A DNA stretch of 64,000 nt from Candidatus Gastranaerophilales bacterium (GTDB lineage Bacteria > Cyanobacteriota > Vampirovibrionia > Gastranaerophilales > Gastranaerophilaceae). A program made the position numbers and the translations under genes. The stretch lies in the NCBI GenBank assembly GCA_028693235.1, contig JAQUVW010000001.1, positions 346,616 to 410,615 of the forward strand, written 5' to 3'. This document shows positions 1 through 64,000 of the stretch, one piece after another. The notes beneath the pieces are model-generated. The model made no database searches and was not told the DNA's origin. It saw only the letters and a program-made list of their open reading frames with translations. Position 1 is the first letter of the stretch, and each line of letters starts with the position of its first letter.

Positions 1-387
1 AACAATTAAATTTCCAGTTATATTTACGTTTGTTGCTATTATTTCAGCGCTCCCTTTAACATCAGCTTTTAAATGATGTGTTGACTTATCATATTCAATA
101 TGCGTCCCGTCTGAGAATGTGAAATATTTCTTGTTTCTGTCAAAAATTGCAAGAGGTGAAGAGTCAGTATTTACAGCACCTAGAACAACTCCATCATCAG
201 TTTCATCGTCATATATAAGCGATACTTCTTCATCAATATCTAAGAAGTTGCCATCTTTATCATTCTTAGATTTTTGCTTTATGACAGGCAAGTAATCTGT
301 TTCAAAATTGTCCATATCAGGGATATTGACTCTAACTCTACCGTAATCATCTATATTTATTACATTTCCGAATTTTAAACTAAGCAA
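1..387 (-). CDS. Phage baseplate assembly protein V (gpV), C-terminus off window
   Basis: Partial gene entering the left edge. It starts at a TTG (387-385), preceded by GAGGTG about 7 bases upstream, and overlaps the end of the gpD gene by a few bases. The 129 visible residues begin LSLKFGNVINIDDYGRVRV and continue through a VSLIYDDE-type segment, the OB-fold pattern of gpV/gp5-type spike proteins, then a beta-rich stretch (FSDGTHIEYD, then KADVKGSAEIIATNVNITG) that fits the start of the beta-helical needle. gpV is expected to form the trimeric central spike under the gpD hub. Assignment rests on this sequence pattern and on its place after the U-X-D genes. Confidence 0.8.
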   Translation of the reverse strand, partial: MLSLKFGNVINIDDYGRVRVNIPDMDNFETDYLPVIKQKSKNDKDGNFLDIDEEVSLIYDDETDDGVVLGAVNTDSSPLAIFDRNKKYFTFSDGTHIEYDKSTHHLKADVKGSAEIIATNVNITGNLIV

Positions 388-1369
388 TTTTTTTCACCTC
401 GCCGTTGCAAGAGTAATCATCAGGAGTTACTGTATGTATGCTTTTAGTAATATGATATTTTCCGTTGAAGTTGAAATAATCTTCCAAATTGAAATTGACT
501 CCAGCTATGAAATAGCTGTTGCCACTTTTTAAATCAACACTTCCTTCAATTGTATTCTGACCATTTTTCAAACCAGCGTTTGCAACAGTCATAGCTTGTT
601 CTTTAGTTTGGCACTTACGATTGATTTTTAAAGTTTCAGCCTTTACCCCATCTTTTGCATTTTTAGCGGTATAACTTACCATTTTTCCTGTTTTTGGATT
701 TTTGTATTTTACGCTGCAAGCATTGTAGGTCTTAGTCGACGTATCATTAAGAGATATATGCTTGATATCGTTACGTTTAATCGTACTTAAAGCTTTTGTT
801 TCTTCCAAAGCTTCCATTTTTGTAAAAGTTAAAACTGTATCATTCAGCTTAAATAAATAACCGTATTTTTGTGCAAGTCTATGTAAAAAGGCTAAGTCAG
901 ATTCATTTCTTTGTGCTTCTCTTGGGATTTTTATAAACCCTTCTTTTCCAGCTACTGTAAAGCCGTGCTTTTTTCCAATTTCTTTAGCTATTTGAATTAG
1001 AGTTTTTCCTTCATACGGTTTATTATTTTTTTCTCTAATTTTATTGTTTATTGATGCCGCCAAAGTTCTAATAATATAGGTATCACCATCATCAGAGCTA
1101 TCCATCGTTCCTTCATCAACAGTAAATGTGCCACAGTTTAACAATTCTTCGCCTGTGTATCCTATTTTTGCGGATATTTTGTCGCCTTTTTGCGGCTGCC
1201 AAGAACTTTTAAATAAGTTTTCATTATCGTTTAAAGTCACTTCAAGCTCGTCAGATTCACCACTTTCATAATCTGTATATGTCAACGATAGAATATATTT
1301 ACTGATATCAGCTGTAATATTCTTTTTGTTGTAGATGATTTCTATGTAAGGTTTTTTTATTGTTTCCAA
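380..1369 (-). CDS. Phage late control protein D (tail hub, gpD)
   Basis: A 329-residue protein of the GPD/gp27-like hub family, about the usual length for P2 gpD. Members form the baseplate hub that joins the tail tube to the gpV spike. Visible hallmarks are an N-terminal beta region (SLTYTDYESGESDELEVTL), a central AQRNESDLAFLHRLAQKYGY segment matching the family pattern NESDLxFLxRLA, and a C-terminal YHITKSIHTV segment. The start is TTG at 1369, overlapping the end of the gpX gene, with a weak AGGA further upstream. Its end overlaps the gpV start, so X, D and V look translationally coupled. Confidence 0.85.
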   Translation of the reverse strand: METIKKPYIEIIYNKKNITADISKYILSLTYTDYESGESDELEVTLNDNENLFKSSWQPQKGDKISAKIGYTGEELLNCGTFTVDEGTMDSSDDGDTYIIRTLAASINNKIREKNNKPYEGKTLIQIAKEIGKKHGFTVAGKEGFIKIPREAQRNESDLAFLHRLAQKYGYLFKLNDTVLTFTKMEALEETKALSTIKRNDIKHISLNDTSTKTYNACSVKYKNPKTGKMVSYTAKNAKDGVKAETLKINRKCQTKEQAMTVANAGLKNGQNTIEGSVDLKSGNSYFIAGVNFNLEDYFNFNGKYHITKSIHTVTPDDYSCNGEVKKIA

Positions 1370-1578
1370 GGTGGTAAATCCTCATTTGTTGCGTCTATAT
1401 CTGATAGGACAGGGACAATTAACTTAATCCCAGTTGGTATAATCGGTGAGATAGCCACAGTCGGGTTAGCCATAACTAGTGGAGCGTACTTAAAACAATC
1501 GCCGTAATATTTATAGGCTATTGTGTCCCATCTATCACCCTGTTTTGTTATGTGTTCTTTATAATGGCTGTATTGCAT
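1357..1578 (-). CDS. Phage tail protein X (LysM-like, gpX)
   Basis: A 73-residue protein with the tail protein X pattern: KQGDRWDTIAYKYYGD near the N-terminus and ANPTVAIS/IPTGIKLIVP in the middle, a LysM-like fold. P2 gpX is a small tail protein of this size. The start ATG at 1578 has GGAG six bases upstream. The gene overlaps the end of the gpU gene by 20 bases and the start of the gpD gene by 13, typical of a packed tail operon. Confidence 0.88.
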   Translation of the reverse strand: MQYSHYKEHITKQGDRWDTIAYKYYGDCFKYAPLVMANPTVAISPIIPTGIKLIVPVLSDIDATNEDLPPWKQ

Positions 1579-2227
1579 CTATAACTCCGTTTTTAATATC
1601 ACCTGAAACACCATTTGTTACTGTGTTTAAATAACTATCAGCTTTTCTTAATGCAGTATCTAAAACATTATCAGTAAGTGTTTCATAAAAGTTTTGTGTT
1701 TTATTAACAATATTTCTAACCGCCTTTTGTGGCTTTGTTTCGACCTTTTTAAGTTCACCAGTCGGTTGAGTTTTCTTTTTATTTTGCTGTTTAAATTCTT
1801 CATCTTGTTTTGATGGAGCTTCTATTAAATCTACCGTTAAATCAGCACATAGAATCGTGTCTAAATATTGTTCAATTGTATTTTTAGCAATTTTTGAAAT
1901 AACATATTTGCCGATGTAGTTATCTTGCTGAAAATAATCAATTATTTCGCAGTTTTCAGCTTTGAGTTCTAAGTCTTTTATGATCTGCCCAGGATGACAA
2001 AATGAATGATGTAATTTAATCGGCAAACTGTACTTTTTTAGACCTTCTCCTGTTGCTATCAAAGTTGGTTTTTGTCCAATACCTTTTTGTTCGGTATAAC
2101 CATAGTCGACTTCCGTTGCTTGTGTTTCAGTTTTTGAAAAAATTTCAATTACATCATCAACACCAACTTTTTGAGGAATAATTGGTTCAGGTTTAAATTC
2201 GTTGTAATCTATATATCCACTAAGCAT
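1559..2227 (-). CDS. Phage tail protein U (P2 gpU-like, tail terminator)
   Basis: A 222-residue protein. Residues 1-140 fit the P2 GpU family, including a YSLPIKLHHSFCHPG segment comparable to the conserved HxxFCxP region of that family. The C-terminal 80 residues are Lys/Gln-rich (KQDEEFKQQNKKKTQPTGE) followed by a helical tail, longer than minimal gpU. gpU is thought to help terminate or cap the tail. It lies directly after the tape measure gene, which it overlaps by 8 bases, in the P2 order T-U-X-D. Confidence 0.82.
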   Translation of the reverse strand: MLSGYIDYNEFKPEPIIPQKVGVDDVIEIFSKTETQATEVDYGYTEQKGIGQKPTLIATGEGLKKYSLPIKLHHSFCHPGQIIKDLELKAENCEIIDYFQQDNYIGKYVISKIAKNTIEQYLDTILCADLTVDLIEAPSKQDEEFKQQNKKKTQPTGELKKVETKPQKAVRNIVNKTQNFYETLTDNVLDTALRKADSYLNTVTNGVSGDIKNGVIDAIQPL

Positions 2228-4352
2228 AAGACCTTGCCTCTTTTCTTCTTTGTTCTGTTTTGATTTTCGCCAGTAGTTTGCGTTCGTGTTCTTCTAAAAC
2301 TTTTTTCAAATCCTGAACATCTTTTATAGTTGAATTGTTTATTACAGGAGCATAGGTTAGCCTGATAGAGCTATCTCTACCTAGTGAACCTTGTCTAAGA
2401 CTTTTGGCTTGATTCGCTGGAACGATCATTTCATCCTTGTGAGTTTCAGCTATATAACCATCAAAAGGAACTCGATCTAAGCCATCAAAATGTGAGCCAT
2501 CTGTTTTTGTTTTTTTGTCTGGTTTTGGCGTTCCTTTTGGTGGAGTTTCCATTTTTTTATGAGTTTCAATAACCCATTTCCCGCCTCTAAAAATCCAATA
2601 AAGAGGTTGTGTCCATTTGATTACATCCCAAGCAGCTTTAGCTAACTTGGCTAATCCTGTTATTATAAAACCGATAGCTTTACCAGCTTTTATGCCGAAA
2701 GATTCTGCACCTTTACCAGCTGAATTAATAGGAGTTGAGATTTTTTTAAACCAATTAATCATACCTTTAACTCCGCTTGCAATAGGAGTCATCCATTTTG
2801 CAATCTTATTAAAAGTTGGATGTAAAGGTCTTGTTCCTTCAATAATTCCCGACCACAAACCTCTAAAAAATCCTTTTATCGGTTTCCAATATTTATAAAT
2901 AAGAAAGGCTCCGATTGCAATTCCAGATATTATCCCAATCATAGGAGCTAAGGCTATTGTTGAATTCAGTCCCATTGCCGCAAATAACTTATTTTTATGC
3001 ATAAATCTTACTGTATCGCGATAAATAGGTGCGAATTCATTAAAGCCTTTTAAAAGCCCACTGACACCAAGAGAAAGTCCGCCAATTCCAATTAAGCCAA
3101 CAGCACCTAATGCACTACTGATAGCAATGACGCTTTGTATTGGTTCAGGCAATGCTCCAAATGCATTTGTAACAGCAATAGCACCTCTTGTTAGTCCTCT
3201 TATCACAGGAGTAAGCTTATCGCCATAACTTATCGCAATAGTTTCGATACTACCACCTAACTCTTCAAGTTCACCTTTTAAATTGTTCATTTTTTCTGCA
3301 GCGACTTGAGTTGCCGTAACTTTTGACATCGAACTCCACATTTTATCAGCACCTTGTGCTCCTTCTGTGAATAAAATGTTAGCTGCTCTGATTGCATCTG
3401 CTCCAAACATTGTTTCTAAAGCGTAGAGACGTTGTTGGTTTGTTAAACCTTTTAATTTGTCGTGTAATACTCCTGAAATCTCAGTGATATTTTTGATATT
3501 TCCATGAGAATCAAAGAATGCATTAGAAAGTAGTTGATATTTTTCTTTACCGTCTTTTGAAACTTTTACAAGTTTTCCAGTCGCAAGACCTAATTTAACA
3601 AATGCAGTAACTTGTTCATCTGTTCTTGGTTGCAAGTTCATAAGCATTGATTTTAAAGAAGTACCAGCGTCTGAACCTTTCAATCCGTTCTGTGCAAACA
3701 ATGCCAATGCTATATTCACATCTTTAAAACTCATTCCAAAGCCAGAGGCAACAGCTGAAGCCATTGACAGAGAAAATTTTAATTCTCCGACACTTGTTGC
3801 TGAAGCATTCGCTGCACCAGCCAAGATATTGGCAGCACCAGCAACTGTAAGGTTGTCTTTTCTAAAAGCGTTTAAAGCTGTTGAAGCGATTTCAGCGGCA
3901 TCCGCCAATTCTAAATCACCAGCTGCAGCCAAACTCAAAGCACCGGATAAACCACCGTTTAAAATCTGAGAAGTTGAAACTCCTGCTTTTTCTAATTCAG
4001 TGATACCTTGTGCCGCTTCTAAAGCTGAAAATTTAGTATCAGCGCCCATTTTTAAAGCTAATTTCTTTAGCTTATCCATATTCTCGGCAGTTTCACCAGT
4101 AATGGCTTTTATATTAGATAATTCACTACCAAAATCAGCAGCAACTTTGACACCAAGCGCTAGAGGTGCTGCAATAACGCCACCAGCTACTAAAGCTCCT
4201 TTGCCGATTGTGTCTAAAGAATCAGATACTTTTGCAATCTTTTTTTGCATTTTATCAAATTCACTATCTGATTTTGAAACAGCACCACGGATAACCCCTG
4301 ACATCTTGTCATTGGCAGATAACATTAATTTTAAAATCATATTATCGCTCAC
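2220..4352 (-). CDS. Phage tail tape measure protein (TP901-type)
   Basis: A 710-residue tape measure protein that sets tail length and is threaded through the tube. Residues about 70-380 match the phage minor tail/TP901 core (AADFGSELSNIKAITGET, GADTKFSALEAAQGITEL, GSDAGTSLKSMLMNL). Residues about 390-480 are hydrophobic and Gly/Ala-rich with probable membrane-inserting helices, and the C-terminus is Lys-rich and helical. It starts at GTG (4352), which shares one base with the TAG stop of the -1 frame of the upstream tail chaperone (TAGTG), so it should be coupled to the frameshift product. Contractile-tail tape measures are often this size. Confidence 0.9.
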   Translation of the reverse strand: MSDNMILKLMLSANDKMSGVIRGAVSKSDSEFDKMQKKIAKVSDSLDTIGKGALVAGGVIAAPLALGVKVAADFGSELSNIKAITGETAENMDKLKKLALKMGADTKFSALEAAQGITELEKAGVSTSQILNGGLSGALSLAAAGDLELADAAEIASTALNAFRKDNLTVAGAANILAGAANASATSVGELKFSLSMASAVASGFGMSFKDVNIALALFAQNGLKGSDAGTSLKSMLMNLQPRTDEQVTAFVKLGLATGKLVKVSKDGKEKYQLLSNAFFDSHGNIKNITEISGVLHDKLKGLTNQQRLYALETMFGADAIRAANILFTEGAQGADKMWSSMSKVTATQVAAEKMNNLKGELEELGGSIETIAISYGDKLTPVIRGLTRGAIAVTNAFGALPEPIQSVIAISSALGAVGLIGIGGLSLGVSGLLKGFNEFAPIYRDTVRFMHKNKLFAAMGLNSTIALAPMIGIISGIAIGAFLIYKYWKPIKGFFRGLWSGIIEGTRPLHPTFNKIAKWMTPIASGVKGMINWFKKISTPINSAGKGAESFGIKAGKAIGFIITGLAKLAKAAWDVIKWTQPLYWIFRGGKWVIETHKKMETPPKGTPKPDKKTKTDGSHFDGLDRVPFDGYIAETHKDEMIVPANQAKSLRQGSLGRDSSIRLTYAPVINNSTIKDVQDLKKVLEEHERKLLAKIKTEQRRKEARSYA

Positions 4353-4809
4353 TAGTTATCCTCTTCTGGTGCTGTGTTCAAGTAGTTATAAAAGTCTATG
4401 GATTCATCAACCCAAAATTTAATTTCATCAACAGGCATAGAAAGAATGGAATCTTTACTCCAGCCAGTGACATAAGCAAGAGTTATTATGTCTCTTGCTG
4501 TTGGGAGTTTTTTCCAGAAGCAAACTCATTCCATTTTTCTTCTAGTAATAAATAATCAGCAACATCTAAATCTAAAAGATCAGAGTATGTTAATTTGTCC
4601 CCATCGAAACTTGCAATTTCTGCTATTACATGGGCTCCAACTAGACTAGACTTTGAACCAGCCCTTTGTCTTGCATTTATAACATCTCTACCCGTTGATT
4701 TTCTAAATTTTACAATTGTGCCATTACTCAAACAGAATTCATCAGCTGTGTTTACTGATGACTCATCATTTTCTTTTGTTATTTCTGGATTAACATCTTT
4801 TTTTGACAT
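4352..4809 (-). CDS. Tail assembly chaperone, -1 frameshift product (gpE-E' fusion)
   Basis: Predicted 152-residue fusion. The first 101 codons are those of the 107-aa E-like gene; at the slippery heptamer A AAA AAC (4513-4507) a -1 slip continues for 51 codons to the TAG at 4354-4352. The added part starts LPTARDIITLAYVTGW and continues SKDSILSMPVDEIKFWVDE, resembling the P2 GpE (E') family. In P2, E and E+E' are made by the same -1 shift just before tape measure gene T, and the fusion acts as the tape measure chaperone. The heptamer is in the correct reading phase and the extension ends exactly at the tape measure start, which makes chance unlikely. Confidence 0.88.
4486..4809 (-). CDS. Tail assembly chaperone, unshifted product (gpE-like)
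   Basis: A 107-residue protein with acidic N-terminus and the segment GTIVKFRKSTGRDVINARQ typical of Mu gp41/P2 gpE-type tail assembly chaperones. It ends KNSQQQET just past the slippery site, as expected for the short form that dominates in such pairs. The ATG start at 4809 has AAGGAG six bases upstream. It sits between the tail tube and tape measure genes, the standard position. Confidence 0.88.
   Translation of the reverse strand: MSKKDVNPEITKENDESSVNTADEFCLSNGTIVKFRKSTGRDVINARQRAGSKSSLVGAHVIAEIASFDGDKLTYSDLLDLDVADYLLLEEKWNEFASGKNSQQQET
4507..4513 (-). promoter_or_regulatory. -1 ribosomal frameshift slippery site A AAA AAC
   Basis: In the mRNA sense the site reads GGA AAA AAC in the zero frame of gpE, giving X=A, AAA, AAC in the canonical X-XXY-YYZ phase. 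The zero-frame stop comes six codons later. I saw no strong downstream hairpin by eye. Confidence 0.85.
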
Positions 4810-4829
4810 TTTTTGCTCCTTCTTTTTTC

Positions 4830-4865
4830 AAAAAAATCAGGAATCGGGATTCCAATCCCTGATTT
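4830..4865 (-). terminator. Hairpin plus U-tract upstream of the tail chaperone gene
   Basis: On the minus strand AAATCAGG pairs with CCTGATTT (4865-4834), and the hairpin runs into a run of T. An alternative inner stem GGGATT/AATCCC competes. It lies 20 bases before the gpE start, so it may lower read-through from the abundant sheath and tube genes into the chaperone and tape measure genes. Confidence 0.6.
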
Positions 4866-4928
4866 TGCATAACTCATAATTTTAATTTTTTATTCTTATT
4901 TAAAGTTCATTTAAAACGGCTTTAAATT

Positions 4929-5012
4929 TTACTGTTTACAAACTTTTTCTACCTGACTAAGCTGTACAGTCAGAGTCTTCGACAATCCCCCTTGTAAACA
5001 AACCGTTTGCAT
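4929..5012 (-). CDS. Small ORF, 27 residues, with a very strong ribosome binding site
   Basis: Between the tail tube and chaperone genes an ATG at 5012 follows a perfect AAAGGAGG (spacing six) and encodes MQTVCLQGGLSKTLTV then QLSQVEKVCKQ. It has one Cys near each end and a Gln/Val-rich middle. I recognise no family. The Shine-Dalgarno match and its placement in the operon support real translation; the short length and lack of a known homolog count against. It could be a tiny structural protein or a leader controlling what follows. Confidence 0.45.
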   Translation of the reverse strand: MQTVCLQGGLSKTLTVQLSQVEKVCKQ

Positions 5013-5054
5013 AGCTTGCCTCCTTTACTTTGCAATACTGCCTTAAGTCAATAT

Positions 5055-5582
5055 TTAAAGGATTCCTAGATTTTTGTTTATTTCTGCTCTGACATCAATT
5101 CCATTTACTTTATGGATATTGTTTGGAATATCAATGTGATAACGTTCTTTTCCTCCGACAACAAGCCTTGCCATTGTAAGGTTAAAGTTCATATCATAGT
5201 TCATATTTTCATGGTCTTTTAATTCACCTAGCAAGCCAAATTCTTCGGACGTTCCACGAATGAACAATTTAACCCCTTTATGAGAAGTTACTTTGTCGCC
5301 AGTGTATTCCATCAAGTCGCCATATATCGCGATTTCTACAGCTTCGCAAGGGTTAGCAATCTGGGCAAAGATTTCTTCATAAAAGCTGTTTAAAGTAATT
5401 TTTGTCGTCATAGCTTCTACTTTGCCAGTATTTAATTTGTAAGAGCCGCAAGAACCTAAATCGTTAACATCAATAGTTTTGTGTTTGATAACGGGAGAGG
5501 TTACTGATGATGCAATGCCTAAACAGTTGTTTGCACCAACGTAAATACAAGCATCAACAAGCATATTTCTTTTAGTTGTCAT
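5055..5582 (-). CDS. Phage major tail tube protein (P2 FII-like)
   Basis: A 175-residue tail tube protein, the usual length for P2 FII. Features: MLVDACIYVGANNCLGIASS at the N-terminus, the central KTIDVNDLGSCGSYKLNTGK, and the C-terminal LTMARLVVGGKERYHIDIPN, matching the contractile tail tube pattern. It forms the inner tube polymerised inside the sheath. The start ATG (5582) overlaps the TAA of the sheath gene. It directly follows the sheath gene, as in P2 and Mu. Confidence 0.92.
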   Translation of the reverse strand: MTTKRNMLVDACIYVGANNCLGIASSVTSPVIKHKTIDVNDLGSCGSYKLNTGKVEAMTTKITLNSFYEEIFAQIANPCEAVEIAIYGDLMEYTGDKVTSHKGVKLFIRGTSEEFGLLGELKDHENMNYDMNFNLTMARLVVGGKERYHIDIPNNIHKVNGIDVRAEINKNLGIL

Positions 5583-7021
5583 TATTCTTGACCTCCGATT
5601 TTATTCAAATATTCGATTACAACATCGTTTTCGTAAACTAAGTTTTCTAATGGTGGTGGTGGACAAGATTTATAACTCATAACAAGCATACCGTTAGCAA
5701 GTTGTGAAGCTGGGTTTTTTGCTGGGTTATAGAAAATTTCCGCATCAATCAAAGCACCTTTTTTCTTTTCAATAGAGAAGAAATCAGTTACTTTAGTTAT
5801 AATTCTGTCAATGATGACGTCAGAAATAGGACCATCAATTACATTTAAAGAGAAGTTTTCTATGCTTTCTTCAATATAATCAATCTGTCTGACACAACAT
5901 TCAAAAGTCATTAAACCATTTGAAGCAGGGAATGAAGCGTTTCTATTGCCCCATTCTTTATATGTCCCTCTATCATTTATAGTTGTTGTAATTCCGTAAG
6001 AGTTTAATTTGTTCGCATCGCAATCAACATCATTAAGTTCGAATGAGACAGGAACATCAAAGCCCTCAATTCCGTAGATTGGCTGGTTTGAAGATGACCA
6101 GTGAACACCTTTTGTTCTGTCCAAATTAGCTCTTAAACCAGCTGCAAAAGGTGAAGCGTATCGACATTCATAAGAATTCGTAACTTTGTTATATACCTTG
6201 TAGTGGTGATGTAAAAGCTTAATTCTTTCATTAGAAGTATTGAAATTGATTGTTCCTGCTTCGCCTCTACCTTCAATGGCAGTATTTAAAGAAGTATTCA
6301 TTGGTGCATCGATGTAAGCATAAGCCTTAAGCTTATTAACTAAAGGCTCTAATGCTGTTTTTATGGCATTAATAGAAGTAAATGCAGGTGCAATAATGAT
6401 TTTAGGCTTAACACCATATTTTGATTTAACATCTTTTAAAAGTTCTAAACCTGTTTTGATGCCATCTTGGTCAACACCACCAATTATATCTGCATTGGTA
6501 ATTTTAGACGGATCAGCATAATCATAAGCAACTGTTACTTCATCTGTTGCTGTTAAAGAACCACCTGTTTTTACTTCGATTACATTATCAACGAAAGTAT
6601 AATCAGTGTCTAAAACTGCAGCAGTTGAACCTTTTGTTACAGTTAAATTAGCAATGCCTAATTCTGCAAGTGTGATTTTACCTTTAACAAATGTTTTTGT
6701 TGAGCTGACATTAGACTTGTGGATAGATGGGTTAAATACGTTAATGACAAAAATTCTAGCACCACCTTTGCCATCAGTTTTTTGTTTAAAGATATCTTCT
6801 AATGATTGAGGAATAGTGTAGTTTGGATATGTTTTTCCAAAATATTTAGCGGCAGCTGTCGGATCAGAAATATCTACAATGTTATTAACTGTTTGATATT
6901 CAGCATCAACATCAAAAATCGGAGCAATACCAACTAAACCAATAATAGCAGTATCAACACCGCCAACGGTTACTGTATCAGATGTATTTCTTGTTGTACT
7001 TGAGCCGTGATGAAACGTCAT
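5582..7021 (-). CDS. Phage tail sheath protein
   Basis: A 479-residue contractile sheath protein. The N-terminal domain has the usual VGIAPIFDVD-type beta structure; the C-terminal region contains INDRGTYKEWGNRN and FECCVRQIDYIEESIE, corresponding to the conserved W-G-NR and R-I/V-x-D-x-I motifs of sheath proteins. An extra beta-rich insertion lies around residues 115-175 (KGKITLAELGIANLTVTKGS), a common surface-exposed variable domain. The start ATG at 7021 follows AAAGGAG; its first base is in the stop codon of the 60-aa gene upstream. Confidence 0.95.
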   Translation of the reverse strand: MTFHHGSSTTRNTSDTVTVGGVDTAIIGLVGIAPIFDVDAEYQTVNNIVDISDPTAAAKYFGKTYPNYTIPQSLEDIFKQKTDGKGGARIFVINVFNPSIHKSNVSSTKTFVKGKITLAELGIANLTVTKGSTAAVLDTDYTFVDNVIEVKTGGSLTATDEVTVAYDYADPSKITNADIIGGVDQDGIKTGLELLKDVKSKYGVKPKIIIAPAFTSINAIKTALEPLVNKLKAYAYIDAPMNTSLNTAIEGRGEAGTINFNTSNERIKLLHHHYKVYNKVTNSYECRYASPFAAGLRANLDRTKGVHWSSSNQPIYGIEGFDVPVSFELNDVDCDANKLNSYGITTTINDRGTYKEWGNRNASFPASNGLMTFECCVRQIDYIEESIENFSLNVIDGPISDVIIDRIITKVTDFFSIEKKKGALIDAEIFYNPAKNPASQLANGMLVMSYKSCPPPPLENLVYENDVVIEYLNKIGGQE

Positions 7022-7203
7022 TACTTAGCTCCTTTCTTTGTTATAACTTTGTTTTTTTCTTCAATTAGTTTGCCCTGGCGAACTAATGATTGTACTTTTT
7101 TATTATCTTCTGGTAGGTCGTATGAATTGCCAGATACCAAAATATAGCTATCTTTTCCAATATCCATTGGGGCAAAATCACCTTTATAAATGTAACTTTT
7201 CAT
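7021..7203 (-). CDS. Small phage protein at the Mu gp38 position
   Basis: A 60-residue basic protein (SYDLPEDNKKVQSLVRQGKL) between the gp37-like gene and the sheath. In Mu-like phages this slot is held by the small gp38/DUF2635 protein; the sequence is not close enough for me to name the family. The RBS GAAAGG is suitably spaced from the ATG at 7203, and the stop overlaps the sheath start. Confidence 0.75.
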   Translation of the reverse strand: MKSYIYKGDFAPMDIGKDSYILVSGNSYDLPEDNKKVQSLVRQGKLIEEKNKVITKKGAK

Positions 7204-7215
7204 ATATTGCCTTTC

Positions 7216-7650
7216 TTATTGCCACAGTGGGACAACGTTACTTTCTTTTGAAACTTCTTGTGTTGGAAGCGTAATCGCGAAAGATACGCCCCAATATAAG
7301 TCTTTTGTAATCTTTTCTAAGAATGCCTTCTTAACTGGGTATAGTTTTTTGCCATTAATCACCAAACCAGTTAAAGTGTCTTTTACTTGTTTTAAAATAG
7401 GATAAGCATCTTTATATTTTTTTAGCGAACGTAGTCCTGTAATTACAGAGAATTCAAGAGTTTCATCTTGAGTTACCAAGTTTATTGTCTGAGGTTTTGA
7501 ATAAATAGAACCGTCATATCGAACTAGCATACAGCCTTTAGCCGAGGTAAAATTATAAGAATCAAAATCAGCTGGGAAGCTTTCTATTTGAAATTTATCA
7601 AATATGGGTTTTAATGCATCTATTATTGCGGTTTCAATTGTTTCTAACAT
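7216..7650 (-). CDS. Mu gp37-like tail completion protein
   Basis: A 144-residue protein fitting the Mu gp37 (DUF1834) family: N-terminal LETIETAIIDALKPI helix, CMLVRYDGSIYSKPQ segment with the conserved V-x-Y-x-G core, and a C-terminal WGVSFAITL strand. Such proteins are thought to join tail to head or terminate the tail. It lies between the gp36-like protein and the sheath, as in Mu. The ATG at 7650 has a GAGG RBS. Confidence 0.82.
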   Translation of the reverse strand: MLETIETAIIDALKPIFDKFQIESFPADFDSYNFTSAKGCMLVRYDGSIYSKPQTINLVTQDETLEFSVITGLRSLKKYKDAYPILKQVKDTLTGLVINGKKLYPVKKAFLEKITKDLYWGVSFAITLPTQEVSKESNVVPLWQ

Positions 7651-7653
7651 CTT

Positions 7654-8100
7654 CTATCCTCGATATTGATTGAAGTAACTGTCGTTAAAAATGCGGCTAT
7701 TATTGTTTTTGTTTGTAAGATAACTAGACTTAATTGGCTGCATATCAGGGTTTTCAACAGGCAAATCAAGTATGATATTACCTTTTTGCAACTCCTGAAG
7801 GGTTCTTATCGCTAGTTTGTGGTTCTCGGATATGTGTTCAGGGATATCTTGTGGTCTTCTTAAATGAAGTCTATATGCAACGATATCGGCAGCAAGTTTA
7901 GAGATTAGAGCTGGCACGCATTTAAGTGGTAATGTGTACCTAGCTCTAAGATACCCGTTGATAAGCTCGTCAGCGTAAACTGACACATCATTAAATCTTT
8001 GGACATTAACAACACTTTCGTTTGATGGATCATCAACTGTAAGGTTAATTAGTTCATCTTCTGGAATAATGTTTTCAATTTCACTAATTGAGCAGTACAT
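7654..8100 (-). CDS. Mu gp36-like head completion protein (DUF1320)
   Basis: A 148-residue protein matching the DUF1320 family: MYCSISEIENIIPEDELINL start, then ADELINGYLRARYTLPLKCV and LAADIVAYRLHLRRPQDIPE, the family pattern of an A-x-x-I-x-x-Y-L-x-x-RY-x-LP core. It probably sits at the head-tail connector. RBS AAGGAA lies upstream of ATG 8100. Confidence 0.88.
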   Translation of the reverse strand: MYCSISEIENIIPEDELINLTVDDPSNESVVNVQRFNDVSVYADELINGYLRARYTLPLKCVPALISKLAADIVAYRLHLRRPQDIPEHISENHKLAIRTLQELQKGNIILDLPVENPDMQPIKSSYLTNKNNNSRIFNDSYFNQYRG

Positions 8101-8604
8101 CTAAGCAAGTTCCTTTATCTTTTTTTGAAGCTTCTTTTTTGCTTCTGACTTAGAATCAGCAATAAGAGATTCTAGTTCAGTTTTGTCTGTTATTGTTTCA
8201 AAGAAGGCAATTTGTTCTTTGTTCGTCAACTCAGAATAAGCCTTGTCGCCGTCTTCTGTTCCTGAACCTGATTGAGCTTTTTTGTTATTTGGGTGGTTAG
8301 CACAAATTGTTTCATCACAGATAGTACAATCTTCTTGACAGTCTTCGGCTGCAGCAATGATTTGTAATTTTTCTTCATCTGTTAAGTCTTCATCACCTTT
8401 AAATACAAGAGCTATAACCTTTTTAGATGTAAGAGGGGGAGAGGGCTGTCGGTTATCCTCTCCTGAAGACTCAACTAAAGTTTTTGCTTCAATTAAGCCC
8501 GCCTCTAATAAATCTTTGGTATCTTTTTCATCAGGTGATATGCTATCACCGACTTCAAAATATTTGTGGTTATATCTGATAGGAGTTTTTACAATAAAAT
8601 CCAT
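8101..8604 (-). CDS. Mu gp35/FluMu-type small head protein
   Basis: A 167-residue protein when started at the ATG 8604, which follows AGGAGG; a further upstream in-frame start has no comparable RBS. The N-terminus (MDFIVKTPIRYNHKYFEVGD) resembles the small N-terminal domain of FluMu gp35/HI1506-type proteins. The middle has four Cys in a CQEDCTICDETIC cluster, then an acidic helix. It sits between capsid and gp36-like genes as in Mu-like phages. Function unknown; the Cys cluster may bind metal. Confidence 0.72.
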   Translation of the reverse strand: MDFIVKTPIRYNHKYFEVGDSISPDEKDTKDLLEAGLIEAKTLVESSGEDNRQPSPPLTSKKVIALVFKGDEDLTDEEKLQIIAAAEDCQEDCTICDETICANHPNNKKAQSGSGTEDGDKAYSELTNKEQIAFFETITDKTELESLIADSKSEAKKKLQKKIKELA

Positions 8605-8612
8605 TATTCCTC

Positions 8613-9533
8613 CTAAATTACATCCATCATAATTGCGCCGCAATCTGGAGCAAGTATTAGGTCTTTATTCTGTTCTACAACCTTGATAATGTGAGAACCT
8701 TTAATTCCTCTATCATTATCGAAGTACGTTAGAACCCTACGCGTTTCATATTCAGCTGTGACACCAAATGTTAAACCATAATCAACATCAGCTATTGGGT
8801 TTTGGTAATACAATGAAATATGATTACCCCAAACTCCGTTATAAACAGGAGTTTGTCCTTTTTTCGCTGTATTTACAACTGATTGACCGACTAAAATATC
8901 TTCTAGTTCCAAGAATTCTATCAAGAATGCCAAAGGAACTTTTCCTTTATCACCTGAATTTTTGTTATAAGCTTGAACAATTTCAGGATGTTGTCTTAAT
9001 ACCGATAGAACTTTTCTGTTCATAACAGCGTGGGTTGGTTTCATAAAACAAGCATTTGAAGCTTCTTCAAACATTGAAATTGGTGAAGATAAATTGTTAG
9101 ATATTTTATCTGAACTAGACAAAGTTTCTTTGTGCCCATAGTTATCAGGGTTCTGGATTACACTTGCAACTCTTTTTTCACGAGCTAAAGCAACTAAATC
9201 CGTTGTAAATATTGTGTTTTTTGCAATTGGGTCAGCTGCATTTGCTTTTTGAGCTGCTTCTACATCTGCTGCAGGTACACAGTCTTTTAAACCATGGTCT
9301 TCTACTGAAGCATCTTTAATTTCTGATTTTAATTCAACTTCGTTAGCTTGTCCTTTTCTACCAATAGTTGTGTCTGGTACTGTGAACATTTGAGCCTTCG
9401 GGTAGAAATTATACTTAAACGATTCAGTCTTTACAGGCACTCTTTTTAATACTTTGTCAGCAATTAATCCTTGATTGGTATATGCCAAAGAAATTGCCGT
9501 TAATTGTGGGTTTATTTCTAATGCGTGTTCCAT
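8613..9533 (-). CDS. Phage major capsid protein
   Basis: A 306-residue capsid protein of the HK97-like group found in many Mu-like and related prophages. Recognisable parts: ISLAYTNQGLIADKVLKRVP at the N-terminus, LVALAREKRVASVIQNPDNY, and a C-terminal YEPRR-like segment (EYETRRVLTYFDNDRGIKGS). It follows the protease/scaffold and cement genes. RBS AAGGAAGG precedes ATG 9533. It is not a close match to Mu gpT, so the head may belong to another branch. Confidence 0.88.
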   Translation of the reverse strand: MEHALEINPQLTAISLAYTNQGLIADKVLKRVPVKTESFKYNFYPKAQMFTVPDTTIGRKGQANEVELKSEIKDASVEDHGLKDCVPAADVEAAQKANAADPIAKNTIFTTDLVALAREKRVASVIQNPDNYGHKETLSSSDKISNNLSSPISMFEEASNACFMKPTHAVMNRKVLSVLRQHPEIVQAYNKNSGDKGKVPLAFLIEFLELEDILVGQSVVNTAKKGQTPVYNGVWGNHISLYYQNPIADVDYGLTFGVTAEYETRRVLTYFDNDRGIKGSHIIKVVEQNKDLILAPDCGAIMMDVI

Positions 9534-9546
9534 ATTTTGTCCTTCC

Positions 9547-9966
9547 TTATTTCAATATCGCAGCAGAAATGTCACCAGATACTGCGTTGTATTTAGAGTA
9601 ACCAATAGTGTTTTTTGCAAGGTCTTTAATTCTTGCTTTAATTTCAGTTAAAACTTCAACCGAATTGATAGATGTAACCGTTGAAATTGCATCTAAAACC
9701 GTAAAATCAATCTTTGCAGTGACTGCCTTGCCGTTAGAATCGCAAGTGAGCATATCTCCACGGGCAACAGTTCCGCCGAATTCAATATCTTTTTCACCAA
9801 GAGCGAATACATCTACTGTTTGACCAGCTTTTACATCCAAGCTGTCCGTAACACCAGCTAAATTATCAAATGGTGATGTTGCAATGACGACTTTGTTGTC
9901 ATCAGAAAATTTTACAATTCTGTTTGCAGGAATATCAGCACCTGCAATATATGATTTTATTGTCAT
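9547..9966 (-). CDS. Capsid cement/decoration protein (DUF2190-like)
   Basis: A 139-residue protein with the cement-protein pattern: VKFSDDNKVVIATSPFDNLA, GVTDSLDVKAGQTVDVFALG, and ARGDMLTCDSNGKAV. Such proteins decorate and stabilise the capsid surface. It lies between protease and capsid genes, the common place. Start ATG 9966 has AAAGG and overlaps the stop of the protease gene. Confidence 0.85.
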   Translation of the reverse strand: MTIKSYIAGADIPANRIVKFSDDNKVVIATSPFDNLAGVTDSLDVKAGQTVDVFALGEKDIEFGGTVARGDMLTCDSNGKAVTAKIDFTVLDAISTVTSINSVEVLTEIKARIKDLAKNTIGYSKYNAVSGDISAAILK

Positions 9967-11063
9967 TAGTTTTTACCTTTCTTTAATGCGTTGTAAGCTG
10001 TTAGAGTATCAACTTCGATACCTTTTTTAGCTTGTTCAGCTTGATAAGCTACGATTTGGTTGGCAGCAGCTTTTGGATCAGAGAAATCGATTGTGCTATC
10101 ATCTTGACCTTTGCCTTCTGGAAGTTCAGAAAAATCAATCTGCTTAAGTCCACCGATGAACTCTTTGAAACGAGCGACTGGCGACTTTTCATCGCCTTCA
10201 GCAAAATCAAAAGTTTCACAGCCACTAAGGACTTCCATAAAATCTACGACATCACTTTTTTGTGCCGGAGTAATTTGTCCTTCTGAAACTGCTTTTTCAG
10301 AGAATGATTCAAACTCTTGTCTTTTTTGTTGAGCTTCCATTGCTTTTAATTTTTGTTTTAAATTTTCGTTTTCAGATTTAGTAAGAATCATTTCCTCACT
10401 AAAATCTTCTGTTTTAGCCGCGTGTGCAGCTTGTTTAGGGTCAGTTGTTGTCAACTCTAACTCCTTTCCTTTATTAATAAGTTCTTCACAATAACTACTA
10501 ATCTCTTGTGGTGATTTGTTTTCAACTTGTTTTAAAGTTTCAATATTCCAAGTACTAATGATTTTATCTGCAGTTTCTATGTCGTATTTCTCAATCAAAT
10601 GATCGCGTAAATTTTGAATAATACGAGCCAAAGTATCAAATTTGTAGTCTTCTAAGTCAGAAAATTCATAAGTCTGAACTTGTAAATCTTCAGAAAATAC
10701 ATATTCAGGCATACCTTTAACTCTAGGTGGTACAGCTCCTAGGAAACCAACGTGACGAAGTTGTAAGTCTTCGGTTAAACTTACAGAACGGTTTTTGTAT
10801 CTACCTTTATTTACCCATTCCGCAAAATCTTCGCAGACATCTTTATATTTTGCGTAAAGCTTTCCACCATCGGCTTTCAATTTATCAACCCAGCCATAAG
10901 CAGGACTGTTATTTTTTGGATGCCCAATAACAATTGGAGCATTTGTGTTTTCACCATCATTAAAGTTATTGGCGATTGTTTTTATGTCTTCGTTTGTGTA
11001 TTCAATCTCATTGCCATCAGCTTGTTTATATTTACCAGCTCTAAAAATTTCACACCAACTCAT
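9966..11063 (-). CDS. Mu-like head maturation protease with C-terminal scaffold domain (gpI/Z)
   Basis: A 365-residue protein. Residues 1-130 match the Mu I protease family (TNEDIKTIANNF, NAPIVIGHPKNNSPAYGWVD with its conserved GHP, NRSVSL, HVGFLGAVPPRVKG). Residues about 215-260 form a charged coiled coil and the C-terminal part is a helical scaffold-like region. In Mu the C-terminal part of I is also made separately as scaffold Z; an internal ATG with an adjacent GAGGA exists near residue 225 but is too close to be convincing. First gene of the minus-strand virion operon; RBS AAAGG, ATG 11063. Confidence 0.9.
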   Translation of the reverse strand: MSWCEIFRAGKYKQADGNEIEYTNEDIKTIANNFNDGENTNAPIVIGHPKNNSPAYGWVDKLKADGGKLYAKYKDVCEDFAEWVNKGRYKNRSVSLTEDLQLRHVGFLGAVPPRVKGMPEYVFSEDLQVQTYEFSDLEDYKFDTLARIIQNLRDHLIEKYDIETADKIISTWNIETLKQVENKSPQEISSYCEELINKGKELELTTTDPKQAAHAAKTEDFSEEMILTKSENENLKQKLKAMEAQQKRQEFESFSEKAVSEGQITPAQKSDVVDFMEVLSGCETFDFAEGDEKSPVARFKEFIGGLKQIDFSELPEGKGQDDSTIDFSDPKAAANQIVAYQAEQAKKGIEVDTLTAYNALKKGKN

Positions 11064-11336
11064 TATTTATACCTTTCATTTGTTTTGTGGAGTTAGAGGG
11101 AGTTTCCTCCCTCTAGATAATCTAGGAATCAAACTATATTGTTACTTTAATGGATTTTGAAATTTAAAAATAATGCATTTTTCAAAACTTTTTGCAACAC
11201 AAATTTCAATGCATTTTTCAACGCAGATTTCAATGCATTTTTCAACGCTCGCAGCGTTGAAATTTGCAGTACAAAAGGAACGCAAATAATAATAAAGTTT
11301 AAAAGAAATAAATAACAATTATAGAAAGGATTTTTA
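11064..11336. promoter_or_regulatory. Divergent late control region rich in palindromes and repeats
   Basis: 273 non-coding bases between the minus-strand virion operon and the plus-strand packaging operon. It holds three perfect inverted repeats: TAGAGGGAG/CTCCCTCTA (11094-11115), CTAGAT-A-ATCTAG (11113-11125) and TTTCAACGCT/AGCGTTGAAA (11240-11262). A directly repeated ATGCATTTTTCAA motif occurs near 11173, 11208 and 11232. Both late promoters should be here, and the dyads are candidate sites for the Mor/C-type activator; this role is inferred. I cannot assign -35/-10 boxes with confidence. Confidence 0.6.
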
Positions 11337-11621
11337 ATGTCTGAAATACAAGGGCTGTTAGAGTTAGTCAAGCCATGGGGTGCTGGAGCTTTACTCTTTG
11401 CGTGTTTTTTCCTCTACCACAAATCTACAACAGAGCATCTAAAAAGCATTATAGATGGAAACTTTAAAGTACTAAATGGGATGTTGGAAAACAACATATA
11501 TCACACAGCCCTTCTTCAGGAGATTAAAGACCTAATTGTAAATAATACATGGTGTCCGTATGCAAAACATTTTTTAAATAAGGAGCAAGCAAATGGTAAA
11601 TCCAATAATAATGCAAATTAA
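11337..11621 (+). CDS. Small membrane protein, holin-like candidate
   Basis: A 94-residue protein with one transmembrane segment near residues 13-28 (WGAGALLFACFFLYH), followed by a charged helix (KSTTEHLKSIIDGNFK). The arrangement of a short N-terminus, one membrane helix and a charged tail resembles BhlA/UviB-type holin-like proteins. It is the first gene of the packaging operon; RBS GAAAGGA lies before ATG 11337. No endolysin is in the window, so lysis function is only a possibility. Confidence 0.6.
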   Translation: MSEIQGLLELVKPWGAGALLFACFFLYHKSTTEHLKSIIDGNFKVLNGMLENNIYHTALLQEIKDLIVNNTWCPYAKHFLNKEQANGKSNNNAN

Positions 11622-11847
11622 GATGCAATTAGAAACAGTAAAAAAAGCCTATAAAGAAGACGAACTAAAGCTTATTAGAGCACTCAATGAGCTTTCTGAT
11701 TATGTAAATCCTTTCTTTGGTGATGATTTGGATTTATTAAAAGCTGATGAAATTGAGCAAGTCGGTGACGAAATAAAAGCTTTAAAAGAAAAATTAGTTA
11801 AAAACCAAATATTGATTAAAAGGTTAAAAACAGAATTAGGAGAGTAA
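11593..11847 (+). CDS. Small coiled-coil phage protein
   Basis: An 84-residue, mostly helical protein with a heptad-like C-terminal half (EIEQVGDEIKALKEKLVKNQ). Its ATG at 11593 follows AAGGAG and overlaps the end of the membrane-protein gene by 29 bases; the stop is two bases before the small terminase start. The overlapping pair could be lysis related (holin plus partner), but I recognise no family. Confidence 0.7.
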   Translation: MVNPIIMQIKMQLETVKKAYKEDELKLIRALNELSDYVNPFFGDDLDLLKADEIEQVGDEIKALKEKLVKNQILIKRLKTELGE

Positions 11848-11848
11848 T

Positions 11849-12274
11849 ATGGCGAAAAAAGAACAATATTACGTCCTTGCTGAAAAATATTATGTTGAAG
11901 AACAAATCCCAGTAACAGGCATTGCCAAAAAGCTAAACATAACTGAAAAGACACTTCATAACTGGAGAAAAGAAGGAGAATGGGACGACAAAAGAACAAA
12001 GTTCTTGCGTTCTCAATGTAATTGTTATTCATCCTTGTATGAATTGTTAAACAAACTGATTGCTAAGGTTACAGAAAGCATTGCTAATGACGAAAAGATT
12101 GATGGTTCGACTCTTTATTTTATAAAAACATTAATGGATAAACTACCAAAGTTGAAAAAGTTTGAAAATGATTTAATCTTAGACAAGCTCGAAACTTCAT
12201 CAACAGAAGAGTCAAACGAAGATATTGCTACAAAAGTTGCAGAACTTGTTGACAAAAGACTTATGGGTGGATAA
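11849..12274 (+). CDS. Terminase small subunit (DUF1804, Mu gp27-like)
   Basis: A 141-residue protein with an N-terminal helix-turn-helix (VTGIAKKLNITEKTLHNWRK) followed by a helical region (LNKLIAKVTESIANDEKIDG), the DUF1804 pattern. It would bind phage DNA and recruit the large terminase. RBS AGGAGAG; the stop overlaps the large terminase start in TAATG. Confidence 0.87.
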   Translation: MAKKEQYYVLAEKYYVEEQIPVTGIAKKLNITEKTLHNWRKEGEWDDKRTKFLRSQCNCYSSLYELLNKLIAKVTESIANDEKIDGSTLYFIKTLMDKLPKLKKFENDLILDKLETSSTEESNEDIATKVAELVDKRLMGG

Positions 12275-13731
12275 TGCAAGCTAAAAGAAAAAAAAATGAA
12301 AATTTGCCTGTTGATAGTCTTGAAGAATTAAAAGATTTCTGGCTTCCCTATCAAAAAAGATGGCTATTGGATGATAGTCTTATTAAATTTGTCGAGAAAG
12401 GACGTCGTGAAGGTTTTACCTATGTTCAAGCCTATGAAGATGTCAGAGATTGTGTTCAAAAAAGATATTTTAGAAAAGGTCGTCCTCTTAGCGTTTGGTT
12501 CACTTCCGCTGACTTAACTGCAGCAAAAGAGTATATTCGATATTGCCAAGAACACGCCGAATTATTTAATGAAGTAGCAAAAGAACTTGGCGAAATTATT
12601 ATTGATGAAAAGAAAGATATTAAAGCTCTTTGTCTAGAGTTTAAAAATGGCGCAAGAATTTATGCGTTATCTTCAAATCCTACACAGTTTCGTTCAAAAG
12701 GTGGTAAAGTTGTCATTGATGAATTTGCATTCCATGATAACCCTCAAGAACTTTGGAAAGCTGCCTTTGCTGCTGCTAAAATCTGGGGATATCCTATTAG
12801 GGTTATTTCAACTCATAAAGGTATGCAATCCTTATTTTATAGGCTTATTGAAAAAATCAAAAAAGGTGCTTTAAAATATTCACTTCACACTGTGCCTATA
12901 CAATTAGCCGTTGCTGAAGGATTAGCAGATAAAATCATTGGACGTAAACTAACTGACGAAGAACGTCAAGCTTGGCTTGATGAATTACGAGAAGATGCAG
13001 GAGATGAGGCTACTTGGTTAGAAGAATTTTGTTGTATTCCTGTTGATGAATCTACAGCATTTTTGACATATGAATTAATTGAAAGTTGTATGAGTGATGA
13101 TGTTTTATTGCCGTTAGACGAAATAAACAGCGAATACTATGTAGGACAAGACGTTGCTCGTAAAAAAGATTTATCCGTAATAGCGGGCGGTGAACGTCCC
13201 GCTGATGTCTTATACGTACGACAACTTGTAATAATGGAAAAATTAAAATTTAGAACTCAAAAAGAAATTTTATATAAACACTTGAGTCATAAAACTTTCA
13301 GAAGAGCCAATATTGACGCTACTGGCTTAGGAATGAACTTGGCAGAAGATGCCCAGATAGATTATGGTAAAACAAAAGTTGAAGACATTTCTTTTACAAA
13401 CTCATTGAAAGAAGAACTTGCCTTTAATGTACTAAGAGCTTTTCAAGATAAAGCTATCAGAATTCCTAATGATTCTGCTTTAAAATCAGATTTACATTCT
13501 ATTAAAAAATTAATTACGGCATCAGGTCACATAAGGTTTGATGCCGATAAATCGGAAACTGACGGTCACGGTGATAGATTTTGGGCTATTGCACTATTAC
13601 TTAATGCTGCCGTGACAAAATCAGGTGGTAAATTAACCGTAAAATCGGCTTCACCAAGAAGAAATAAAAATCAAAAACTAGAATTTGATTACCAACCATT
13701 CAGAAGTCAATTTAAGAGGGGTATTTTTTAA
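12274..13731 (+). CDS. Terminase large subunit (Mu gp28-like)
   Basis: A 485-residue packaging ATPase/nuclease. The N-terminal ATPase has a Walker A-like KGRREGFT (residues 42-49), the FTSADLTAAKEYI segment, a coupling-type SSNPTQFRSKGG and Walker B VVIDEFAF (about 146-153). The C-terminal nuclease shows acidic centres in YVGQDVARKKDLSVI, NIDATGLGMN and DGHGDRFWAIALLL. It pumps phage DNA into heads with the portal; Mu-type phages package headful DNA including host flanks. TAATG overlap with the small subunit gene. Confidence 0.93.
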   Translation: MQAKRKKNENLPVDSLEELKDFWLPYQKRWLLDDSLIKFVEKGRREGFTYVQAYEDVRDCVQKRYFRKGRPLSVWFTSADLTAAKEYIRYCQEHAELFNEVAKELGEIIIDEKKDIKALCLEFKNGARIYALSSNPTQFRSKGGKVVIDEFAFHDNPQELWKAAFAAAKIWGYPIRVISTHKGMQSLFYRLIEKIKKGALKYSLHTVPIQLAVAEGLADKIIGRKLTDEERQAWLDELREDAGDEATWLEEFCCIPVDESTAFLTYELIESCMSDDVLLPLDEINSEYYVGQDVARKKDLSVIAGGERPADVLYVRQLVIMEKLKFRTQKEILYKHLSHKTFRRANIDATGLGMNLAEDAQIDYGKTKVEDISFTNSLKEELAFNVLRAFQDKAIRIPNDSALKSDLHSIKKLITASGHIRFDADKSETDGHGDRFWAIALLLNAAVTKSGGKLTVKSASPRRNKNQKLEFDYQPFRSQFKRGIF

Positions 13732-13777
13732 AATCCGATAAATGATACCTAACTGGCACATTAAATTAAAATTAAAG

Positions 13778-13800
13778 CGATTTAAAGCGTTTTTAAATCG
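13778..13800. repeat. Inverted repeat between terminase and portal genes
   Basis: CGATTTAAA-GCGTT-TTTAAATCG, nine-base perfect arms, in a 125-base gap with no gene. One of several related ATTTAAAG-containing dyads in the prophage gaps; no T-run follows, so it is not an obvious terminator. Confidence 0.65.
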
Positions 13801-13856
13801 GGTTTCAAATAATATCAGACAGTTGAATTTTAACAAAATAAATTTTTGAGGTAAAA

Positions 13857-15329
13857 ATGAATTTTTTAAACAAATTTAAAAAAGAAAAAACTGAAAAATT
13901 TTCAGTTATGAAAAAAAAGCAAATAAACAAATCTTACTATGACGAAATAGTAAAAATTGAAAATGTAGAAGGAATGTATCAGACTTTAAACAAGCTGGCA
14001 AATCCTGATGAAGTGTTAAAAAAGACTGGTAAAGGTATCGCTTGTTTAAGAAATATAGAAAACGCAGGGGATGTTGCGACCTGTGTTGATTCAAGAAAAG
14101 CTGGCGTTCAGTCTTTAAGTTGGAGACTAAAATATAATGATGATGAAAAATACAAAGAATTTTATGATAATCTTTTTGACAAAATAGACGTTCATACTCT
14201 TATATCAGACATCTTAAACGCTCCATTATATGGCTATCAACCTATTGAAGTGGCTTGGAAGTTGGATGAAGAAGGTTATGTTGTTCCTAAAAAAATAACA
14301 GCAATGCCTCAAGAATGGTTCTTTTTTAATAGCGAAAGACAGCTATGCTTTAGGCAAAAGGGTTACCCTAACGGTAGAGTTATCTTAGAAGATGAAAAGA
14401 AAATGCTTTGTCCTAAGCATAAACCTTCATTTATGAACCCTTATGGCATTTCTATATTAAGCAGATGTTTCTGGGACGTAGCATTTATCAAAGGTGGTAT
14501 TGAGTTTTGGGTTCGTTTTATGGAAAAATACGGAATGCCATTCTTAATAGGGAAACATCCTGAAAAAGCATCTGAAGATGAGAAAACAGACCTTCTTAAT
14601 ATGCTTGTTCAAATGGTGCAAGATGCTGTTTCCGTTATACCAGAAGACTCCTCTTTGGAAATAAAAGAAGCTGCTGAAAAATCCGCAAGTGCTGATATAT
14701 ATGAAAAGTTTATTTCTTTATGTCAAAAGAATATTCATAAAAATATTTTAGGACAAACGCTCACAACTGATGTTGGAACGGTTGGCAGTTTGGCAGCAGG
14801 AAAAGTTCACGCTGATGTTAGAGATGATATTGTTCAATCCGATGTAAAACTTGTTATTGATACGATAAACAAGCTTTTAAAATGGATTCACGAACTTAAT
14901 TTTAGCGATGGTTTAGCTCCAAAAATTGAAATATACGAAGAAGAAGATTCAATAAAAAAAGATGTTGCTGAACGTGATGAAATCCTTGCAAAACAAGGTG
15001 TTAAGTTTACAAAAAATTATTATATTAAAACATACGGCTTCGATGAAGAAGATATTTTGATTTCTGAATCTGAAAAGAAAACGGAAGATTTTTCTGATTT
15101 TGAAAAAATAGATGATTTAACAACTAATTTAACGAATACCGATTTATCCAATATCTTGGATAAAGACATAAAAAAAATAGTTGAAGAATTTTCACAAGTC
15201 CCCGATCAAGATAAAGCTTTAGAACAATTAGCTGAAATCTATCCCGATTTAGAGTTCCCTGAACTAGAAGAAACTCTTACTAAAAGTATTTTTGTAGCTG
15301 ATTTACTTGGAAGAATATCAAATGACTAA
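13857..15329 (+). CDS. Phage portal protein (Mu gp29-like, DUF935)
   Basis: A 490-residue portal protein of the DUF935 family. Diagnostic stretches are VDSRKAGVQSLSWRLKY, LNAPLYGYQPIEVAWKL, PYGISILSRCFWDVAFIKGG, FMEKYGMPFLIGKHP and ILGQTLTTDVGTVGSLAAGK. It forms the dodecameric DNA gate of the head and docks terminase. RBS GAGGT precedes ATG 13857. The 3' end overlaps the MuF gene start by eight bases. Confidence 0.94.
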   Translation: MNFLNKFKKEKTEKFSVMKKKQINKSYYDEIVKIENVEGMYQTLNKLANPDEVLKKTGKGIACLRNIENAGDVATCVDSRKAGVQSLSWRLKYNDDEKYKEFYDNLFDKIDVHTLISDILNAPLYGYQPIEVAWKLDEEGYVVPKKITAMPQEWFFFNSERQLCFRQKGYPNGRVILEDEKKMLCPKHKPSFMNPYGISILSRCFWDVAFIKGGIEFWVRFMEKYGMPFLIGKHPEKASEDEKTDLLNMLVQMVQDAVSVIPEDSSLEIKEAAEKSASADIYEKFISLCQKNIHKNILGQTLTTDVGTVGSLAAGKVHADVRDDIVQSDVKLVIDTINKLLKWIHELNFSDGLAPKIEIYEEEDSIKKDVAERDEILAKQGVKFTKNYYIKTYGFDEEDILISESEKKTEDFSDFEKIDDLTTNLTNTDLSNILDKDIKKIVEEFSQVPDQDKALEQLAEIYPDLEFPELEETLTKSIFVADLLGRISND

Positions 15330-16662
15330 GGCAAAACAAGATATTGACGTAAAACAAATGTTTGATTTGCCTCCTGAGAAGGCAATATCATACTTGCAAA
15401 ATAAAGGCTATAAAATCACAAATGATTGGCGAGAACTATGGGAAGATGCACACGCCAAATCCTTTACTATTGCCAAAATGACTAAATTACAAATGTTAAA
15501 AGACACAAAAAACACTCTTGAAACTGCATTAAAAGAGGGATGGGGCGAAGCTCAAACAAAACGTGAATTAAAGAATATGTTCAAATCAAAAGGTTGGTGG
15601 GGCAAAAAGACAATAATTGATGAGAATGGCGAAGAAAAAGAAATTCAACTCGGTTCAAATTATCGTGTTAATACTATTTACCGCCAAAATATACAAAGTG
15701 CTTTTAATGCAGGTCGATATTTAGAACAATTGGAAGATGTTGATTTTGCACCATATTTTCAATATGAAGCAATACTTGACGAACGCACACGCCCAGAGCA
15801 TAGAGCCTTAAACGATAAAGTTTTTAGATATGATGATCCAATTTGGGCATACATATATCCACCTAATGGCTGGGGTTGCCGTTGTATTGTTAGAAATTTA
15901 ACAGAAGATGAAGTGAAAAATAAAGGTCTAAAAGTCGAAAAATCCGATGGTAAACTATCCTTCAAAGAAGTGATTATCAACAAAGATACTGGAGATACAA
16001 AACCTGTTGCTGTTTTCAAAACAGAGGATATGTCAGGTCGAATCTTAAACTTTCAAACTGATGCTGGGTGGTCTTCTAATGTAGGTAAAGCAGCTTGGAA
16101 TATCGATGTTCTTGCCTATAATTCCATTAAAGATATGCCTCAGAATATAAAAGACAAGTTTATTTCTGAGATGGCTCAAAATATCCATTCTCAAAAAGTT
16201 TATACTAATTTCATTGATAAAATTTTGAAAAACGGGTTAAAAACTCAAGGTATTGAAAAGACTGTAACTTGGCTACAACCAAATGTTTTAGATGCTTTAA
16301 ACGAGCAAAAAATAACACCGAAAACTCCTGTTGTTGTAATGCAAGATGACAGGGTTGGACACATTGTTGGTGATGTAAAAGTTGCTAAACAAAAGATATC
16401 CGAAAATCAACTATATACAATATATGACATTATAAACAATCCTGATGAAATATATTTAGATAAAACAAATGAAAAAAATATGTCACTTCTGTTTGTTAGA
16501 ACTTTAAATCCCGAAGAAATAACAGACAAACGAGATTGTATAAAAGTTGCTGTAAAACTCAATAAAACAAACAAAAAAGAGCCTGTAAATTACATAGCAA
16601 CGGCAGGAAGAGTTAATCATATGGCTTTAACTAAAGATAAAAACTACAAAAAAATAGAGTAA
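15322..16662 (+). CDS. MuF head morphogenesis protein with C-terminal toxin-like nuclease domain
   Basis: 446 residues from ATG 15322 (GGAAG upstream, overlapping the portal stop). Residues about 115-195 form the MuF domain (YRQNIQSAFNAGRY, ILDERTRPEHRALND, PPNGWGCRCIVRNL). Residues about 315-432 are extra relative to a minimal MuF protein and look like the PBECR barnase/EndoU/colicin-like nuclease group of phage polymorphic toxins: VVMQDDRVGHIVGDVK, YDIINNPDEIYLDK, CIKVAVKLN, YIATAGRVNH. MuF proteins are carried in the head and may be ejected with DNA, so the domain could be delivered to the new host. No immunity gene is evident next to it. Confidence 0.87.
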   Translation: MTKAKQDIDVKQMFDLPPEKAISYLQNKGYKITNDWRELWEDAHAKSFTIAKMTKLQMLKDTKNTLETALKEGWGEAQTKRELKNMFKSKGWWGKKTIIDENGEEKEIQLGSNYRVNTIYRQNIQSAFNAGRYLEQLEDVDFAPYFQYEAILDERTRPEHRALNDKVFRYDDPIWAYIYPPNGWGCRCIVRNLTEDEVKNKGLKVEKSDGKLSFKEVIINKDTGDTKPVAVFKTEDMSGRILNFQTDAGWSSNVGKAAWNIDVLAYNSIKDMPQNIKDKFISEMAQNIHSQKVYTNFIDKILKNGLKTQGIEKTVTWLQPNVLDALNEQKITPKTPVVVMQDDRVGHIVGDVKVAKQKISENQLYTIYDIINNPDEIYLDKTNEKNMSLLFVRTLNPEEITDKRDCIKVAVKLNKTNKKEPVNYIATAGRVNHMALTKDKNYKKIE

Positions 16663-17042
16663 CTATCGGAGGGACGCCCTTTGTCCCCTCATCGGCGACT
16701 ATGCACCTGCGTGGCAATAGCGATTTTCCATGCGTCGAATAATTACTCTATCTGATACATTATAACAATTTTAAAATAGCTTTTAAACCCTACAAATAGG
16801 TAGTTTTAATAAAACTAAATAAACACAAAAAAGAGCCAGTACAATACAACTATCTGCAAATAGCAGTATTGTCAGAGCAAATACTCTAACTATTATACTC
16901 TCAACTTATCTCTTAATATCCAAGTTGCTGACTCGTATTCGATTATACAGTAAAAGAAAGCGGATTGCGAGCAGAGGCTGAAAGGCTTGCGAGGAGCAAG
17001 ACTGAAACGCCGTTTACTGCGAGCAACCAAGAAAGGATGAAC
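16663..17042 (+). other. 380-base gap with two GC-richer, foldable segments
   Basis: No convincing gene. Segment 16666-16740 is much richer in G+C than its surroundings and can pair GAGGGAC with GTCCCCTC (one bulge) and GCGTGG with CCATGC (16709-16714 with 16728-16733). Segment 16948-17019 is closed by CAGTAAA/TTTACTG, contains CTTGC/GCAAG (16986-17000) and repeats TTGCGAG twice. Between them is AT-rich DNA with TTTTAAA runs. The second segment is just upstream of the methylase and could also be read as its N-terminus from a TTG at 16965. A structured leader or small RNA is possible, unproven. Confidence 0.45.
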
Positions 17043-17831
17043 ATGACATTATTAATCGACAAACGAGAAACAAAAAAACAAGATAAATATTTGATTAACT
17101 GGATCGGAGGCAAAAGACTCCTTAGAAAAGTTATATCCGAATTAATTCCCAATGATATTGGCAGCTATATTGAGCCTTTTGGTGGTGGAGCTTGGGTTCT
17201 TTTTTATAAAGAAAAATGGGCTAATTTAGAAGTTTATAATGATTTAGACAATGATTTATTTACTTTATTTACCGTAGTTAAATACCATCCTGAAGAGTTT
17301 GCAAAAGAGCTTCAATGGATGTATAACAGCCGTGCTTTATTCCAACATACGTTGGCTTCTAAGCCAGTTACGGACATTCAAAGAGCTGCTAAGTTTTTCT
17401 ATTTAATTCAACGTTCTTATGGTGCTAAAGGTTCTCATTTTGCAACAGTGAGAAATGGCTTTGCAAGTGGTGGTAAATCGCATTTAAATGTAATAAATAG
17501 AATCTGGAGTGCTGCAGATAAAGTTTGCATCGAAAACCTTGATTACTTAGAACTTATAAAAAAATATGATTGTGATAGTGCTTTCTTTTATCTTGACCCT
17601 CCTTATGTTCAAGGGGCAGATTATTACAAAACAGTTGAAAAGACTTTCAATCATAAAAAATTAAGAGATTGCCTTGCGAAAATCAAGGGACGTTGGTTGC
17701 TTTCTTATGACGATACGCCAGAGATAAGAGAGTTATACAAAAAGTACACAATAATAGAAGTATCAAGACAAAATACTTTGAATAATGCAGTTAAAGGCAC
17801 ATTTAAAGAATTATTGATAAAAAATTACTAA
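17043..17831 (+). CDS. DNA adenine-N6 methyltransferase (Dam/D12 class)
   Basis: 262 residues from ATG 17043 (AAAGG six bases upstream), the usual Dam length. Motifs: NWIGGKRLL (19-27), the SAM-binding PFGGGA (45-50) and the catalytic DPPY (185-188). It should methylate adenine in a short DNA site with S-adenosylmethionine; the Dam-like order of motifs suggests GATC but this is not certain. It lies inside the late packaging operon between MuF and gpG, so it may modify phage DNA before packaging, a role held in Mu by the unrelated Mom. An in-frame TTG 26 codons upstream exists but reads through a foldable GC-rich segment. Confidence 0.92.
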   Translation: MTLLIDKRETKKQDKYLINWIGGKRLLRKVISELIPNDIGSYIEPFGGGAWVLFYKEKWANLEVYNDLDNDLFTLFTVVKYHPEEFAKELQWMYNSRALFQHTLASKPVTDIQRAAKFFYLIQRSYGAKGSHFATVRNGFASGGKSHLNVINRIWSAADKVCIENLDYLELIKKYDCDSAFFYLDPPYVQGADYYKTVEKTFNHKKLRDCLAKIKGRWLLSYDDTPEIRELYKKYTIIEVSRQNTLNNAVKGTFKELLIKNY

Positions 17832-17839
17832 TTTAAAGA

Positions 17840-17873
17840 GGGTTTAAGGTCGTTTTCAAACGGCTTTAAACCC
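17840..17873. repeat. Large inverted repeat between methylase and gpG genes
   Basis: GGGTTTAAGGTCGTTT pairs with AAACGGCTTTAAACCC across a two-base loop, with two G-T wobble positions. Flanked by ATTTAAAG (17831) on one side and the gpG RBS on the other. Related to the dyads at 4898-4927 and 13778-13800. Confidence 0.7.
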
Positions 17874-17888
17874 ATTTGAAAGGATAGA

Positions 17889-18374
17889 ATGGGTACATCA
17901 ATAGAAGTATCAATAAACGATAAAGAGATATTAGATTATCTATATAAATATGCTATGCAAGTTAAGAATATGAAGCCTATGTTGCGCAAGATTGCACATA
18001 TAATTAAAACAGACATAGATGACAATTTCAAAACAGAAGGTAAAAATAACAGCCAAAGCTGGCAAGAATGGTCTTTGCCCTGGGCAAAAATCAGAAAGAA
18101 AAAAGGACGTGGCGAAGGTAAAATAATGCAGTTTAACGGCGAATTAAGGACGTCATTTACCAGAAAAGTTACTGATACAGATGCCATCGTAGGAACAAAT
18201 AAAAAATATGCAGCAATCCATAACTTTGGTGGCCCTGTTAAAACTCGCAACGGTGGAAAGTTCGAAATGCCTAAACGCGAATACGCTAGTTGGTCAGACA
18301 GCCTAAAAACAAAAGTTCTAGCAGAAATTGTGTATGAGTTAAAAAAGCTGGATTATAAAGAGTTTATTGATTAA
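17889..18374 (+). CDS. Phage virion morphogenesis protein (Mu gpG/P2 gpS-like)
   Basis: A 161-residue protein of the gpG/tail completion family: QVKNMKPMLRKIAHIIKTDI, NNSQSWQEWSLPW, GGELRTSF-like FNGELRTSFTRKV, and AAIHNFGGPVKT with the conserved H-x-FGG. It helps join tails to heads. ATG 17889 with GAAAGGA. It is the last gene of the packaging operon, separated from gp36-like genes that are on the other strand here. Confidence 0.9.
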   Translation: MGTSIEVSINDKEILDYLYKYAMQVKNMKPMLRKIAHIIKTDIDDNFKTEGKNNSQSWQEWSLPWAKIRKKKGRGEGKIMQFNGELRTSFTRKVTDTDAIVGTNKKYAAIHNFGGPVKTRNGGKFEMPKREYASWSDSLKTKVLAEIVYELKKLDYKEFID

Positions 18375-18376
18375 AA

Positions 18377-18397
18377 AAAGAGGCTCAATGCCTCTTT
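18377..18397. terminator. Bidirectional terminator between packaging and early operons
   Basis: AAAGAGGC-TCAAT-GCCTCTTT perfect eight-base stem between two convergent genes, with A-run before and T-rich DNA after, so it can serve both strands. Confidence 0.85.
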
Positions 18398-18409
18398 AAA
18401 TTTAGATAA

Positions 18410-18607
18410 CTAATTTGTTTTTATCTCATCTTCAAAAAAATAAACCTCTTTGCAAGTCGCATCATAAAAATATCTAACTTCATACTGAACACCATGTTTC
18501 GTTATCCAAATAGATTTGATTCGACCTTTTAGTCCATCAAGAGCTAATATTGTTACTTGATCTCCTATTTCAAAATTAAAGTTTTTTTTAATGTTATTCT
18601 CTGTCAT
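18410..18607 (-). CDS. Small conserved phage protein (SH3/KOW-like)
   Basis: 65 residues. NFEIGDQVTILALDGLKGRI and GVQYEVRYF give a beta-barrel pattern seen in small phage proteins with a KOW or SH3-like fold. ATG 18607 overlaps the preceding stop in TAATGA. Last gene of the minus-strand early operon. Role unknown. Confidence 0.72.
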   Translation of the reverse strand: MTENNIKKNFNFEIGDQVTILALDGLKGRIKSIWITKHGVQYEVRYFYDATCKEVYFFEDEIKTN

Positions 18608-19293
18608 TATTTTCTCTCTTTCGTAAGTTGGATTATTTGTTGTGCTAAGTTACAAATTCTATCTGGATTAAAAGTTATATCATTCTCTATTTCTGCTGCG
18701 ATATGTCTGATACTTTCTAGCTTTTCATTAGATTGTTGTAGTTGGGCTTCCATTTGACAGTATTTTTTAAAACTTTCCATTGGCTTATCAATAATTTTAT
18801 ATTTGTCAAGTTTCTTTTCCGCCTCATCAGCCCTTTGTTTTTCTTGTTGCAACTCCTGTTCTTTTTTGGCTAGTTGCTTGTAGTAGCAGTTATAGTTATC
18901 TTCGCAATAAAAATATTCGTGCATTCCCATTTTTTCAAGATTTTCAGCTTGACAACTTCTATCAGAAATATCAAAGAAATAACACCCGCTCACATCAATC
19001 TCAACTGGTGACGGCTTGTTGTAATTAGAAGCGATTTCTTGTTTAAGGTTATCCTTAATGGTGTTTTGCTTGTGAAATTTTACATAGTAGTTATCAGTTA
19101 AAAAGCTATCTATTTCTTTATTTCTAAGTTTTTGGATAATATCTTCATTATCATTAATTAATGCAATTACTTGTCTGCCATTACAGAATGTCTCTTTTTT
19201 GGTTATTCGATTAAATACAATATAAATTGCATCGCAAGAAAATATATTGTTCGGATGTATTTCCTTAAAACTTGATGTTTGATTTTCTTCCAC
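18607..19293 (-). CDS. Hypothetical phage protein with coiled coil
   Basis: 228 residues starting at GTG 19293 after AAAGGAGG. Residues about 100-135 hold several Cys (CYFFDISDRSC, YFYCEDNYNCYY); residues about 137-165 form a Gln/Glu/Lys coiled coil (KKEQELQQEKQRADEAEKK). No family recognised; possible structural or nucleic-acid-associated early protein. Confidence 0.72.
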   Translation of the reverse strand: MEENQTSSFKEIHPNNIFSCDAIYIVFNRITKKETFCNGRQVIALINDNEDIIQKLRNKEIDSFLTDNYYVKFHKQNTIKDNLKQEIASNYNKPSPVEIDVSGCYFFDISDRSCQAENLEKMGMHEYFYCEDNYNCYYKQLAKKEQELQQEKQRADEAEKKLDKYKIIDKPMESFKKYCQMEAQLQQSNEKLESIRHIAAEIENDITFNPDRICNLAQQIIQLTKERK

Positions 19294-19316
19294 AGTTCCT
19301 CCTTTTATTTAACTTA

Positions 19317-19745
19317 TTATTTTGTCTTTAGTTCCTTTAACAAACATCTTTCTAAGTGTAGGACATCTTTTTTCCCAACTGGTAAGATTGAAGTTACATC
19401 AAACTCTTCTAACTCATAAAGATGGTTTAGCCACATCGATATTTTAGATAAATAACTTTCTCTTAAATATCTTTTATTATTAAAAGTAACTTTGCGGTTT
19501 TTGCATTTTAGGCATTCAAAGAATTCAACAACAATGTTATATTCAGGATTGTGATAAAACGCTACTTCTTTGTAATTGTGACAACAAAAAATTTTAAGTG
19601 TTTTGCCTTTGAATTTTTCGATTATAGGTTGTCTTTTTGCATTTATGATCTCAAATATAGATTTATTACTCATACAACAATGGCAATATGTGCTACAGTT
19701 ATCACTATTATTTCTATTTTTGAGGCATTTTACATTGTTATTCAT
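19317..19745 (-). CDS. Hypothetical Cys-rich phage protein
   Basis: 142 residues. Four CxC/CxxC-like groups: NCSTYCHCCMSN near residue 16-27, LKIFCCHNYKE, and FFECLKCKNRKVTF. Probably binds zinc. ATG 19745 has AGGA upstream. It resembles no family I can name; sits in the early operon between other small Cys-containing proteins. Confidence 0.68.
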   Translation of the reverse strand: MNNNVKCLKNRNNSDNCSTYCHCCMSNKSIFEIINAKRQPIIEKFKGKTLKIFCCHNYKEVAFYHNPEYNIVVEFFECLKCKNRKVTFNNKRYLRESYLSKISMWLNHLYELEEFDVTSILPVGKKDVLHLERCLLKELKTK

Positions 19746-19755
19746 TGAGATAGTC

Positions 19756-20001
19756 CTATTTTATCCTCTTTAATTTTGCTTTGACTTGTTCTTTAGTAGT
19801 ATTGTTAAGGATATTAAAGCAATCTTGCATTTCCTTTTCTGTTTTAAATCCCAAGGCGATGTTTTTTCGACCGATAAAGATATACACCATATAAATAGTT
19901 TTTTTAGAACTTATACATACAACCGATTTTGAAAATTTTTTGATAGTATTTCGGTCAATATACAACGAATTTATTTTCGTTAATTCTATAAAATCATTCA
20001 T
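19756..20001 (-). CDS. Hypothetical phage protein
   Basis: 81 residues, basic at the C-terminus, with a beta-rich middle (SKKTIYMVYIFIGRKNIALG) and a final helix (QDCFNILNNTTKEQVKAKLK). ATG 20001 close behind the upstream gene (20004). No recognised family. Confidence 0.62.
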   Translation of the reverse strand: MNDFIELTKINSLYIDRNTIKKFSKSVVCISSKKTIYMVYIFIGRKNIALGFKTEKEMQDCFNILNNTTKEQVKAKLKRIK

Positions 20002-20003
20002 CC

Positions 20004-20222
20004 TTACTCTGCCTCGCTTTCAACTTTTTTCTCGCAGACGTAACCCCTTGAATAACATATATAGAATTTGGCTCCACAGCTACATTTTTTACCACATCCA
20101 CTAATAGACCATTTATACGCTTCAACTTTATTGTTACAAAATGGGCAGTTTAAAATTATTGTACTTCTCCCATGCTCTGAATTACCTTCATACGCTACTA
20201 TGTCTTTAATTATTTTACTCAT
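20004..20222 (-). CDS. Zinc-ribbon-like small phage protein
   Basis: 72 residues from ATG 20222, which has GGAG six bases upstream and overlaps the previous gene in ATGAGTAA. Two Cys pairs (LNCPFCNNKVEAYKW and KKCSCGAKFYIC) form a treble-clef/zinc-ribbon pattern. Likely a DNA- or protein-binding accessory factor; exact function unknown. Confidence 0.7.
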   Translation of the reverse strand: MSKIIKDIVAYEGNSEHGRSTIILNCPFCNNKVEAYKWSISGCGKKCSCGAKFYICYSRGYVCEKKVESEAE

Positions 20223-20430
20223 CACACGCTCCAAATTCTTCGTTAAGTTCTAAAATTTCTTCAGCTATTTCATCATCAGTTTTGTCTTTTAAATAATCTT
20301 TATGATAAGGGCTATCTTTTAAAGCTTTACATCCGACACAAGTATTATGTGTTATAAAAGTATGCACAACGCACTTATCATTGCATTTAATTCCTGAGTT
20401 TATATTCTTTATAATTTCGAGTTTGTTCAC
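20215..20430 (-). CDS. Hypothetical Cys-containing phage protein
   Basis: 71 residues starting at GTG 20430 with AAAGGAG six bases upstream. Cys at KCNDKC and THNTCVGCKAL, then an acidic helix (TDDEIAEEILELNEEFG). Overlaps the zinc-ribbon gene by eight bases. Unknown function. Confidence 0.65.
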   Translation of the reverse strand: MNKLEIIKNINSGIKCNDKCVVHTFITHNTCVGCKALKDSPYHKDYLKDKTDDEIAEEILELNEEFGACDE

Positions 20431-20455
20431 ATAAGCTCCTTTCTTTGGATTAAAC

Positions 20456-20806
20456 TTAAAACAACTTTAATTGACCAAACGAAGCTACTGCATCTGGTTC
20501 TTTTTTGTCTCTTTTACAAGAGTTTATGAGTTGTAAAACTTTCCACTCTGTAGCTTTGTCTGTGTCTGTGCCAACTTTTTTCAACGGACAAGCACCATTT
20601 ACTTTTATTTTTCTGTAGTGTTGGCGCAGCAATTTGTATTCATATTCTTTTTTGTCATATTCGTAGTCTGTTACTTTTGGATCATCGAATTTATAGTAAA
20701 GAAATCTATAAAACCAAAGCTGAATTCTGCGTCTTTCGATTTCTTTTTCGATTGATTCGGCAACGATTTGAACATTGTCAATTGATATGTCTTCAAACCT
20801 TGTCAT
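20456..20806 (-). CDS. LigA-related protein: lone NAD-dependent DNA ligase Ia-like domain
   Basis: 116 residues. Residues about 17-55 (ERRRIQLWFYRFLYYKFDDP then KVTDYEYDKKEYEYKLL) reproduce the signature of the Ia (NMN-binding) subdomain at the N-terminus of bacterial NAD+-dependent ligases: Y-rich helix, D-x-P, V/I-T/S-D-x-EYD. No adenylation domain (KxDG) follows in this or adjacent genes. Proteins annotated as LigA-related occur in phages of other phyla; function unknown, perhaps binding NAD/NMN or modulating host ligase. RBS GAGGG, ATG 20806. Confidence 0.68.
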   Translation of the reverse strand: MTRFEDISIDNVQIVAESIEKEIERRRIQLWFYRFLYYKFDDPKVTDYEYDKKEYEYKLLRQHYRKIKVNGACPLKKVGTDTDKATEWKVLQLINSCKRDKKEPDAVASFGQLKLF

Positions 20807-20808
20807 AG

Positions 20809-21021
20809 CTACCCTCTAAATAACAACATTAACACGGCATAAGCTATTCTAGCCGCCATTTTTGAAGAAGTATTTATGACTATCTTACCTTTATTTTTAA
20901 CAGCTGATGCCTCATTTACATAAGTATTTATACAGTCAACATATGGTTGAACAACTCCATTATTTACAGGTATATTTTCTTCCCAAAATAAAGCATCTTT
21001 TACAATAAATTTTATATTCAT
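20809..21021 (-). CDS. Hypothetical phage protein
   Basis: 70 residues: beta-rich N-terminus (NIKFIVKDALFWEENIPVNN), a Val/Asn segment and a hydrophobic C-terminal helix (KMAARIAYAVLMLLF). RBS AGAGGT; stop is two bases from the next start. Not recognised; the C-terminal helix pattern is slightly like Alba/SpoVS folds but too weak to call. Confidence 0.62.
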   Translation of the reverse strand: MNIKFIVKDALFWEENIPVNNGVVQPYVDCINTYVNEASAVKNKGKIVINTSSKMAARIAYAVLMLLFRG

Positions 21022-21031
21022 AGAAGTACCT

Positions 21032-21298
21032 CTATAACCCTGTAAATTTATCTAAGAAATAACGTTTATAACGTGTTGTAACCTTTTGGATTTTACCAGC
21101 AATTTCGACTTTATTTGATTTTTCGATATATTCATCAAATATTTTAATACCATATACATCTCTTAGATCAGCAATTATTCTATAAGGACAATTCAAATAA
21201 AAAGGTGGTTGAGTCATTTCTCTTACAGTTATTTCACCTTTGTCTCTTAAATGGTTTAGTACCATAGCCGTTTTAGTTCCATCTTTTGGATTTTTCAT
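21032..21298 (-). CDS. Winged helix-turn-helix phage protein
   Basis: 88 residues. TAMVLNHLRDKGEITVREMT followed by CPYRIIADLRDVYGIKI is the pattern of small phage helix-turn-helix proteins that define recognition-helix and wing by an I-x-DLR core. The ATG at 21298 follows GGAGG and the gene starts immediately after the Mor-type activator. Likely DNA-binding regulator. Confidence 0.72.
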   Translation of the reverse strand: MKNPKDGTKTAMVLNHLRDKGEITVREMTQPPFYLNCPYRIIADLRDVYGIKIFDEYIEKSNKVEIAGKIQKVTTRYKRYFLDKFTGL

Positions 21299-21637
21299 TT
21301 ATCCTCCAATTCTCTCAAATAAACTTATTTGTCCTTCTATTGCAGGAGTAATTTTTGAAGATTCTAAAACAGTTCTAACAGACCGTTCACTCATACGCAA
21401 TTTTCGGGCAAGTCTTTTTATAGTTTGATTTGAACCATCATATTCTTGTAAAATGATTTTTCGTTCTATTTTTGAAAATCCTTTTAATGGAACATTGATT
21501 GTATTTCCAGCGAAAAATGTGAGCAGATTTAAAGCTGCTTCTACTCCACACATATCCGCTATATCTTGAAATACTTCATTTGGCATATCATCTGAAGTTA
21601 TTTTTTCAATATCAATCTCTATCCCATTTATTATCAT
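21299..21637 (-). CDS. Mor-type transcription activator (middle operon regulator)
   Basis: 112 residues with the Mor/C family layout: N-terminal dimerisation region (DIADMCGVEAALNLLTFFAG, NTINVPLKG) and C-terminal HTH (NQTIKRLARKLRMSERSVRT). In Mu, Mor activates the middle promoter by recruiting RNA polymerase and the related C switches on late genes; only one family member is visible here, so it may control both divergent late operons. ATG 21637 has GGAG; two stable hairpins lie in its leader. Confidence 0.87.
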   Translation of the reverse strand: MIINGIEIDIEKITSDDMPNEVFQDIADMCGVEAALNLLTFFAGNTINVPLKGFSKIERKIILQEYDGSNQTIKRLARKLRMSERSVRTVLESSKITPAIEGQISLFERIGG

Positions 21638-21680
21638 AGTTGCTCCATACTTCTTTGATGAATTTATATGACCTCATCAG

Positions 21681-21728
21681 TTACCGCCTTACGGTAAGAC
21701 GTGGGGAGGAGGCAAATCAACCCCACGT
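21681..21728 (-). promoter_or_regulatory. Two hairpins in the leader of the Mor-type gene
   Basis: TTACCG/CGGTAA (21681-21697) and ACGTGGGG/CCCCACGT (21699-21728), both perfect stems, GC-richer than the surroundings, between the 58-aa gene and the activator gene. No T-run follows either on the minus strand, so an mRNA stability or translation element is more likely than a terminator. Confidence 0.55.
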
Positions 21729-21734
21729 TTCGGT

Positions 21735-21911
21735 CTAATCAACTATTGTGCATTTTTGACGACTTACAGCGTCGTATTTTCCTTCTCCAGTTGTGATTAT
21801 AGCGATTTCTTTATTTATAGGTGGTAAGCTAACCACAACTCCCCTCTTCTCGCCACCAAATACTCTTTCTACAACCTTGTCGCCAAGCTTTAATTTAACT
21901 TCTGTCATCAT
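21735..21911 (-). CDS. Small phage protein, 58 residues (SH3-like)
   Basis: Starts at ATG 21911 overlapping the Gam stop (TAATGATG), with GGGAG about nine bases upstream; a second ATG follows directly. It encodes VKLKLGDKVVERVFGGEKRG, then VVVSLPPINKEIAIITTGEG, a small basic beta-barrel pattern. Its coupling to gam and codon use like neighbours support it. Function unknown. Confidence 0.7.
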   Translation of the reverse strand: MMTEVKLKLGDKVVERVFGGEKRGVVVSLPPINKEIAIITTGEGKYDAVSRQKCTIVD

Positions 21912-22411
21912 TAAACTTCACTCCCTATATTTGCTAAAGTTACGAAATCAGGCTCAATACTGACTTTATCTTCTCTTTTTATGCCAATACCAGCTTTGGT
22001 AAGAAGTGATTCATCGACATCAATTAAAGCCTCCTTATCAAGCTCTTCTTTCACTCTTATGAAATGATCAAGGCTTAATGCTTTAAGTGCCTTTATGGCA
22101 GCGTCTATGCTCTTACAAGTTATCTTTTTTGTTAATCTAAAAGAAATAGTACCGAAAGTAAGTTTTTTACTGCGTTTTTTTGCAAATTCGTCCTTGTTCT
22201 CTTCTGCGTATAGTTCAATTTCTTTTTCGATATTTTTAATGTCAACGACTAGGCTTCCAGCTTTTTTCTCACATATTTCCTTAACTTTTAGCAACATAAA
22301 GTTTTGACGATTTTCAATTTTATTCTTTTTTATTTTAAGTTGTGCTAATGTTTTTAACGCCTCATTAACATCATCCCAACTCTTGTAACTGCTTTGCTTT
22401 TTCTTTGCCAT
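21911..22411 (-). CDS. gam: Host-nuclease inhibitor protein Gam
   Basis: 166 residues of the Mu Gam family. A long N-terminal coiled coil (residues about 18-70), then KLTFGTISFRLTKKITCKS and the C-terminal ALSLDHFIRVKEELDKEAL and AGIGIKREDKVSIEPD, the typical signature. Gam is a Ku-like dimer that binds DNA ends and protects transposing or free phage DNA from RecBCD-type nucleases. It lies near GemA and MuB as in Mu. Confidence 0.92.
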   Translation of the reverse strand: MAKKKQSSYKSWDDVNEALKTLAQLKIKKNKIENRQNFMLLKVKEICEKKAGSLVVDIKNIEKEIELYAEENKDEFAKKRSKKLTFGTISFRLTKKITCKSIDAAIKALKALSLDHFIRVKEELDKEALIDVDESLLTKAGIGIKREDKVSIEPDFVTLANIGSEV

Positions 22412-22428
22412 TTCTCACTCGAACCTTT

Positions 22429-22701
22429 CTAGTTATTCATTTTTACTTCAATTAATTTTGAACAGCTTTCAAAACCTTCTTTTAAGCCATTTAGTCTTGA
22501 GATTTCTCTGATAGCAGCTTCAACTTCAAATTGATTAGCTTTCATTACTGCTTTTGCACAGGCTTGATTAGCTTTTTTAAGCTCTTCTTCAATATCGTTC
22601 ATTGAGCATTGAATTAGCCCAATAATCTCAGAAACCTTTATTGCGGTTTCTGCTGTCATTCCTAAGCTTGGAACAAGTTTAATCGTAACTGCTTGTGTCA
22701 T
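22429..22701 (-). CDS. Hypothetical helical phage protein
   Basis: 90 residues, almost all helical (MTAETAIKVSEIIGLIQCSM, EVEAAIREISRLNGLKEGFE). Start ATG 22701 after AAAGGGA, overlapping the end of GemA by four bases. It occupies the gap between GemA and Gam; Mu also has small accessory genes here. No family recognised. Confidence 0.68.
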   Translation of the reverse strand: MTQAVTIKLVPSLGMTAETAIKVSEIIGLIQCSMNDIEEELKKANQACAKAVMKANQFEVEAAIREISRLNGLKEGFESCSKLIEVKMNN

Positions 22702-23144
22702 TTTTGATTCCCTTTCATTGTTTTTAACGCTTTTACTAATTTTTGAATATCTTCTTGTGAAATAAATTTAAAATGTTCCTTGTTGGTTATTCTTTTGATA
22801 AAAACTTTTAGTGAAGATTGTCGTTCTGACTCGGTTTCTTTTTTTGAAACGTCCTTCCACATAGCCTCAATCATTCGAAGTTGTTTTGGCGTTGCCATAC
22901 CTTCTCTATGTCCTAAGTTGTCATATTTGAATTGCTGAAACGCATATTGCTTGGTTGGAATATAAACTCCCATTCTTATAGCGTTACCTTTTAGGTCTTG
23001 AATTAAACTGCGAGCATTTTTATCAGTAAGATTTTTTGAAGACTCAACACCATAGATTGATAACATTTCTTGATATGTGTCATAGTCAAGCCCGATAAGT
23101 TTTCTCAAATGGCCGATTTGTTGACGTTGTTTTGATGTACTCAC
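22698..23144 (-). CDS. gemA: GemA-like protein (Mu gp16, DUF1018)
   Basis: 148 residues with the gp16/GemA signature QIGHLRKLIGLDYDTYQEML and the C-terminal MATPKQLRMIEAMWKDVSKK motif. GemA alters host DNA gyrase-related expression and supercoiling in Mu, and family proteins are markers of transposable phages. It starts at GTG 23144 after AAGGAG, eleven bases after the MuB stop. Confidence 0.9.
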   Translation of the reverse strand: MSTSKQRQQIGHLRKLIGLDYDTYQEMLSIYGVESSKNLTDKNARSLIQDLKGNAIRMGVYIPTKQYAFQQFKYDNLGHREGMATPKQLRMIEAMWKDVSKKETESERQSSLKVFIKRITNKEHFKFISQEDIQKLVKALKTMKGNQK

Positions 23145-23154
23145 TCTAAACTCC

Positions 23155-24078
23155 TTACACTAACAATAAGCCACGTGCTGACACTATCATCTTTGGATTA
23201 AGTTCATCATTAGTGCCTCTTTGCAGGTCTTTTGCTCTTTTTAAAATATTGAATAGAACTCTTGCATTTTTTTGGCTGCAACTTACAAAAGCATCCAAAC
23301 ATTCTTCGTTACAATCAGGGAATATCTGTCTTACTAATGATTCAACATCACCTCTATCTAAAGGATGCAAGCCCCCAACATAGCCAATTCTATTCATCAA
23401 ATAATTGAATTCTGACCTTAATTTTCTTAAATTTTGGTATAAAGTTTCTGTCCCTACAAATAACAGTCCAAAAGTAGAAGAACAACGGTCGTGTATTTTT
23501 CTTAATGAACGGATAACTTCTGTTTTAACGTTCTCCGCCTCATCGACGATTACTAAAAAATTACTATTGTTAAGTCTATTTGTAATTGTTGATGTTAAGT
23601 CTTCTGACTTCGTTGTGACTGGTGTTAAGCCTAGTTTCTCAACAAGTTGTTTTAAAACACTTCTAGTTGTAGCTCCTTCATCTGGATCAATAACAATTAC
23701 ACCAGTAAATTCATCAGCAAATTTCTTAATAGCTGTTGATTTTCCTATACCTGAACTACCGTAACAAAGATTGATTTCGCCATTCAATCTGCACATTTTA
23801 GCGATTGAAAAAAACCTTGAAGCAACTGATGTTTCTTCAAAATCAAGTGCAACTTTTTCATGATTTTGCGTATTATTGTGTAATACCAAATACTTGTTTA
23901 AAGCTTTTTCTAAGTTTTGAATATTGCCATTATAGCGACCTTTTAGGTATAAACTGATTGTTGAACTAGAGTATTCAATTCTGTTCGCTAATGTGACTTG
24001 GTCAATACTTCCTGACTCAATTAATTCTTTGACTTTTTGAATAGTTGCTTCACTGGGTTTAGTTTTGTTTGATTCCAT
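23155..24078 (-). CDS. MuB-like transposition ATPase
   Basis: 307 residues. N-terminal HTH (VTLANRIEYSSSTISLYLKG, about 28-47), Walker A GSSGIGKST (107-115), Walker B FLVIVDEAE (174-182). MuB polymerises on target DNA with ATP, delivers targets to the MuA transpososome and gives target immunity. It is coupled to the transposase gene upstream (14-base gap) with a strong AAAGGAGG. Confidence 0.93.
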   Translation of the reverse strand: MESNKTKPSEATIQKVKELIESGSIDQVTLANRIEYSSSTISLYLKGRYNGNIQNLEKALNKYLVLHNNTQNHEKVALDFEETSVASRFFSIAKMCRLNGEINLCYGSSGIGKSTAIKKFADEFTGVIVIDPDEGATTRSVLKQLVEKLGLTPVTTKSEDLTSTITNRLNNSNFLVIVDEAENVKTEVIRSLRKIHDRCSSTFGLLFVGTETLYQNLRKLRSEFNYLMNRIGYVGGLHPLDRGDVESLVRQIFPDCNEECLDAFVSCSQKNARVLFNILKRAKDLQRGTNDELNPKMIVSARGLLLV

Positions 24079-24092
24079 AATGCCTCCTTTGA

Positions 24093-26168
24093 TTAATTAA
24101 ATAGTTGATATTTTTGTTCTGTTTTAGGAATGACCGATACGTTGTTGTATCCAAGAATGTCTTTATCTTTGTATGGATCATCTTCAACAATTACTTTTTT
24201 CTCAATTTTTTTGATATTTTCCCAATCTGTTAATTTTTTATTTACACGAGGAAGCAGTTCTTTTGCTGCTCTTAATGTAGCTTTTTCAAGATTTCTTTGT
24301 TTTGTTGCAATATGTCTAAAGGATGCCAAGTCATTTGCATCACCTAATAATGAAGCGAATGGGTGAATTTCCTTAATTGCTTCAGCTTTGCAGATATAAT
24401 CACCTTTTAGCGAATAAACTTTAACTTCGAAAATGTTAGATAATGAATATCTAACGCTAACGCTATCTTTAATACCGTACAATTCTTCATCAAAATAATA
24501 ATTGCCAAACATTTTGATGCCGTTTCTTCCGACTTTTCTGATTTGACAAGCCATCATTAAGTCATCGAGTTGTTCAATGTCGACACCTTCACCACGCCCC
24601 TCGTTAAATACTTCGCCAATAGTTCTTGTTTTATTGACAGGACAAGGTTGAGAGCGATAAAATTCTAACCAAGCATTTATACATTGAGTAGCTTCTTGAA
24701 TTGTTGGGATATATCCATCATGAATAGCTTTATGAATAATTTCATTTCTCATCATATAAGCAGGTTTATTTTCGATATTATTACCTATATAACTAGGCAT
24801 CATTGATGCACAAGTCTGTGTAAATTCTCTGAAGAATCTTTCTATTGGTTTGGATTGTCCGTGATAAGGCTTAGTAAATACGGCATTAATCCCCAATCTT
24901 CCAAAAAGTCCATAAAAACCGCATTCTTCAAGGTTTGTATCGCCATTAAAAAATTTATTTTTAAAAGAGCGACCATTATCCTGATAAGCAATTTTAGGTA
25001 TTTTACCAAGTCTTATAATTGAATTTCTTAATGCTGAAGCAACACATTGAGTGTTTTCGTTCAACATAATGTCAAAACCAGCAATATCACGGCTTGCAAA
25101 ATCTTGGTAACAGACCATTGTTGCACGACAAGGCTTCCCTGTGAATGGGTTTTGAACTTGAAAATCAAGAACATTACCATCAGCAACTAGTACATCACCA
25201 ACTTCTAATACACTTGAGTCACGAACTATAAATGGAGCGACTTTATCATTTAGTGCTTTTGCACCTTCTCTCATGAATGTCCATACATCATTGTGATTTC
25301 TTTTAAAGTTATCTATATACCTTTTATAAGTCGCCAATGAAGCAGTTTGCTCTAATCCTTTTTGTTTTAGTGCATAACCAATAATTCTATAGGCATTGCC
25401 AACGCTTAATTTATTCGGTCTAAGCATTAAGTCATTTATTAAAGATTGTTCTTCTTTGCTCAAACAAGTATTGTATTCACGTTCATTTCCGTACTTATAA
25501 TTAGGAACTAAAGCCATAAAATCATTGTTCGCATCTTTTAATTCTTTTCTCCAACGTTGAAGGGATTTTATTGAGCATTCGCCAATTAATTTATACAAAT
25601 TACTGCATAAAACTTTGGAATTATATGCGTTTAAAAATTCTTGATCAGCTTCTGTTTTACTGCTTTGCCCACTTCTATATGCCTCCCAATGATTAATTAA
25701 ATCAACCTTAGCCAAGGCAAGTTTTTTAGCTTTTTCAGGAACTGCCACATTATCTTTTGAAATTTTATTTGCAATAAATGGTACTATATTCGTGGATGAA
25801 GAAAAGAGGGTGTTTTTGTCTAGTTTTTGCGCAGTATCATTTACACCCTCATTGATTGGGTAATCTAAAAGAACGGGAGTATTGTGAGAAGATTTTGTTA
25901 AACCTTTACTCCCGAGTGATGAGTCATCAACTTGAGTTGATTGAATGTCTATCTTTTTTAATATTTTTTCTTGAATTTCAGGTTCGACTGAAGATAACAA
26001 TATTTCATACTGCTTACCACCTCTGCAACGTGTTTTTTCGGCTGAATATCTAAATACATACTTATTGTTTTCACAGCCTTTTCTAACAGCTCTCGCTGTT
26101 ACTCCTTTAGCCTCAGCGACCTGTTCAACTTTAACGTATATTAATTTGTTATCTATACTGTTTTTCAT
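24093..26168 (-). CDS. MuA-like DDE transposase
   Basis: 691 residues. N-terminal winged-helix Mu-type DNA-binding domain (YVKVEQVAEAKGVTARAVRK, residues 11-30), a second DNA-binding region, then the RNase H-fold core with D330 (DVLVADGN), D397 (IAYQDNG) and E443 (SKPIERFF). The D-D spacing of 67 equals that of Mu A (D269/D336). C-terminal beta-barrel and basic tail follow, which in Mu contact MuB. It catalyses replicative transposition. RBS AAGAGG, ATG 26168. All catalytic residues are intact, so the prophage may be active. Confidence 0.96.
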   Translation of the reverse strand: MKNSIDNKLIYVKVEQVAEAKGVTARAVRKGCENNKYVFRYSAEKTRCRGGKQYEILLSSVEPEIQEKILKKIDIQSTQVDDSSLGSKGLTKSSHNTPVLLDYPINEGVNDTAQKLDKNTLFSSSTNIVPFIANKISKDNVAVPEKAKKLALAKVDLINHWEAYRSGQSSKTEADQEFLNAYNSKVLCSNLYKLIGECSIKSLQRWRKELKDANNDFMALVPNYKYGNEREYNTCLSKEEQSLINDLMLRPNKLSVGNAYRIIGYALKQKGLEQTASLATYKRYIDNFKRNHNDVWTFMREGAKALNDKVAPFIVRDSSVLEVGDVLVADGNVLDFQVQNPFTGKPCRATMVCYQDFASRDIAGFDIMLNENTQCVASALRNSIIRLGKIPKIAYQDNGRSFKNKFFNGDTNLEECGFYGLFGRLGINAVFTKPYHGQSKPIERFFREFTQTCASMMPSYIGNNIENKPAYMMRNEIIHKAIHDGYIPTIQEATQCINAWLEFYRSQPCPVNKTRTIGEVFNEGRGEGVDIEQLDDLMMACQIRKVGRNGIKMFGNYYFDEELYGIKDSVSVRYSLSNIFEVKVYSLKGDYICKAEAIKEIHPFASLLGDANDLASFRHIATKQRNLEKATLRAAKELLPRVNKKLTDWENIKKIEKKVIVEDDPYKDKDILGYNNVSVIPKTEQKYQLFN

Positions 26169-26205
26169 AAGCCTCTTTTAAACAAAATAGATAAGGCTTA
26201 TAATA

Positions 26206-26229
26206 AAGCCGACTTCTAGGAGTCGGCTT
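26206..26229 (-). terminator. Hairpin overlapping the end of the 82-aa gene, upstream of muA
   Basis: AAGCCGACT-TCTAGG-AGTCGGCTT, nine-base perfect stem, followed on the minus strand by TTTATTATAA, a weak U-tract. The TAG stop of the 82-aa gene lies in the loop. It stands 38 bases before the transposase start, so it could attenuate early transcription into muA. Confidence 0.68.
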
Positions 26230-26464
26230 CATCTTGTTGTAACAACCATTTAAGAGTTTTACTGATTAAAATAATAAAGAACCTTGAAAAAAATGCCATC
26301 CAAAAACATACAACTGCAAAAACAAACCAATGTTTTTCAAAATGCATAAAATCCAACCGTCCCGGGAATATCATAACCAGTATCATTCCGATTGTAACAG
26401 CCACTAAGTAAGACATAAATCCTCCAAATCCGATTTTAAAACCAAATAATGAACTAATATCCAT
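26216..26464 (-). CDS. Small membrane protein, two transmembrane helices
   Basis: 82 residues with two membrane segments (MSYLVAVTIGMILVMIF, about 17-33, and WFVFAVVCFWMAFFSRFFII, about 46-65) joined by a short basic loop. ATG 26464 with GAGGA. Located between the Ner-like gene cluster and muA, where phages often keep superinfection-exclusion or accessory proteins; this role is only a guess. Confidence 0.68.
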   Translation of the reverse strand: MDISSLFGFKIGFGGFMSYLVAVTIGMILVMIFPGRLDFMHFEKHWFVFAVVCFWMAFFSRFFIILISKTLKWLLQQDEADS

Positions 26465-26589
26465 ATCTTATCCTCATGTTTTAATGAAATTTTACAATCA
26501 TTATAACACGCGGAAAGCCTTTTCTATTAAGTTTTTAACGTACAATGCTTTGCTGCTCTTTCTCAGCTGTCAATAAATTTTTAAAGAAT

Positions 26590-26790
26590 TTATAAAACTC
26601 CAATTCTTAAATTTCTAAGTACATAATCTGCAGCTTCTTTAATCTTTCCTCTGTTCTTAGAGTTCTTTGCTATTTTTGCCACATTTTGTGCAAGTTTATA
26701 AATTTGCTCTGAATCTATTTCATAATCGTAAAATACTGAATTCAATTCATTTATAACCCCTATTTCAAAATCAAAATTCTTTCTACGCAT
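26590..26790 (-). CDS. Small hypothetical early phage protein
   Basis: 66 residues from ATG 26790, which has GGAG seven bases upstream and overlaps the end of the Ner-like gene (ATGCGTAG). Helical: FEIGVINELNSVFYDYEIDS and EQIYKLAQNVAKIAKNSKNR. A longer in-frame opening upstream is inside the Ner-like gene and has no RBS. Function unknown; regulatory position next to the ner-like gene. Confidence 0.65.
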   Translation of the reverse strand: MRRKNFDFEIGVINELNSVFYDYEIDSEQIYKLAQNVAKIAKNSKNRGKIKEAADYVLRNLRIGVL

Positions 26791-27037
26791 AAAGTTTCTC
26801 CAATCCAATATTGTCTTGAAGCCATTCCTCAACACGTGCAATAGTGGATTTTCCACTAATAGCTCTACAAACAGCAGTTTGTGACATCCCTAGTTCATTA
26901 GCTATTAAAACTTGAGACAAACCACGTTTCTTAAGTTCGAATTGAATATAAGCAACTTGGTTAAGTTTCTTAACTTTTCGAGTTTTTTTAGTAGATTGTT
27001 TATTGTTTTTTTTCTTAATATATGGTGTCATGTTCAT
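26783..27037 (-). CDS. Ner-like helix-turn-helix regulator, start of early operon
   Basis: 84 residues: Lys-rich N-terminal arm (KKKNNKQSTKKTRKVKK) then a HTH (GLSQVLIANELGMSQTAVCR, about 39-58) ending ISGKSTIARVEEWLQDN. First gene divergent from the repressor, as ner is in Mu, where it down-regulates early transcription. RBS AAGGG six bases before ATG 27037. A Cro-like role is also possible. Confidence 0.8.
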   Translation of the reverse strand: MNMTPYIKKKNNKQSTKKTRKVKKLNQVAYIQFELKKRGLSQVLIANELGMSQTAVCRAISGKSTIARVEEWLQDNIGLEKLYA

Positions 27038-27059
27038 GCATTTCCCTTGTGGATTTGTC

Positions 27060-27165
27060 TAAACAATTAACTTTGTTAGCTATTTTGGTTATTGAAACGA
27101 AGTTAATTAATTAACTTACACATAATAACACATAATGAGTAACTATGTCAACTCGTTATGAGTAA
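27060..27165. promoter_or_regulatory. Repressor/early promoter operator region
   Basis: Between the divergent ner-like and repressor genes. A perfect 18-base palindrome AAGTTAATTAATTAACTT (27100-27117), a further half site AATTAACTT (27065-27073), a 30-base dyad CATAATGAGT/ACTCGTTATG (27131-27160, one mismatch) and ATGAGTAA directly repeated 23 bases apart. Two distinct dyad sequences suggest separate sites for the repressor and the Ner-like protein (inference). Confidence 0.7.
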
Positions 27166-27182
27166 GCAAGAATTGGAAAACA

Positions 27183-27842
27183 TTGGAAACTATAGGTCAA
27201 CGTTTAAAGTATTTTAGGAAAGAATTAAGATTAACTGCTGAAGAAATGGCAGATTCTCTTGGTTTGAAATTAAGGACATATGGCGGATATGAAAGAGATG
27301 AAAGAGAACCCTCAGTCGATACATATAAAAACTTATCAACAATTCATAATTTAAATATAACTTGGCTGATTACTGGGAAAGAAAATACTTACTCAAATCG
27401 AGTAAGTAGATTGGGCGATTGTATTCCCATTAAAATAAGAGGTAATATAAAAGCATCAATGGGTTCTGGCTTAATAATTTCTGACGAAAACCCAACTGGC
27501 GTTTATTATATAAGTAATCAACTTGTTAAAGATTTAAACTTAAATCAAAATACAACAGAAATGATATTTGCTGAAGGAAATTCAATGGAAGGGACTATTC
27601 AGGCAGGTTCAGCTATTATTATCGACTTAAGCAATAGAGAGATACATGATGGGAAAATATATTGTGTACGTATTGATGGACAGCTATATGCAAAAAGACT
27701 TCAAAAAATTCCGCCAAACAAAATAAAAATAATATCGGATAATAAGGATTATGATCCTTTTTATGTTGACCTTTCTCAAGATATAAATTTTGATTTTGAA
27801 GTAATAGGCAAAGTAAAATGGTGGGCTACAGTTGCAAAATAA
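27183..27842 (+). CDS. Phage repressor, HTH plus S24 (LexA-like) peptidase
   Basis: 219 residues starting at TTG 27183; no good ATG exists and the RBS is weak, which suggests low translation. HTH at 13-35 (KELRLTAEEMADSLGLKLRT), followed by a C-terminal S24 domain with Ser134 (EGNSMEGT) and Lys171 (YAKRL) as the expected catalytic pair. Such repressors cleave themselves after RecA activation, so this prophage should be SOS-inducible, unlike the Mu c repressor. It holds the early promoter shut in lysogeny. Confidence 0.9.
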   Translation: METIGQRLKYFRKELRLTAEEMADSLGLKLRTYGGYERDEREPSVDTYKNLSTIHNLNITWLITGKENTYSNRVSRLGDCIPIKIRGNIKASMGSGLIISDENPTGVYYISNQLVKDLNLNQNTTEMIFAEGNSMEGTIQAGSAIIIDLSNREIHDGKIYCVRIDGQLYAKRLQKIPPNKIKIISDNKDYDPFYVDLSQDINFDFEVIGKVKWWATVAK

Positions 27843-27853
27843 AGGAGCTTCAA

Positions 27854-28420
27854 ATGGAAAATACTGAAGACAAAGAAAAAAATCGAACTTATAACTTGGG
27901 ATGCCTTTTAATAGGTATTCCATTACTAATTATTTTATTCTTTCTTTTATCCTATCAACCAAAACCTCTAACAAAAGAGGAAATAAATCAAATAAATAAA
28001 GAAAAACTACAATCAATAAATAAGTTTGAAACCCTAATAAAGCAAGCTGGTAATTCTTGCGATAACGCTTATGTTATAAGTTTAAAATCAATAAAAAATG
28101 GTGATTATGTAACTGCCTATGATAAGCTGAATAATACTCACTATAGTTGTTTAGCAGCACAAAACGAAATATCTAAAATTAAAATACCAGATATAGATTC
28201 AAATTACCAAGATATTTTAAAAGAATCAAAAAACGATTTTGCGATATCTTATGCATCTAAAGCCAATGCTTGCAAAGCCTATAAAAAAGCTATTGATAAA
28301 AACTCCATAGATGCAGTAAACAGTGCAAGCGAAAAAAGTACTTTGGCTACTGAATTTAGAACTAGAGGAATTGACAAAATTAAAAACGTAAAAAACGATA
28401 TCGAATCAAAACTAAAATAG
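27854..28420 (+). CDS. Membrane-anchored protein co-transcribed with the repressor
   Basis: 188 residues from ATG 27854 (AAAGGAG, six-base spacing), 11 bases after the repressor stop. One membrane helix near residues 15-35 (GCLLIGIPLLIILFFLLSY), then an outward helical domain rich in Lys/Asn with three Cys (SCDNAY, YSCLAA, NACKAY). Co-transcription with the repressor implies expression in the lysogen; a lysogenic conversion or superinfection-exclusion role is plausible but not shown. Confidence 0.75.
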   Translation: MENTEDKEKNRTYNLGCLLIGIPLLIILFFLLSYQPKPLTKEEINQINKEKLQSINKFETLIKQAGNSCDNAYVISLKSIKNGDYVTAYDKLNNTHYSCLAAQNEISKIKIPDIDSNYQDILKESKNDFAISYASKANACKAYKKAIDKNSIDAVNSASEKSTLATEFRTRGIDKIKNVKNDIESKLK

Positions 28421-28424
28421 CATA

Positions 28425-28468
28425 GTTCCTTAATGGTTCCTTAATGGTTCCTTAATGGTTCCTTAATC
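28425..28468. repeat. Four tandem 11-base iterons
   Basis: GTTCCTTAATG three times and GTTCCTTAATC once, without spacers, directly behind the last prophage gene. The 11-base period is about one helical turn, so bound proteins would line up on one face. Candidate transposase or regulator sites near the prophage left end. Confidence 0.85.
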
Positions 28469-28757
28469 TGTACTTAGTGTCCACCAATCATCAAGTTTAG
28501 ACTGCATTTTAAATTTACTATTTGAATTTTTAAATTTTATTTAAAGCCGTCATTTCAAAGGTTTACAGGTTTTTATTTTAATATTTAAACAGTTTTTAAA
28601 CCCAATTTAAAGATAGTTTAAATAAAAGTATTAAAAAAATACCACTCTTTAAAGTGCCAATAACACTATATCTCCGACCATTATTGATTTTATAGGCATT
28701 TTTTGGAGTAAATGAAATGGTAAAAAAATGGTATTTTCTGTAAAAAATCTCAAACTT
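28469..28757. other. Non-coding left end of the prophage/host junction
   Basis: No gene. Very AT-rich with ATTTAAAG at 28539 and 28605, TTTAAAC runs, and an inverted pair AAAATACCA (about 28635) / TGGTATTTT (about 28728). MuA-type end-binding sites and the junction to host DNA should be in this stretch or just beyond it. I cannot point to the exact end. Confidence 0.5.
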
Positions 28758-28787
28758 AAAAAAGCGCCCTTATCGAGCGCCTCTTTT
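28758..28787 (-). terminator. Terminator of the diguanylate cyclase gene
   Basis: On the minus strand AAAAGAGGCGCTC-GATAA-GGGCGCTTTTTT forms a stem with one bulge and two wobble pairs followed by T6, about 90 bases after the gene stop. The A-run on the other side allows some function in both directions. Confidence 0.75.
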
Positions 28788-28876
28788 GAATTTGCGGGAC
28801 GTCCTGCTATATCTCAAAGTCCCTGATTAAATACATTCGTCTTTTTATTAGAATTTTTAATTTTTATATTGTTAAT

Positions 28877-29755
28877 TTAGTAATCAAGATTTACTTGTGA
28901 GAACAATACAATTTTGTTTTTTCCACGTTTTTTTGCATTATACAAAGCATGTTCAGCATATCTGATTAATGTATTTGCGTTTTCGTCAACATTTTCCAAG
29001 AATGGGAAAGAAGAAATTCCGCCGGAAATAGTTATAGGGTGTCTTTCTTCTTCGCCTGCAGGGATAAATTCCATTTTTTCGATTTCTCTTCTGAATCTTT
29101 CAGCAAATATGAAAGCGTTTTCTTCAGTGGTGTTTGGGAGAATGATGATAAATTCTTCATCGCCGTATCTGGTTAAAATATCTTCTTTTCTTATGAAACC
29201 TGAAAGCATTTCAGAAATCTTCTTCAATAAAACATCACCCCAGTCATAGCCGTACATGTCATTTACAACCTTAAAGAAGTCGATATCTAAAAGTAGGCAA
29301 GATAATTTTGTTTCATATCTTCTGGCACGTGAAATTTCTGCTTCAAGACGTTCGTGAAGGAAGCGTCTGTTGTGCAAGCCTGTAAGTTCATCTGTTGTAG
29401 AAACCAAATTAATAGTTTCTTTCAAATCTTTTATTTTCATTAAATTTTTAATTCTGAGGTTCAATTCAGCTTGAGAGACAGGTTTTATAGCATAGTCATA
29501 AGCTTCACCTCTAACAGTGATATCAGAGTATATTTTATCTGCGATAATCAATGTTGGAACAGGGAAACGAGTAACCATAGCTACATCTTTAATTTTTTGT
29601 TCAGGCAAATCAAGAATTAGTAAATACGGATTGTATTTATCAACATCTTTCAATTCTGAAATGTTTTTTACACGAACATCAATCTCATCAAAAGATTTAA
29701 GCATTTCTTCATAATCAGAAGAATTTTTGTCCGTAAAAATAATTGCATTTTTCAT
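28877..29755 (-). CDS. Diguanylate cyclase with receiver-like N-terminal domain
   Basis: 292 residues. Residues 1-107 fold like a response-regulator receiver (LLILD with D49, TLIIAD, YAIKPVS with K91), though the acidic pocket is reduced. Residues about 122-285 are a GGDEF domain (TDELTGLHNRRFLHERLEAE, LLDIDFFKVVND). The inhibitory RxxD site is present (R189-D192) but the catalytic motif reads YGDEEF: the second Gly of GGDEF is Asp199. It should make c-di-GMP from two GTP if active. It flanks the prophage left end. A PilZ protein occurs at 52 kb. Confidence 0.88.
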   Translation of the reverse strand: MKNAIIFTDKNSSDYEEMLKSFDEIDVRVKNISELKDVDKYNPYLLILDLPEQKIKDVAMVTRFPVPTLIIADKIYSDITVRGEAYDYAIKPVSQAELNLRIKNLMKIKDLKETINLVSTTDELTGLHNRRFLHERLEAEISRARRYETKLSCLLLDIDFFKVVNDMYGYDWGDVLLKKISEMLSGFIRKEDILTRYGDEEFIIILPNTTEENAFIFAERFRREIEKMEFIPAGEEERHPITISGGISSFPFLENVDENANTLIRYAEHALYNAKKRGKNKIVLFSQVNLDY

Positions 29756-29909
29756 TTATTTATCCTTATTACATACTTTCAATTTTATGAGTATATTTCA
29801 CAATAGATTATACAACATTCTTTCACTTTTTGACAAATTTTTCAAAAAGTTACACAATTTTTTTTTTGTTTAAGTTTATAAAGTAGTGTAAATGCATTAG
29901 ACCATATGC

Positions 29910-31115
29910 ATGCATATGTTGTATAATAATAAAAAAGTTGGGCATGGGGGATCTGTTTTGCCAAGACCTGTTTATACACAAAGAGCTAGTTATACGAATG
30001 TATATACGCCAAAAAGGAAGACTATAACTCCTGTTGTAAAACCTGTTAAGTTCAATAAACAGAAGCAGCAGCGGAAAGTTAATCCTATTCAAACGTTTGT
30101 TTTGATAGCGTTTGCTACTTTTATGTTTATGTTTGTTTTCCCTTTTACTTATTATAATTTTACAAGACATTTTCTATTCGGACCTCAAAATCAGGCTATA
30201 AATGTTGATTATCAAAAGCTTTATTTGCCTACCACCAATTATTTATATAATGATACTTTTTTGAATGTTAATTTGTTAAAGGGTGCAGAGCTCAAAAAAC
30301 CTGCGATGCAGACTTTTTACGAAGCAGGCGAGATGCAGGTTTTAAAAGCTAAATTGCAAGCCTTGATGAAATTGTACCCAAATGTTCACCCGTCGGTTTT
30401 TGTTTGGGATTTTGAAACAGGTAAATATGTAGATATTGGTGCCAATGAAACTTATCCTGCGGCGAGTATTATAAAAATCCCTGTTTTGCTTGAATTGTTC
30501 CGTTCTGTTGAACAAGGACAAGTCGATTTGACTGACAATATGATTCTTACAGAGTATTACCGCTCAGGTGGCTCAGGTTCTTTGCAATTTGCCAGACATG
30601 GAAATGTCTATGATTTGGATTCTCTCGCCAGAGTTATGATTCAAGATTCTGATAATACTGCGACAAATATGATTATGTCACAGTTAGGAGGAAAAATTGA
30701 TATTAACAGGGCTATACGGGAGTGGGGCTTGAGCCATACGCATGTTGCAAATTGGCTTCCTGATTTAGAAGGTGGAAATTATACTTCTGCAAAAGATATC
30801 GGCCTAATGCTTTATAATATCGACAATTCTTCTTTCTTGTCGCTCAAGTCAAGAGAGCATATTGTTGATTATATGAGCCATGTTAAGAATAACAGATTGT
30901 TACAAGCCGGATTGCCCTCAGATGCCATTTTGATGCATAAGACAGGTGATATCGGTAAAATGCTTGGTGATGCAGGTATTGTTTGGACACCTCAAGGTAG
31001 AAAATATATTGTCGTAATCTTGGCAAAGAGACCTTACAATCATCCAAATGGCAAAGATTTTATAGTTAAAGCTTCTTCTTTGATATATTCAAGCATTAAT
31101 TCAGCAAATTTTTAG
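29910..31115 (+). CDS. Membrane-anchored serine hydrolase, beta-lactamase class A fold
   Basis: 401 residues from ATG 29910. A basic, Pro-rich cytoplasmic stretch, one membrane helix at about 61-80 (TFVLIAFATFMFMFVFPFT), then a periplasmic domain with S186-IIK (SxxK), S247-DN and K344-TG, the three active motifs of class A beta-lactamases/PBP-like enzymes. The omega-loop region (PDLEGGNYTSAKDI) lacks a clear E-x-x-L-N, so true beta-lactamase activity is uncertain; a peptidoglycan-related hydrolase is possible. Start is doubtful: no RBS before the ATG, whereas TTG 29958 (16 codons in) has GGGGG seven bases upstream. Confidence 0.82.
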   Translation: MHMLYNNKKVGHGGSVLPRPVYTQRASYTNVYTPKRKTITPVVKPVKFNKQKQQRKVNPIQTFVLIAFATFMFMFVFPFTYYNFTRHFLFGPQNQAINVDYQKLYLPTTNYLYNDTFLNVNLLKGAELKKPAMQTFYEAGEMQVLKAKLQALMKLYPNVHPSVFVWDFETGKYVDIGANETYPAASIIKIPVLLELFRSVEQGQVDLTDNMILTEYYRSGGSGSLQFARHGNVYDLDSLARVMIQDSDNTATNMIMSQLGGKIDINRAIREWGLSHTHVANWLPDLEGGNYTSAKDIGLMLYNIDNSSFLSLKSREHIVDYMSHVKNNRLLQAGLPSDAILMHKTGDIGKMLGDAGIVWTPQGRKYIVVILAKRPYNHPNGKDFIVKASSLIYSSINSANF

Positions 31116-31140
31116 ATTAGAACAATAATTTTATACATAA

Positions 31141-31169
31141 AAAAAGGAAAGTGCCATTCTTTCCTTTTT
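31141..31169. terminator. Bidirectional terminator
   Basis: AAAAAGGAAAG-TGCCATT-CTTTCCTTTTT, eleven-base perfect stem between convergent genes. Confidence 0.88.
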
Positions 31170-31195
31170 ATTTAATTCGTTATTAACATCTTTAA

Positions 31196-31399
31196 TTATA
31201 TGCACATGCCTGCATTTTCAAAGAAGCCTCTATGTGCAGTTTTTGCTTTTTCTTCTACTATTAACAAATTATTATATATATAAGAAACTTCATTTATCAA
31301 AGAATTGAGTTCTTCATCAATAATATTGTCATCTTTTTCCGGTTCAACTTGTTGTGTCAAAATAGATTGTTTTGTGTAATATCTTGATATAAGACTCAT
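31196..31399 (-). CDS. Small hypothetical protein
   Basis: 67 residues from ATG 31399, which follows AAGGAG by six bases; a longer opening upstream lacks an RBS. Helical and acidic (EPEKDDNIIDEELNSLINEV, YIYNNLLIVEEKAKTAHRGF). Lies alone between a terminator and the divergent symporter gene. Unknown function. Confidence 0.65.
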   Translation of the reverse strand: MSLISRYYTKQSILTQQVEPEKDDNIIDEELNSLINEVSYIYNNLLIVEEKAKTAHRGFFENAGMCI

Positions 31400-31559
31400 A
31401 TACAGCTCCTTGTTTTCTCTATGTATATATAAAGTATATACATGGTATTGAATTGACAATGTTTAGAAAAAAGTTTACAGATATTTACAAAAAAAATAAG
31501 CAAATATAAATCTTGAGAAATTTTTTGATATATAATTATTCTAGGAGCGGAATTATATA

Positions 31560-32897
31560 TTGAAAAGTTCGAAACTAACACTGTTAATATTCATCGGTTT
31601 GGTGCTGGGAACCTTGGTTGGGTGGCTTACACCTTCATTGGGGCTAAAGATGCAACCGTTGGCAACAGTCTTTTTGAATATGATAAAAATGATTATTGCT
31701 CCATTGCTATTTGCCGTGTTGGTAACAGGGATTGCCGGACATGGTAATGTTAAATCATTAGGACGCCTAGGGCTAAAGACTATTGTCTATTTTGAGGTTG
31801 TTACAACTGTGGCTTTAGTGTTGGGGCTTACTGTGGGACATATTTTTCAACCCGGGGTTGGGTTTGACCACAATATTTCTAATCACCTTATGGATACAGC
31901 GTCTTCGTTGGTTGCTGTTAACGCAAAAATGTCTTTATCTGATACTTTTATTCATATTTTTCCGACGAGTATTGTTCAGGCTATGGCTGAGGGGAATTTG
32001 CTTCAAATTGTTGTATTTGCGGTGTTTTTTGCTTTAGCGATTTGTGCTGTAGGACAAAAGGCTAAACCGGTTTTGGATTTTTTGACATCAGTTTCCGATA
32101 TAATGTTCAAGTTTACTGAATTTGTTATGTTCTTTGCACCAATAGGTGTTTTTGGTGCTATCGCCCATACGATTGCCCAAAACGGAATCGGTATCATGGT
32201 AAATTATGCAAAAATAATCTTTGCCTTGTATTTTGCTTTGATTTTATTTGTGGGAATCGTTTTGTTTGCAGCTTGTAAAATTGTTAAGATTTCATTCAGA
32301 GCCTTGATTAAAGCAATTAGGGAGCCTGCTTTGATTACATTTTCTACAGCAACGTCTGAGGCTGCATTGCCAAAGGCTATGAGGATAATGGAAGATTTCG
32401 GTGTTCCTAAAAATATTGTCGGATTCGTTATGCCTACAGGATATACGTTTAATCTTGACGGAACCACTTTATACTTAGCTTTAGCGGTTTTGTTTTCAAC
32501 TCAAATTGTCGGTATAAATTTGTCACTTGAACAACAAATTATTTTGATGATAGCATTGATGCTTACAAGTAAAGGTGTAGCAGGAGTGCCTAGAGCGGGA
32601 TTGGTCGTTTTGGCAGGTACGTTGCACAGTTTTGGGTATCCGTTGATTGGTGTTGCGATATTGCTTGGGATTGACCAGTTGCTTGATATGGGTAGAACTA
32701 CAGTTAATTTAATCGGAAATTGCGTTGCAACTGTTGTTATTGCTCGATGGGAAAATGAATTTAATTATTCTAAAATGAAAGATTTTGTCAACGGAATGTC
32801 AGAAAATAAATTAGTTAAGGATATTCCTTCTTCAATTTATCCTAATAATATTCCAATTGAAGAACATTCAGATGTTGGCTATATGGATTTTAAATAA
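31560..32897 (+). CDS. Dicarboxylate/glutamate:cation symporter (DAACS family)
   Basis: 445 residues, about eight membrane helices plus re-entrant loops. Family signatures: FSTATSEAALPKAM (serine-rich hairpin 1), GYTFNLDGTTLYLALA (TM7 NxDGT motif, sodium/substrate site) and TSKGVAGVPRAGLVVLAGTL (hairpin 2). Imports C4-dicarboxylates or acidic amino acids with Na+ or H+. Start TTG 31560 with AGGAG slightly far upstream. Substrate cannot be fixed; imported dicarboxylates would feed the oxaloacetate pump encoded 6 kb downstream. Confidence 0.92.
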   Translation: MKSSKLTLLIFIGLVLGTLVGWLTPSLGLKMQPLATVFLNMIKMIIAPLLFAVLVTGIAGHGNVKSLGRLGLKTIVYFEVVTTVALVLGLTVGHIFQPGVGFDHNISNHLMDTASSLVAVNAKMSLSDTFIHIFPTSIVQAMAEGNLLQIVVFAVFFALAICAVGQKAKPVLDFLTSVSDIMFKFTEFVMFFAPIGVFGAIAHTIAQNGIGIMVNYAKIIFALYFALILFVGIVLFAACKIVKISFRALIKAIREPALITFSTATSEAALPKAMRIMEDFGVPKNIVGFVMPTGYTFNLDGTTLYLALAVLFSTQIVGINLSLEQQIILMIALMLTSKGVAGVPRAGLVVLAGTLHSFGYPLIGVAILLGIDQLLDMGRTTVNLIGNCVATVVIARWENEFNYSKMKDFVNGMSENKLVKDIPSSIYPNNIPIEEHSDVGYMDFK

Positions 32898-32968
32898 TCT
32901 TTTGGTTATATCCTTGCGTCTATTATGAGAGTTATTCCTCTATGTTTATATTTACTAGAGGTGAATTC

Positions 32969-33985
32969 ATGAAAAACATTGTATTTTTTGATGCTAAAGA
33001 TTATGAAGTTGATTATTTCAATAAATCGCTTGGTGATAAATTTAATTTGGTATATGAAAAGTTTGCATTGCTGCCTACAACTTTTATTCCGAGAGAAGCT
33101 TTGGATTCTCCCATAATATCTGTGTTTACAACTTCCAGATTAAGTGAAAAAGTTTTATCTCAATTCGGAAATCTTAATTTGATTGCGACGAGGTCAGTTG
33201 GCGTAAGTCATATAGATTTAAGATATTGTAAAAATCATAATATAACAGTTGTTAATACTCCTCATTATGGCGATTATACTGTTGCCGAGTTTGCTTTTGG
33301 GTTGTTAGTGGATTTGGTCAGAAAAATAAATCTAGCTCAAATTGCATTGAAAGCTGGGGATATAAGTCAAAATTTCTTGGGGGTAGAGTTGTTTGGCAAA
33401 ACCGTTGGAGTTATAGGTACAGGAGGGATTGGTTCAAAATCAATAAAAATGGCTAACGGGTTCAGCATGAACGTTCTGGCGTATGATATAGCTCCTAATC
33501 AAGAGTTGGAATCACGTGAAAATTTCAAATATGTGGATTTAGATACTTTAATTAGGGCAAGCGATATTATTATGCTATTTGCTCCTGCAACTGTTGATAA
33601 TTACCATCTATTGAATGTGAGTCAGTTTTCAAAAATGAAAAACGGTGTGTATATTATAAATACAGCTCGAGGAGAGTTAATTGATACACAGGCTTTATAT
33701 AATTCTTTACTTTCAGGGAAAGTTGCTGGAGCTGCGTTAGATGTTTTAGAGTGTGAAGAAGCATTGCAAAGTGATTGTGATTTTTTCCAAAATTCAGAAT
33801 GTGTAGATTTGAATTGTTTGAAGAAAACATTGATAAATCACAAGCTCTTGTCGCTTTCTAATGTTATAGTAACGCCACATATTGCCTATGATACAAAGGC
33901 TGCAACAGATAGAATTTTGGAGATAACAGCAAATAATATTATTGCTTTTAATGACAATAGGAATGTTGAGAATATTGTTGAGTAG
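32969..33985 (+). CDS. D-isomer-specific 2-hydroxyacid dehydrogenase
   Basis: 338 residues from ATG 32969 (GAGGTG, six-base spacing; a longer opening upstream is not preferred). NAD-binding GVIGTGGIGSKSIKMANG, catalytic Arg in NTARGELID, Glu in DVLECEE, His in TPHIAYDT. The D-lactate dehydrogenase branch is most likely (pyruvate to D-lactate), though glycerate or other 2-oxoacids are possible. Its end overlaps the convergent YdjC-type gene by 38 bases. Confidence 0.88.
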   Translation: MKNIVFFDAKDYEVDYFNKSLGDKFNLVYEKFALLPTTFIPREALDSPIISVFTTSRLSEKVLSQFGNLNLIATRSVGVSHIDLRYCKNHNITVVNTPHYGDYTVAEFAFGLLVDLVRKINLAQIALKAGDISQNFLGVELFGKTVGVIGTGGIGSKSIKMANGFSMNVLAYDIAPNQELESRENFKYVDLDTLIRASDIIMLFAPATVDNYHLLNVSQFSKMKNGVYIINTARGELIDTQALYNSLLSGKVAGAALDVLECEEALQSDCDFFQNSECVDLNCLKKTLINHKLLSLSNVIVTPHIAYDTKAATDRILEITANNIIAFNDNRNVENIVE

Positions 33986-34838
33986 TTTCCAAATCTTTAT
34001 AAGAAGTTTTTTGCCAATTTTGAGCATTGATTTTTTCAATGATTGTAGGGGATTGGGTCAATAAAAATTCACCGTGATTAAATGGCTTTTCAATAAACTC
34101 GTTTTCGGCATAATAAGTTGGGTGGATTAAAATCTCAGCAATGCAGTTTTTAGCTTTAATCGCTTTAAGTCCGTATATTATTGCGTTTTCGTCCATATAA
34201 CCGGTGTATGTAACCCCGATTAAATAGTCATTGGCGACCAAGTTGTATTGTTTTAATGTTTGTTTGTTAATTATAGAAAAAGAGTTAAGCAGCATATTTT
34301 TAATTATATTTAAAGGATATTTTTTAGATAAATGTTTTTTTAAGTCAGGTATGATGTAAGGTTTTTCAAATTGAGTTCTTATATTTTTGATTTCATACTC
34401 ATTAGCCAGTTTTGTCGTTAAGCGAAACATATTTGGAATTGCGTGAGTATGCACGTGAGAGTTGATGTGGTCAACATTTAATTGAGATTTTATTTTTTCA
34501 ATTTGAGCCCTTAATTCGCTTTCAACTTGTTGCATATATTTTTCGTTGTAAGACATTTTAATCATTTTTCCGTATGAATTATTAAAAATGCCGTTCGGGT
34601 CTGTTAGGAGAGGGCAATCGGTTAAAGATTTACCTTCAATAATGTTCAAATGAATTCCTAAGCCGATGTTTGGAATTTCGTTTTTAACTATTTCTACAGC
34701 ATTTTCAAAGGCGTCTCCGTTTGCAAGGATACAAGTGCTAGAGAGCACGCCTGCTTGAAATCCTTTTTTTATTCCTTGATTAAAAGCCGTGGAGTATCCG
34801 AAGTCATCTGAGTTAAAAATAAGTTTTTTCATTTGCAT
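33948..34838 (-). CDS. YdjC/ChbG-like carbohydrate deacetylase
   Basis: 296 residues. Metal-site motifs NSDDFGYSTAFN at the N-terminus and DHINSHVHTHAIPNMFRL in the middle, with IGLGIHLNI between, define the YdjC family, which removes acetyl groups from di-N-acetyl sugars. An HpnK-like role in lipid sugar metabolism is an alternative and would fit the glycosyltransferase next door, which is divergent from it. Two in-frame ATGs at the start (M1, M3) cannot be separated. Confidence 0.85.
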   Translation of the reverse strand: MQMKKLIFNSDDFGYSTAFNQGIKKGFQAGVLSSTCILANGDAFENAVEIVKNEIPNIGLGIHLNIIEGKSLTDCPLLTDPNGIFNNSYGKMIKMSYNEKYMQQVESELRAQIEKIKSQLNVDHINSHVHTHAIPNMFRLTTKLANEYEIKNIRTQFEKPYIIPDLKKHLSKKYPLNIIKNMLLNSFSIINKQTLKQYNLVANDYLIGVTYTGYMDENAIIYGLKAIKAKNCIAEILIHPTYYAENEFIEKPFNHGEFLLTQSPTIIEKINAQNWQKTSYKDLETTQQYSQHSYCH

Positions 34839-34905
34839 AAATTGTCCATATCAACTATTATTTATATTGATATTCTAACATGATTTATATAAGGTTGGTT
34901 AAGTA

Positions 34906-35862
34906 ATGCAAAATCCAAAGCTCGCTCTTGTTATTCCTTGTTACAACGAAGAGGAAGTAATAGAAACAACAGTTAAAAGATTGCTAGAGGTAATGGAAAC
35001 ATTATCAGGTGAGTCTTGTATAAGTGCTGAAAGCTTTGTCTATCTTGTAAATGATGGCAGTAAAGATGCGACTTGGAATATTATACAAAAATTGCATTCG
35101 GCTTATCCTGATAAAGTTAAGGCTATAAATTTTACGAGAAATTTTGGCAATCAACGGGCGATATTAGCCGGATTGCTTGAAGTGAAAAAGCATGGAATTG
35201 ACTGTTGTATTACGCTTGATGCTGATTTGCAACAAGATGAAAATAAGATAAAGGACTTTGTTGAAAAATATAAAGGTGGGGCACAAATTGTTTGTGGTAT
35301 CCGTAATGACCGAAAAACTGATGGTTTTATGAAAAAACATACAGCTCAAGCTTTTTACAAAATAATGAATATGCTCGGTGTTAAAATAAAGCCAAATCAC
35401 TCCGATTTTAGGCTTACAAGTAGTCAGGTGCTTGATATATTAGGTGATTATAGAGAAGTTAATCTGTTTTTAAGAGGTATATTCTACGAATTCGGCTACA
35501 AGACAGAATACGTTTATTTCGATGTGAAACCAAGATTTGCAGGTACTTCTAAATATTCAGCGTGGGATTTATTCTCTTTGGCAGCGAAAGGAATAACTTC
35601 ATTTAGCGTTGTTCCTTTAAGGATGGTTACATTTGTCGGTTTTATTATATCTTTATTCAGTTTTATTCTTTGTTTAAGCGTTGTATATGAAAAACTATCA
35701 AGTTCATATACGCTTCCGGGGTGGTCAACAATTGTTGCTGCTATTACGTTTATCGGAGGTATTCAAATTTTGAGTATAGGGATAATCGGCGAGTATTTGG
35801 GGCAACTTTTTCAAGAGGTTAAAGCTCGTCCAAGATATATTATAGAAACCGAATTGTCTTAG
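34906..35862 (+). CDS. Polyprenyl-phosphate glycosyltransferase (GT2, DPM1/GtrB/ArnC-like)
   Basis: 318 residues. GT-A core: LALVIPCYNEEEVIE, YLVNDGSKDATWN, FGNQRAILAGL, TLDADLQQDENKI (DxD) and a C-terminal half with two membrane helices (about 238-262 and 273-297). Transfers a sugar from a nucleotide donor to undecaprenyl phosphate on the inner membrane for later use in surface glycans. It could supply sugar for envelope polysaccharide modification. RBS AAGTA weak; ATG 34906. Confidence 0.9.
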   Translation: MQNPKLALVIPCYNEEEVIETTVKRLLEVMETLSGESCISAESFVYLVNDGSKDATWNIIQKLHSAYPDKVKAINFTRNFGNQRAILAGLLEVKKHGIDCCITLDADLQQDENKIKDFVEKYKGGAQIVCGIRNDRKTDGFMKKHTAQAFYKIMNMLGVKIKPNHSDFRLTSSQVLDILGDYREVNLFLRGIFYEFGYKTEYVYFDVKPRFAGTSKYSAWDLFSLAAKGITSFSVVPLRMVTFVGFIISLFSFILCLSVVYEKLSSSYTLPGWSTIVAAITFIGGIQILSIGIIGEYLGQLFQEVKARPRYIIETELS

Positions 35863-36020
35863 TTTGTTTTCTCCTCGTTGTCTTCAATCCATACATAGGT
35901 TTTATTCAATGAGTTGAAGAAAGGGTTATTTGGAAACTCGGGGCAAATCGGATTGTCGACGACCCTGTTTACTTTGTTGATTTTCATTTTGATAAGTTTT
36001 ATAAACGGCAATAATTTCAT
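35859..36020 (-). CDS. Small basic hypothetical protein, 53 residues
   Basis: ATG 36020 preceded by GGAAGTG, encoding MKLLPFIKLIKMKINKVNRV then VDNPICPEFPNNPFFNSLNK and ending in EDNEEKTN. It converges on the glycosyltransferase gene, overlapping its stop by four bases. Acidic C-terminus and basic N-terminus, no family recognised. Preferred over a plus-strand opening in the same DNA, which lacks an RBS. Confidence 0.5.
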   Translation of the reverse strand: MKLLPFIKLIKMKINKVNRVVDNPICPEFPNNPFFNSLNKTYVWIEDNEEKTN

Positions 36021-36123
36021 AATTCACTTCCACACTATTTCCTCATATGTCTATTATTTCATCTTTTGCTCAAAAAAAAATGCACATTCATCTAATCTAT
36101 GTATTAGAAAAAAGAACTATTTT

Positions 36124-36132
36124 TGATATAAT
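36124..36132 (+). promoter_or_regulatory. Extended -10 promoter (TGATATAAT) of the response regulator
   Basis: TG-A-TATAAT with TTAGAA 17 bases upstream of the TATAAT. The ATG at 36140 begins eight bases after the last T, where transcription would start, so the mRNA may be leaderless; no ribosome site is visible. Confidence 0.6.
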
Positions 36133-36139
36133 TAAACTT

Positions 36140-36541
36140 ATGGACAAGCGTGTTTTAATTGTTGATGATAGTGCAAGCTGGAGAGCGTTTAATTCTTCGG
36201 CTGTAAGGCAGATATTGCAAGATGATTTTGTGATAACGACTGCTGATACTGCAAAAGAGGCAGTAAGGATAATAAATGAAAATATCAAAGAACCGTTTCA
36301 TTTGGTGATTACTGATTTGCAAATGGAATTGGGGTATGAGCCTTTTACTGCGGGAGAATGGCTTGTTAAGAATATACAAAATATCCCCCAATATGCTTGC
36401 ACCAAAGTGATAATAATATCAGCAATGTATAATATAGGTTCAATAGCTGCAAAGTTGGGTGTCGAGTATGTTCGAAAAAGTGTTATGTCTGCTGATATAT
36501 TGCCTTTGAAGCTAATGCTAGATGCTCAATTTAAAGGATAA
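36140..36541 (+). CDS. Single-domain response regulator (CheY-like)
   Basis: 133 residues from ATG 36140. Receiver motifs: VLIVDDSASWR (DD pocket), LVITDLQMELG with the phospho-acceptor Asp, IIISAMYN (Ser/Thr switch) and VRKSVMS (Lys). No output domain, so it signals by protein contact. An upstream in-frame opening exists but the promoter lies inside it. No kinase nearby; partner unknown. Confidence 0.85.
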   Translation: MDKRVLIVDDSASWRAFNSSAVRQILQDDFVITTADTAKEAVRIINENIKEPFHLVITDLQMELGYEPFTAGEWLVKNIQNIPQYACTKVIIISAMYNIGSIAAKLGVEYVRKSVMSADILPLKLMLDAQFKG

Positions 36542-36666
36542 TATCAATAAATTGTCGTGTTTCTTTTCACGATTAAATATTAAGTCGTGCATGTAATATT
36601 TTGTTTATAAATATTTTACAAATAAGTGTTTGTGGTACAATTGACTTGTATAGGCACAAGGAAACT

Positions 36667-37413
36667 ATGTCAAATCTGGATTTAATAATTAAACTGGTTG
36701 AAACTGACTCGACTAACAAATATGGATTATCGCACTTCGATAACCTTTCTGATAAACAGGTTATTGTCGCAGATACACAAACTTCAGGGCGAGGTAGGTT
36801 TGATAGAAGATGGGTGGCTGACGGCACCTCAAATGTATATATGTCTATTATCCTTAAACCTGATTCTCCTGATTATCCTTTTGCAAATCTTACTCAGTAT
36901 TTGGCATTGTCGTTAGTTAAAACTTTGAAACGACATTATGATGTTGATTCTTCTTTGAAATGGCCTAATGACGTGCTTGTTGATGGGGCTAAAATAGCTG
37001 GCATTTTGTGCGAAGCAGCATCTTCTCAAAATAAAATAAAAGGATTGGTTCTTGGTATTGGCGTAAATTTGAATATGAAAAAACAAACGCTTGAAAATAT
37101 CGACCAATGTGCAACTTCATTAAATCTTTTGCTTAACAAAACTATAAATAGAGATGTATTTTTAAAACAATTATTAGATGAATTTGCTTCTCAATACGAT
37201 GAGTTCGTAAGCAAAGGCTTTCGCTTTATAAAACAAGAATATATTGAATATTGTACTTTTTTGAATAAGAAAATTTCAATTAAACAATCTACAGCAAATG
37301 CTGAAAATAAAACAAATTATACTGCATTGAGCATCAATGACGATGGCTCTTTGCATGTTTTGGACCAAAATAACAACGAATGTGACATAATAACAGGAGA
37401 TATGACATGCTAA
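36667..37413 (+). CDS. birA: Biotin--[carboxylase/decarboxylase] ligase (BirA catalytic form)
   Basis: 248 residues from ATG 36667 (AAGGA). Catalytic motifs ETDSTNKYG, TQTSGRGRFDRRW (GRGRxxRxW), LKWPNDVLVDGAKIAGILCE and LGIGVNLNM. No N-terminal DNA-binding domain, so it is not the E. coli-type repressor. It forms biotinyl-AMP and attaches biotin to the lysine of carrier domains; its stop overlaps the oadG start, indicating it serves the biotin domain of OadA in the same operon. Confidence 0.93.
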   Translation: MSNLDLIIKLVETDSTNKYGLSHFDNLSDKQVIVADTQTSGRGRFDRRWVADGTSNVYMSIILKPDSPDYPFANLTQYLALSLVKTLKRHYDVDSSLKWPNDVLVDGAKIAGILCEAASSQNKIKGLVLGIGVNLNMKKQTLENIDQCATSLNLLLNKTINRDVFLKQLLDEFASQYDEFVSKGFRFIKQEYIEYCTFLNKKISIKQSTANAENKTNYTALSINDDGSLHVLDQNNNECDIITGDMTC

Positions 37414-37628
37414 AGGAAGGCTTAGTCCTTATGTGTACCGGAATGGGTACAGTTTTTATGTTCTTAGTCCTAATGATTTTTACAATGATGGGAATGGAAC
37501 ATGTGGTCAAATGGCTAAATAAAATAATGCCTGAGGAAGTTGAAGAAATAAAACCCAAAAAGAACGCACTAGGTGCTAAAACTCAAGAAATAGCTGTGGC
37601 TATTGCTGCTGTTAAGGCTTTAAGATAG
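37407..37628 (+). CDS. oadG: Oxaloacetate decarboxylase gamma subunit (OadG)
   Basis: 73 residues with one membrane helix (VLMCTGMGTVFMFLVLMIF, about 7-25) and a short polar tail (EEVEEIKPKKNALG) ending in an Ala/Val helix. Matches the OadG family, which anchors OadA to the membrane OadB and stabilises the complex. Starts inside the stop of birA (ACATGCTAA). The typical C-terminal His zinc-ligand tail of some OadG is not obvious. Confidence 0.87.
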   Translation: MLKEGLVLMCTGMGTVFMFLVLMIFTMMGMEHVVKWLNKIMPEEVEEIKPKKNALGAKTQEIAVAIAAVKALR

Positions 37629-37660
37629 TAATTTACACGAAATAATAAAGGTATAAATCT

Positions 37661-39454
37661 ATGACAAAAAAACAAATTAAAGTTATGGACACGTCTTTTA
37701 GAGACGGTTTTCAATCAGTTTACGGTGCAAGAGTATTCGTAGACGATTTTATTCCTGCATTGCAATCAGCAGTAGAAGCAGGTATCAGACATTTTGAAGT
37801 TGCAGGTGGTGCAAGATTTCAATCACCTATTTTCTATTGCAACGAAAATGCCTTTGAAACAATGGATAAAATAAGAGCTGCGGTTGGTCCAGATATCAAT
37901 CTTCAATCATTGGCTCGTGGCGTTAATGTTGTTGGGCTAAATTCTCAATCAAGAGATATTATCAACTTGCACGCTAAATTGTTTAAAAAACACGGCGTCA
38001 CAACAGTTAGAAACTTTGATGCTTTAAATGATGTAAACAATTTAATTTATTCAGGTCAATGTATTACTGATAACGGCTTGAATCACGAAGTTACAATTAC
38101 TATGATGGAACTTCCTATGGGCTGTGAAGGTGCTCATGACGTGGCTTTCTATGAAAAAGTTTTAAGAAATATTCTTGATGCCGGTATTCCATTCACATCT
38201 TTGGCGTTCAAAGATGCTTCAGGTACATCTGCTCCGAGAAAAGTATATGAAACCATCAAAAGAACAAGAGAAATCTTGGGTTCAGATGCTCATATCAGAT
38301 TTCACTCTCATGAAACAGCTGGTACAGGCATGGCTGCTTATTTAGCTGCTTTAGACGGTGGTGCTGACGGTATTGATTTAGCTATGAAACCTGTTTCAGG
38401 CGGTACTGCTCAACCTGATATCGTTTCTATGTGGCATGCGTTAAAAGGTTCTGAATATGACTTGGGTATTGATGTTGAAAAAATTATTCAAACGGAAGAA
38501 GTCTTTAAAGAATGTATGAAAGATTACTTCTTGCCACCAGAAGCTATGGCTGTAAACCCGAGAATTATCCAATCACCATTGCCGGGCGGTGCATTGACTG
38601 CAAATACTCAAATGCTTAGAGATAACAATTTGATGGATAAATTCCCTGAAATTGTTACAGCAATGAAAGAAGTAGTTGAAAAAGGCGGTTATGCAACTTC
38701 TGTTACTCCTGTTTCTCAATTTTATTTCCAACAAGCATTTAATAACGTTATGTTTGGCAACTGGAAAAAAATTGCTGATGGCTATGGCAAAATGGTTCTC
38801 GGATACTTCGGAAAAACTCCTTGTGAGCCTGATTCTGAAATTGTCAAATTAGCTTCTGAGCAATTAGAACTCCAACCCACAACTGAACTTGTTGTTGATT
38901 TGAATGACAAAGACCCTGAAAAAGGTATTGAAGCTGCTAAGAAAATGCTTGCTGACGCTAATCTTGAACAAACAGAAGAAAATATCTTCATCGCAGCTGC
39001 TTGTAAGGAAAAAGGTATTATGTTCCTTCAAGGAAACGGCGTTGTTGGAGTTAGGAAAAATGAAGCTAAAAAAGAAGCATCATCAACTCCGAATGCAGAT
39101 GGCTATACAGTTACTGTAAACGGCACAAAATATGGTGTAAAAATCGAAAATGATAAAGCTGTTGTAAACGGAAAAACTTATGATATAGCAATTGCCGATG
39201 GTATTGCTGCCGGTACAGCTTCAACTGCTTCATCAGGCGAAGGTACCCCCGTAAAAGCAGGACTCCCCGGAAATGTTGTAAAAACTTGCGTTGCAGCCGG
39301 TGATACCGTTGAAGAAGGCGATGTGCTACTCGTTATAGAAGCAATGAAGATGGAAACTGAAATTAAATCACCATCATCAGGAACTATTCAATCAATTGAT
39401 GTTTCTCAAGGTGATAAAGTTGTTAGCGGTCAAGTCTTGGTAACAATAGGTTAG
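37661..39454 (+). CDS. oadA: Oxaloacetate decarboxylase alpha subunit with biotin carrier (OadA)
   Basis: 597 residues. N-terminal carboxyltransferase TIM barrel: [10 protein letters not shown] (RDG), [38 protein letters not shown] and [20 protein letters not shown]-terminal PYC/OadA helper region (about 280-455), a linker rich in Ala/Ser, then a biotinyl domain with K563 in EAMKMETE. It transfers the carboxylate of oxaloacetate to biotin; OadB then decarboxylates it with Na+ export. The barrel motif RDGFQS differs from the common RDAHQS, so pyruvate or malonyl-type substrates are less likely but other carboxyl donors cannot be excluded. Confidence 0.9.
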
Positions 39455-39464
39455 GAGGCTTGTA

Positions 39465-40637
39465 ATGCAATTATTAGACGGTTTACAAAAATTATGGGAA
39501 TCAACAGGCATCTATAACATGATTGCTCCGTTTGACCCAAATATAACAAGCGGTTTTGAGCAAGTTTTACATCAATACGGTTCACCGATTATGCTTGTGA
39601 TTTGCTTGTTTTTAATGTGGCTTGGAATAAAAAAACAATTCGAACCATTGTTGTTGGTTCCAATTGCATTCGGTGGATTTTTGTCAAATATCCCCGGAGC
39701 AGGTATTGCTGAACCTGGTGGATTTTTGAATATTATTTATGAAGCCGGAATTCATCAAGGTATTTTTCCATTGATTATATTTATGGGCGTTGGAGCGATG
39801 ACGGACTTTGGACCTTTGATTGCGAACCCTAAAACAGCATTGCTTGGTGGTGCTGCTCAATTCGGTATTTTTGGAGCATTGCTCTTAGCATTGTGTGTAT
39901 TTGGTTTTACACCGGAACAAGCCGGTGCAATCGGTATTATCGGCGGAGCTGACGGTCCTACTTCAATTTTCGTTACATCTAAGCTCGCTCCCGAATTATT
40001 AGGTGCAATTGCAGTTGCTGCATATTCTTATATGGCATTGGTTCCTGTAATTCAACCACCTATTATGAAGTTATTGACTACAGAAGCTGAACGTAAGATT
40101 GAAATGACTCAGTTGAGAACAGTGTCAAAACGTGAAAAAATATTATTCCCAATAGTTGTTTTGGCTTTATGTGTTTTGTTGTTGCCATCTGCTTGCCCTT
40201 TACTCGGAATGTTGACATTCGGTAACTTATGTAAAGAATGTGGTGTTGTTGACAGATTATCAGATACTATGCAAAATGCTTTGATTAACATTGTAACTAT
40301 ATTTTTAGGATTGTCAGTCGGTTCAAAACTTTCAGCTGACCAATTCTTGACAACTCAAACTTTGTTTATTTTGATACTTGGCATACTTGCATTTGCATTG
40401 GCAACAGCGTCAGGTGTTATTATGGCAAAGATAATGAACTTATTCTCAAAAACTAAAATTAATCCGCTAATCGGGTCTGCAGGTGTTTCTGCTGTTCCGA
40501 TGGCTGCAAGAGTCTCAAATAAAGTGGGATTGGAATATAATTCACAAAACTACTTGCTAATGCATGCTATGGGTCCTAATGTAGCAGGTGTTATTGGCTC
40601 TGCCGTTGCTGCAGGTGTTCTGTTAGCAATATTATAA
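39465..40637 (+). CDS. oadB: Na+-pumping decarboxylase beta subunit (OadB)
   Basis: 390 residues, about nine membrane helices. Family signatures: [55 protein letters not shown] and [19 protein letters not shown] (ends [19 protein letters not shown]). It couples decarboxylation of carboxybiotin to export of Na+, so the cell makes a sodium gradient from oxaloacetate. Start ATG 39465 two codons after the oadA stop, RBS AGGAGG. Confidence 0.94.
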
Positions 40638-40643
40638 AAATTA

Positions 40644-40677
40644 TACAGGTTGTCTGATTTCGATTGGGCAACCTGTA
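40644..40677 (+). terminator. Hairpin after oadB, without a U-tract
   Basis: TACAGGTTG paired with CAACCTGTA (40644-40652 and 40669-40677) across a 16-base loop. No T-run follows, so it may be a rho-type or processing site rather than a strong terminator. Confidence 0.5.
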
Positions 40678-40716
40678 CTATGACAAAAATAACAAACAAA
40701 ATGACTAAAATTATTA

Positions 40717-40725
40717 TGGTATAAT
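40717..40725 (+). promoter_or_regulatory. Extended -10 promoter of pckA
   Basis: TGG-TATAAT (TGn plus perfect -10) 27 bases before the ATG; no convincing -35, consistent with an extended -10 promoter. It lies after the oadB hairpin, so pckA has its own start. Confidence 0.65.
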
Positions 40726-40752
40726 TACAATTTCCAAATAAAGGAGAAAAAA

Positions 40753-42357
40753 ATGGAAACTTATGGTATTGAAAAATTTGGTATTATTGAACCAAAAGCA
40801 GTTTATCGCAATTTGTCAGCGGCTCAATTGACAGAAGCTGCATTACGCAGAGGCGAAGGCTCCTTGAGTAACTCAGGTGCTTTAGTTGTTACAACTGGTA
40901 AATACACAGGTCGTTCACCTAAGGATAAATTCATCGTTGATACTGATGGTGTTCACAACGAAATTGCTTGGGGTAAAGTAAATCGTCCTATCAGCAGAGA
41001 AAAATTTAATGCAATCAAAGGTAAAATCGCTGCATACTTACAAAATAGAGAAATCTTTATTTTTGACGGATTTGCCGGTGCTGATAAAAAATACACTCAA
41101 AAATTCAGAGTTATCAATGAGTTAGCAAGTCAAAACATGTTCATTCATAACTTGTTAATTCGTCCAACAAGCGAAGAATTAGCTAGCTATGGAGAACCTG
41201 ATTTCACAATTTTAAGTGCTCCTGGCTTTAAATGTGATCCTGAAGTCGATGGTGTAAATTCAGAAGCTTGCATCGCTATTGACTATGAAGCACGCACTAT
41301 TATCATTTGCGGTTCAGCTTATGCAGGTGAAATTAAAAAATCTGTATTTGCGACAATGAACTATGTAATGACAAAGAAAAACGTTCTTCCAATGCATTGT
41401 TCAGCTAATATGGACCCTGAAACTCATGAAACAGCGGTATTCTTTGGCTTGTCCGGAACAGGTAAAACAACATTATCAGCTGACCCTGCTCGTAAGTTAA
41501 TTGGTGATGATGAACATGGTTGGTCACCGGATGGTGTATTTAACTTTGAAGGTGGTTGTTACGCAAAATGTATCAATCTATCAGCAGAAAATGAACCTGA
41601 TATTTATAATGCAATCAAATTTGGTTCATTGGTTGAAAACGTAATTATGGATTCAGAAACTCGTGAATTTGATTTTACAGATGGCTCTTTAACTGAAAAT
41701 ACTCGTGTAGGTTATCCTGTAAATTATATTAACAATGCTGCTATTCCGAGTATGGGTGGAATTCCGAAAGTTGTTATTTTCTTAACAGCTGATGCTTTCG
41801 GCGTATTGCCTCCAATCTCAAGATTAGACCAAAATGCGGCTATGTATCACTTTGTAACCGGCTTCACTTCAAAATTAGCTGGTACTGAACGTGGTATTAC
41901 AGAACCTCAACCGACATTCTCAACATTGTTTGGCGAACCATTTATGCCTATGGATGCTTCAGTTTACGCTAAAATGCTAGGTGATAAACTTGAACAATAT
42001 GGCACAAAAGTTTACTTAGTGAATACAGGTTGGGCTGGCGGCAGTGCATCTGCAGGTGCTAAGAGAATGAAATTAGGATATACTCGTGCAATGGTTACAG
42101 CTGCTTTAAACGGTTCATTTGATAACGTCGAATTCAAACATCATGATGTGTTCAACGTTGAATATCCAACCAGCTGTCCGAATGTACCTGATGAAAAATT
42201 AGATGCTCGTGGAATGTGGGCAGATAAAGCTGCTTATGATGAACAAGCTAATAAACTTGCTCAAATGTTCGTCGACAACTTTGCCGCTAAATACCCGAAT
42301 ATGCCATCAAACATTGTTGAAGCAGGTCCAAAACCTAAAACAAAAGCTAATGTTTAA
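40753..42357 (+). CDS. pckA: Phosphoenolpyruvate carboxykinase (ATP)
   Basis: 534 residues, the standard length. P-loop GLSGTGKTT (232-240), metal and substrate motifs RSPKDKF (54-60), HGWSPDGVFNFEGGCYAK, and GWAGGSASAGAKRMKLGYTR. It interconverts oxaloacetate + ATP with PEP + CO2 + ADP. In fermenters it can run toward oxaloacetate (CO2 fixing, ATP forming), feeding the Na+ pump encoded just upstream, or toward PEP. RBS AAAGGAG, ATG 40753. Confidence 0.96.
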   Translation: METYGIEKFGIIEPKAVYRNLSAAQLTEAALRRGEGSLSNSGALVVTTGKYTGRSPKDKFIVDTDGVHNEIAWGKVNRPISREKFNAIKGKIAAYLQNREIFIFDGFAGADKKYTQKFRVINELASQNMFIHNLLIRPTSEELASYGEPDFTILSAPGFKCDPEVDGVNSEACIAIDYEARTIIICGSAYAGEIKKSVFATMNYVMTKKNVLPMHCSANMDPETHETAVFFGLSGTGKTTLSADPARKLIGDDEHGWSPDGVFNFEGGCYAKCINLSAENEPDIYNAIKFGSLVENVIMDSETREFDFTDGSLTENTRVGYPVNYINNAAIPSMGGIPKVVIFLTADAFGVLPPISRLDQNAAMYHFVTGFTSKLAGTERGITEPQPTFSTLFGEPFMPMDASVYAKMLGDKLEQYGTKVYLVNTGWAGGSASAGAKRMKLGYTRAMVTAALNGSFDNVEFKHHDVFNVEYPTSCPNVPDEKLDARGMWADKAAYDEQANKLAQMFVDNFAAKYPNMPSNIVEAGPKPKTKANV

Positions 42358-42385
42358 TATGTCTTAGTGCATATTAAAACATAAG

Positions 42386-42419
42386 AAAAAGTCCTTGTTT
42401 TTAAACAAGGACTTTTTTT
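42386..42419. terminator. Bidirectional terminator pckA/nadA
   Basis: AAAAAGTCCTTG-TTTTTAAA-CAAGGACTTTTTTT, twelve-base perfect stem between convergent genes. Confidence 0.93.
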
Positions 42420-42438
42420 ATAAGAATTTATATAATAA

Positions 42439-43353
42439 TTAGCCGTTAATTTTTATCATTTTTTCAATAGTGTGGACTGCTTTTTTTCTAATATCTTCAT
42501 CTACAAATATCTCGTGTTGTTCGTTTTCTAAAGCGTTCAGAATGTCTTCTAAGTGATTCCATTTCATATTAGGACAGATGGCTTTAGGGCTTATGAGATA
42601 GAATTTTTTATCTTTTAAATCTCTTTCAAGTCTTTCAACGACTCCTTTTTCTGTTGCAATGATAAATTCTTTATTATCGCTGTTGGTAGCAAATTTAATA
42701 ATTCCAGTGGTGCTTCCAACGAAATCAGCAATAGATGATACAGATTGATGGCATTCAGGGTGAGCTAAAACGAGAGCATTAGGGTGATTATTTCTCATTT
42801 CTTGAACATCTTCTGCTGTAATTCTGAGGTGTGTCGGGCAGTAGCCAGGGTATGTGATAACTTCAACATTTTTAAGCATTGAGCCAACGTATGTTCCCAA
42901 ATATGTATCAGGTACAAACAAGACTTTTTCAGAATTTAGTGCCTTTACAACATTTACGGCATTTGCACTTGTGCAGCAAATATCAGATTCGGATTTCACT
43001 TCTGCTGTTGAATTTACATAGCAAACAACAGGAATTTCAGGGTATTTTGCTTTAAATTCTCTAAGTTGTTGAAGGTCTATCATGTCTGCCATTTTGCAAC
43101 CGGCTTCAATTCTCGGCAATAAAACTTTTTTGTTAGGAGATAGCATTTTCGCAGTTTCTGCCATAAAAGATACACCTGCAAAAACAATTGTATCCGCGTC
43201 AGTTTTAGCTGCCATTTGACTCAAGTATAAGGAGTCACCTACAAAGTCAGCGACTTCATCTATTTCAATGTTTTGATAGCTATGAGCTAAAATGACGGCA
43301 TTTTTTTCTTTTTTTAAGTTATTAATTTTTTCGATTAGTTCTTTTTTTTCCAT
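42439..43353 (-). CDS. nadA: Quinolinate synthase
   Basis: 304 residues. Motifs: VILAHSYQNIEIDEVADFVG, TIVFAGVSFMAETAK, CKMADMIDL, CYVNSTAEVKSESDICCTSANAVNVV and CPNMKWNHLEDILN, including the three Cys that hold the 4Fe-4S cluster. It condenses iminoaspartate with dihydroxyacetone phosphate to quinolinate for NAD synthesis. No nadB or nadC next to it. RBS AGGA before ATG 43353. Confidence 0.95.
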   Translation of the reverse strand: MEKKELIEKINNLKKEKNAVILAHSYQNIEIDEVADFVGDSLYLSQMAAKTDADTIVFAGVSFMAETAKMLSPNKKVLLPRIEAGCKMADMIDLQQLREFKAKYPEIPVVCYVNSTAEVKSESDICCTSANAVNVVKALNSEKVLFVPDTYLGTYVGSMLKNVEVITYPGYCPTHLRITAEDVQEMRNNHPNALVLAHPECHQSVSSIADFVGSTTGIIKFATNSDNKEFIIATEKGVVERLERDLKDKKFYLISPKAICPNMKWNHLEDILNALENEQHEIFVDEDIRKKAVHTIEKMIKING

Positions 43354-43525
43354 ATTCCTGACCCTAATATTTTAGCTCTTTAATTCTATTACAAACATAG
43401 TTAGAACTAAATATGTATTTCTAATTATATTATTAAGTTTTGTTAATTAAATTATGCTATTTTATAAAGAGATTTTGAGCATGTACCGATATATAAGATA
43501 TAAGGAGAAATCGAAAGGGAAGATT

Positions 43526-45433
43526 ATGACCAATAATGTTAGTGGAGCTTATAGCTATAGTAGTGTTATAAAATTGACGGATACTCAGCTCAAGCAAGTT
43601 TTAGAAGTTGCTTCAGATCAGGCGATGAAAGATAAAATCACTGCATCTGCTGTTGATGGTTTTACTTATGATGAAATTGTTGCCTTAGGTGATGTTGATG
43701 TGAATGTCGGAATTAAAATTATGACATTAGGCAAGTTTGAAGACACTGATGAAACAGATAAAACGACATCTTCAAATACCACAACTAATACAACGACTGA
43801 TAAAAAAGATGTTTCTCCGACTGATATTGACCCAGTGGGCACTGCTGCTTTTAGAGCAGAAGTTAAGTTGGCTAAATCAAAATATGATAATGAAAAAGAT
43901 GCTGCTGACAGCATAGGAAAAGAAATAGAATCAAGACAGGATAAAATGGAAGAGGCTCAAGCTGCTTTAGAAAAAGCCGTTGAAAAACTTTCCAGCAAAT
44001 CTGAAGATATTTCAAAAAACGTCAATGCATCTATGCAATCTATAATTAAGAAAGCTCAAAATGGTGAGTTGACTCAAGCAGAAGCAAAAGAAAAGCTTGG
44101 TGCTATAAAAGTTCCGGGGCTTACTTCTGAGCTTGGTAAAGTTGATGGACTTGAAGATGAAATTGATTCTTTAGCTAGTACATTAACTTCTTTAAGTAAT
44201 GCTTATCAATTAAAAGCTGCTAGTGCAGATGATATTGCTAAAAAATACGGCAATTTACTTGATACAGACTTGAATACCGTAAGTGTAAATTATGCGGGAC
44301 AAGTTGTTATCAATCAAATCGGAACAGGCGGACCGACAGAATCTGGTGCAGAAGGTATCAGTGCCACTGATATGGCTAAATTTGCTGCAATGACTACGGA
44401 TGAACTTACTGATGCTTTAAAAAATACAGACGCTGGTAAAGCCATAGTTGCAGCTATGAATGAAGCGGGTAAAGACTCTGGGCAAACTCTTACTGCGGAA
44501 GACTGTGCTTCAATTGTTCAAGATTTGATAAAAACAAATTCGACAGAAAATAAAGATTCTTCTGCAAAAGCTGCTTTTGGTACAGTGGGGGCTGCTGGAA
44601 TTTTGAATACCGTAAACGGTGTTGATAAAGAAGCAATGAACGCTGCTGCCAAAAAAGTTTGTGACTCAAAAGCTCAAGAAAGCAGTAACAAATGTAAAGA
44701 CCCTTATGTCGTTACGATTGATGGCAAAACCTATCAATTTATGAAGGAAAATGGCGACGGAAAATGGGATACCGCTGATATCTATGGTATTAATGATACA
44801 AAAGATAATACATTTGCTTCAATGAAAGAAGCTGATATTGATGGAAATGGCTCTGTTTCAGCAGCAGAATTGTCTAAGATGGGCATAAGGCTTGTTGAAG
44901 TAGATAATGGAAAATTGCAGGTTAATGATTCCGGTAAAGATTTCGATTTGAGCAAAATTGATTCTATTAATCTTAATACATTGCGTGATTCCAATGAAAA
45001 TAACGGCGAGACCGGTACTTTCGGTAATTTTGATTTGAATTTGAAAGACGGACGTACAATTGTCGGTGAACAAACATTTGAAGAAAAAAGTACTTTGGAA
45101 AAAATGTTTGATGGAGTTAAAAACTTCTTCTCAGGTTTGGCGAATGCAGTTATCAATAGATTTAAACTTGACCCTGATACAGTAAAATTATATTCTGGTG
45201 CTGGTGTAGGAGCTATGCAGGATGCTAAAGCTATAAAAAAAGACGTAAAAGGTGTAGTTGAAGCTGCTTCATCAAATGTCGATTCGACATCGAAAGTTCT
45301 GAGCGATGCAGAGGGTGCAGGATACGGTGTTGATGAAAAGAAACAATCCGCAAGTCAAGCAAAGCAACAAGAAGAAGTTCAAGTTCAGCAAAAACAAGAA
45401 GTCCAAAAGAAAAAGAAACTGGAAGAAGTATAA
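43526..45433 (+). CDS. Large hypothetical protein with coiled coil and EF-hand-like motif
   Basis: 635 residues from ATG 43526 (AAAGGGAAG). No signal peptide or membrane helix. Residues about 85-110 are Thr-rich, 120-190 form a coiled coil, and about 425-455 hold an EF-hand or dockerin-like calcium loop, DIDGNGSVSAAELSKMGI, with a second acidic NGDGKWDTAD just before it. C-terminus Lys/Gln-rich. No known family. A large calcium-binding scaffold or adhesin-like cytoplasmic protein is possible; the terminator right after shows a single-gene unit. Confidence 0.8.
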   Translation: MTNNVSGAYSYSSVIKLTDTQLKQVLEVASDQAMKDKITASAVDGFTYDEIVALGDVDVNVGIKIMTLGKFEDTDETDKTTSSNTTTNTTTDKKDVSPTDIDPVGTAAFRAEVKLAKSKYDNEKDAADSIGKEIESRQDKMEEAQAALEKAVEKLSSKSEDISKNVNASMQSIIKKAQNGELTQAEAKEKLGAIKVPGLTSELGKVDGLEDEIDSLASTLTSLSNAYQLKAASADDIAKKYGNLLDTDLNTVSVNYAGQVVINQIGTGGPTESGAEGISATDMAKFAAMTTDELTDALKNTDAGKAIVAAMNEAGKDSGQTLTAEDCASIVQDLIKTNSTENKDSSAKAAFGTVGAAGILNTVNGVDKEAMNAAAKKVCDSKAQESSNKCKDPYVVTIDGKTYQFMKENGDGKWDTADIYGINDTKDNTFASMKEADIDGNGSVSAAELSKMGIRLVEVDNGKLQVNDSGKDFDLSKIDSINLNTLRDSNENNGETGTFGNFDLNLKDGRTIVGEQTFEEKSTLEKMFDGVKNFFSGLANAVINRFKLDPDTVKLYSGAGVGAMQDAKAIKKDVKGVVEAASSNVDSTSKVLSDAEGAGYGVDEKKQSASQAKQQEEVQVQQKQEVQKKKKLEEV

Positions 45434-45460
45434 TAGACATCATTTAAACACGATAATTAT

Positions 45461-45488
45461 AAAGCCGCCTATCAGGCGGCTTTTATTT
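45461..45488 (+). terminator. Terminator
   Basis: AAAGCCGCC-TATCA-GGCGGCTTT followed by TATTTAG, nine-base perfect stem after the EF-hand gene. Confidence 0.88.
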
Positions 45489-45541
45489 AGCAAATAATTT
45501 TATTTTCAGCTTTTATATTGATGTAAGAAAATGGTCTTTAA

Positions 45542-46189
45542 ATGAAAATTTCGTGTTCAAAATATTTATGTAATCCAAGTGTGACAAAGTGCACTTCTGT
45601 TGCTTTTTCATCCAAAATAGTGCCTGAAAAGACGGAAACAAAGCGTGATAGGTCTATTCTTCGCGGTTTATATTATGATATTGTGGGCGAATTTTGCTCA
45701 TCGGACAAAAATATTATATTAATGACAAAAGATGGAGAGAGTGTCAATGCTCTTATATCAAAGCCGAAGCGTGATGACTGGTATGTTCTCTCAGGTGGTG
45801 ATTGCGTGGGGTCTGTTGTGCTGTCGCGAGCCAATGCAACTGTCCGAGGAAACAATTACCCCGAATATTACAAGGATAAACCTTACCTTTTTATAAATTC
45901 AATCAATTCATCAAAAGAATACAAGGGGGTAGGAACCCAGCTGGTTAGGGAATGTGTGAGGGAAAGCAGAAGGCGAGGATTCGACGGGCGATTGTGCCTC
46001 AACACGACGACTACAAAACCTGATTTCGGGTCTCCTGTTCCTTTTTATTACAAAATGGGATTTCAAGCTGCAGACAAAGATAAACAATCTATGATTGAAG
46101 CCGCTATTAACAACGGAGCACCTATTCCTGCTTCTTGCACTGCTGTTACGATGTTTTTACCTAAAGATGTAATTGAAAAAATTAAATAA
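45542..46189 (+). CDS. GNAT-like acetyltransferase
   Basis: 215 residues. Acetyl-CoA-binding motif A: YKGVGTQLVRECVRESRRRG (Q/R-x-x-G-x-G/A-like) and beta5 region PVPFYYKMGFQ. An N-terminal extension of about 70 residues has two Cys (YLCNPSVTKCTS). The substrate is not predictable. Weak RBS; ATG 45542. Confidence 0.8.
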   Translation: MKISCSKYLCNPSVTKCTSVAFSSKIVPEKTETKRDRSILRGLYYDIVGEFCSSDKNIILMTKDGESVNALISKPKRDDWYVLSGGDCVGSVVLSRANATVRGNNYPEYYKDKPYLFINSINSSKEYKGVGTQLVRECVRESRRRGFDGRLCLNTTTTKPDFGSPVPFYYKMGFQAADKDKQSMIEAAINNGAPIPASCTAVTMFLPKDVIEKIK

Positions 46190-46270
46190 TAACTCAGAAA
46201 GTATGCCCTCCTTTCCGATAAAATTTGTCATTGCGCTTTCTATAATCTTTTAAAACAAACAGGAGATTAT

Positions 46271-46825
46271 ATGAAAAACATTTTGGTTATAAACGGCGCT
46301 GATAACTTTTCTTCGGCTAAAGGGTGTTTAAGTCAGACAATTTTTGAAAATATTGTCGAATATCTTGTTTCTAAAAATAATATTAAAACCACGTCATTAG
46401 CGAATGGGTATATTGTTGCAAAAGAGCATGATAAATACTTGTGGGCAGACGTAATTATTTTTCAGTTTCCTATATATTGGTTTTCTTGCCCGATTGGTTT
46501 GCAAAAATACATTGAAAAAGTTTATGAGAAAAACATATTTTATTCCGATTGTTCTTGTGAATATGGTTCTTGTGGTTGTTTAGAGGGTAAAGAGTATATG
46601 TTTTCACTTACGTGGTCAGCACCTGAAAAGGCTTTTTCTGCAAGTAAGAATACATTTTTTGAAGGTAAAAATGTTGATGAAATTTTGATTGCGTTGCATA
46701 AAACGCAAGAATATTGTGGACTAAAAAGGTTACCAACTTTTTCGGTTTTTGGAGCTGAAAAGTTGCCTGATGTAAAAAAATATATAGAACAATTACAAAT
46801 TCATTTAAATGGTATCTTTAATTGA
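46271..46825 (+). CDS. Flavodoxin-fold NAD(P)H quinone reductase (MdaB-like)
   Basis: 184 residues. FMN-binding N-terminus (LVINGADNFSSAKGCL), then WADVIIFQFPIYWFSCPIGL and IEKVYEKNIFY as in the MdaB/NQO family, followed by an unusual Cys insertion (DCSCEYGSCGCLEG, five Cys in 14 residues, about 96-109) before the LTWSAP-type segment. The insertion could bind metal or form disulfides. Reduces quinones or similar with NAD(P)H; RBS AGGAG. Confidence 0.85.
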   Translation: MKNILVINGADNFSSAKGCLSQTIFENIVEYLVSKNNIKTTSLANGYIVAKEHDKYLWADVIIFQFPIYWFSCPIGLQKYIEKVYEKNIFYSDCSCEYGSCGCLEGKEYMFSLTWSAPEKAFSASKNTFFEGKNVDEILIALHKTQEYCGLKRLPTFSVFGAEKLPDVKKYIEQLQIHLNGIFN

Positions 46826-46882
46826 TTTCGTATCGCAATTTTGGGTATAAAATGCTATAATGACCAGTAGGTGTTATTTAAG

Positions 46883-47263
46883 ATGTTTACAGATGAACTC
46901 ATCATACTAGAATCATCGCTCCGTAATTATATGCTCGACTCATTGAATGAGGGGGGAAGACCCGGCGTGTCCGCTATGAAATACAGAGGGCTAACATTAA
47001 ATATCGATGATAGGGATAAGGAAACACCTGTTTTCAAGGTTAGAATTGCTGCTTTAGAGGCTGCCTTTAGAATACGGGATGGCATAAAAATTACTGGCAG
47101 TTTGGCGGGTGACGAAAAACTTGTCGAAAAATGGTATTTTAGGGGCTATAATAAGCAACAAATGGAAGAAATTGTTTCAGGTTCTGATAAAAATCTTGGT
47201 GAAAAAGTTAGAGAAGCCATTAGTAGGGATTTTGTTCAAAACTTTATTAATAATATGAAATAA
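46883..47263 (+). CDS. Hypothetical protein
   Basis: 126 residues from ATG 46883 with AGGTG about nine bases upstream; a TATAAT box (46856) sits just ahead. Mixed alpha/beta, with GGRPGVSAMKYRGLTLNI and a C-terminal helical half. No family recognised. Confidence 0.7.
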   Translation: MFTDELIILESSLRNYMLDSLNEGGRPGVSAMKYRGLTLNIDDRDKETPVFKVRIAALEAAFRIRDGIKITGSLAGDEKLVEKWYFRGYNKQQMEEIVSGSDKNLGEKVREAISRDFVQNFINNMK

Positions 47264-47270
47264 AAAATGA

Positions 47271-47293
47271 AAAAGCCGAGATTCTCGGCTTTT
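47271..47293. terminator. Bidirectional terminator
   Basis: AAAAGCCGAG-ATT-CTCGGCTTTT, perfect ten-base stem between convergent genes. Confidence 0.9.
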
Positions 47294-47296
47294 GAC

Positions 47297-47656
47297 TTAT
47301 ATTTTCACTCTAAGTTTTTCGATTTCTTCGTTGTAAGATTTCAACCTTTTAATAGCGTCTTCATTATTGTTCAAGATTATTTCTCTTATGGTTCTTGCTT
47401 GCTTTTGTTCAATTTGATAGATTTCGTTTAGAGTTTTTGCTGTTTGATTTGCTTTTCTGATAGCATTTTGCCGGCTAATGTATTCTTCTGTGTTCGATAT
47501 ATCAACGAGTTTTTTGTCTATTATCTTGTAGTTACTTTTGTTTGCAATTTTTTTGTGTGTTTCCTCATCTATTTCAATAAAGGGTGTTGCTGGATTTTGA
47601 GGGATATCCCAAAATTCTTTGATTTTACCATTTTCATCATATAAAACTTTAATCAT
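47297..47656 (-). CDS. Tail fibre assembly-like hypothetical protein
   Basis: 119 residues: N-terminal DENGKIKEFWDIPQNPATPF and VDISNTEEYIS segment, then a charged helix (TLNEIYQIEQKQARTIREII). The start with a FxD...W...P-like pattern and its position directly after a tail-fibre-like gene recall small fibre assembly or tail-tip proteins; identification is weak. It overlaps the fibre-like gene stop. Confidence 0.55.
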   Translation of the reverse strand: MIKVLYDENGKIKEFWDIPQNPATPFIEIDEETHKKIANKSNYKIIDKKLVDISNTEEYISRQNAIRKANQTAKTLNEIYQIEQKQARTIREIILNNNEDAIKRLKSYNEEIEKLRVKI

Positions 47657-48612
47657 TAGTTTGCTCCTTTTGTTTTGAAAAATGTCATTTGTGAGTTGGA
47701 ACCGTTTCCGCTAACGTGATAGTAATAATTTTTAGGAATAGGGACAATCATTTGTAGAGTGTTGTCGATGTCCGTTATTTTTGTGTGTGCGATGGTTGTA
47801 CCCAATGAGCTTGTGGGACCAATGTTGAGATAAAATGCTTGATTATTGTTTAGATATGCTCTCAGAAATAGAAAACCATCAGTTGTTGCTTGATAGAGTG
47901 TGTTCCAGCTTTGGTTTATTGGGGTAGAATAGTCAATCATAGCGTTTTGTGAAATTGTATTTTTGGCTTGAGTTGTAATGTTATCGAGGTTTTGTTCGGT
48001 GTTGGAGTTTACGTTGTAACCGTTTTGGTTAAATGGAAAGATTTCAATACTTTTGCCTGATTCAGCGTCGACAGTTAGTTTTCCTAGGGCAACTTTGTTG
48101 TATGCTACCCAAGTGGCTCCGTTGTATTTTTGAGATTTTATTGGCTCATTTGATGTATCAATCCAGATGTCGTTGGTTGTTGGTGAGGTTGGTACTGTTT
48201 TTTGTTTGTAGATTGTGTTTTTTAGAACCTCAGTGGTTCCTGTTATATCGATAAAAATATTGTGGGTGCCTTCTATTAATGATTCGCAATTAATAGGAGT
48301 TATGCCGCTTAATAGTTTTGATTCGCCCAATGCGTCTGTAATTGTGAATGGATTGTTGAAATATATTGTGTTACCCGACAAGGATAGCACTGTTCCGGTT
48401 GAAGAGTTTATGCATAGTCTTGTTTTGACTTCTTTAAGGTCGTTTTTTGCGTCAGTTACTGTTGTCGAAATGTTTTGAATGTTTGTGTTTGTTTCATTTA
48501 GCCCTGTGTTTAATTCCGTTAAATAGTCTATTACTTTAGAAAAGTTTGAGTTTACCTCGTTTGCTTTGGCTTTTGTTCCAGGGATAAATGTAAATGGTAT
48601 TTTGTAGCTCAT
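47656..48612 (-). CDS. Phage tail fibre-like protein, outside the prophage
   Basis: 318 residues. N-terminus IPFTFIPGTKAKANEVNSNF is the phage fibre/collar pattern (A-x-x-V-N-x-N-F), followed by a coiled coil (LNETNTNIQNISTTVTDAKN) and Asn/Thr-rich beta regions with KYNGATWVAYNKVALG typical of fibre proteins and a beta-rich C-terminus. It lies about 20 kb from the prophage in the opposite part of the window, so it is either part of a phage remnant or an acquired fibre gene. ATG 48612 follows GAAAGGA. Confidence 0.7.
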   Translation of the reverse strand: MSYKIPFTFIPGTKAKANEVNSNFSKVIDYLTELNTGLNETNTNIQNISTTVTDAKNDLKEVKTRLCINSSTGTVLSLSGNTIYFNNPFTITDALGESKLLSGITPINCESLIEGTHNIFIDITGTTEVLKNTIYKQKTVPTSPTTNDIWIDTSNEPIKSQKYNGATWVAYNKVALGKLTVDAESGKSIEIFPFNQNGYNVNSNTEQNLDNITTQAKNTISQNAMIDYSTPINQSWNTLYQATTDGFLFLRAYLNNNQAFYLNIGPTSSLGTTIAHTKITDIDNTLQMIVPIPKNYYYHVSGNGSNSQMTFFKTKGAN

Positions 48613-48777
48613 AATATTCCTTTCTTGCTTATGGCTTTGGTTGACAGGAATAGTATGGCATTTTTTTATTTTGCAAATTTGTTTTTTGTCATCGATAGGT
48701 GTTTTAATAACATGTTCAAAATGTAATCAATTACGGAAAGTGTAAATATTTCGATTCAATGATGCGTAATCGATAGG

Positions 48778-49899
48778 TTATAATTTTATTTTTATAGATA
48801 GTTTTTTGTATTTTTCAAGGGTGCTTTTTCCTGAAATATCTATTTCGGCAAATTTTACATATTCCCATGCATTGATTACGTTGTCGTTTTCAAGCGTATC
48901 GAGGGCTTTTTCGATGTTGTTTCTGATTACAGAGGGTCGTAGCGATGTAGTTTGAGATTTTATGAGGTCAACAATTGAACAACATTTAATTTTTAAGTTC
49001 ATCTTTTTTTCAATGTATGCTCTGTAGTAAATGAATTCTCCGATTAATTTTTCTGTAATTTGTGTTTTGGGATTGTATTCAATTAATTTTTTAGATAAAT
49101 AATATGAGGCACTCGGCAGTTTTAAAAGAGTAAGAGCATATTTATAGTTGCCCCTTTCTTTTATATCAATGAGCCCTAAGTTTTTGATGAAATATAAAGC
49201 TTCTTTGATTAGGACTAATTGTTTTGCATTATTGGTTTTTATATTTCTATAATTTTGAATGTCAGACGCAGATATTTCAATTAGCCTATTTGGTAAAACA
49301 TCTATAAAAACGCTCATAACAATGTTGAAAATATCAAGAAATGCAGGTTTGTAATCAATTTTTTGGGTTTCAATATCTTTCTTATCAAAAATGACAGCAC
49401 GTGGTGAATTATTCGATAAAGAAGTGCTTGCTTCTATTCCTTTTATTCCTAATTTGTTAAATACACTGTTCCAAATATTATCAACAAATTCTTCAAAAAT
49501 TTGTTCAATTTTATGCTCATCAAAAGCCAAATTTATCTCTAATTTTGTTTCTTCAATAAATTTTAAAGAAATAATGAAATAGCTATCTTCTAAAGAAGCC
49601 CCTTCAATAAAGGTTGTTTGAATTTTTATAACGCCTGAATATTTCGCTTGATTATTGCTTAGTTTGAAATCGTATGGAGCACTAATAAACCTGCTTTCGA
49701 AATAGAAATCTTTATACTTCTCATCAATTTGCCCCAAAAAACTAATTTCATTTTCACTAAGATAGTATTTATAAATTTTTTCTTTTGTAACCTCAAGCCC
49801 ATATAAATTGTCTGATACGACGTTAAGGCAAAATCTGGTTATACATTTTGCTATCATTAATTCTTGTGTAAAGTTGTTTGGAGTCTGTGTTTTTGGCAT
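48778..49899 (-). CDS. Hypothetical protein with two winged-helix-like segments
   Basis: 373 residues, no recognised domain. Two short stretches look like winged-helix DNA-binding parts: VLIKEALYFIKNLGLIDIKE (about 237-256) and RPSVIRNNIEKALDTLENDN near the C-terminus. The overall layout is compatible with a replication-initiation or regulatory protein of a mobile element, but no catalytic motif is visible. It may belong to the same acquired island as the fibre-like gene. Confidence 0.55.
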   Translation of the reverse strand: MPKTQTPNNFTQELMIAKCITRFCLNVVSDNLYGLEVTKEKIYKYYLSENEISFLGQIDEKYKDFYFESRFISAPYDFKLSNNQAKYSGVIKIQTTFIEGASLEDSYFIISLKFIEETKLEINLAFDEHKIEQIFEEFVDNIWNSVFNKLGIKGIEASTSLSNNSPRAVIFDKKDIETQKIDYKPAFLDIFNIVMSVFIDVLPNRLIEISASDIQNYRNIKTNNAKQLVLIKEALYFIKNLGLIDIKERGNYKYALTLLKLPSASYYLSKKLIEYNPKTQITEKLIGEFIYYRAYIEKKMNLKIKCCSIVDLIKSQTTSLRPSVIRNNIEKALDTLENDNVINAWEYVKFAEIDISGKSTLEKYKKLSIKIKL

Positions 49900-49986
49900 A
49901 TATTAATTTTCTGTAACAATAAATGGGCTGAGTTGGCAATTTTTAATCAAGTATATACTTTGTATATATAAGTAAAGGATATAAAA

Positions 49987-50055
49987 ATGAGAATATTGTT
50001 AAATTTTTTGAATAGAAAAAAACGCTTTTCAGCAATGGTCCTTTTGAATATTTAA
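49987..50055 (+). CDS. Tiny ORF, 22 residues, with promoter-like sequence
   Basis: MRILLNFLNRKKRFSAMVLL-NI from ATG 49987, with AAAGGA well placed upstream, and TTGGCA/TATACT (49933-49959, spacing 15) before that. Basic and hydrophobic. Ends inside the 3' end of the thioesterase gene. Coding status is uncertain; the promoter-like pair and RBS are what support it. Confidence 0.3.
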   Translation: MRILLNFLNRKKRFSAMVLLNI

Positions 50056-50474
50056 GCTGAAACTGTTTGATTAACAGCGTTTTCAAAACAAGAATAAATA
50101 TTTTCAGGCAATTTTCTGTATAATTTACCTTGTTTGTCAACAGCTACGATTGTTGAAGTTGCAATAGTTCTCAACTTTTGAGTTTCTTTTTCTTTTACGA
50201 TATGTTTAAATTTTACAGTAGTGTTTTTGACTTCTTCTATAGATGTTTCGATGATGATTTTTTCGTTAAACATTGCAGACGATTTGTATCTTATGTTGAG
50301 CTCTACAACAGGGAATGTTACTCCTTGTTTTTCTAAATCTTCAAGAGGGAGTCCGAGTTTTTCTGATAGTTCAACCCGCCCTGCTTCAAACCACTTGGTA
50401 TAAGCACCGTGCCAAACAACACCATATGCGTCTGTATCGCTGTATAAAATTCTCACTTCTGCTGAATAGTTCAT
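50052..50474 (-). CDS. Acyl-CoA thioesterase, YbgC/FcbC-type hotdog fold
   Basis: 140 residues. YSDTDAYGVVWHGAYTKWFE holds the conserved D-x-D/G-H/WHxxY catalytic signature, followed by RVELSEKLGLP and VVELNIRYKSSAMFNEKI. Hydrolyses short acyl-CoA; the E. coli homolog is linked to the Tol-Pal operon. RBS AAAGG, ATG 50474. It overlaps the tiny plus-strand ORF by a few bases. Confidence 0.88.
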   Translation of the reverse strand: MNYSAEVRILYSDTDAYGVVWHGAYTKWFEAGRVELSEKLGLPLEDLEKQGVTFPVVELNIRYKSSAMFNEKIIIETSIEEVKNTTVKFKHIVKEKETQKLRTIATSTIVAVDKQGKLYRKLPENIYSCFENAVNQTVSA

Positions 50475-50486
50475 TGCGTAGCCTTT

Positions 50487-52088
50487 TTAGTTAAATAAAT
50501 CCTGTATTTTATCGTGGATTTCTTGCGGGTCCAGTTCATTTGTAATGTTGTTTAAATCGAGAGCAATTTGGTATAGTTTTGCAGCTTCGATTTTGTCACC
50601 AGTGATAGCAACAGAACGTGCTAAATTGTAGTTAGCAAGAGCATAATTCGGGTTATATTTTATAGCTTCTTCAAAAAGCTCAATTGCTTTCTGGACTCGA
50701 CCTAAGTCATCAAGATATATTACACCTAAATTGTTGTATGCGATGTCGTAAGTTTTGTCATATTTGATAGCTGTTTCATAGGCTTTGATGGCTTCATCGA
50801 GTTCATTTTTGCCCCAATAGAGATATCCTAAATTACAATGGATTTTTGCGTTATACGGCTCAAGCTCAATAGCTCTGCGGTAGACGGTTAAAGCGTTGTC
50901 GTACTCGCCTTTTTCGTAAAAAGCACTGCCTAGGTTGATGTAAATATCAATATCTTTGGGCGTTAATAAGTATGCACTTTGATAGGCACCGATGGCAGCG
51001 TCCATGTCTTTAACATTTTCTTGGAAAACATATCCTAATGTTTGGGCGATAATGCTTGTCCAGTTTATACTCGGGTTTAAAGTGATAGCGTTTTGATAGT
51101 GCGAAACAGCTTCTTGGATTTCGCCTTTTAGATAAAGAATATTAGCGACGTTGCTGTGGTATTCTGCCATGTAGGGCTGAATTTCTATGAGTTTCAAATA
51201 AGTTTCAATAGCACTGTCGTAATCTCCTTGTTCTTCATATAACTGGCAAAGAGCTCTATAGGCAGTTATGTTAAGGCTGTCAAGCCAAATTGCCATTTTG
51301 TATTCACAAATAGCGTCATCATATCGCCCTAAGGTTTTGTATATTTCGCCGATTAGGCAATATAAAAGAACGAATCCGGGGGCTTTTTCAATCGCTTTTA
51401 GATAGATGTCTAAAGCTTGGTTAATACCTGCTGTTTGAGCTTTTATAAGACCGGTTACAAGCATTGGGATGAATTTTAGATAAGATAATTTTTTCCCAAC
51501 CTCTTTAAGTGCATCTTTATCAAACGGCAAAGTTACACAGGATAAAAATAATTCATAATAGCTTCTGATTTTTGTTTTGTTATTTTTAAAAGCAATAATA
51601 TTTAGCATGCTATAGATTAAATAATGAGTCCTAGAAGAACGGAAAGGAGCTACTTTTACGGCTTTTTCTGCAAATTCAATAGCTTCTTGGAATTTGGCTT
51701 TTTTCTTTGCAATTTCAGCTGTCATGAAGTATGCCTTACCCATCTGTGGGTCATTTTCAATAGCAAGTTCAAAATAATTCAGAGATTTGTCCAGCTCGTT
51801 TTTGTAGAAGAACGCAAGACCTATTTTATAATATATTTTTGACGAATCCATATATGTTTCAAGAGCCCGTTGATATTCAGTTATAGCTTCATCGACATAT
51901 TGTTTTGCCTGATAGATATCCAAATGCCATTCAAGGTATAAATCTCCGAGTTTTACGTGCAAATCTGCGTTAGTGGCGTCATTTAAGAGTGCCAGTTGGC
52001 AGGTTTCAATAGCCCGTTGGATATTTCCGGACTTGTGAAATTTGTTAATTTTTGCGTTTATTTCTTTTTGTTCTTTTGTGATGTTCAT
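50487..52088 (-). CDS. TPR-repeat protein (533 residues)
   Basis: Tandem tetratricopeptide repeats over nearly its whole length, with units such as YYKIGLAFFYKNELDKSLNY, AYRALCQLYEEQGDYDSAIE and IHCNLGYLYWGKNELDEAIK. No signal peptide. Likely a protein-interaction scaffold. It belongs to a row of minus-strand genes with the thioesterase and PilZ genes; a second TPR protein (56.8 kb) shares the same kind of C-terminal TPR pattern (NNLGVIYLDDLGRVQKAIEL here), suggesting paralogs. Confidence 0.88.
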   Translation of the reverse strand: MNITKEQKEINAKINKFHKSGNIQRAIETCQLALLNDATNADLHVKLGDLYLEWHLDIYQAKQYVDEAITEYQRALETYMDSSKIYYKIGLAFFYKNELDKSLNYFELAIENDPQMGKAYFMTAEIAKKKAKFQEAIEFAEKAVKVAPFRSSRTHYLIYSMLNIIAFKNNKTKIRSYYELFLSCVTLPFDKDALKEVGKKLSYLKFIPMLVTGLIKAQTAGINQALDIYLKAIEKAPGFVLLYCLIGEIYKTLGRYDDAICEYKMAIWLDSLNITAYRALCQLYEEQGDYDSAIETYLKLIEIQPYMAEYHSNVANILYLKGEIQEAVSHYQNAITLNPSINWTSIIAQTLGYVFQENVKDMDAAIGAYQSAYLLTPKDIDIYINLGSAFYEKGEYDNALTVYRRAIELEPYNAKIHCNLGYLYWGKNELDEAIKAYETAIKYDKTYDIAYNNLGVIYLDDLGRVQKAIELFEEAIKYNPNYALANYNLARSVAITGDKIEAAKLYQIALDLNNITNELDPQEIHDKIQDLFN

Positions 52089-52097
52089 ACTTTCACT

Positions 52098-52712
52098 TTA
52101 TTTATTTTTTCTTAAATTATTAACCTGATAGCGAATACATTCTTTTATTATTCGATTTCTGTCGTTTTCAGAAATTTCAGTGAATTCGACGAGATATTCA
52201 TCTTTTTTATAGTGAGGTTTTTGTGAAACTTTGCCGTGACATTTAATGCTAGGTGCATCATCATCAAGATTTATCCAAACAGACATATATGAGTTGTTCG
52301 GTAGTTTATCTTTTGATATAAATCTAAAACCGCCTCCGCCTAAATCTTTGCTTACGCCTGTAGTTGTCATTGTATCATTTTGTAGAATTATTTTGCAATT
52401 CAAAAATTCCCGTACATAAGCTCTTCTTTGAATTGTGATGTAGTCGTCGGGGTATTCTATTTCGAAAGCTTCTTCATATGGTGCTGTAATTATAATAGAG
52501 TCTAAAACCTGAATGTTTGAACCGGTGTAAACGAAAGCCCTAATTTCAGTGCCTTCAGCCAAAAATTCAGCAAACCGCATAATTTTGTCAGGGTACTCAA
52601 GTGTTAATCTGTCTTTTTCAATCTTAGCTATTCGGCAGACAATTTGCATTTTTTCTGTCGAAGAAGTGGAAAATTCTATTTGTACTTTTTGACCTGTTAG
52701 TAAAGTATTCAT
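52098..52712 (-). CDS. PilZ-domain c-di-GMP-binding protein (YcgR-like)
   Basis: 204 residues. N-terminal YcgR-N-type beta domain (1-90), then PilZ with QRRAYVREFL (RxxxR) and DLGGGGFRF (D/NxSxxG equivalent), both parts of the c-di-GMP site. It would read c-di-GMP made by cyclases such as that at 28.9 kb and act on motility, surface or synthesis enzymes. Nine bases before the TPR gene, so co-transcribed. Confidence 0.88.
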   Translation of the reverse strand: MNTLLTGQKVQIEFSTSSTEKMQIVCRIAKIEKDRLTLEYPDKIMRFAEFLAEGTEIRAFVYTGSNIQVLDSIIITAPYEEAFEIEYPDDYITIQRRAYVREFLNCKIILQNDTMTTTGVSKDLGGGGFRFISKDKLPNNSYMSVWINLDDDAPSIKCHGKVSQKPHYKKDEYLVEFTEISENDRNRIIKECIRYQVNNLRKNK

Positions 52713-52734
52713 AAATAATAATTAAACCTTTACC

Positions 52735-53979
52735 TTATAATATAACATTTTCGAGTTGAGATAAATACTGTTTTGGGGCTAATATTGACAAAACTTTAGG
52801 GGTTGAGAAGTATTTATTTGCAACTTCGAGTATTTTTTGAGGGGTGACTGTTTCAAGACGCTTCAATAGTTGTTCTTCGTAGTTGAAACCCAAGTCTTCA
52901 GATTCATACAGACCGATAAGAGTGGCTTGCAGATGGTTTGTTTCCATAAAGAATTGGCGTTTGCCGATGATATTGTTTCGAGCACCTTCAATTTCTTTTT
53001 CTGTTACGAGCTCTGATTTAATTTTTTCAATCTCTTTTTTAAATCCTTCAAGTGAAGTTTTAATATTTTTAGGTTCGGTTGCTATGTAGACGCTGAAACT
53101 TGCACATTGGTGATAAGCTTCGCAGGAGCTTCTGACAACGTATGCGAGCCCTTGTTTTTCTCTGAGTTCTAAAAATAGTCTTGAACTTAGTCCGCTTGAA
53201 CCCAAAATGGTGTTAATTAGCATTATTGCAGGGTAATCATCGCAGTGCATTGACGGGAAAAGCCAACCTTGAATAATTTGAGCTTGTTGAGCGTCATCTT
53301 TTTCAAGGGGAACTATTTTGTCTTTTGTCAATATCGGTTTTGTTATTTCATCTTTAAAGTTATTGGGGTTTGTTAGTGTTGACGTGTATTTGTTTAATAA
53401 ATTAATAATTTCATTTTCGTTTATATCTCCGACGACGGTTATGTTTTTCTTTGAGGTTTTAATTATGTCAGAATATGCGTCGAGAATGTCTTGACGGGTT
53501 ATAGAGTCAATTGCTTCCAAAACTTTAGTGTAAGTATTTCCGTAGAAATGTCCTTCAAATAAAGTCTTGTAATAGTTATCAAGAGCTTTTGTTCTTGGGG
53601 AGTCTAATTCTGCAATGATTTCACCTTTTATTTTTTCAATTTCTTTGTCAAAGTTCTCAAAATGAGAGTTGCAAATAATATCTTCCATAAGTTCAAGTGC
53701 GTGCTCAATATCTTCATTGAGGCAAAGTAGCCTGAATCGAATAAAATCGTGCTTCATATCGCTTGAAAGTTCAATAGCGTTTTCTTCAAGTTCTTGAGCT
53801 AATTCTTCAGAGGTTCTGACTTTAGTACCTTGCATAAACAATCTGTTTAAGATTGTGTAAATTCCTGCTTTTTTTTCAGGATGTTTTAATCGCAGATAAA
53901 AAGAAAGGGCGATTCTCGGGGTATTTTTATTTTGTTTTATTACTGCCGGAATATTATTATTTAATGTTGTTTTTTTCAT
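52735..53979 (-). CDS. M16-family peptidase-like protein, inactive partner
   Basis: 414 residues from ATG 53979 (AAAGGA); an earlier in-frame ATG overlaps the previous stop but lacks an RBS. It has the M16 fold but no HxxEH zinc site (LNRLFMQGTKVRTSEELAQE in that place) and keeps the R/Y-containing C-terminal region GLSSRLFLELREKQGLAYVV. Paired with the active gene just upstream, as in heterodimeric M16B peptidases, where the second subunit supplies substrate-binding residues. Confidence 0.85.
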   Translation of the reverse strand: MKKTTLNNNIPAVIKQNKNTPRIALSFYLRLKHPEKKAGIYTILNRLFMQGTKVRTSEELAQELEENAIELSSDMKHDFIRFRLLCLNEDIEHALELMEDIICNSHFENFDKEIEKIKGEIIAELDSPRTKALDNYYKTLFEGHFYGNTYTKVLEAIDSITRQDILDAYSDIIKTSKKNITVVGDINENEIINLLNKYTSTLTNPNNFKDEITKPILTKDKIVPLEKDDAQQAQIIQGWLFPSMHCDDYPAIMLINTILGSSGLSSRLFLELREKQGLAYVVRSSCEAYHQCASFSVYIATEPKNIKTSLEGFKKEIEKIKSELVTEKEIEGARNNIIGKRQFFMETNHLQATLIGLYESEDLGFNYEEQLLKRLETVTPQKILEVANKYFSTPKVLSILAPKQYLSQLENVIL

Positions 53980-53999
53980 TTTATTATCCTTTGATAAAA

Positions 54000-55337
54000 T
54001 CATTCATTTGGTAAAAGTACAGAGATGGTTGCATTGTCGAGGTTTAGGTGTTTTTTCGCAACTTCAAGAACGTCATCTTCTGTAATGTTTTCAAGTGTGT
54101 CGATATATGAGTCTACCATCTCAAGCCCGTTGCAAACCGTCATATAATAGCCGATAGTTTCAGCAATTTCTGATACGGTTTCAGCACTGTCGGCAAATCT
54201 CGCTTTTAGCTTTTTGACTGCTTTTTTCAGTTCTTTGTCAGTTATTTTATCGGTATAAAGTTTTTCGATTTCATTTTTGACAAGTTCAAGAGCTTTATCT
54301 TTAAGTTCCGGTTTGAAATTAGCTTGAATAAAGAAGTTGCCGCCATCTCTAAATGTGTAATAATCGCAAGAAACGAGATTGAAAATTTGTTCTTTTGATT
54401 TTTCGATTAGATTTTGATACATACGAGAGCTTTGTCCCTCTCCTAGAATAATAGAGAGCATATCGAAAATAATGTTGCTTTTAAGGTCAACAGCGGGTAC
54501 GCCCAAGTATCCGAACATTAAGAAAGCAGTATTTATATTTTGTTTGTTTTCGATATATTTTGTTTCTTGTGTTGGGGTATCAAATTCGTATTTTTTAATT
54601 TCGGAATTTTTTCTGCCTTCAAAATCAAATTTCTCAATAACTTGTTCGATAACTTTGTCAAAATCAAAATCTCCAACGATAATAGTTGTCATTTTGTTAG
54701 GCGTGTAGTGTGTCATGTAGTATTCCATGATTGTATCACGTGGCATTTTAGATATAATTTCAGCAGTACCGATGACATCTCTTTTGTATGGGTGCGAGGT
54801 GTACATATTTGAGTTTGCGGAATTGTAGACTTTTGTCCAAGGTTGGTCTTGTCGCATTCTTATTTCTTCAATAACGACATGGCGTTCTCTTTTTTTCATG
54901 ACGGAGGGGTTTTCGATATCAAAAGGTTCACCTACTTCGCAATCAGGAATTTGAGGGTTGAGCATCATATCGGAATGAAGGTCCAATGCTGTGTTGAAAT
55001 ATTCGTTATCAGGACCTTTGGGGATTGTTACATAATAAAAAGTATAATCTTTCCAGGTTGCTGCATTGACAATTCCGCCTTTAGATTCCAAAGTTTTGTC
55101 GAAATAACCTGCTTTATGTTTTTTTGTACCTTTAAACATTAAGTGTTCAAGGAAGTGGGAGATTCCGTTGATTTTTTCATCTTCGTTAATTGAGCCTGTT
55201 TTTACCCAAGTGCTTACGTTTGTAAGCCCACCTTCTTTGTATGCACAAACAATTTTATGTCCGCATTCTCTTTCGTATATCACAACCGGTTTCTGTAGGA
55301 ATGGATATTCAACGGACGTTTTTTTTATTTTTTCCAT
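54000..55337 (-). CDS. M16-family zinc peptidase, active subunit
   Basis: 445 residues. The inverted zinc motif H61-F-L-E64-H65 (HFLEHLMFKGT) with a downstream Glu in VVIEEIRMRQD. N-terminal half holds the metal site; the C-terminal half is the second M16 domain. Such pitrilysin-type enzymes cleave short peptides or process membrane proteins. Its stop is followed by the inactive partner's start with a small overlap region. RBS GAGGT. Confidence 0.92.
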   Translation of the reverse strand: MEKIKKTSVEYPFLQKPVVIYERECGHKIVCAYKEGGLTNVSTWVKTGSINEDEKINGISHFLEHLMFKGTKKHKAGYFDKTLESKGGIVNAATWKDYTFYYVTIPKGPDNEYFNTALDLHSDMMLNPQIPDCEVGEPFDIENPSVMKKRERHVVIEEIRMRQDQPWTKVYNSANSNMYTSHPYKRDVIGTAEIISKMPRDTIMEYYMTHYTPNKMTTIIVGDFDFDKVIEQVIEKFDFEGRKNSEIKKYEFDTPTQETKYIENKQNINTAFLMFGYLGVPAVDLKSNIIFDMLSIILGEGQSSRMYQNLIEKSKEQIFNLVSCDYYTFRDGGNFFIQANFKPELKDKALELVKNEIEKLYTDKITDKELKKAVKKLKARFADSAETVSEIAETIGYYMTVCNGLEMVDSYIDTLENITEDDVLEVAKKHLNLDNATISVLLPNE

Positions 55338-55429
55338 TTATAGACCTCAAAAAATACTAAAAATTCGGGTAAAAGCCCAACAAAATAATTGTAGCAGATA
55401 AATGTATAATTGTATAAGTATTTAACAAA

Positions 55430-56110
55430 TCAAAATATAATATTGAAATATTCTTGAAAAGCAGATTTTAAAGCAAGTGCTGTGTTTTCAATGGTAATGT
55501 CGTTTGAGATTTTTTTTATTGATATTAAAGACTCCTCGTCAACTTTTTCATTGAATATATTTTCAAGTTTTTCTTTATTGTAATCAAAAAGGATAGAGCC
55601 GTGTTGTAGGATATAACCTTGCTTTCTGTATTGAGCAGAGCCTATTAGTTTTTTGCCTTGATAGCTCAAATCAGCACCTGTTGAAAGTGACATACAGTAG
55701 TCAAATTTTGTTTTGGCTTTTTTGTTTTCAGGGAAAGACATGTTGATACCCAGCTTGCTCATTCCGAGAGCGAGGGCACTTGATATTTCTTTGTAGGATT
55801 GAATTACTGTTTCTCCGTTTTTTAGGAATGAAGCAGGGCAAACGAATGAGTAGGTCAATTCTTTGTCGTGGAGGAGTGCTCTTCCGCCTGTTAATCTTTT
55901 TGTTATATCAATGTTGTTTTTTTTACAGAATTCTAAATTTATTCCATCGTCTTTTTGGTTACGTCCCAACGAAACGCAAGCAGGAGCCCAGCCATACAAC
56001 CTTAGAGCAGGTGACTCAGAATGGGATTTGATTGCCTTTTCCAAAAGCTCAGAGTCAATTCTCATATTGGTTAGTCCGTCAAAAATTTTGTAGTCATAAA
56101 AAATCGCCAT
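55430..56110 (-). CDS. Lipoate/octanoate transferase, LipM-like
   Basis: 226 residues from ATG 56110. BPL/LplA/LipB family motifs: RLYGWAPACVSLGRNQ, KRLTGGRALLHDKELTYS and GKKLIGSAQYRKQGYILQHG. Cys139 (DYCMSLSTGADL) occupies the position of the catalytic Cys of LipM octanoyltransferases, so LipM is preferred over a lipoate ligase; LplA activity cannot be excluded. Modifies E2 or GcvH proteins. Longer upstream opening has no RBS. Confidence 0.82.
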   Translation of the reverse strand: MAIFYDYKIFDGLTNMRIDSELLEKAIKSHSESPALRLYGWAPACVSLGRNQKDDGINLEFCKKNNIDITKRLTGGRALLHDKELTYSFVCPASFLKNGETVIQSYKEISSALALGMSKLGINMSFPENKKAKTKFDYCMSLSTGADLSYQGKKLIGSAQYRKQGYILQHGSILFDYNKEKLENIFNEKVDEESLISIKKISNDITIENTALALKSAFQEYFNIIF

Positions 56111-56177
56111 AACGGTTAATTTATACCACAAAAGTTTGGAGAATAATTGATTATCGTATAAGAAAGGGAGTCTGTAA

Positions 56178-56759
56178 ATGGATGAAAAATCAATAATAAA
56201 AGGCACTCAAACGGAAATTAACCTAATGAAAGCATTTGCTGGTGAGTCAATGGCTCGCAATCGATACAATATAAGTGCTACTGTTGCCAGAAACGAGGGC
56301 TATCAACAAATAGCAGGTTTCTTTGATATGACAGCAGATAATGAAAAAGAACACGCAAAAATATATTATAAATATATGGCACCGGGGATAATTGAAATCA
56401 AAGCTTCTTATCCTCAATGTTATTCTGATACTTATCAAAATCTGATTTGTGCAGCAGAAGGAGAATATGATGAATGGAAAGATTTATATCCGTCTTACGC
56501 TGATACAGCAGATGAAGAAGGTTTTGGCGAAATTGCTCATTCTTTTAGAAATATTGCCCACGTAGAAGAACATCATCATAATCGATATGTAAAACTTGCC
56601 GAAAATCTGAAAGACGGCGTGATATTTACACGAAATGATGAAGAATATTGGGTCTGTAGAAAATGCGGTTATGTTGCTTTGGGTAAAAATGCTCCGCAAG
56701 TGTGCCCTGCGTGTAAACATCCACAGGCTTATTATGAATTATTATGTGAAAATTTTTAA
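56178..56759 (+). CDS. rbr: Rubrerythrin
   Basis: 193 residues. Ferritin-like N-terminal diiron domain with Glu-rich helices (LMKAFAGESMARNRY, AEGEYDEW, HVEEHHHNRYVKLAE) and a C-terminal rubredoxin-type domain with two Cys pairs (VCRKCGYVAL and VCPACKHP). Reduces hydrogen peroxide in anaerobes. RBS AAGGGAG, ATG 56178. Divergent from the LipM-like gene. Confidence 0.95.
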   Translation: MDEKSIIKGTQTEINLMKAFAGESMARNRYNISATVARNEGYQQIAGFFDMTADNEKEHAKIYYKYMAPGIIEIKASYPQCYSDTYQNLICAAEGEYDEWKDLYPSYADTADEEGFGEIAHSFRNIAHVEEHHHNRYVKLAENLKDGVIFTRNDEEYWVCRKCGYVALGKNAPQVCPACKHPQAYYELLCENF

Positions 56760-56764
56760 CCGAC

Positions 56765-58429
56765 TTAGTGGACTTCAAATAGGTTGAACAAACGTTCTTG
56801 TATATCAATTTCATCAATTTCTTGGGTGATTTTGTTCAGGTTTGCGGCCATTTGGAAATTGTCGGCAGCTTCCATTTTTAACCCCATCATTTCTTGAGCT
56901 CTTGCCAAGTTGAAGTAAGCTAAGGTGTAATTAGGATTAATATCTATAGCTGTTTCGAAATAAGGAATTGACTGTTCTGTAGTGCCGATTCCGTCAAGAT
57001 AAATAACGCCTAAATTATTGTAGGCGATTTCATACTCGGGCTCGAGAGAGATTACTTTGTTGTATGCAACAATTGCTTCTTCGAGGTAATCTTTTTCCCA
57101 TAAAGCCATTGCACATTTGCTGTAAGCTCTTGCACTTTCAGGGTTTAACTTAATAGCATCGCAATATGATTTTATTGCTAATTCCATTTCATCATTTTCA
57201 AAGTATATGTCGCCGATTCCGATATATGCGTCTTCAGATTTAGGGTCGAGAACTAAAGAGGTTTGGTATAGTGCAATCGCAGCTTCCATGTTGTTTTTGA
57301 TTTTGTGATGCAAAGTTCCTAACGCTTGGCAAACAATAGCCGTCCATTCTTCATCAGGGTTGAGGTTGATTGCGATTTGGTAATGCTCAATAGCTTCATC
57401 ATATTGCTCACTTTGAACTAAAGCATAAGCTAGAGAATTGTGATAGAAAGCGTTTTTAGGGTCAATTTCTAATCCAAGTTTGAAAGCGTTTACGCTGTTA
57501 AGGTAGTCATGCTTTTTTAAATAAAGATGACCGAGTTCGTAATATATTCTTTCGTTTTTTCCTTCAATTTCAATAATTCTGTTGTAGCAGTCGATTGCGT
57601 CATCAGTTTTGTCTTCAAAATAGGTTTGAATGATAGTTGCTTTTTTGAGGAGTATATCTCTGTTGTAGGGATTTGCTTCGAGAGCTTTTTGGTAAGAATC
57701 GATAGCGATTTCGGGGGCGTCATTTTCGATGCTTACATCACCTATCTTTTTATAAAAAAGTTCAACTCTGCCTGTCTTTTCAGCAGCAATGTCGTAAGTT
57801 TTAATTGCTAAAGAATATTTTCTGAGTTTTTCTAAAAGTTCTCCACAAAATTTATAACCGAAAATCGCAAAATTTTCGCTGAAATTCTTATATAACATTC
57901 TTAAAGAAGCATAATCCCAAGTCATTGCGACGCTTCCTGATAAGAAATAATAAATTGATTCAGAAAATTCATGAAAGCTTATTTTTGAATTATGCATTTT
58001 ATTCATAAGCATCATTGATAAAATCAATCTCGGACGAGCCGCTTTTATTGGGTTAAGCTTGATAGCTTCTTTAAATTCTGTTTCAGCTTCATTATATTTT
58101 TGAGCCAAATTCAAAAAATAACCGGTGTAAATTCTTGCATTTTGGTTGTCAGGTGACATTTGTACGGCAGATTTACATTGCTCTATAGCTGCAGAAAGGC
58201 TGATTTGACCATCTTCCCACAACAAACTTGCAAGCCTGTAGTATGTTTCAGGCATTTGAGGGTCGAGTTTGATTGTTTTTATATAGAAATCAATGGCTTC
58301 ATTCAAGTCATTTTTTTGCAATTTAATCAAATATTTTTCATGGGCTTGTCTGGCTAACTCCAAGGCTGCTTTAGCGTCCAAGGGTTCCGAGTACGCATTG
58401 AAAAAAGTATTGTTAGTTTGATCGAGCAT
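56765..58429 (-). CDS. TPR-repeat protein (554 residues)
   Basis: Continuous TPR array: ETYYRLASLLWEDGQISLSA, IDSYQKALEANPYNRDILLK, AYIGIGDIYFENDEMELAIK and others. Related to the 533-residue protein in sequence pattern (NNLGVIYLDGIGTTEQSIPY here against the similar segment there). No signal peptide. ATG 58429 with GAGGT. Scaffold protein with unknown partner. Confidence 0.88.
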   Translation of the reverse strand: MLDQTNNTFFNAYSEPLDAKAALELARQAHEKYLIKLQKNDLNEAIDFYIKTIKLDPQMPETYYRLASLLWEDGQISLSAAIEQCKSAVQMSPDNQNARIYTGYFLNLAQKYNEAETEFKEAIKLNPIKAARPRLILSMMLMNKMHNSKISFHEFSESIYYFLSGSVAMTWDYASLRMLYKNFSENFAIFGYKFCGELLEKLRKYSLAIKTYDIAAEKTGRVELFYKKIGDVSIENDAPEIAIDSYQKALEANPYNRDILLKKATIIQTYFEDKTDDAIDCYNRIIEIEGKNERIYYELGHLYLKKHDYLNSVNAFKLGLEIDPKNAFYHNSLAYALVQSEQYDEAIEHYQIAINLNPDEEWTAIVCQALGTLHHKIKNNMEAAIALYQTSLVLDPKSEDAYIGIGDIYFENDEMELAIKSYCDAIKLNPESARAYSKCAMALWEKDYLEEAIVAYNKVISLEPEYEIAYNNLGVIYLDGIGTTEQSIPYFETAIDINPNYTLAYFNLARAQEMMGLKMEAADNFQMAANLNKITQEIDEIDIQERLFNLFEVH

Positions 58430-58631
58430 TATCTACCTCGCGAAAAATGTATCTGGCTCAAACAATTTATCGGTCGAGTTATAAAAGACATTCAGCCAAT
58501 TTGAAGAATATCAATCATGTGTATGAGTGGGAGTCTGTCACATATCTTAACATTTAATAACTTTGAGTCAATAAATCTCAAAAAATATTCTTTATATAAA
58601 TAGGTTAGGTTATAAAAAAGGTAGGTATGTT

Positions 58632-59240
58632 ATGAACGGTTATTCTTCTTATGATAATTATTTCGGATTAAATCAAAGTAATTGTATTGGTGCTAATTAT
58701 GGTGGATACGGCACTAATATCAGACCGAACGGAATCGGCAAAATCCCCGGAATTAATGCCAAAAAAGAAACAAATACGAATGCTATAGGAGTTGTTGCCG
58801 GATTAGCCGCTGCTGTTGCAACAGGCGTGTTGTTATTCAAAGGTAAAGGTAAAATTGCTGCTGCGTTCAAAGATGGTGGTATCTTAAAAGGTATTAAAAA
58901 ACTGGGCTTAGAAATGAAAGACGCTTTTACTTCTAAAGTTGCTCCTAAAACAGCAGAAGTTAAAGATGGTGCTAAAGGTATAATATCAAAAATTAAAACA
59001 GCTTTCCCACTTAAGGGCAAAAAGACAGCAACAGCTGCTACAGAAGTTGTAACTGATGCAGTAGCTGATTCTAAAACAAAAGTAGCAGATTTGATTAAAG
59101 AAATGAAAACTGCAACTCCGGAAGAAAGAAAAACTATCCTCAAAAAAATTCAAAGATTTAAAGCTATAATGGACAAAACCCCGGGCGTTAAGGATACCGA
59201 CAAAGTCGGAGATGTCTTAAACAGCTTGTCAAAAGCATAA
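58632..59240 (+). CDS. Hypothetical protein, Gly/Asn-rich N-terminus and one membrane helix
   Basis: 202 residues. N-terminus rich in Tyr, Asn and Gly (SSYDNYFGLNQSNCIGANYG), a hydrophobic segment near 52-70 (AIGVVAGLAAAVATGVLLF), then a Lys-rich helical body with the repeated KIKTAFPLKGKKTATAATEV style. Looks like the lineage-type proteins that cluster with the 608-residue gene downstream. No signal peptide. A terminator follows. Confidence 0.72.
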   Translation: MNGYSSYDNYFGLNQSNCIGANYGGYGTNIRPNGIGKIPGINAKKETNTNAIGVVAGLAAAVATGVLLFKGKGKIAAAFKDGGILKGIKKLGLEMKDAFTSKVAPKTAEVKDGAKGIISKIKTAFPLKGKKTATAATEVVTDAVADSKTKVADLIKEMKTATPEERKTILKKIQRFKAIMDKTPGVKDTDKVGDVLNSLSKA

Positions 59241-59261
59241 GATTATAACCTAACCAATACA

Positions 59262-59291
59262 ATAGAGGAAGCTCAAAAAGGCTTCCTCTAT
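59262..59291 (+). terminator. Terminator
   Basis: ATAGAGGAAGC-TCAAAAAG-GCTTCCTCTAT, eleven-base perfect stem with TTTG after, behind the 202-residue gene. Confidence 0.82.
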
Positions 59292-59376
59292 TTGTTACAA
59301 TTCTTATCTCGAAATCTTAATAATCGGATATTTAGGCAATTTTTGGCGATAAAATGTTTTTAATATGTAGGTAATT

Positions 59377-61203
59377 ATGATTAATGTGAATAATACTACT
59401 TCGAATAATGTTTTTAAGGACTTTCCGGAATTATATCCCAAAGCCCAAACACCTCAGGTTGCAAATTCTCCTCTGAATGACAAAAAAAAAGACACTGTAG
59501 AACTAAAAAGTGACGAGCATATTGCCTCTGTAAAGGTGTCAGATGAGATAAAACAATCGCATAAAGGTGGAATTTTAGCTGCAACGTTGGGGACAACAAT
59601 TCTCACAGCAGGTATTTTTGCTGTTGTTTTGACCAAAGGTGCAGGACTCGGCAATTATAAAAAAGTTAATGCTTTGCTGGAAGAATTGAATGACAGAATT
59701 TATCAAAGTTCTTTGAGTAAAAAATCAAAAAATATATTCAATAAAGTAGACTTGGCACTTGCAAACGGAATGAAAAAAGTATTATCCGGAATGAAAGCAG
59801 TTGCCAACTTTACCGCAATAAAAGACAGTGCTGCTGACAAATTATTACGTTCTAATCCTAAAACAGCAAAAGTTGCAGACGGTATAACTCACACTTTTAA
59901 AAAAGTTGCAACGAAAGCAGTCGATGGGGCGTATGACAAAGCTCATATTTTGTCAGATGATTTTTATGGACATTTATTAGACAGCATTACAAAAATAAAT
60001 AACAATTCAAATATTGATTTAACTCAAATGGTTTCTATAAAAGGTCAAACAAAGCCTTTGGTTGCTTGGCTTGAAGACATAAAGTCCAGCGGCAAAGTAA
60101 TGCAAAATGTTTTTACAGATGGGTTTAGCAAAAAATCAAGACTTGAAAGAGAAGTTGTTCGAGAAAAGAGTTTGACAGATTTGCCTGCAGAAGTTTGGGA
60201 TACTTTGTGGGGAAAAAATGGTGGTATATTTAATTTCAAAGGCAATGCAAATAAGTTCAAATCCTATATTACAGAGGATTTGAGCATAGATGGCAAAATT
60301 ACGCTACGTACTTCAATCGAAAAATCAAGACGCCGATTGACGAATAATGTTTCTCATAATGTGGACGCTGTGAGGACAAATGTCCGTGAGCTTACAGATA
60401 AGTTGCTACTGGAAGATGATGCAGCCAGAGCAAGTTTGAGGCAAATCTCTCAAAAAATGAATGTCTATGAAGATATAACAGGAGCCGAAGAACTGGTCAG
60501 ACGTCAACAAATGGCAAAAGACATTGTGGCTGATTTTGAAGAATTTATAAAAGGCGTTAAATCCTCTGATTTGTATGATGCAAAAACTAAAAAAGCTATA
60601 GATAAACAAGTTAAATATATAACAAATGATGTTTTGTTGAATGATAAAAAAGGTGCAATGCAAGATATTATGACAATTGTCAACGGCTTGAATCACCAAT
60701 CTATAGTTGGCTTAGACGGAGAAGATATAAAAGTTTTTGAAGACCCGGTTGCCAGAATGCTTGATAGAAAATCTCACAAAATTACAAAATCAATTAATAA
60801 AGCAACAACACTTGAAGCAAATGACTTGTACGACAAATTTGCAGAGTTTAAAGTCGGTTCAGCACCTACTGATTTGCTTGGTTTGGTGTTCCCGTTAGGT
60901 TTAGGGATTGGGGCTGTTAGCAAGGCTAAAGATAAAAATGAAAAAGTTTCAACAACCTTAACGACCGGAATTCCGATATTAGGAACAATCGGCAGTATGA
61001 TTGTCGGTACTACAAAAATGCTTTCAGGTCCAAAAAACATGGCGTTATCTTTGGGAATAGGTGCGGTGTTGAATTTGGTCGGCGAAGCTTGCAATAAGTT
61101 GTATCTGGAATACCAAGATAAAAAATCGCTTACGCAAATAGCTTTAGACGCATATAAGAATAATCCATTGTTTAATCAACAAATGAGTACAACAAAGAAA
61201 TAA
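59377..61203 (+). CDS. Large hypothetical membrane protein
   Basis: 608 residues. Polar, low-complexity N-terminus (about 1-60), one hydrophobic helix near 65-90 (GGILAATLGTTILTAGIFAV), a long charged helical body (about 95-490), and two or three Gly/Ala-rich hydrophobic segments near 500-575 (DLLGLVFPLGLGIGAVSKAK, LGTIGSMIVGTTKML). The N-terminal half resembles the pattern of the 202-residue neighbour (short polar leader, then a Gly-rich membrane helix). No known family; I associate such proteins with Gastranaerophilales. Confidence 0.75.
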   Translation: MINVNNTTSNNVFKDFPELYPKAQTPQVANSPLNDKKKDTVELKSDEHIASVKVSDEIKQSHKGGILAATLGTTILTAGIFAVVLTKGAGLGNYKKVNALLEELNDRIYQSSLSKKSKNIFNKVDLALANGMKKVLSGMKAVANFTAIKDSAADKLLRSNPKTAKVADGITHTFKKVATKAVDGAYDKAHILSDDFYGHLLDSITKINNNSNIDLTQMVSIKGQTKPLVAWLEDIKSSGKVMQNVFTDGFSKKSRLEREVVREKSLTDLPAEVWDTLWGKNGGIFNFKGNANKFKSYITEDLSIDGKITLRTSIEKSRRRLTNNVSHNVDAVRTNVRELTDKLLLEDDAARASLRQISQKMNVYEDITGAEELVRRQQMAKDIVADFEEFIKGVKSSDLYDAKTKKAIDKQVKYITNDVLLNDKKGAMQDIMTIVNGLNHQSIVGLDGEDIKVFEDPVARMLDRKSHKITKSINKATTLEANDLYDKFAEFKVGSAPTDLLGLVFPLGLGIGAVSKAKDKNEKVSTTLTTGIPILGTIGSMIVGTTKMLSGPKNMALSLGIGAVLNLVGEACNKLYLEYQDKKSLTQIALDAYKNNPLFNQQMSTTKK

Positions 61204-61249
61204 GTCTTTACAATTAGCCGCTTTTAAATATTTTGTTTAAAATAAGAGC

Positions 61250-62191
61250 ATGAAAAGATTTATTGCTTTATTATTAATATTTTCATTTTGGGTTTCACCG
61301 GTTATAGCTTTAACTGTTGACGATTCTATTGATTCCGAAATAAGAAAAACGTATAAAACTGATGTTGTGGAGCAAGTCTTATTGCCAAAGCTTCCGCAAA
61401 CAGGAGCCTCTCCGCTTGATGGCGGTACAGCGGTCAGTACGCCTCAAGAAACAATTTTCTCTCAAAATTACAAAGAGCCTGTTAAACAGCCTGCTCAACA
61501 ATCAAGGCCGATTACGACGACCAATACTGTTTCTAAAAAAACTGCTACTACTCCAACATCTTCATCATTTACTCAAAATTCATACAGTTTGCCGAATTAC
61601 ACTGCTAATACAAGAGAAATAAGCATAAAAAAGGGAACTAAGTTTAGAGTAAGATGTCAAAACACTCTTTCTGATAGAACTCCACGAGGTACAAGACTGA
61701 CTTTCGTAAGTGTTTACCCTGAATCCTCTACGTATATTACAATCCCAGCCGGGACTGTTTTCTACGGAACGGTCGTAGATTCGCATCCGCCTCAACTTTC
61801 AGGTAATGGTGGATTGATTTCGCTAAAAGTTGACAATATGATGTATAGAGGAAAATCTCAATTTGTGTTGGCAAATGTATCTGTCGCGAATTATAAATAT
61901 ATTTTTTTCAGTAATGTAAAAGGTAAACGTAAATATATAAGGAATATGGGCAAATTTATAAAACCGGGAAGTACTTTTATGAAAAGAATGTGGCGAGTTT
62001 GTGGTTCTTTATCAAATGGACCTGAAATATTATTGACACCGCTTCCAATTGCTTGCGGGGTGGTTGTTTATGCTGTCAATGTGGCATTGTCACCCGTTTT
62101 GTCAATTTTTTCCATGGGCGAATCTGTAACGTTGCCAAAGGGTACTTATTTTGAAATAAAGTTAGCCGAAGACGCAGTAGTCAGGTATTAG
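61250..62191 (+). CDS. Secreted hypothetical protein
   Basis: 313 residues. Signal peptide MKRFIALLLIFSFWVSPVIA with predicted cleavage near 20-21; then a Pro/Thr/Gln-rich linker (about 60-115), a beta-rich domain (about 120-215, with KGTKFRVRCQNTLSDRTP and ITIPAGTVFYGTVVDSHPPQ) and a C-terminal part with a hydrophobic stretch near 265-290 and KGTYFEIKLAEDAVV. The repeated KGT...F pattern is like envelope proteins that carry a stalk and a beta barrel or VirB10-like region, but no homology is proven. Confidence 0.7.
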   Translation: MKRFIALLLIFSFWVSPVIALTVDDSIDSEIRKTYKTDVVEQVLLPKLPQTGASPLDGGTAVSTPQETIFSQNYKEPVKQPAQQSRPITTTNTVSKKTATTPTSSSFTQNSYSLPNYTANTREISIKKGTKFRVRCQNTLSDRTPRGTRLTFVSVYPESSTYITIPAGTVFYGTVVDSHPPQLSGNGGLISLKVDNMMYRGKSQFVLANVSVANYKYIFFSNVKGKRKYIRNMGKFIKPGSTFMKRMWRVCGSLSNGPEILLTPLPIACGVVVYAVNVALSPVLSIFSMGESVTLPKGTYFEIKLAEDAVVRY

Positions 62192-62447
62192 GATATAGTC
62201 TTTAATTATATTTTTAGGCTTTGTTGATTTGTAACTTTTATTTCGATTTTTTGGCTTCTCAATATTAAATATTTTATAAAATTTTATATTATTTACAGTT
62301 CCCATCTCTCACTCATAGCAATATATTAGCCTGTTTTAACTCGGTCTTTATATTAATAATATTGCGTTTTATCTTGATTTATTCCTTGCTCTTTTGTATA
62401 TTTTTGAGGATACTTATAGAAAAAGACATTAAGAGAACTGAAAAATC

Positions 62448-64000
62448 ATGAGCAATTTGAAAAAGATTATTATTGCAGTTGCTATATTTTTAATAGTATG
62501 TGTAGGACTTGCGTTAAAGTACAATGACTTGGTGTCATTGAATAATCCGAAATATTATAAGCAGGCAGTCGTGTTTTTTGCAAAACAGGATTATCAAAAT
62601 GCTTATTACAACTTCGGGAAAGTTAAAAAGATAAGCCCTCTGTATGTCGCAGCTTTGTTTAAACAAGGAGTTTGTGCCGAGAAGTTAGGTGATTACGATA
62701 CAGCTATAAAAAAATACAATTTGTTGCTAGAAAAATCCCCAAAATCATTTTTTGCTCCACGTGCACGATATAGTCTGGCAAAAGCATATTTTCAACATAA
62801 AGATTATGATGATGCAGAACGTCTGTTTAAACAGATTAAAAATCAAGGAGTGGTTGAAGACTATATTATTGCTTCAAATTATTATTTGGGCTTGTTGAAT
62901 AAAAAGACCAATCCTGAAGTTGCGAAAAAATACTTTTTTGAATATATAAAATTGAGCCCGAAAGGCACATTCTCTGTAGCAAGTTCAGATGAGCTCGGTT
63001 CGATGCCTAACTTAACAGAGTTTGAAAACAGATTAATAGGCTCAATTAATATTGAAGATAAAAACTATGTAAAAGCAAAACCGTTTTTAGAAAAGTCAAA
63101 ATTAGGTTATGTATGGGCAGACTTGGCTACTTGCTATTGGGCAGAAGGCGATTATAAAAAAGCTAAAATTATTATTGAGCAAGGCTTGAAATTCTATTCT
63201 AAGAATGTCGATAAAGGGGATTTAAGACGTATTATTGATATTTATTCAAGTATATATTCTAATGAGGCGAAAACAGGATTATTCAAACTTTCAAAGATAA
63301 TCGACGAGAGTGATGCTCAAGGCGAAGATTATGTTTATTATAAATTAGCTAAAATCTTGGGTGGTAAAGAATCTTTAAATTTATATTCAAAGATAGCTTA
63401 TAAATATCCTAACAGTGATTTGGCAGATGTCGCATTGTGGAATTTGTTCTGGAACGAATATCAACATAAAAATTATAAAAAGGCTAAACAGTTAGGCTCT
63501 GAACATTTGAAAAGATATCCTGAATCAGATTTGAATGCAAGAATGTTGTTCTGGATGGGCAAAGTTGCTTTAAAACAAAAGAAATCTGCTGAAGCAAATG
63601 GCTATTGGAACAAAATATTGTCAAGGTACCCCGATGATTATTATGCTTTCAGAGCAGACGCTTTAGCTAAAGGTGATGTAAATGAATGGGGAACAAAAAA
63701 ATATCATAAACTTCTTGATAGAGAGGTAAATGTAGAATTCCCGATAAATTATTCAGAGTTGGATATCAAAGATTTGAAATTGATAAATACGTTGTTAGAG
63801 TTAGGTGATTATGAAGTTTGGTCAGAGCTTAATTTTAATAATAAATTTGTCGAAAGTTGGTTTGAATATAAAAGGGGCAATAAGTCCAAGTCTGTATTGC
63901 TGGCTCGTGAGGCATTGATTTCAATGGACGTAAAACCTCCTTTTAATGACGATATATATAAATTGGCTTATCCTTTGTATTATGTCGCTGACGTGAATAA
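62448..64000 (+). CDS. Soluble lytic murein transglycosylase, N-terminal part (cut by window)
   Basis: About 517 visible codons, open to the edge. N-terminal membrane helix or signal (IIIAVAIFLIVCVGLALK), then a long superhelical domain of TPR-like repeats (YNAYYNFGKV-type, DDAERLFKQIK, ANGYWNKILSRYPDDYYAFR) and the final AYPLYYVADVN, matching the region just before the catalytic domain of Slt70 (L-A-Y-P). The catalytic Glu domain should follow outside the window. Cleaves peptidoglycan to 1,6-anhydro products. ATG 62448 without a strong RBS. Confidence 0.86.
   Translation, partial: MSNLKKIIIAVAIFLIVCVGLALKYNDLVSLNNPKYYKQAVVFFAKQDYQNAYYNFGKVKKISPLYVAALFKQGVCAEKLGDYDTAIKKYNLLLEKSPKSFFAPRARYSLAKAYFQHKDYDDAERLFKQIKNQGVVEDYIIASNYYLGLLNKKTNPEVAKKYFFEYIKLSPKGTFSVASSDELGSMPNLTEFENRLIGSINIEDKNYVKAKPFLEKSKLGYVWADLATCYWAEGDYKKAKIIIEQGLKFYSKNVDKGDLRRIIDIYSSIYSNEAKTGLFKLSKIIDESDAQGEDYVYYKLAKILGGKESLNLYSKIAYKYPNSDLADVALWNLFWNEYQHKNYKKAKQLGSEHLKRYPESDLNARMLFWMGKVALKQKKSAEANGYWNKILSRYPDDYYAFRADALAKGDVNEWGTKKYHKLLDREVNVEFPINYSELDIKDLKLINTLLELGDYEVWSELNFNNKFVESWFEYKRGNKSKSVLLAREALISMDVKPPFNDDIYKLAYPLYYVADVN

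Follow-up and report, generated by a model that had tools for sequence, protein, structure and literature searches.

Introduction

Gene transfer agents of the RcGTA type are vertically inherited, encoded at dispersed loci and controlled by the host, and RcGTA itself has a long tail and a capsid of the HK97 type. Gene transfer agents have been established in few groups. A paper of January 2026 describes the element FpGTA of Faecalibacterium, for which podovirus-like particles are shown, and according to its main text this is the first GTA-like element with podovirus-like morphology (PMC12946183). As described there, FpGTA combines a 10.5 kb head and packaging operon (TerS, TerL, portal, scaffold and capsid) with a second, distant operon that encodes a tail fibre, a receptor-binding protein, a holin and an endolysin (PMC12946183). 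The main text of that paper contains no mention of Gastranaerophil-, Melainabacteria, Vampirovibrio or Cyanobacteri-. Our literature search, whose scope left most subscription papers and bioRxiv preprints outside, found no report of a gene transfer agent for Gastranaerophilales, and the publications pairing gene transfer agents with Melainabacteria were judged unrelated from their titles and the starts of their abstracts.

Here, we analyzed a DNA stretch of 64,000 nucleotides from a Gastranaerophilales genome (hereafter the window, G000:C1:346616-410615; genome G000 comprises 2.1 Mb on 7 contigs and is 98.8% complete) and compared it with related genomes. Going by the description of FpGTA in the main text cited above, the Gastranaerophilales system, which is known from its genes alone, is similar in having a podovirus-like head and packaging cluster and a separate fibre operon. 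It differs in belonging to another lineage and in that the main cluster retains the amidase, holin and tail gene, whereas the fibre and its assembly gene are detached.

Architecture of the fibre cassette

An earlier note on the window had placed a fibre-like gene, an assembly-like gene and a third gene among host genes at 47297-49899, and three intact ORFs were indeed found there on the minus strand (Table 1). On one side, the cassette is flanked by genes for a flavodoxin-fold protein (Pfam) and an unassigned 130-aa protein, and on the other side by a 4HBT thioesterase (Pfam) with a second protein, which we take to be a TPR protein; the flanks are host-like. The FIB stop codon shares one base with the start codon of ASM (TAATG), which is preceded by GGAG, and the hexamer AAGGAA, which resembles a ribosome-binding site, ends 4 bases ahead of the FIB start. 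The gap between WH and FIB is possibly a regulatory region. It contains a 13-bp direct repeat GT[C/A]ATCGATAGGT with one mismatch (48688-48700 and 48766-48778), the second copy of which ends on the last base of WH, and this repeat may be due to chance. The promoter scan was uninformative, with 15 promoters found versus 16.7 expected by shuffling, and the terminator scan gave 3 versus 1.8 expected.

Table 1. Features of the WH-FIB-ASM cassette in window coordinates.
Feature	Position	Strand	Description
WH	48778..49899	-	373 aa; first cassette gene; N-terminal alpha/beta part and C-terminal winged-helix-like half
WH-FIB gap	48613..48777	-	165 bp
FIB	47656..48612	-	318-aa phage-type fibre, based on homologs
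FIB parts			N-terminal motif GTKAKAxEVNxNF; long helix 17-60; beta domain ~61-198; jelly-roll-like tip ~221-318 (residues)
ASM	47297..47656	-	119 aa, tail-fibre-assembly-like; sibling genes match phrog_188 or DUF4376
Inverted repeat	47271..47293	.	11-nt arms, 100% complementary; scored terminator-like on both strands; closes the cassette

FIB, ASM and WH showed no Pfam match above the cut-off, and their PHROG matches were weak. A curated fibre domain was found in the window FIB neither by Pfam nor by PHROG; its siblings at loci L068 and L060 pass PF21882. Hence, FIB is called fibre-like because of the homologs described below and not because of a curated domain in the window protein itself. 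Besides its weak PHROG matches, ASM is adjacent and coupled to FIB.

The structural model of FIB (mean pLDDT 71.7) consists of a long N-terminal helix followed by beta domains. Its beta domain (residues 61-194) aligned with Mtd with a Z score of 8.7 over 103 residues at 3.4 A, and the model resembles Mtd and the receptor-binding proteins of phages 1358 and p2 in the combination of a beta domain and a jelly-roll-like tip. Sequence identity to the phage receptor-binding proteins was about 10%, however, and TssK of the T6SS reached a similar score (Z 8.6); the top structural match was a phi812 baseplate protein with Z 9.4 at a poor rmsd of 13.6. Since TssK scores alike, the match points to a common baseplate/receptor-binding arrangement and not to a particular function.

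Fibre loci across the family

A profile of the 50 N-terminal residues of FIB was searched against 239 genomes of the family (match at E<=0.01, strong match at E<1e-5). It matched 121 of them, 113 with a single match, and 108 of the 121 at E<1e-5. In a class-wide draw of 194 genomes from 78 genera, 61 genomes matched at E<=1e-5 and all 61 belong to this family. The FIB alignment led to 27 loci in named genome contigs. In 19 of these, the fibre adjoins pheA and/or tyrS homologs, and in most cases an assembly-like gene comes after it (the names tyrS, pheA, acpS, PGM, cysE, sua5 and gltD are presumptive and were assigned from the sequences). The fibre at L068 passes the Pfam Gp53-like tip domain, and its neighbour matches 'tail fiber assembly protein'. 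Even at the pheA/tyrS site the fibre tips vary, being either Gp53-like or longer and different, and the fibres of genus g36 give poorer matches to the N-terminal profile (E 1e-7 to 1e-9). Residues 8-256 of the window FIB are 31% identical (E 5e-25) to a fibre on contig JAKSUT010000029, from a genome taken as cluster-bearing. In one genome, the fibre locus (L148, G036:C79) also carries holin and amidase genes at a host site. On the viral contig L029 (4398-7239), a fibre with the same N-terminus is followed by a reverse transcriptase gene (PF00078, phrog_1423), which suggests a diversified tip.

A conserved podovirus-like particle cluster

Terminase_6N was detected in 41 of 60 genomes, which led to a cluster of about 10 kb with podovirus-like gene content: amidase, tail protein, capsid, holin, a scaffold-like gene, ORF233, small terminase, two small genes (one GNAT), portal and large terminase. 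The capsid belongs to phrog_267 and the portal is of the Pfam SU10 type, in contrast to the long tail and HK97-type capsid of RcGTA. A family-wide contractile or HK97 particle was considered as the partner of the fibre and rejected, with a sheath in 8 and an HK97 capsid in 10 of 60 genomes.

The terminase profile matched 142 of the 239 family genomes, 129 of them once. When the matches were divided into classes A, B and C by bit score, with cuts set after the scores had been seen and partial matches (e.g. G086 and G114) placed by genus, 14 of the 17 class-A loci over 12 kb had one and the same host gene downstream in the same orientation, as against none of the 10 class-B/C loci, of which two had less than 2.5 kb left to inspect. 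Among the 20 genomes for which both sequences were available, terminase identity (mean 89%) tracks that of the host protein PheA (mean 77%) with r 0.82, a value reached in 0 of 2000 permutations. In genus g7, the median dN/dS was 0.021 for the terminase (47/55 pairs), 0.044 for pheA (57/66 pairs) and 0.149 for the fibre (50/78 pairs), at a dS near saturation; the distal part of the fibre is the most variable. The co-divergence with PheA and the low dN/dS argue for vertical inheritance of the cluster and its use by the host. Moreover, no replication or integration genes were noticed by eye among the ORFs read around this head and packaging cluster in the relatives. Being mostly single-copy, often syntenic, co-diverging with a host gene and under strong purifying selection, the cluster has the appearance of a gene transfer agent whose fibre locus is detached.

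In the loci read from genera g17, g9 and g18, the cluster was found to be rearranged or incomplete. Neither a portal nor a small terminase was seen on the g17 contig or in about 20 kb of two g9 loci, and the g18 clusters L235 and L236 kept the head and packaging genes without the tail gene. Of 41 matches among viral contigs, 25 have a terminase identity of 76-92%. The lengths of 24 of these 25 contigs range from 4.8 to 18.5 kb, and the remaining one, L252 of 33.8 kb, runs by eye past the cluster into host-like genes. Beside TerL, the loci L183, L184, L185, L189 and L237 contain variable genes of about 180-240 aa, some with a DAFRH motif (by eye), which in some clusters lie between portal and terminase and represent putative cargo.

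Linkage of fibre and cluster

Fibre (E<1e-5) and cluster terminase (class A/B) occurred together in 98 of the 239 genomes, the fibre alone in 10, the terminase alone in 9 and neither in 122; by genus the numbers are 19, 5, 1 and 16, both tables ignoring phylogeny, using class limits set after seeing the scores and counting genomes without a match as negative. The capsid profile, run on the 10 fibre-alone genomes as well as G078 and G022, detects the cluster in 3 of these 10. Six of the nine terminase-alone genomes belong to g18, in which two clusters were read also without the tail gene, as if fibre and tail had been lost together. No strong fibre match was obtained in any of the 35 class-C genomes; two of the class-C loci, L187 and L173, have, near cluster genes, a fibre whose N-terminus has diverged. 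A single contig of G007 carries both fibre and terminase at a distance of about 45 kb, and in G055 the fibre is part of the cluster itself, flanked by the amidase and the tail gene. Since the fibre of G020 (g21) is not beside the cluster, this in-cluster placement comes from the one genome G055.

Two phage contigs provide a further connection. IMGVR_UViG_3300030943_000064 (40.6 kb) and 3300010163_000231 (20.6 kb) carry a fibre with the FIB-type N-terminus downstream of tail genes, with homologs of the cluster tail, ORF233 and GNAT genes upstream, in the setting of a larger phage contig. Thus, the N-terminal module is common to fibres in virion gene clusters, namely in these two phage contigs and one particle cluster.

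In the window's own genome G000, 98.8% complete, neither a cluster terminase (E<=1e-10) nor a capsid (E<=1) was detected, so the cassette would there be a leftover or a re-used arm.

The WH gene

The earlier note had called the third protein winged-helix-like. The structural model of WH (mean pLDDT 66) supports this weakly, since CodY was matched at E about 1e-3 and the winged helix of PerR locally, in no case at E<=0.001; a known DNA-binding domain was not found by Pfam, nor was a match to sequences of solved structures. WH is likely a DNA-binding regulator. A single-protein search found homologs in 13 of 146 family genomes, with the window's own included and two of them weak with stops, and a profile search in 19 of 383 genomes. 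A FIB-like and an assembly-like gene directly follow WH in three g17 genomes and in G041 (g3), with host genes around the cassette. The WH gene of G036 (g37) heads genes of 135, 271 and 134 aa that look by eye like a fibre cassette and match no fibre family in PHROGs. Five g36 loci (L021, L024, L025, L026 and L027) have WH without an adjoining fibre; it follows a gene that we take to be sua5-like in all five, with a presumably gltD-like gene on the other side in four, and may regulate something else there. Relatives of WH were not found in viral contigs; this is weak evidence against a phage gene because the search patterns were few.

Terminase and capsid are absent from four of the five genomes with WH-FIB linkage (G000, G016, G041 and G051), and the fifth, G078, has both on a contig that yielded neither a portal nor a small terminase. 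Among the other fibre-positive genomes, 3 of 103 have neither terminase nor capsid (Fisher P 3e-5 versus the WH-linked genomes, ignoring phylogeny), namely G004 and G038 (75% and 80% complete) and G035 (99%). Therefore, the WH-linked cassettes tend to be those without a particle. In G041, a small gene behind ASM encodes a protein with 49% (L237) and 37% (L228) identity to that of the gene directly behind the cluster terminase, which ties the WH-linked cassette to the particle cluster. These small genes (L057:11897-12136 behind ASM of the WH-fibre cassette; L237:4680-4910 and L228:10323-10565 behind the terminase) appear to encode membrane proteins.

Resident prophages and the cassette site

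The left part of the window, from 1 to about 28400, belongs to a contractile-tailed prophage that runs off its left end (continued in L016:14300-20000), with the sheath gene at 5939-6454 and the terminase gene at 12394-13074; its early genes are presumably Mu-like. As read by eye from the ORFs, its other end lies about 5.7 kb left of the window and its right end near 27.8-28.4 kb, therefore the cassette is about 19 kb away, close to the 20 kb given before. Two further prophages were seen in G000. L141 (G000:C4:309000-326661), presumably Mu-like as well, encodes a 728-aa fibre with the motif G-KAKA-EVN-NF common to FIB, and L195 together with L233 (G000:C5:4000-43900) covers a podovirus-like prophage on contig C5, among whose products are a 2619-aa protein and, by eye, a 325-aa putative reverse transcriptase of a diversity-generating element.

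The earlier note had proposed a comparison of FIB with prophage fibres. FIB and the fibre of the neighbouring prophage showed insignificant similarity (best E 0.19), hence an origin from this prophage was rejected. The fibre of the second resident prophage L141 shares 11 of 16 residues of the N-terminal motif with FIB without being a close match overall. The sole, distant similarity to the neighbouring prophage is that between ASM and its assembly-like protein (53 residues, 26%, E 4e-5 in a single comparison); at a distance of about 19 kb and with an unmatched fibre, the cassette does not behave as a moron of this prophage. The alternative readings as its moron or remnant are also unsupported, given that 121 of 239 family genomes have the fibre module, for the most part in one copy, and that it lies among host genes in most loci read. 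What was borne out is a phage-origin fibre and assembly-like gene off any prophage, together with a separate regulator-like gene. The converse case, a host gene conserved in all relatives that has no phage homologs, was half confirmed, in that the locus is chromosomal in many relatives, but the phage homologs are clear.

Among 29 loci of relatives with the thioesterase, read for about 1.5 kb per side, the TPR-thioesterase pair was found in 5 and WH, FIB or ASM in none. The window's species is the sole genome of its genus sampled, hence the relatives show the pair present and the cassette absent, and the cassette site looks lineage-specific.

Discussion

Our data indicate that a particle system of podovirus origin has probably been domesticated in this family, most likely as a gene transfer agent, and that the WH-FIB-ASM cassette is probably a copy of its detached fibre locus in rearranged form. 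This reading draws on homology, the mostly single-copy distribution, co-occurrence with the cluster, one in-cluster fibre, the vertical inheritance of the cluster and purifying selection in the relatives. Counting against it are the cluster terminase and capsid undetected in G000, the nine terminase-positive genomes without the fibre, the lack of a curated fibre domain in the window FIB, the poorer profile match of the g36 fibres, the rearranged or incomplete clusters of g17, g9 and g18, and the absence of WH-fibre linkage in g36. In the relatives, the cluster of about 10 kb would produce the head, the packaging motor, the short tail and the lysis proteins, and the particle may package host DNA. 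The separate FIB-ASM pair would supply the receptor-binding fibre, with ASM aiding its folding, the conserved FIB N-terminus presumably plugging into the particle and the variable tip picking the recipient. In G000, the fibre pair persists behind the regulator-like gene and could be a leftover or could have been redeployed, e.g. on a co-resident phage.

It is unlikely, though it deserves weighing, that the cassette is a phage remnant, in which the terminal genes of a prophage (fibre, assembly protein and sometimes lysis genes) outlasted its decay by chance and without function. The prophage L141 likewise has, by eye, the order fibre, assembly-like, amidase-like and holin-like gene, fibre, holin and amidase lie together at a host site in G036, and cluster terminase and capsid were not detected in G000. 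Chance survival is at odds, however, with a module that is present mostly once per genome and at one common host site in 19 of 27 loci, with the low median dN/dS of the fibre in g7 (0.15), with the intact and coupled ORFs in the window and with the WH-linked versions in g1, g3 and g17. The 11 of 16 motif residues common to the fibre of the second resident prophage, the same motif in phage fibres, and the missing cluster in four of the five genomes with the WH-linked cassette would also agree with a fibre reservoir or decoy, in which the cell's fibre and chaperone are built into the virions of infecting or resident phages and shift their host range. We regard this as rather improbable, since neither of the two resident prophage fibres compared is a close match, there is usually one copy instead of a set of alternatives, and the fibre tracks the cluster, whereas sheath (8/60) and HK97 capsid (10/60) are sporadic.

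A different question concerns the nature of the conserved cluster, which with its domesticated look and its retained lysis genes might encode a bacteriocin-like killing or structural particle with FIB as the targeting arm. Portal, small and large terminase and capsid are kept, however, and the large terminase is under strong purifying selection, all of which would be needless for a DNA-free killer; accordingly, we consider such a particle very unlikely. The gene transfer agent with a detached fibre thus remains our preferred reading. In a wider form, which we put forward tentatively, Gastranaerophilales might possess an ancient, vertically inherited, podovirus-derived gene transfer agent whose detached and fast-evolving fibre locus sets the recipients, and some lineages including that of the window might have lost the particle, joined the fibre to WH and come to re-arm other particles.

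If true, this would add a second podovirus-like lineage of gene transfer agents, with the cluster terminase in 142 of 239 family genomes, and make such particles a general topic in gut bacteria. Moreover, it would name the genes to test for the choice of recipients. The window itself provides a naturally occurring example of a genome in which a fibre locus is present and its particle was not detected.
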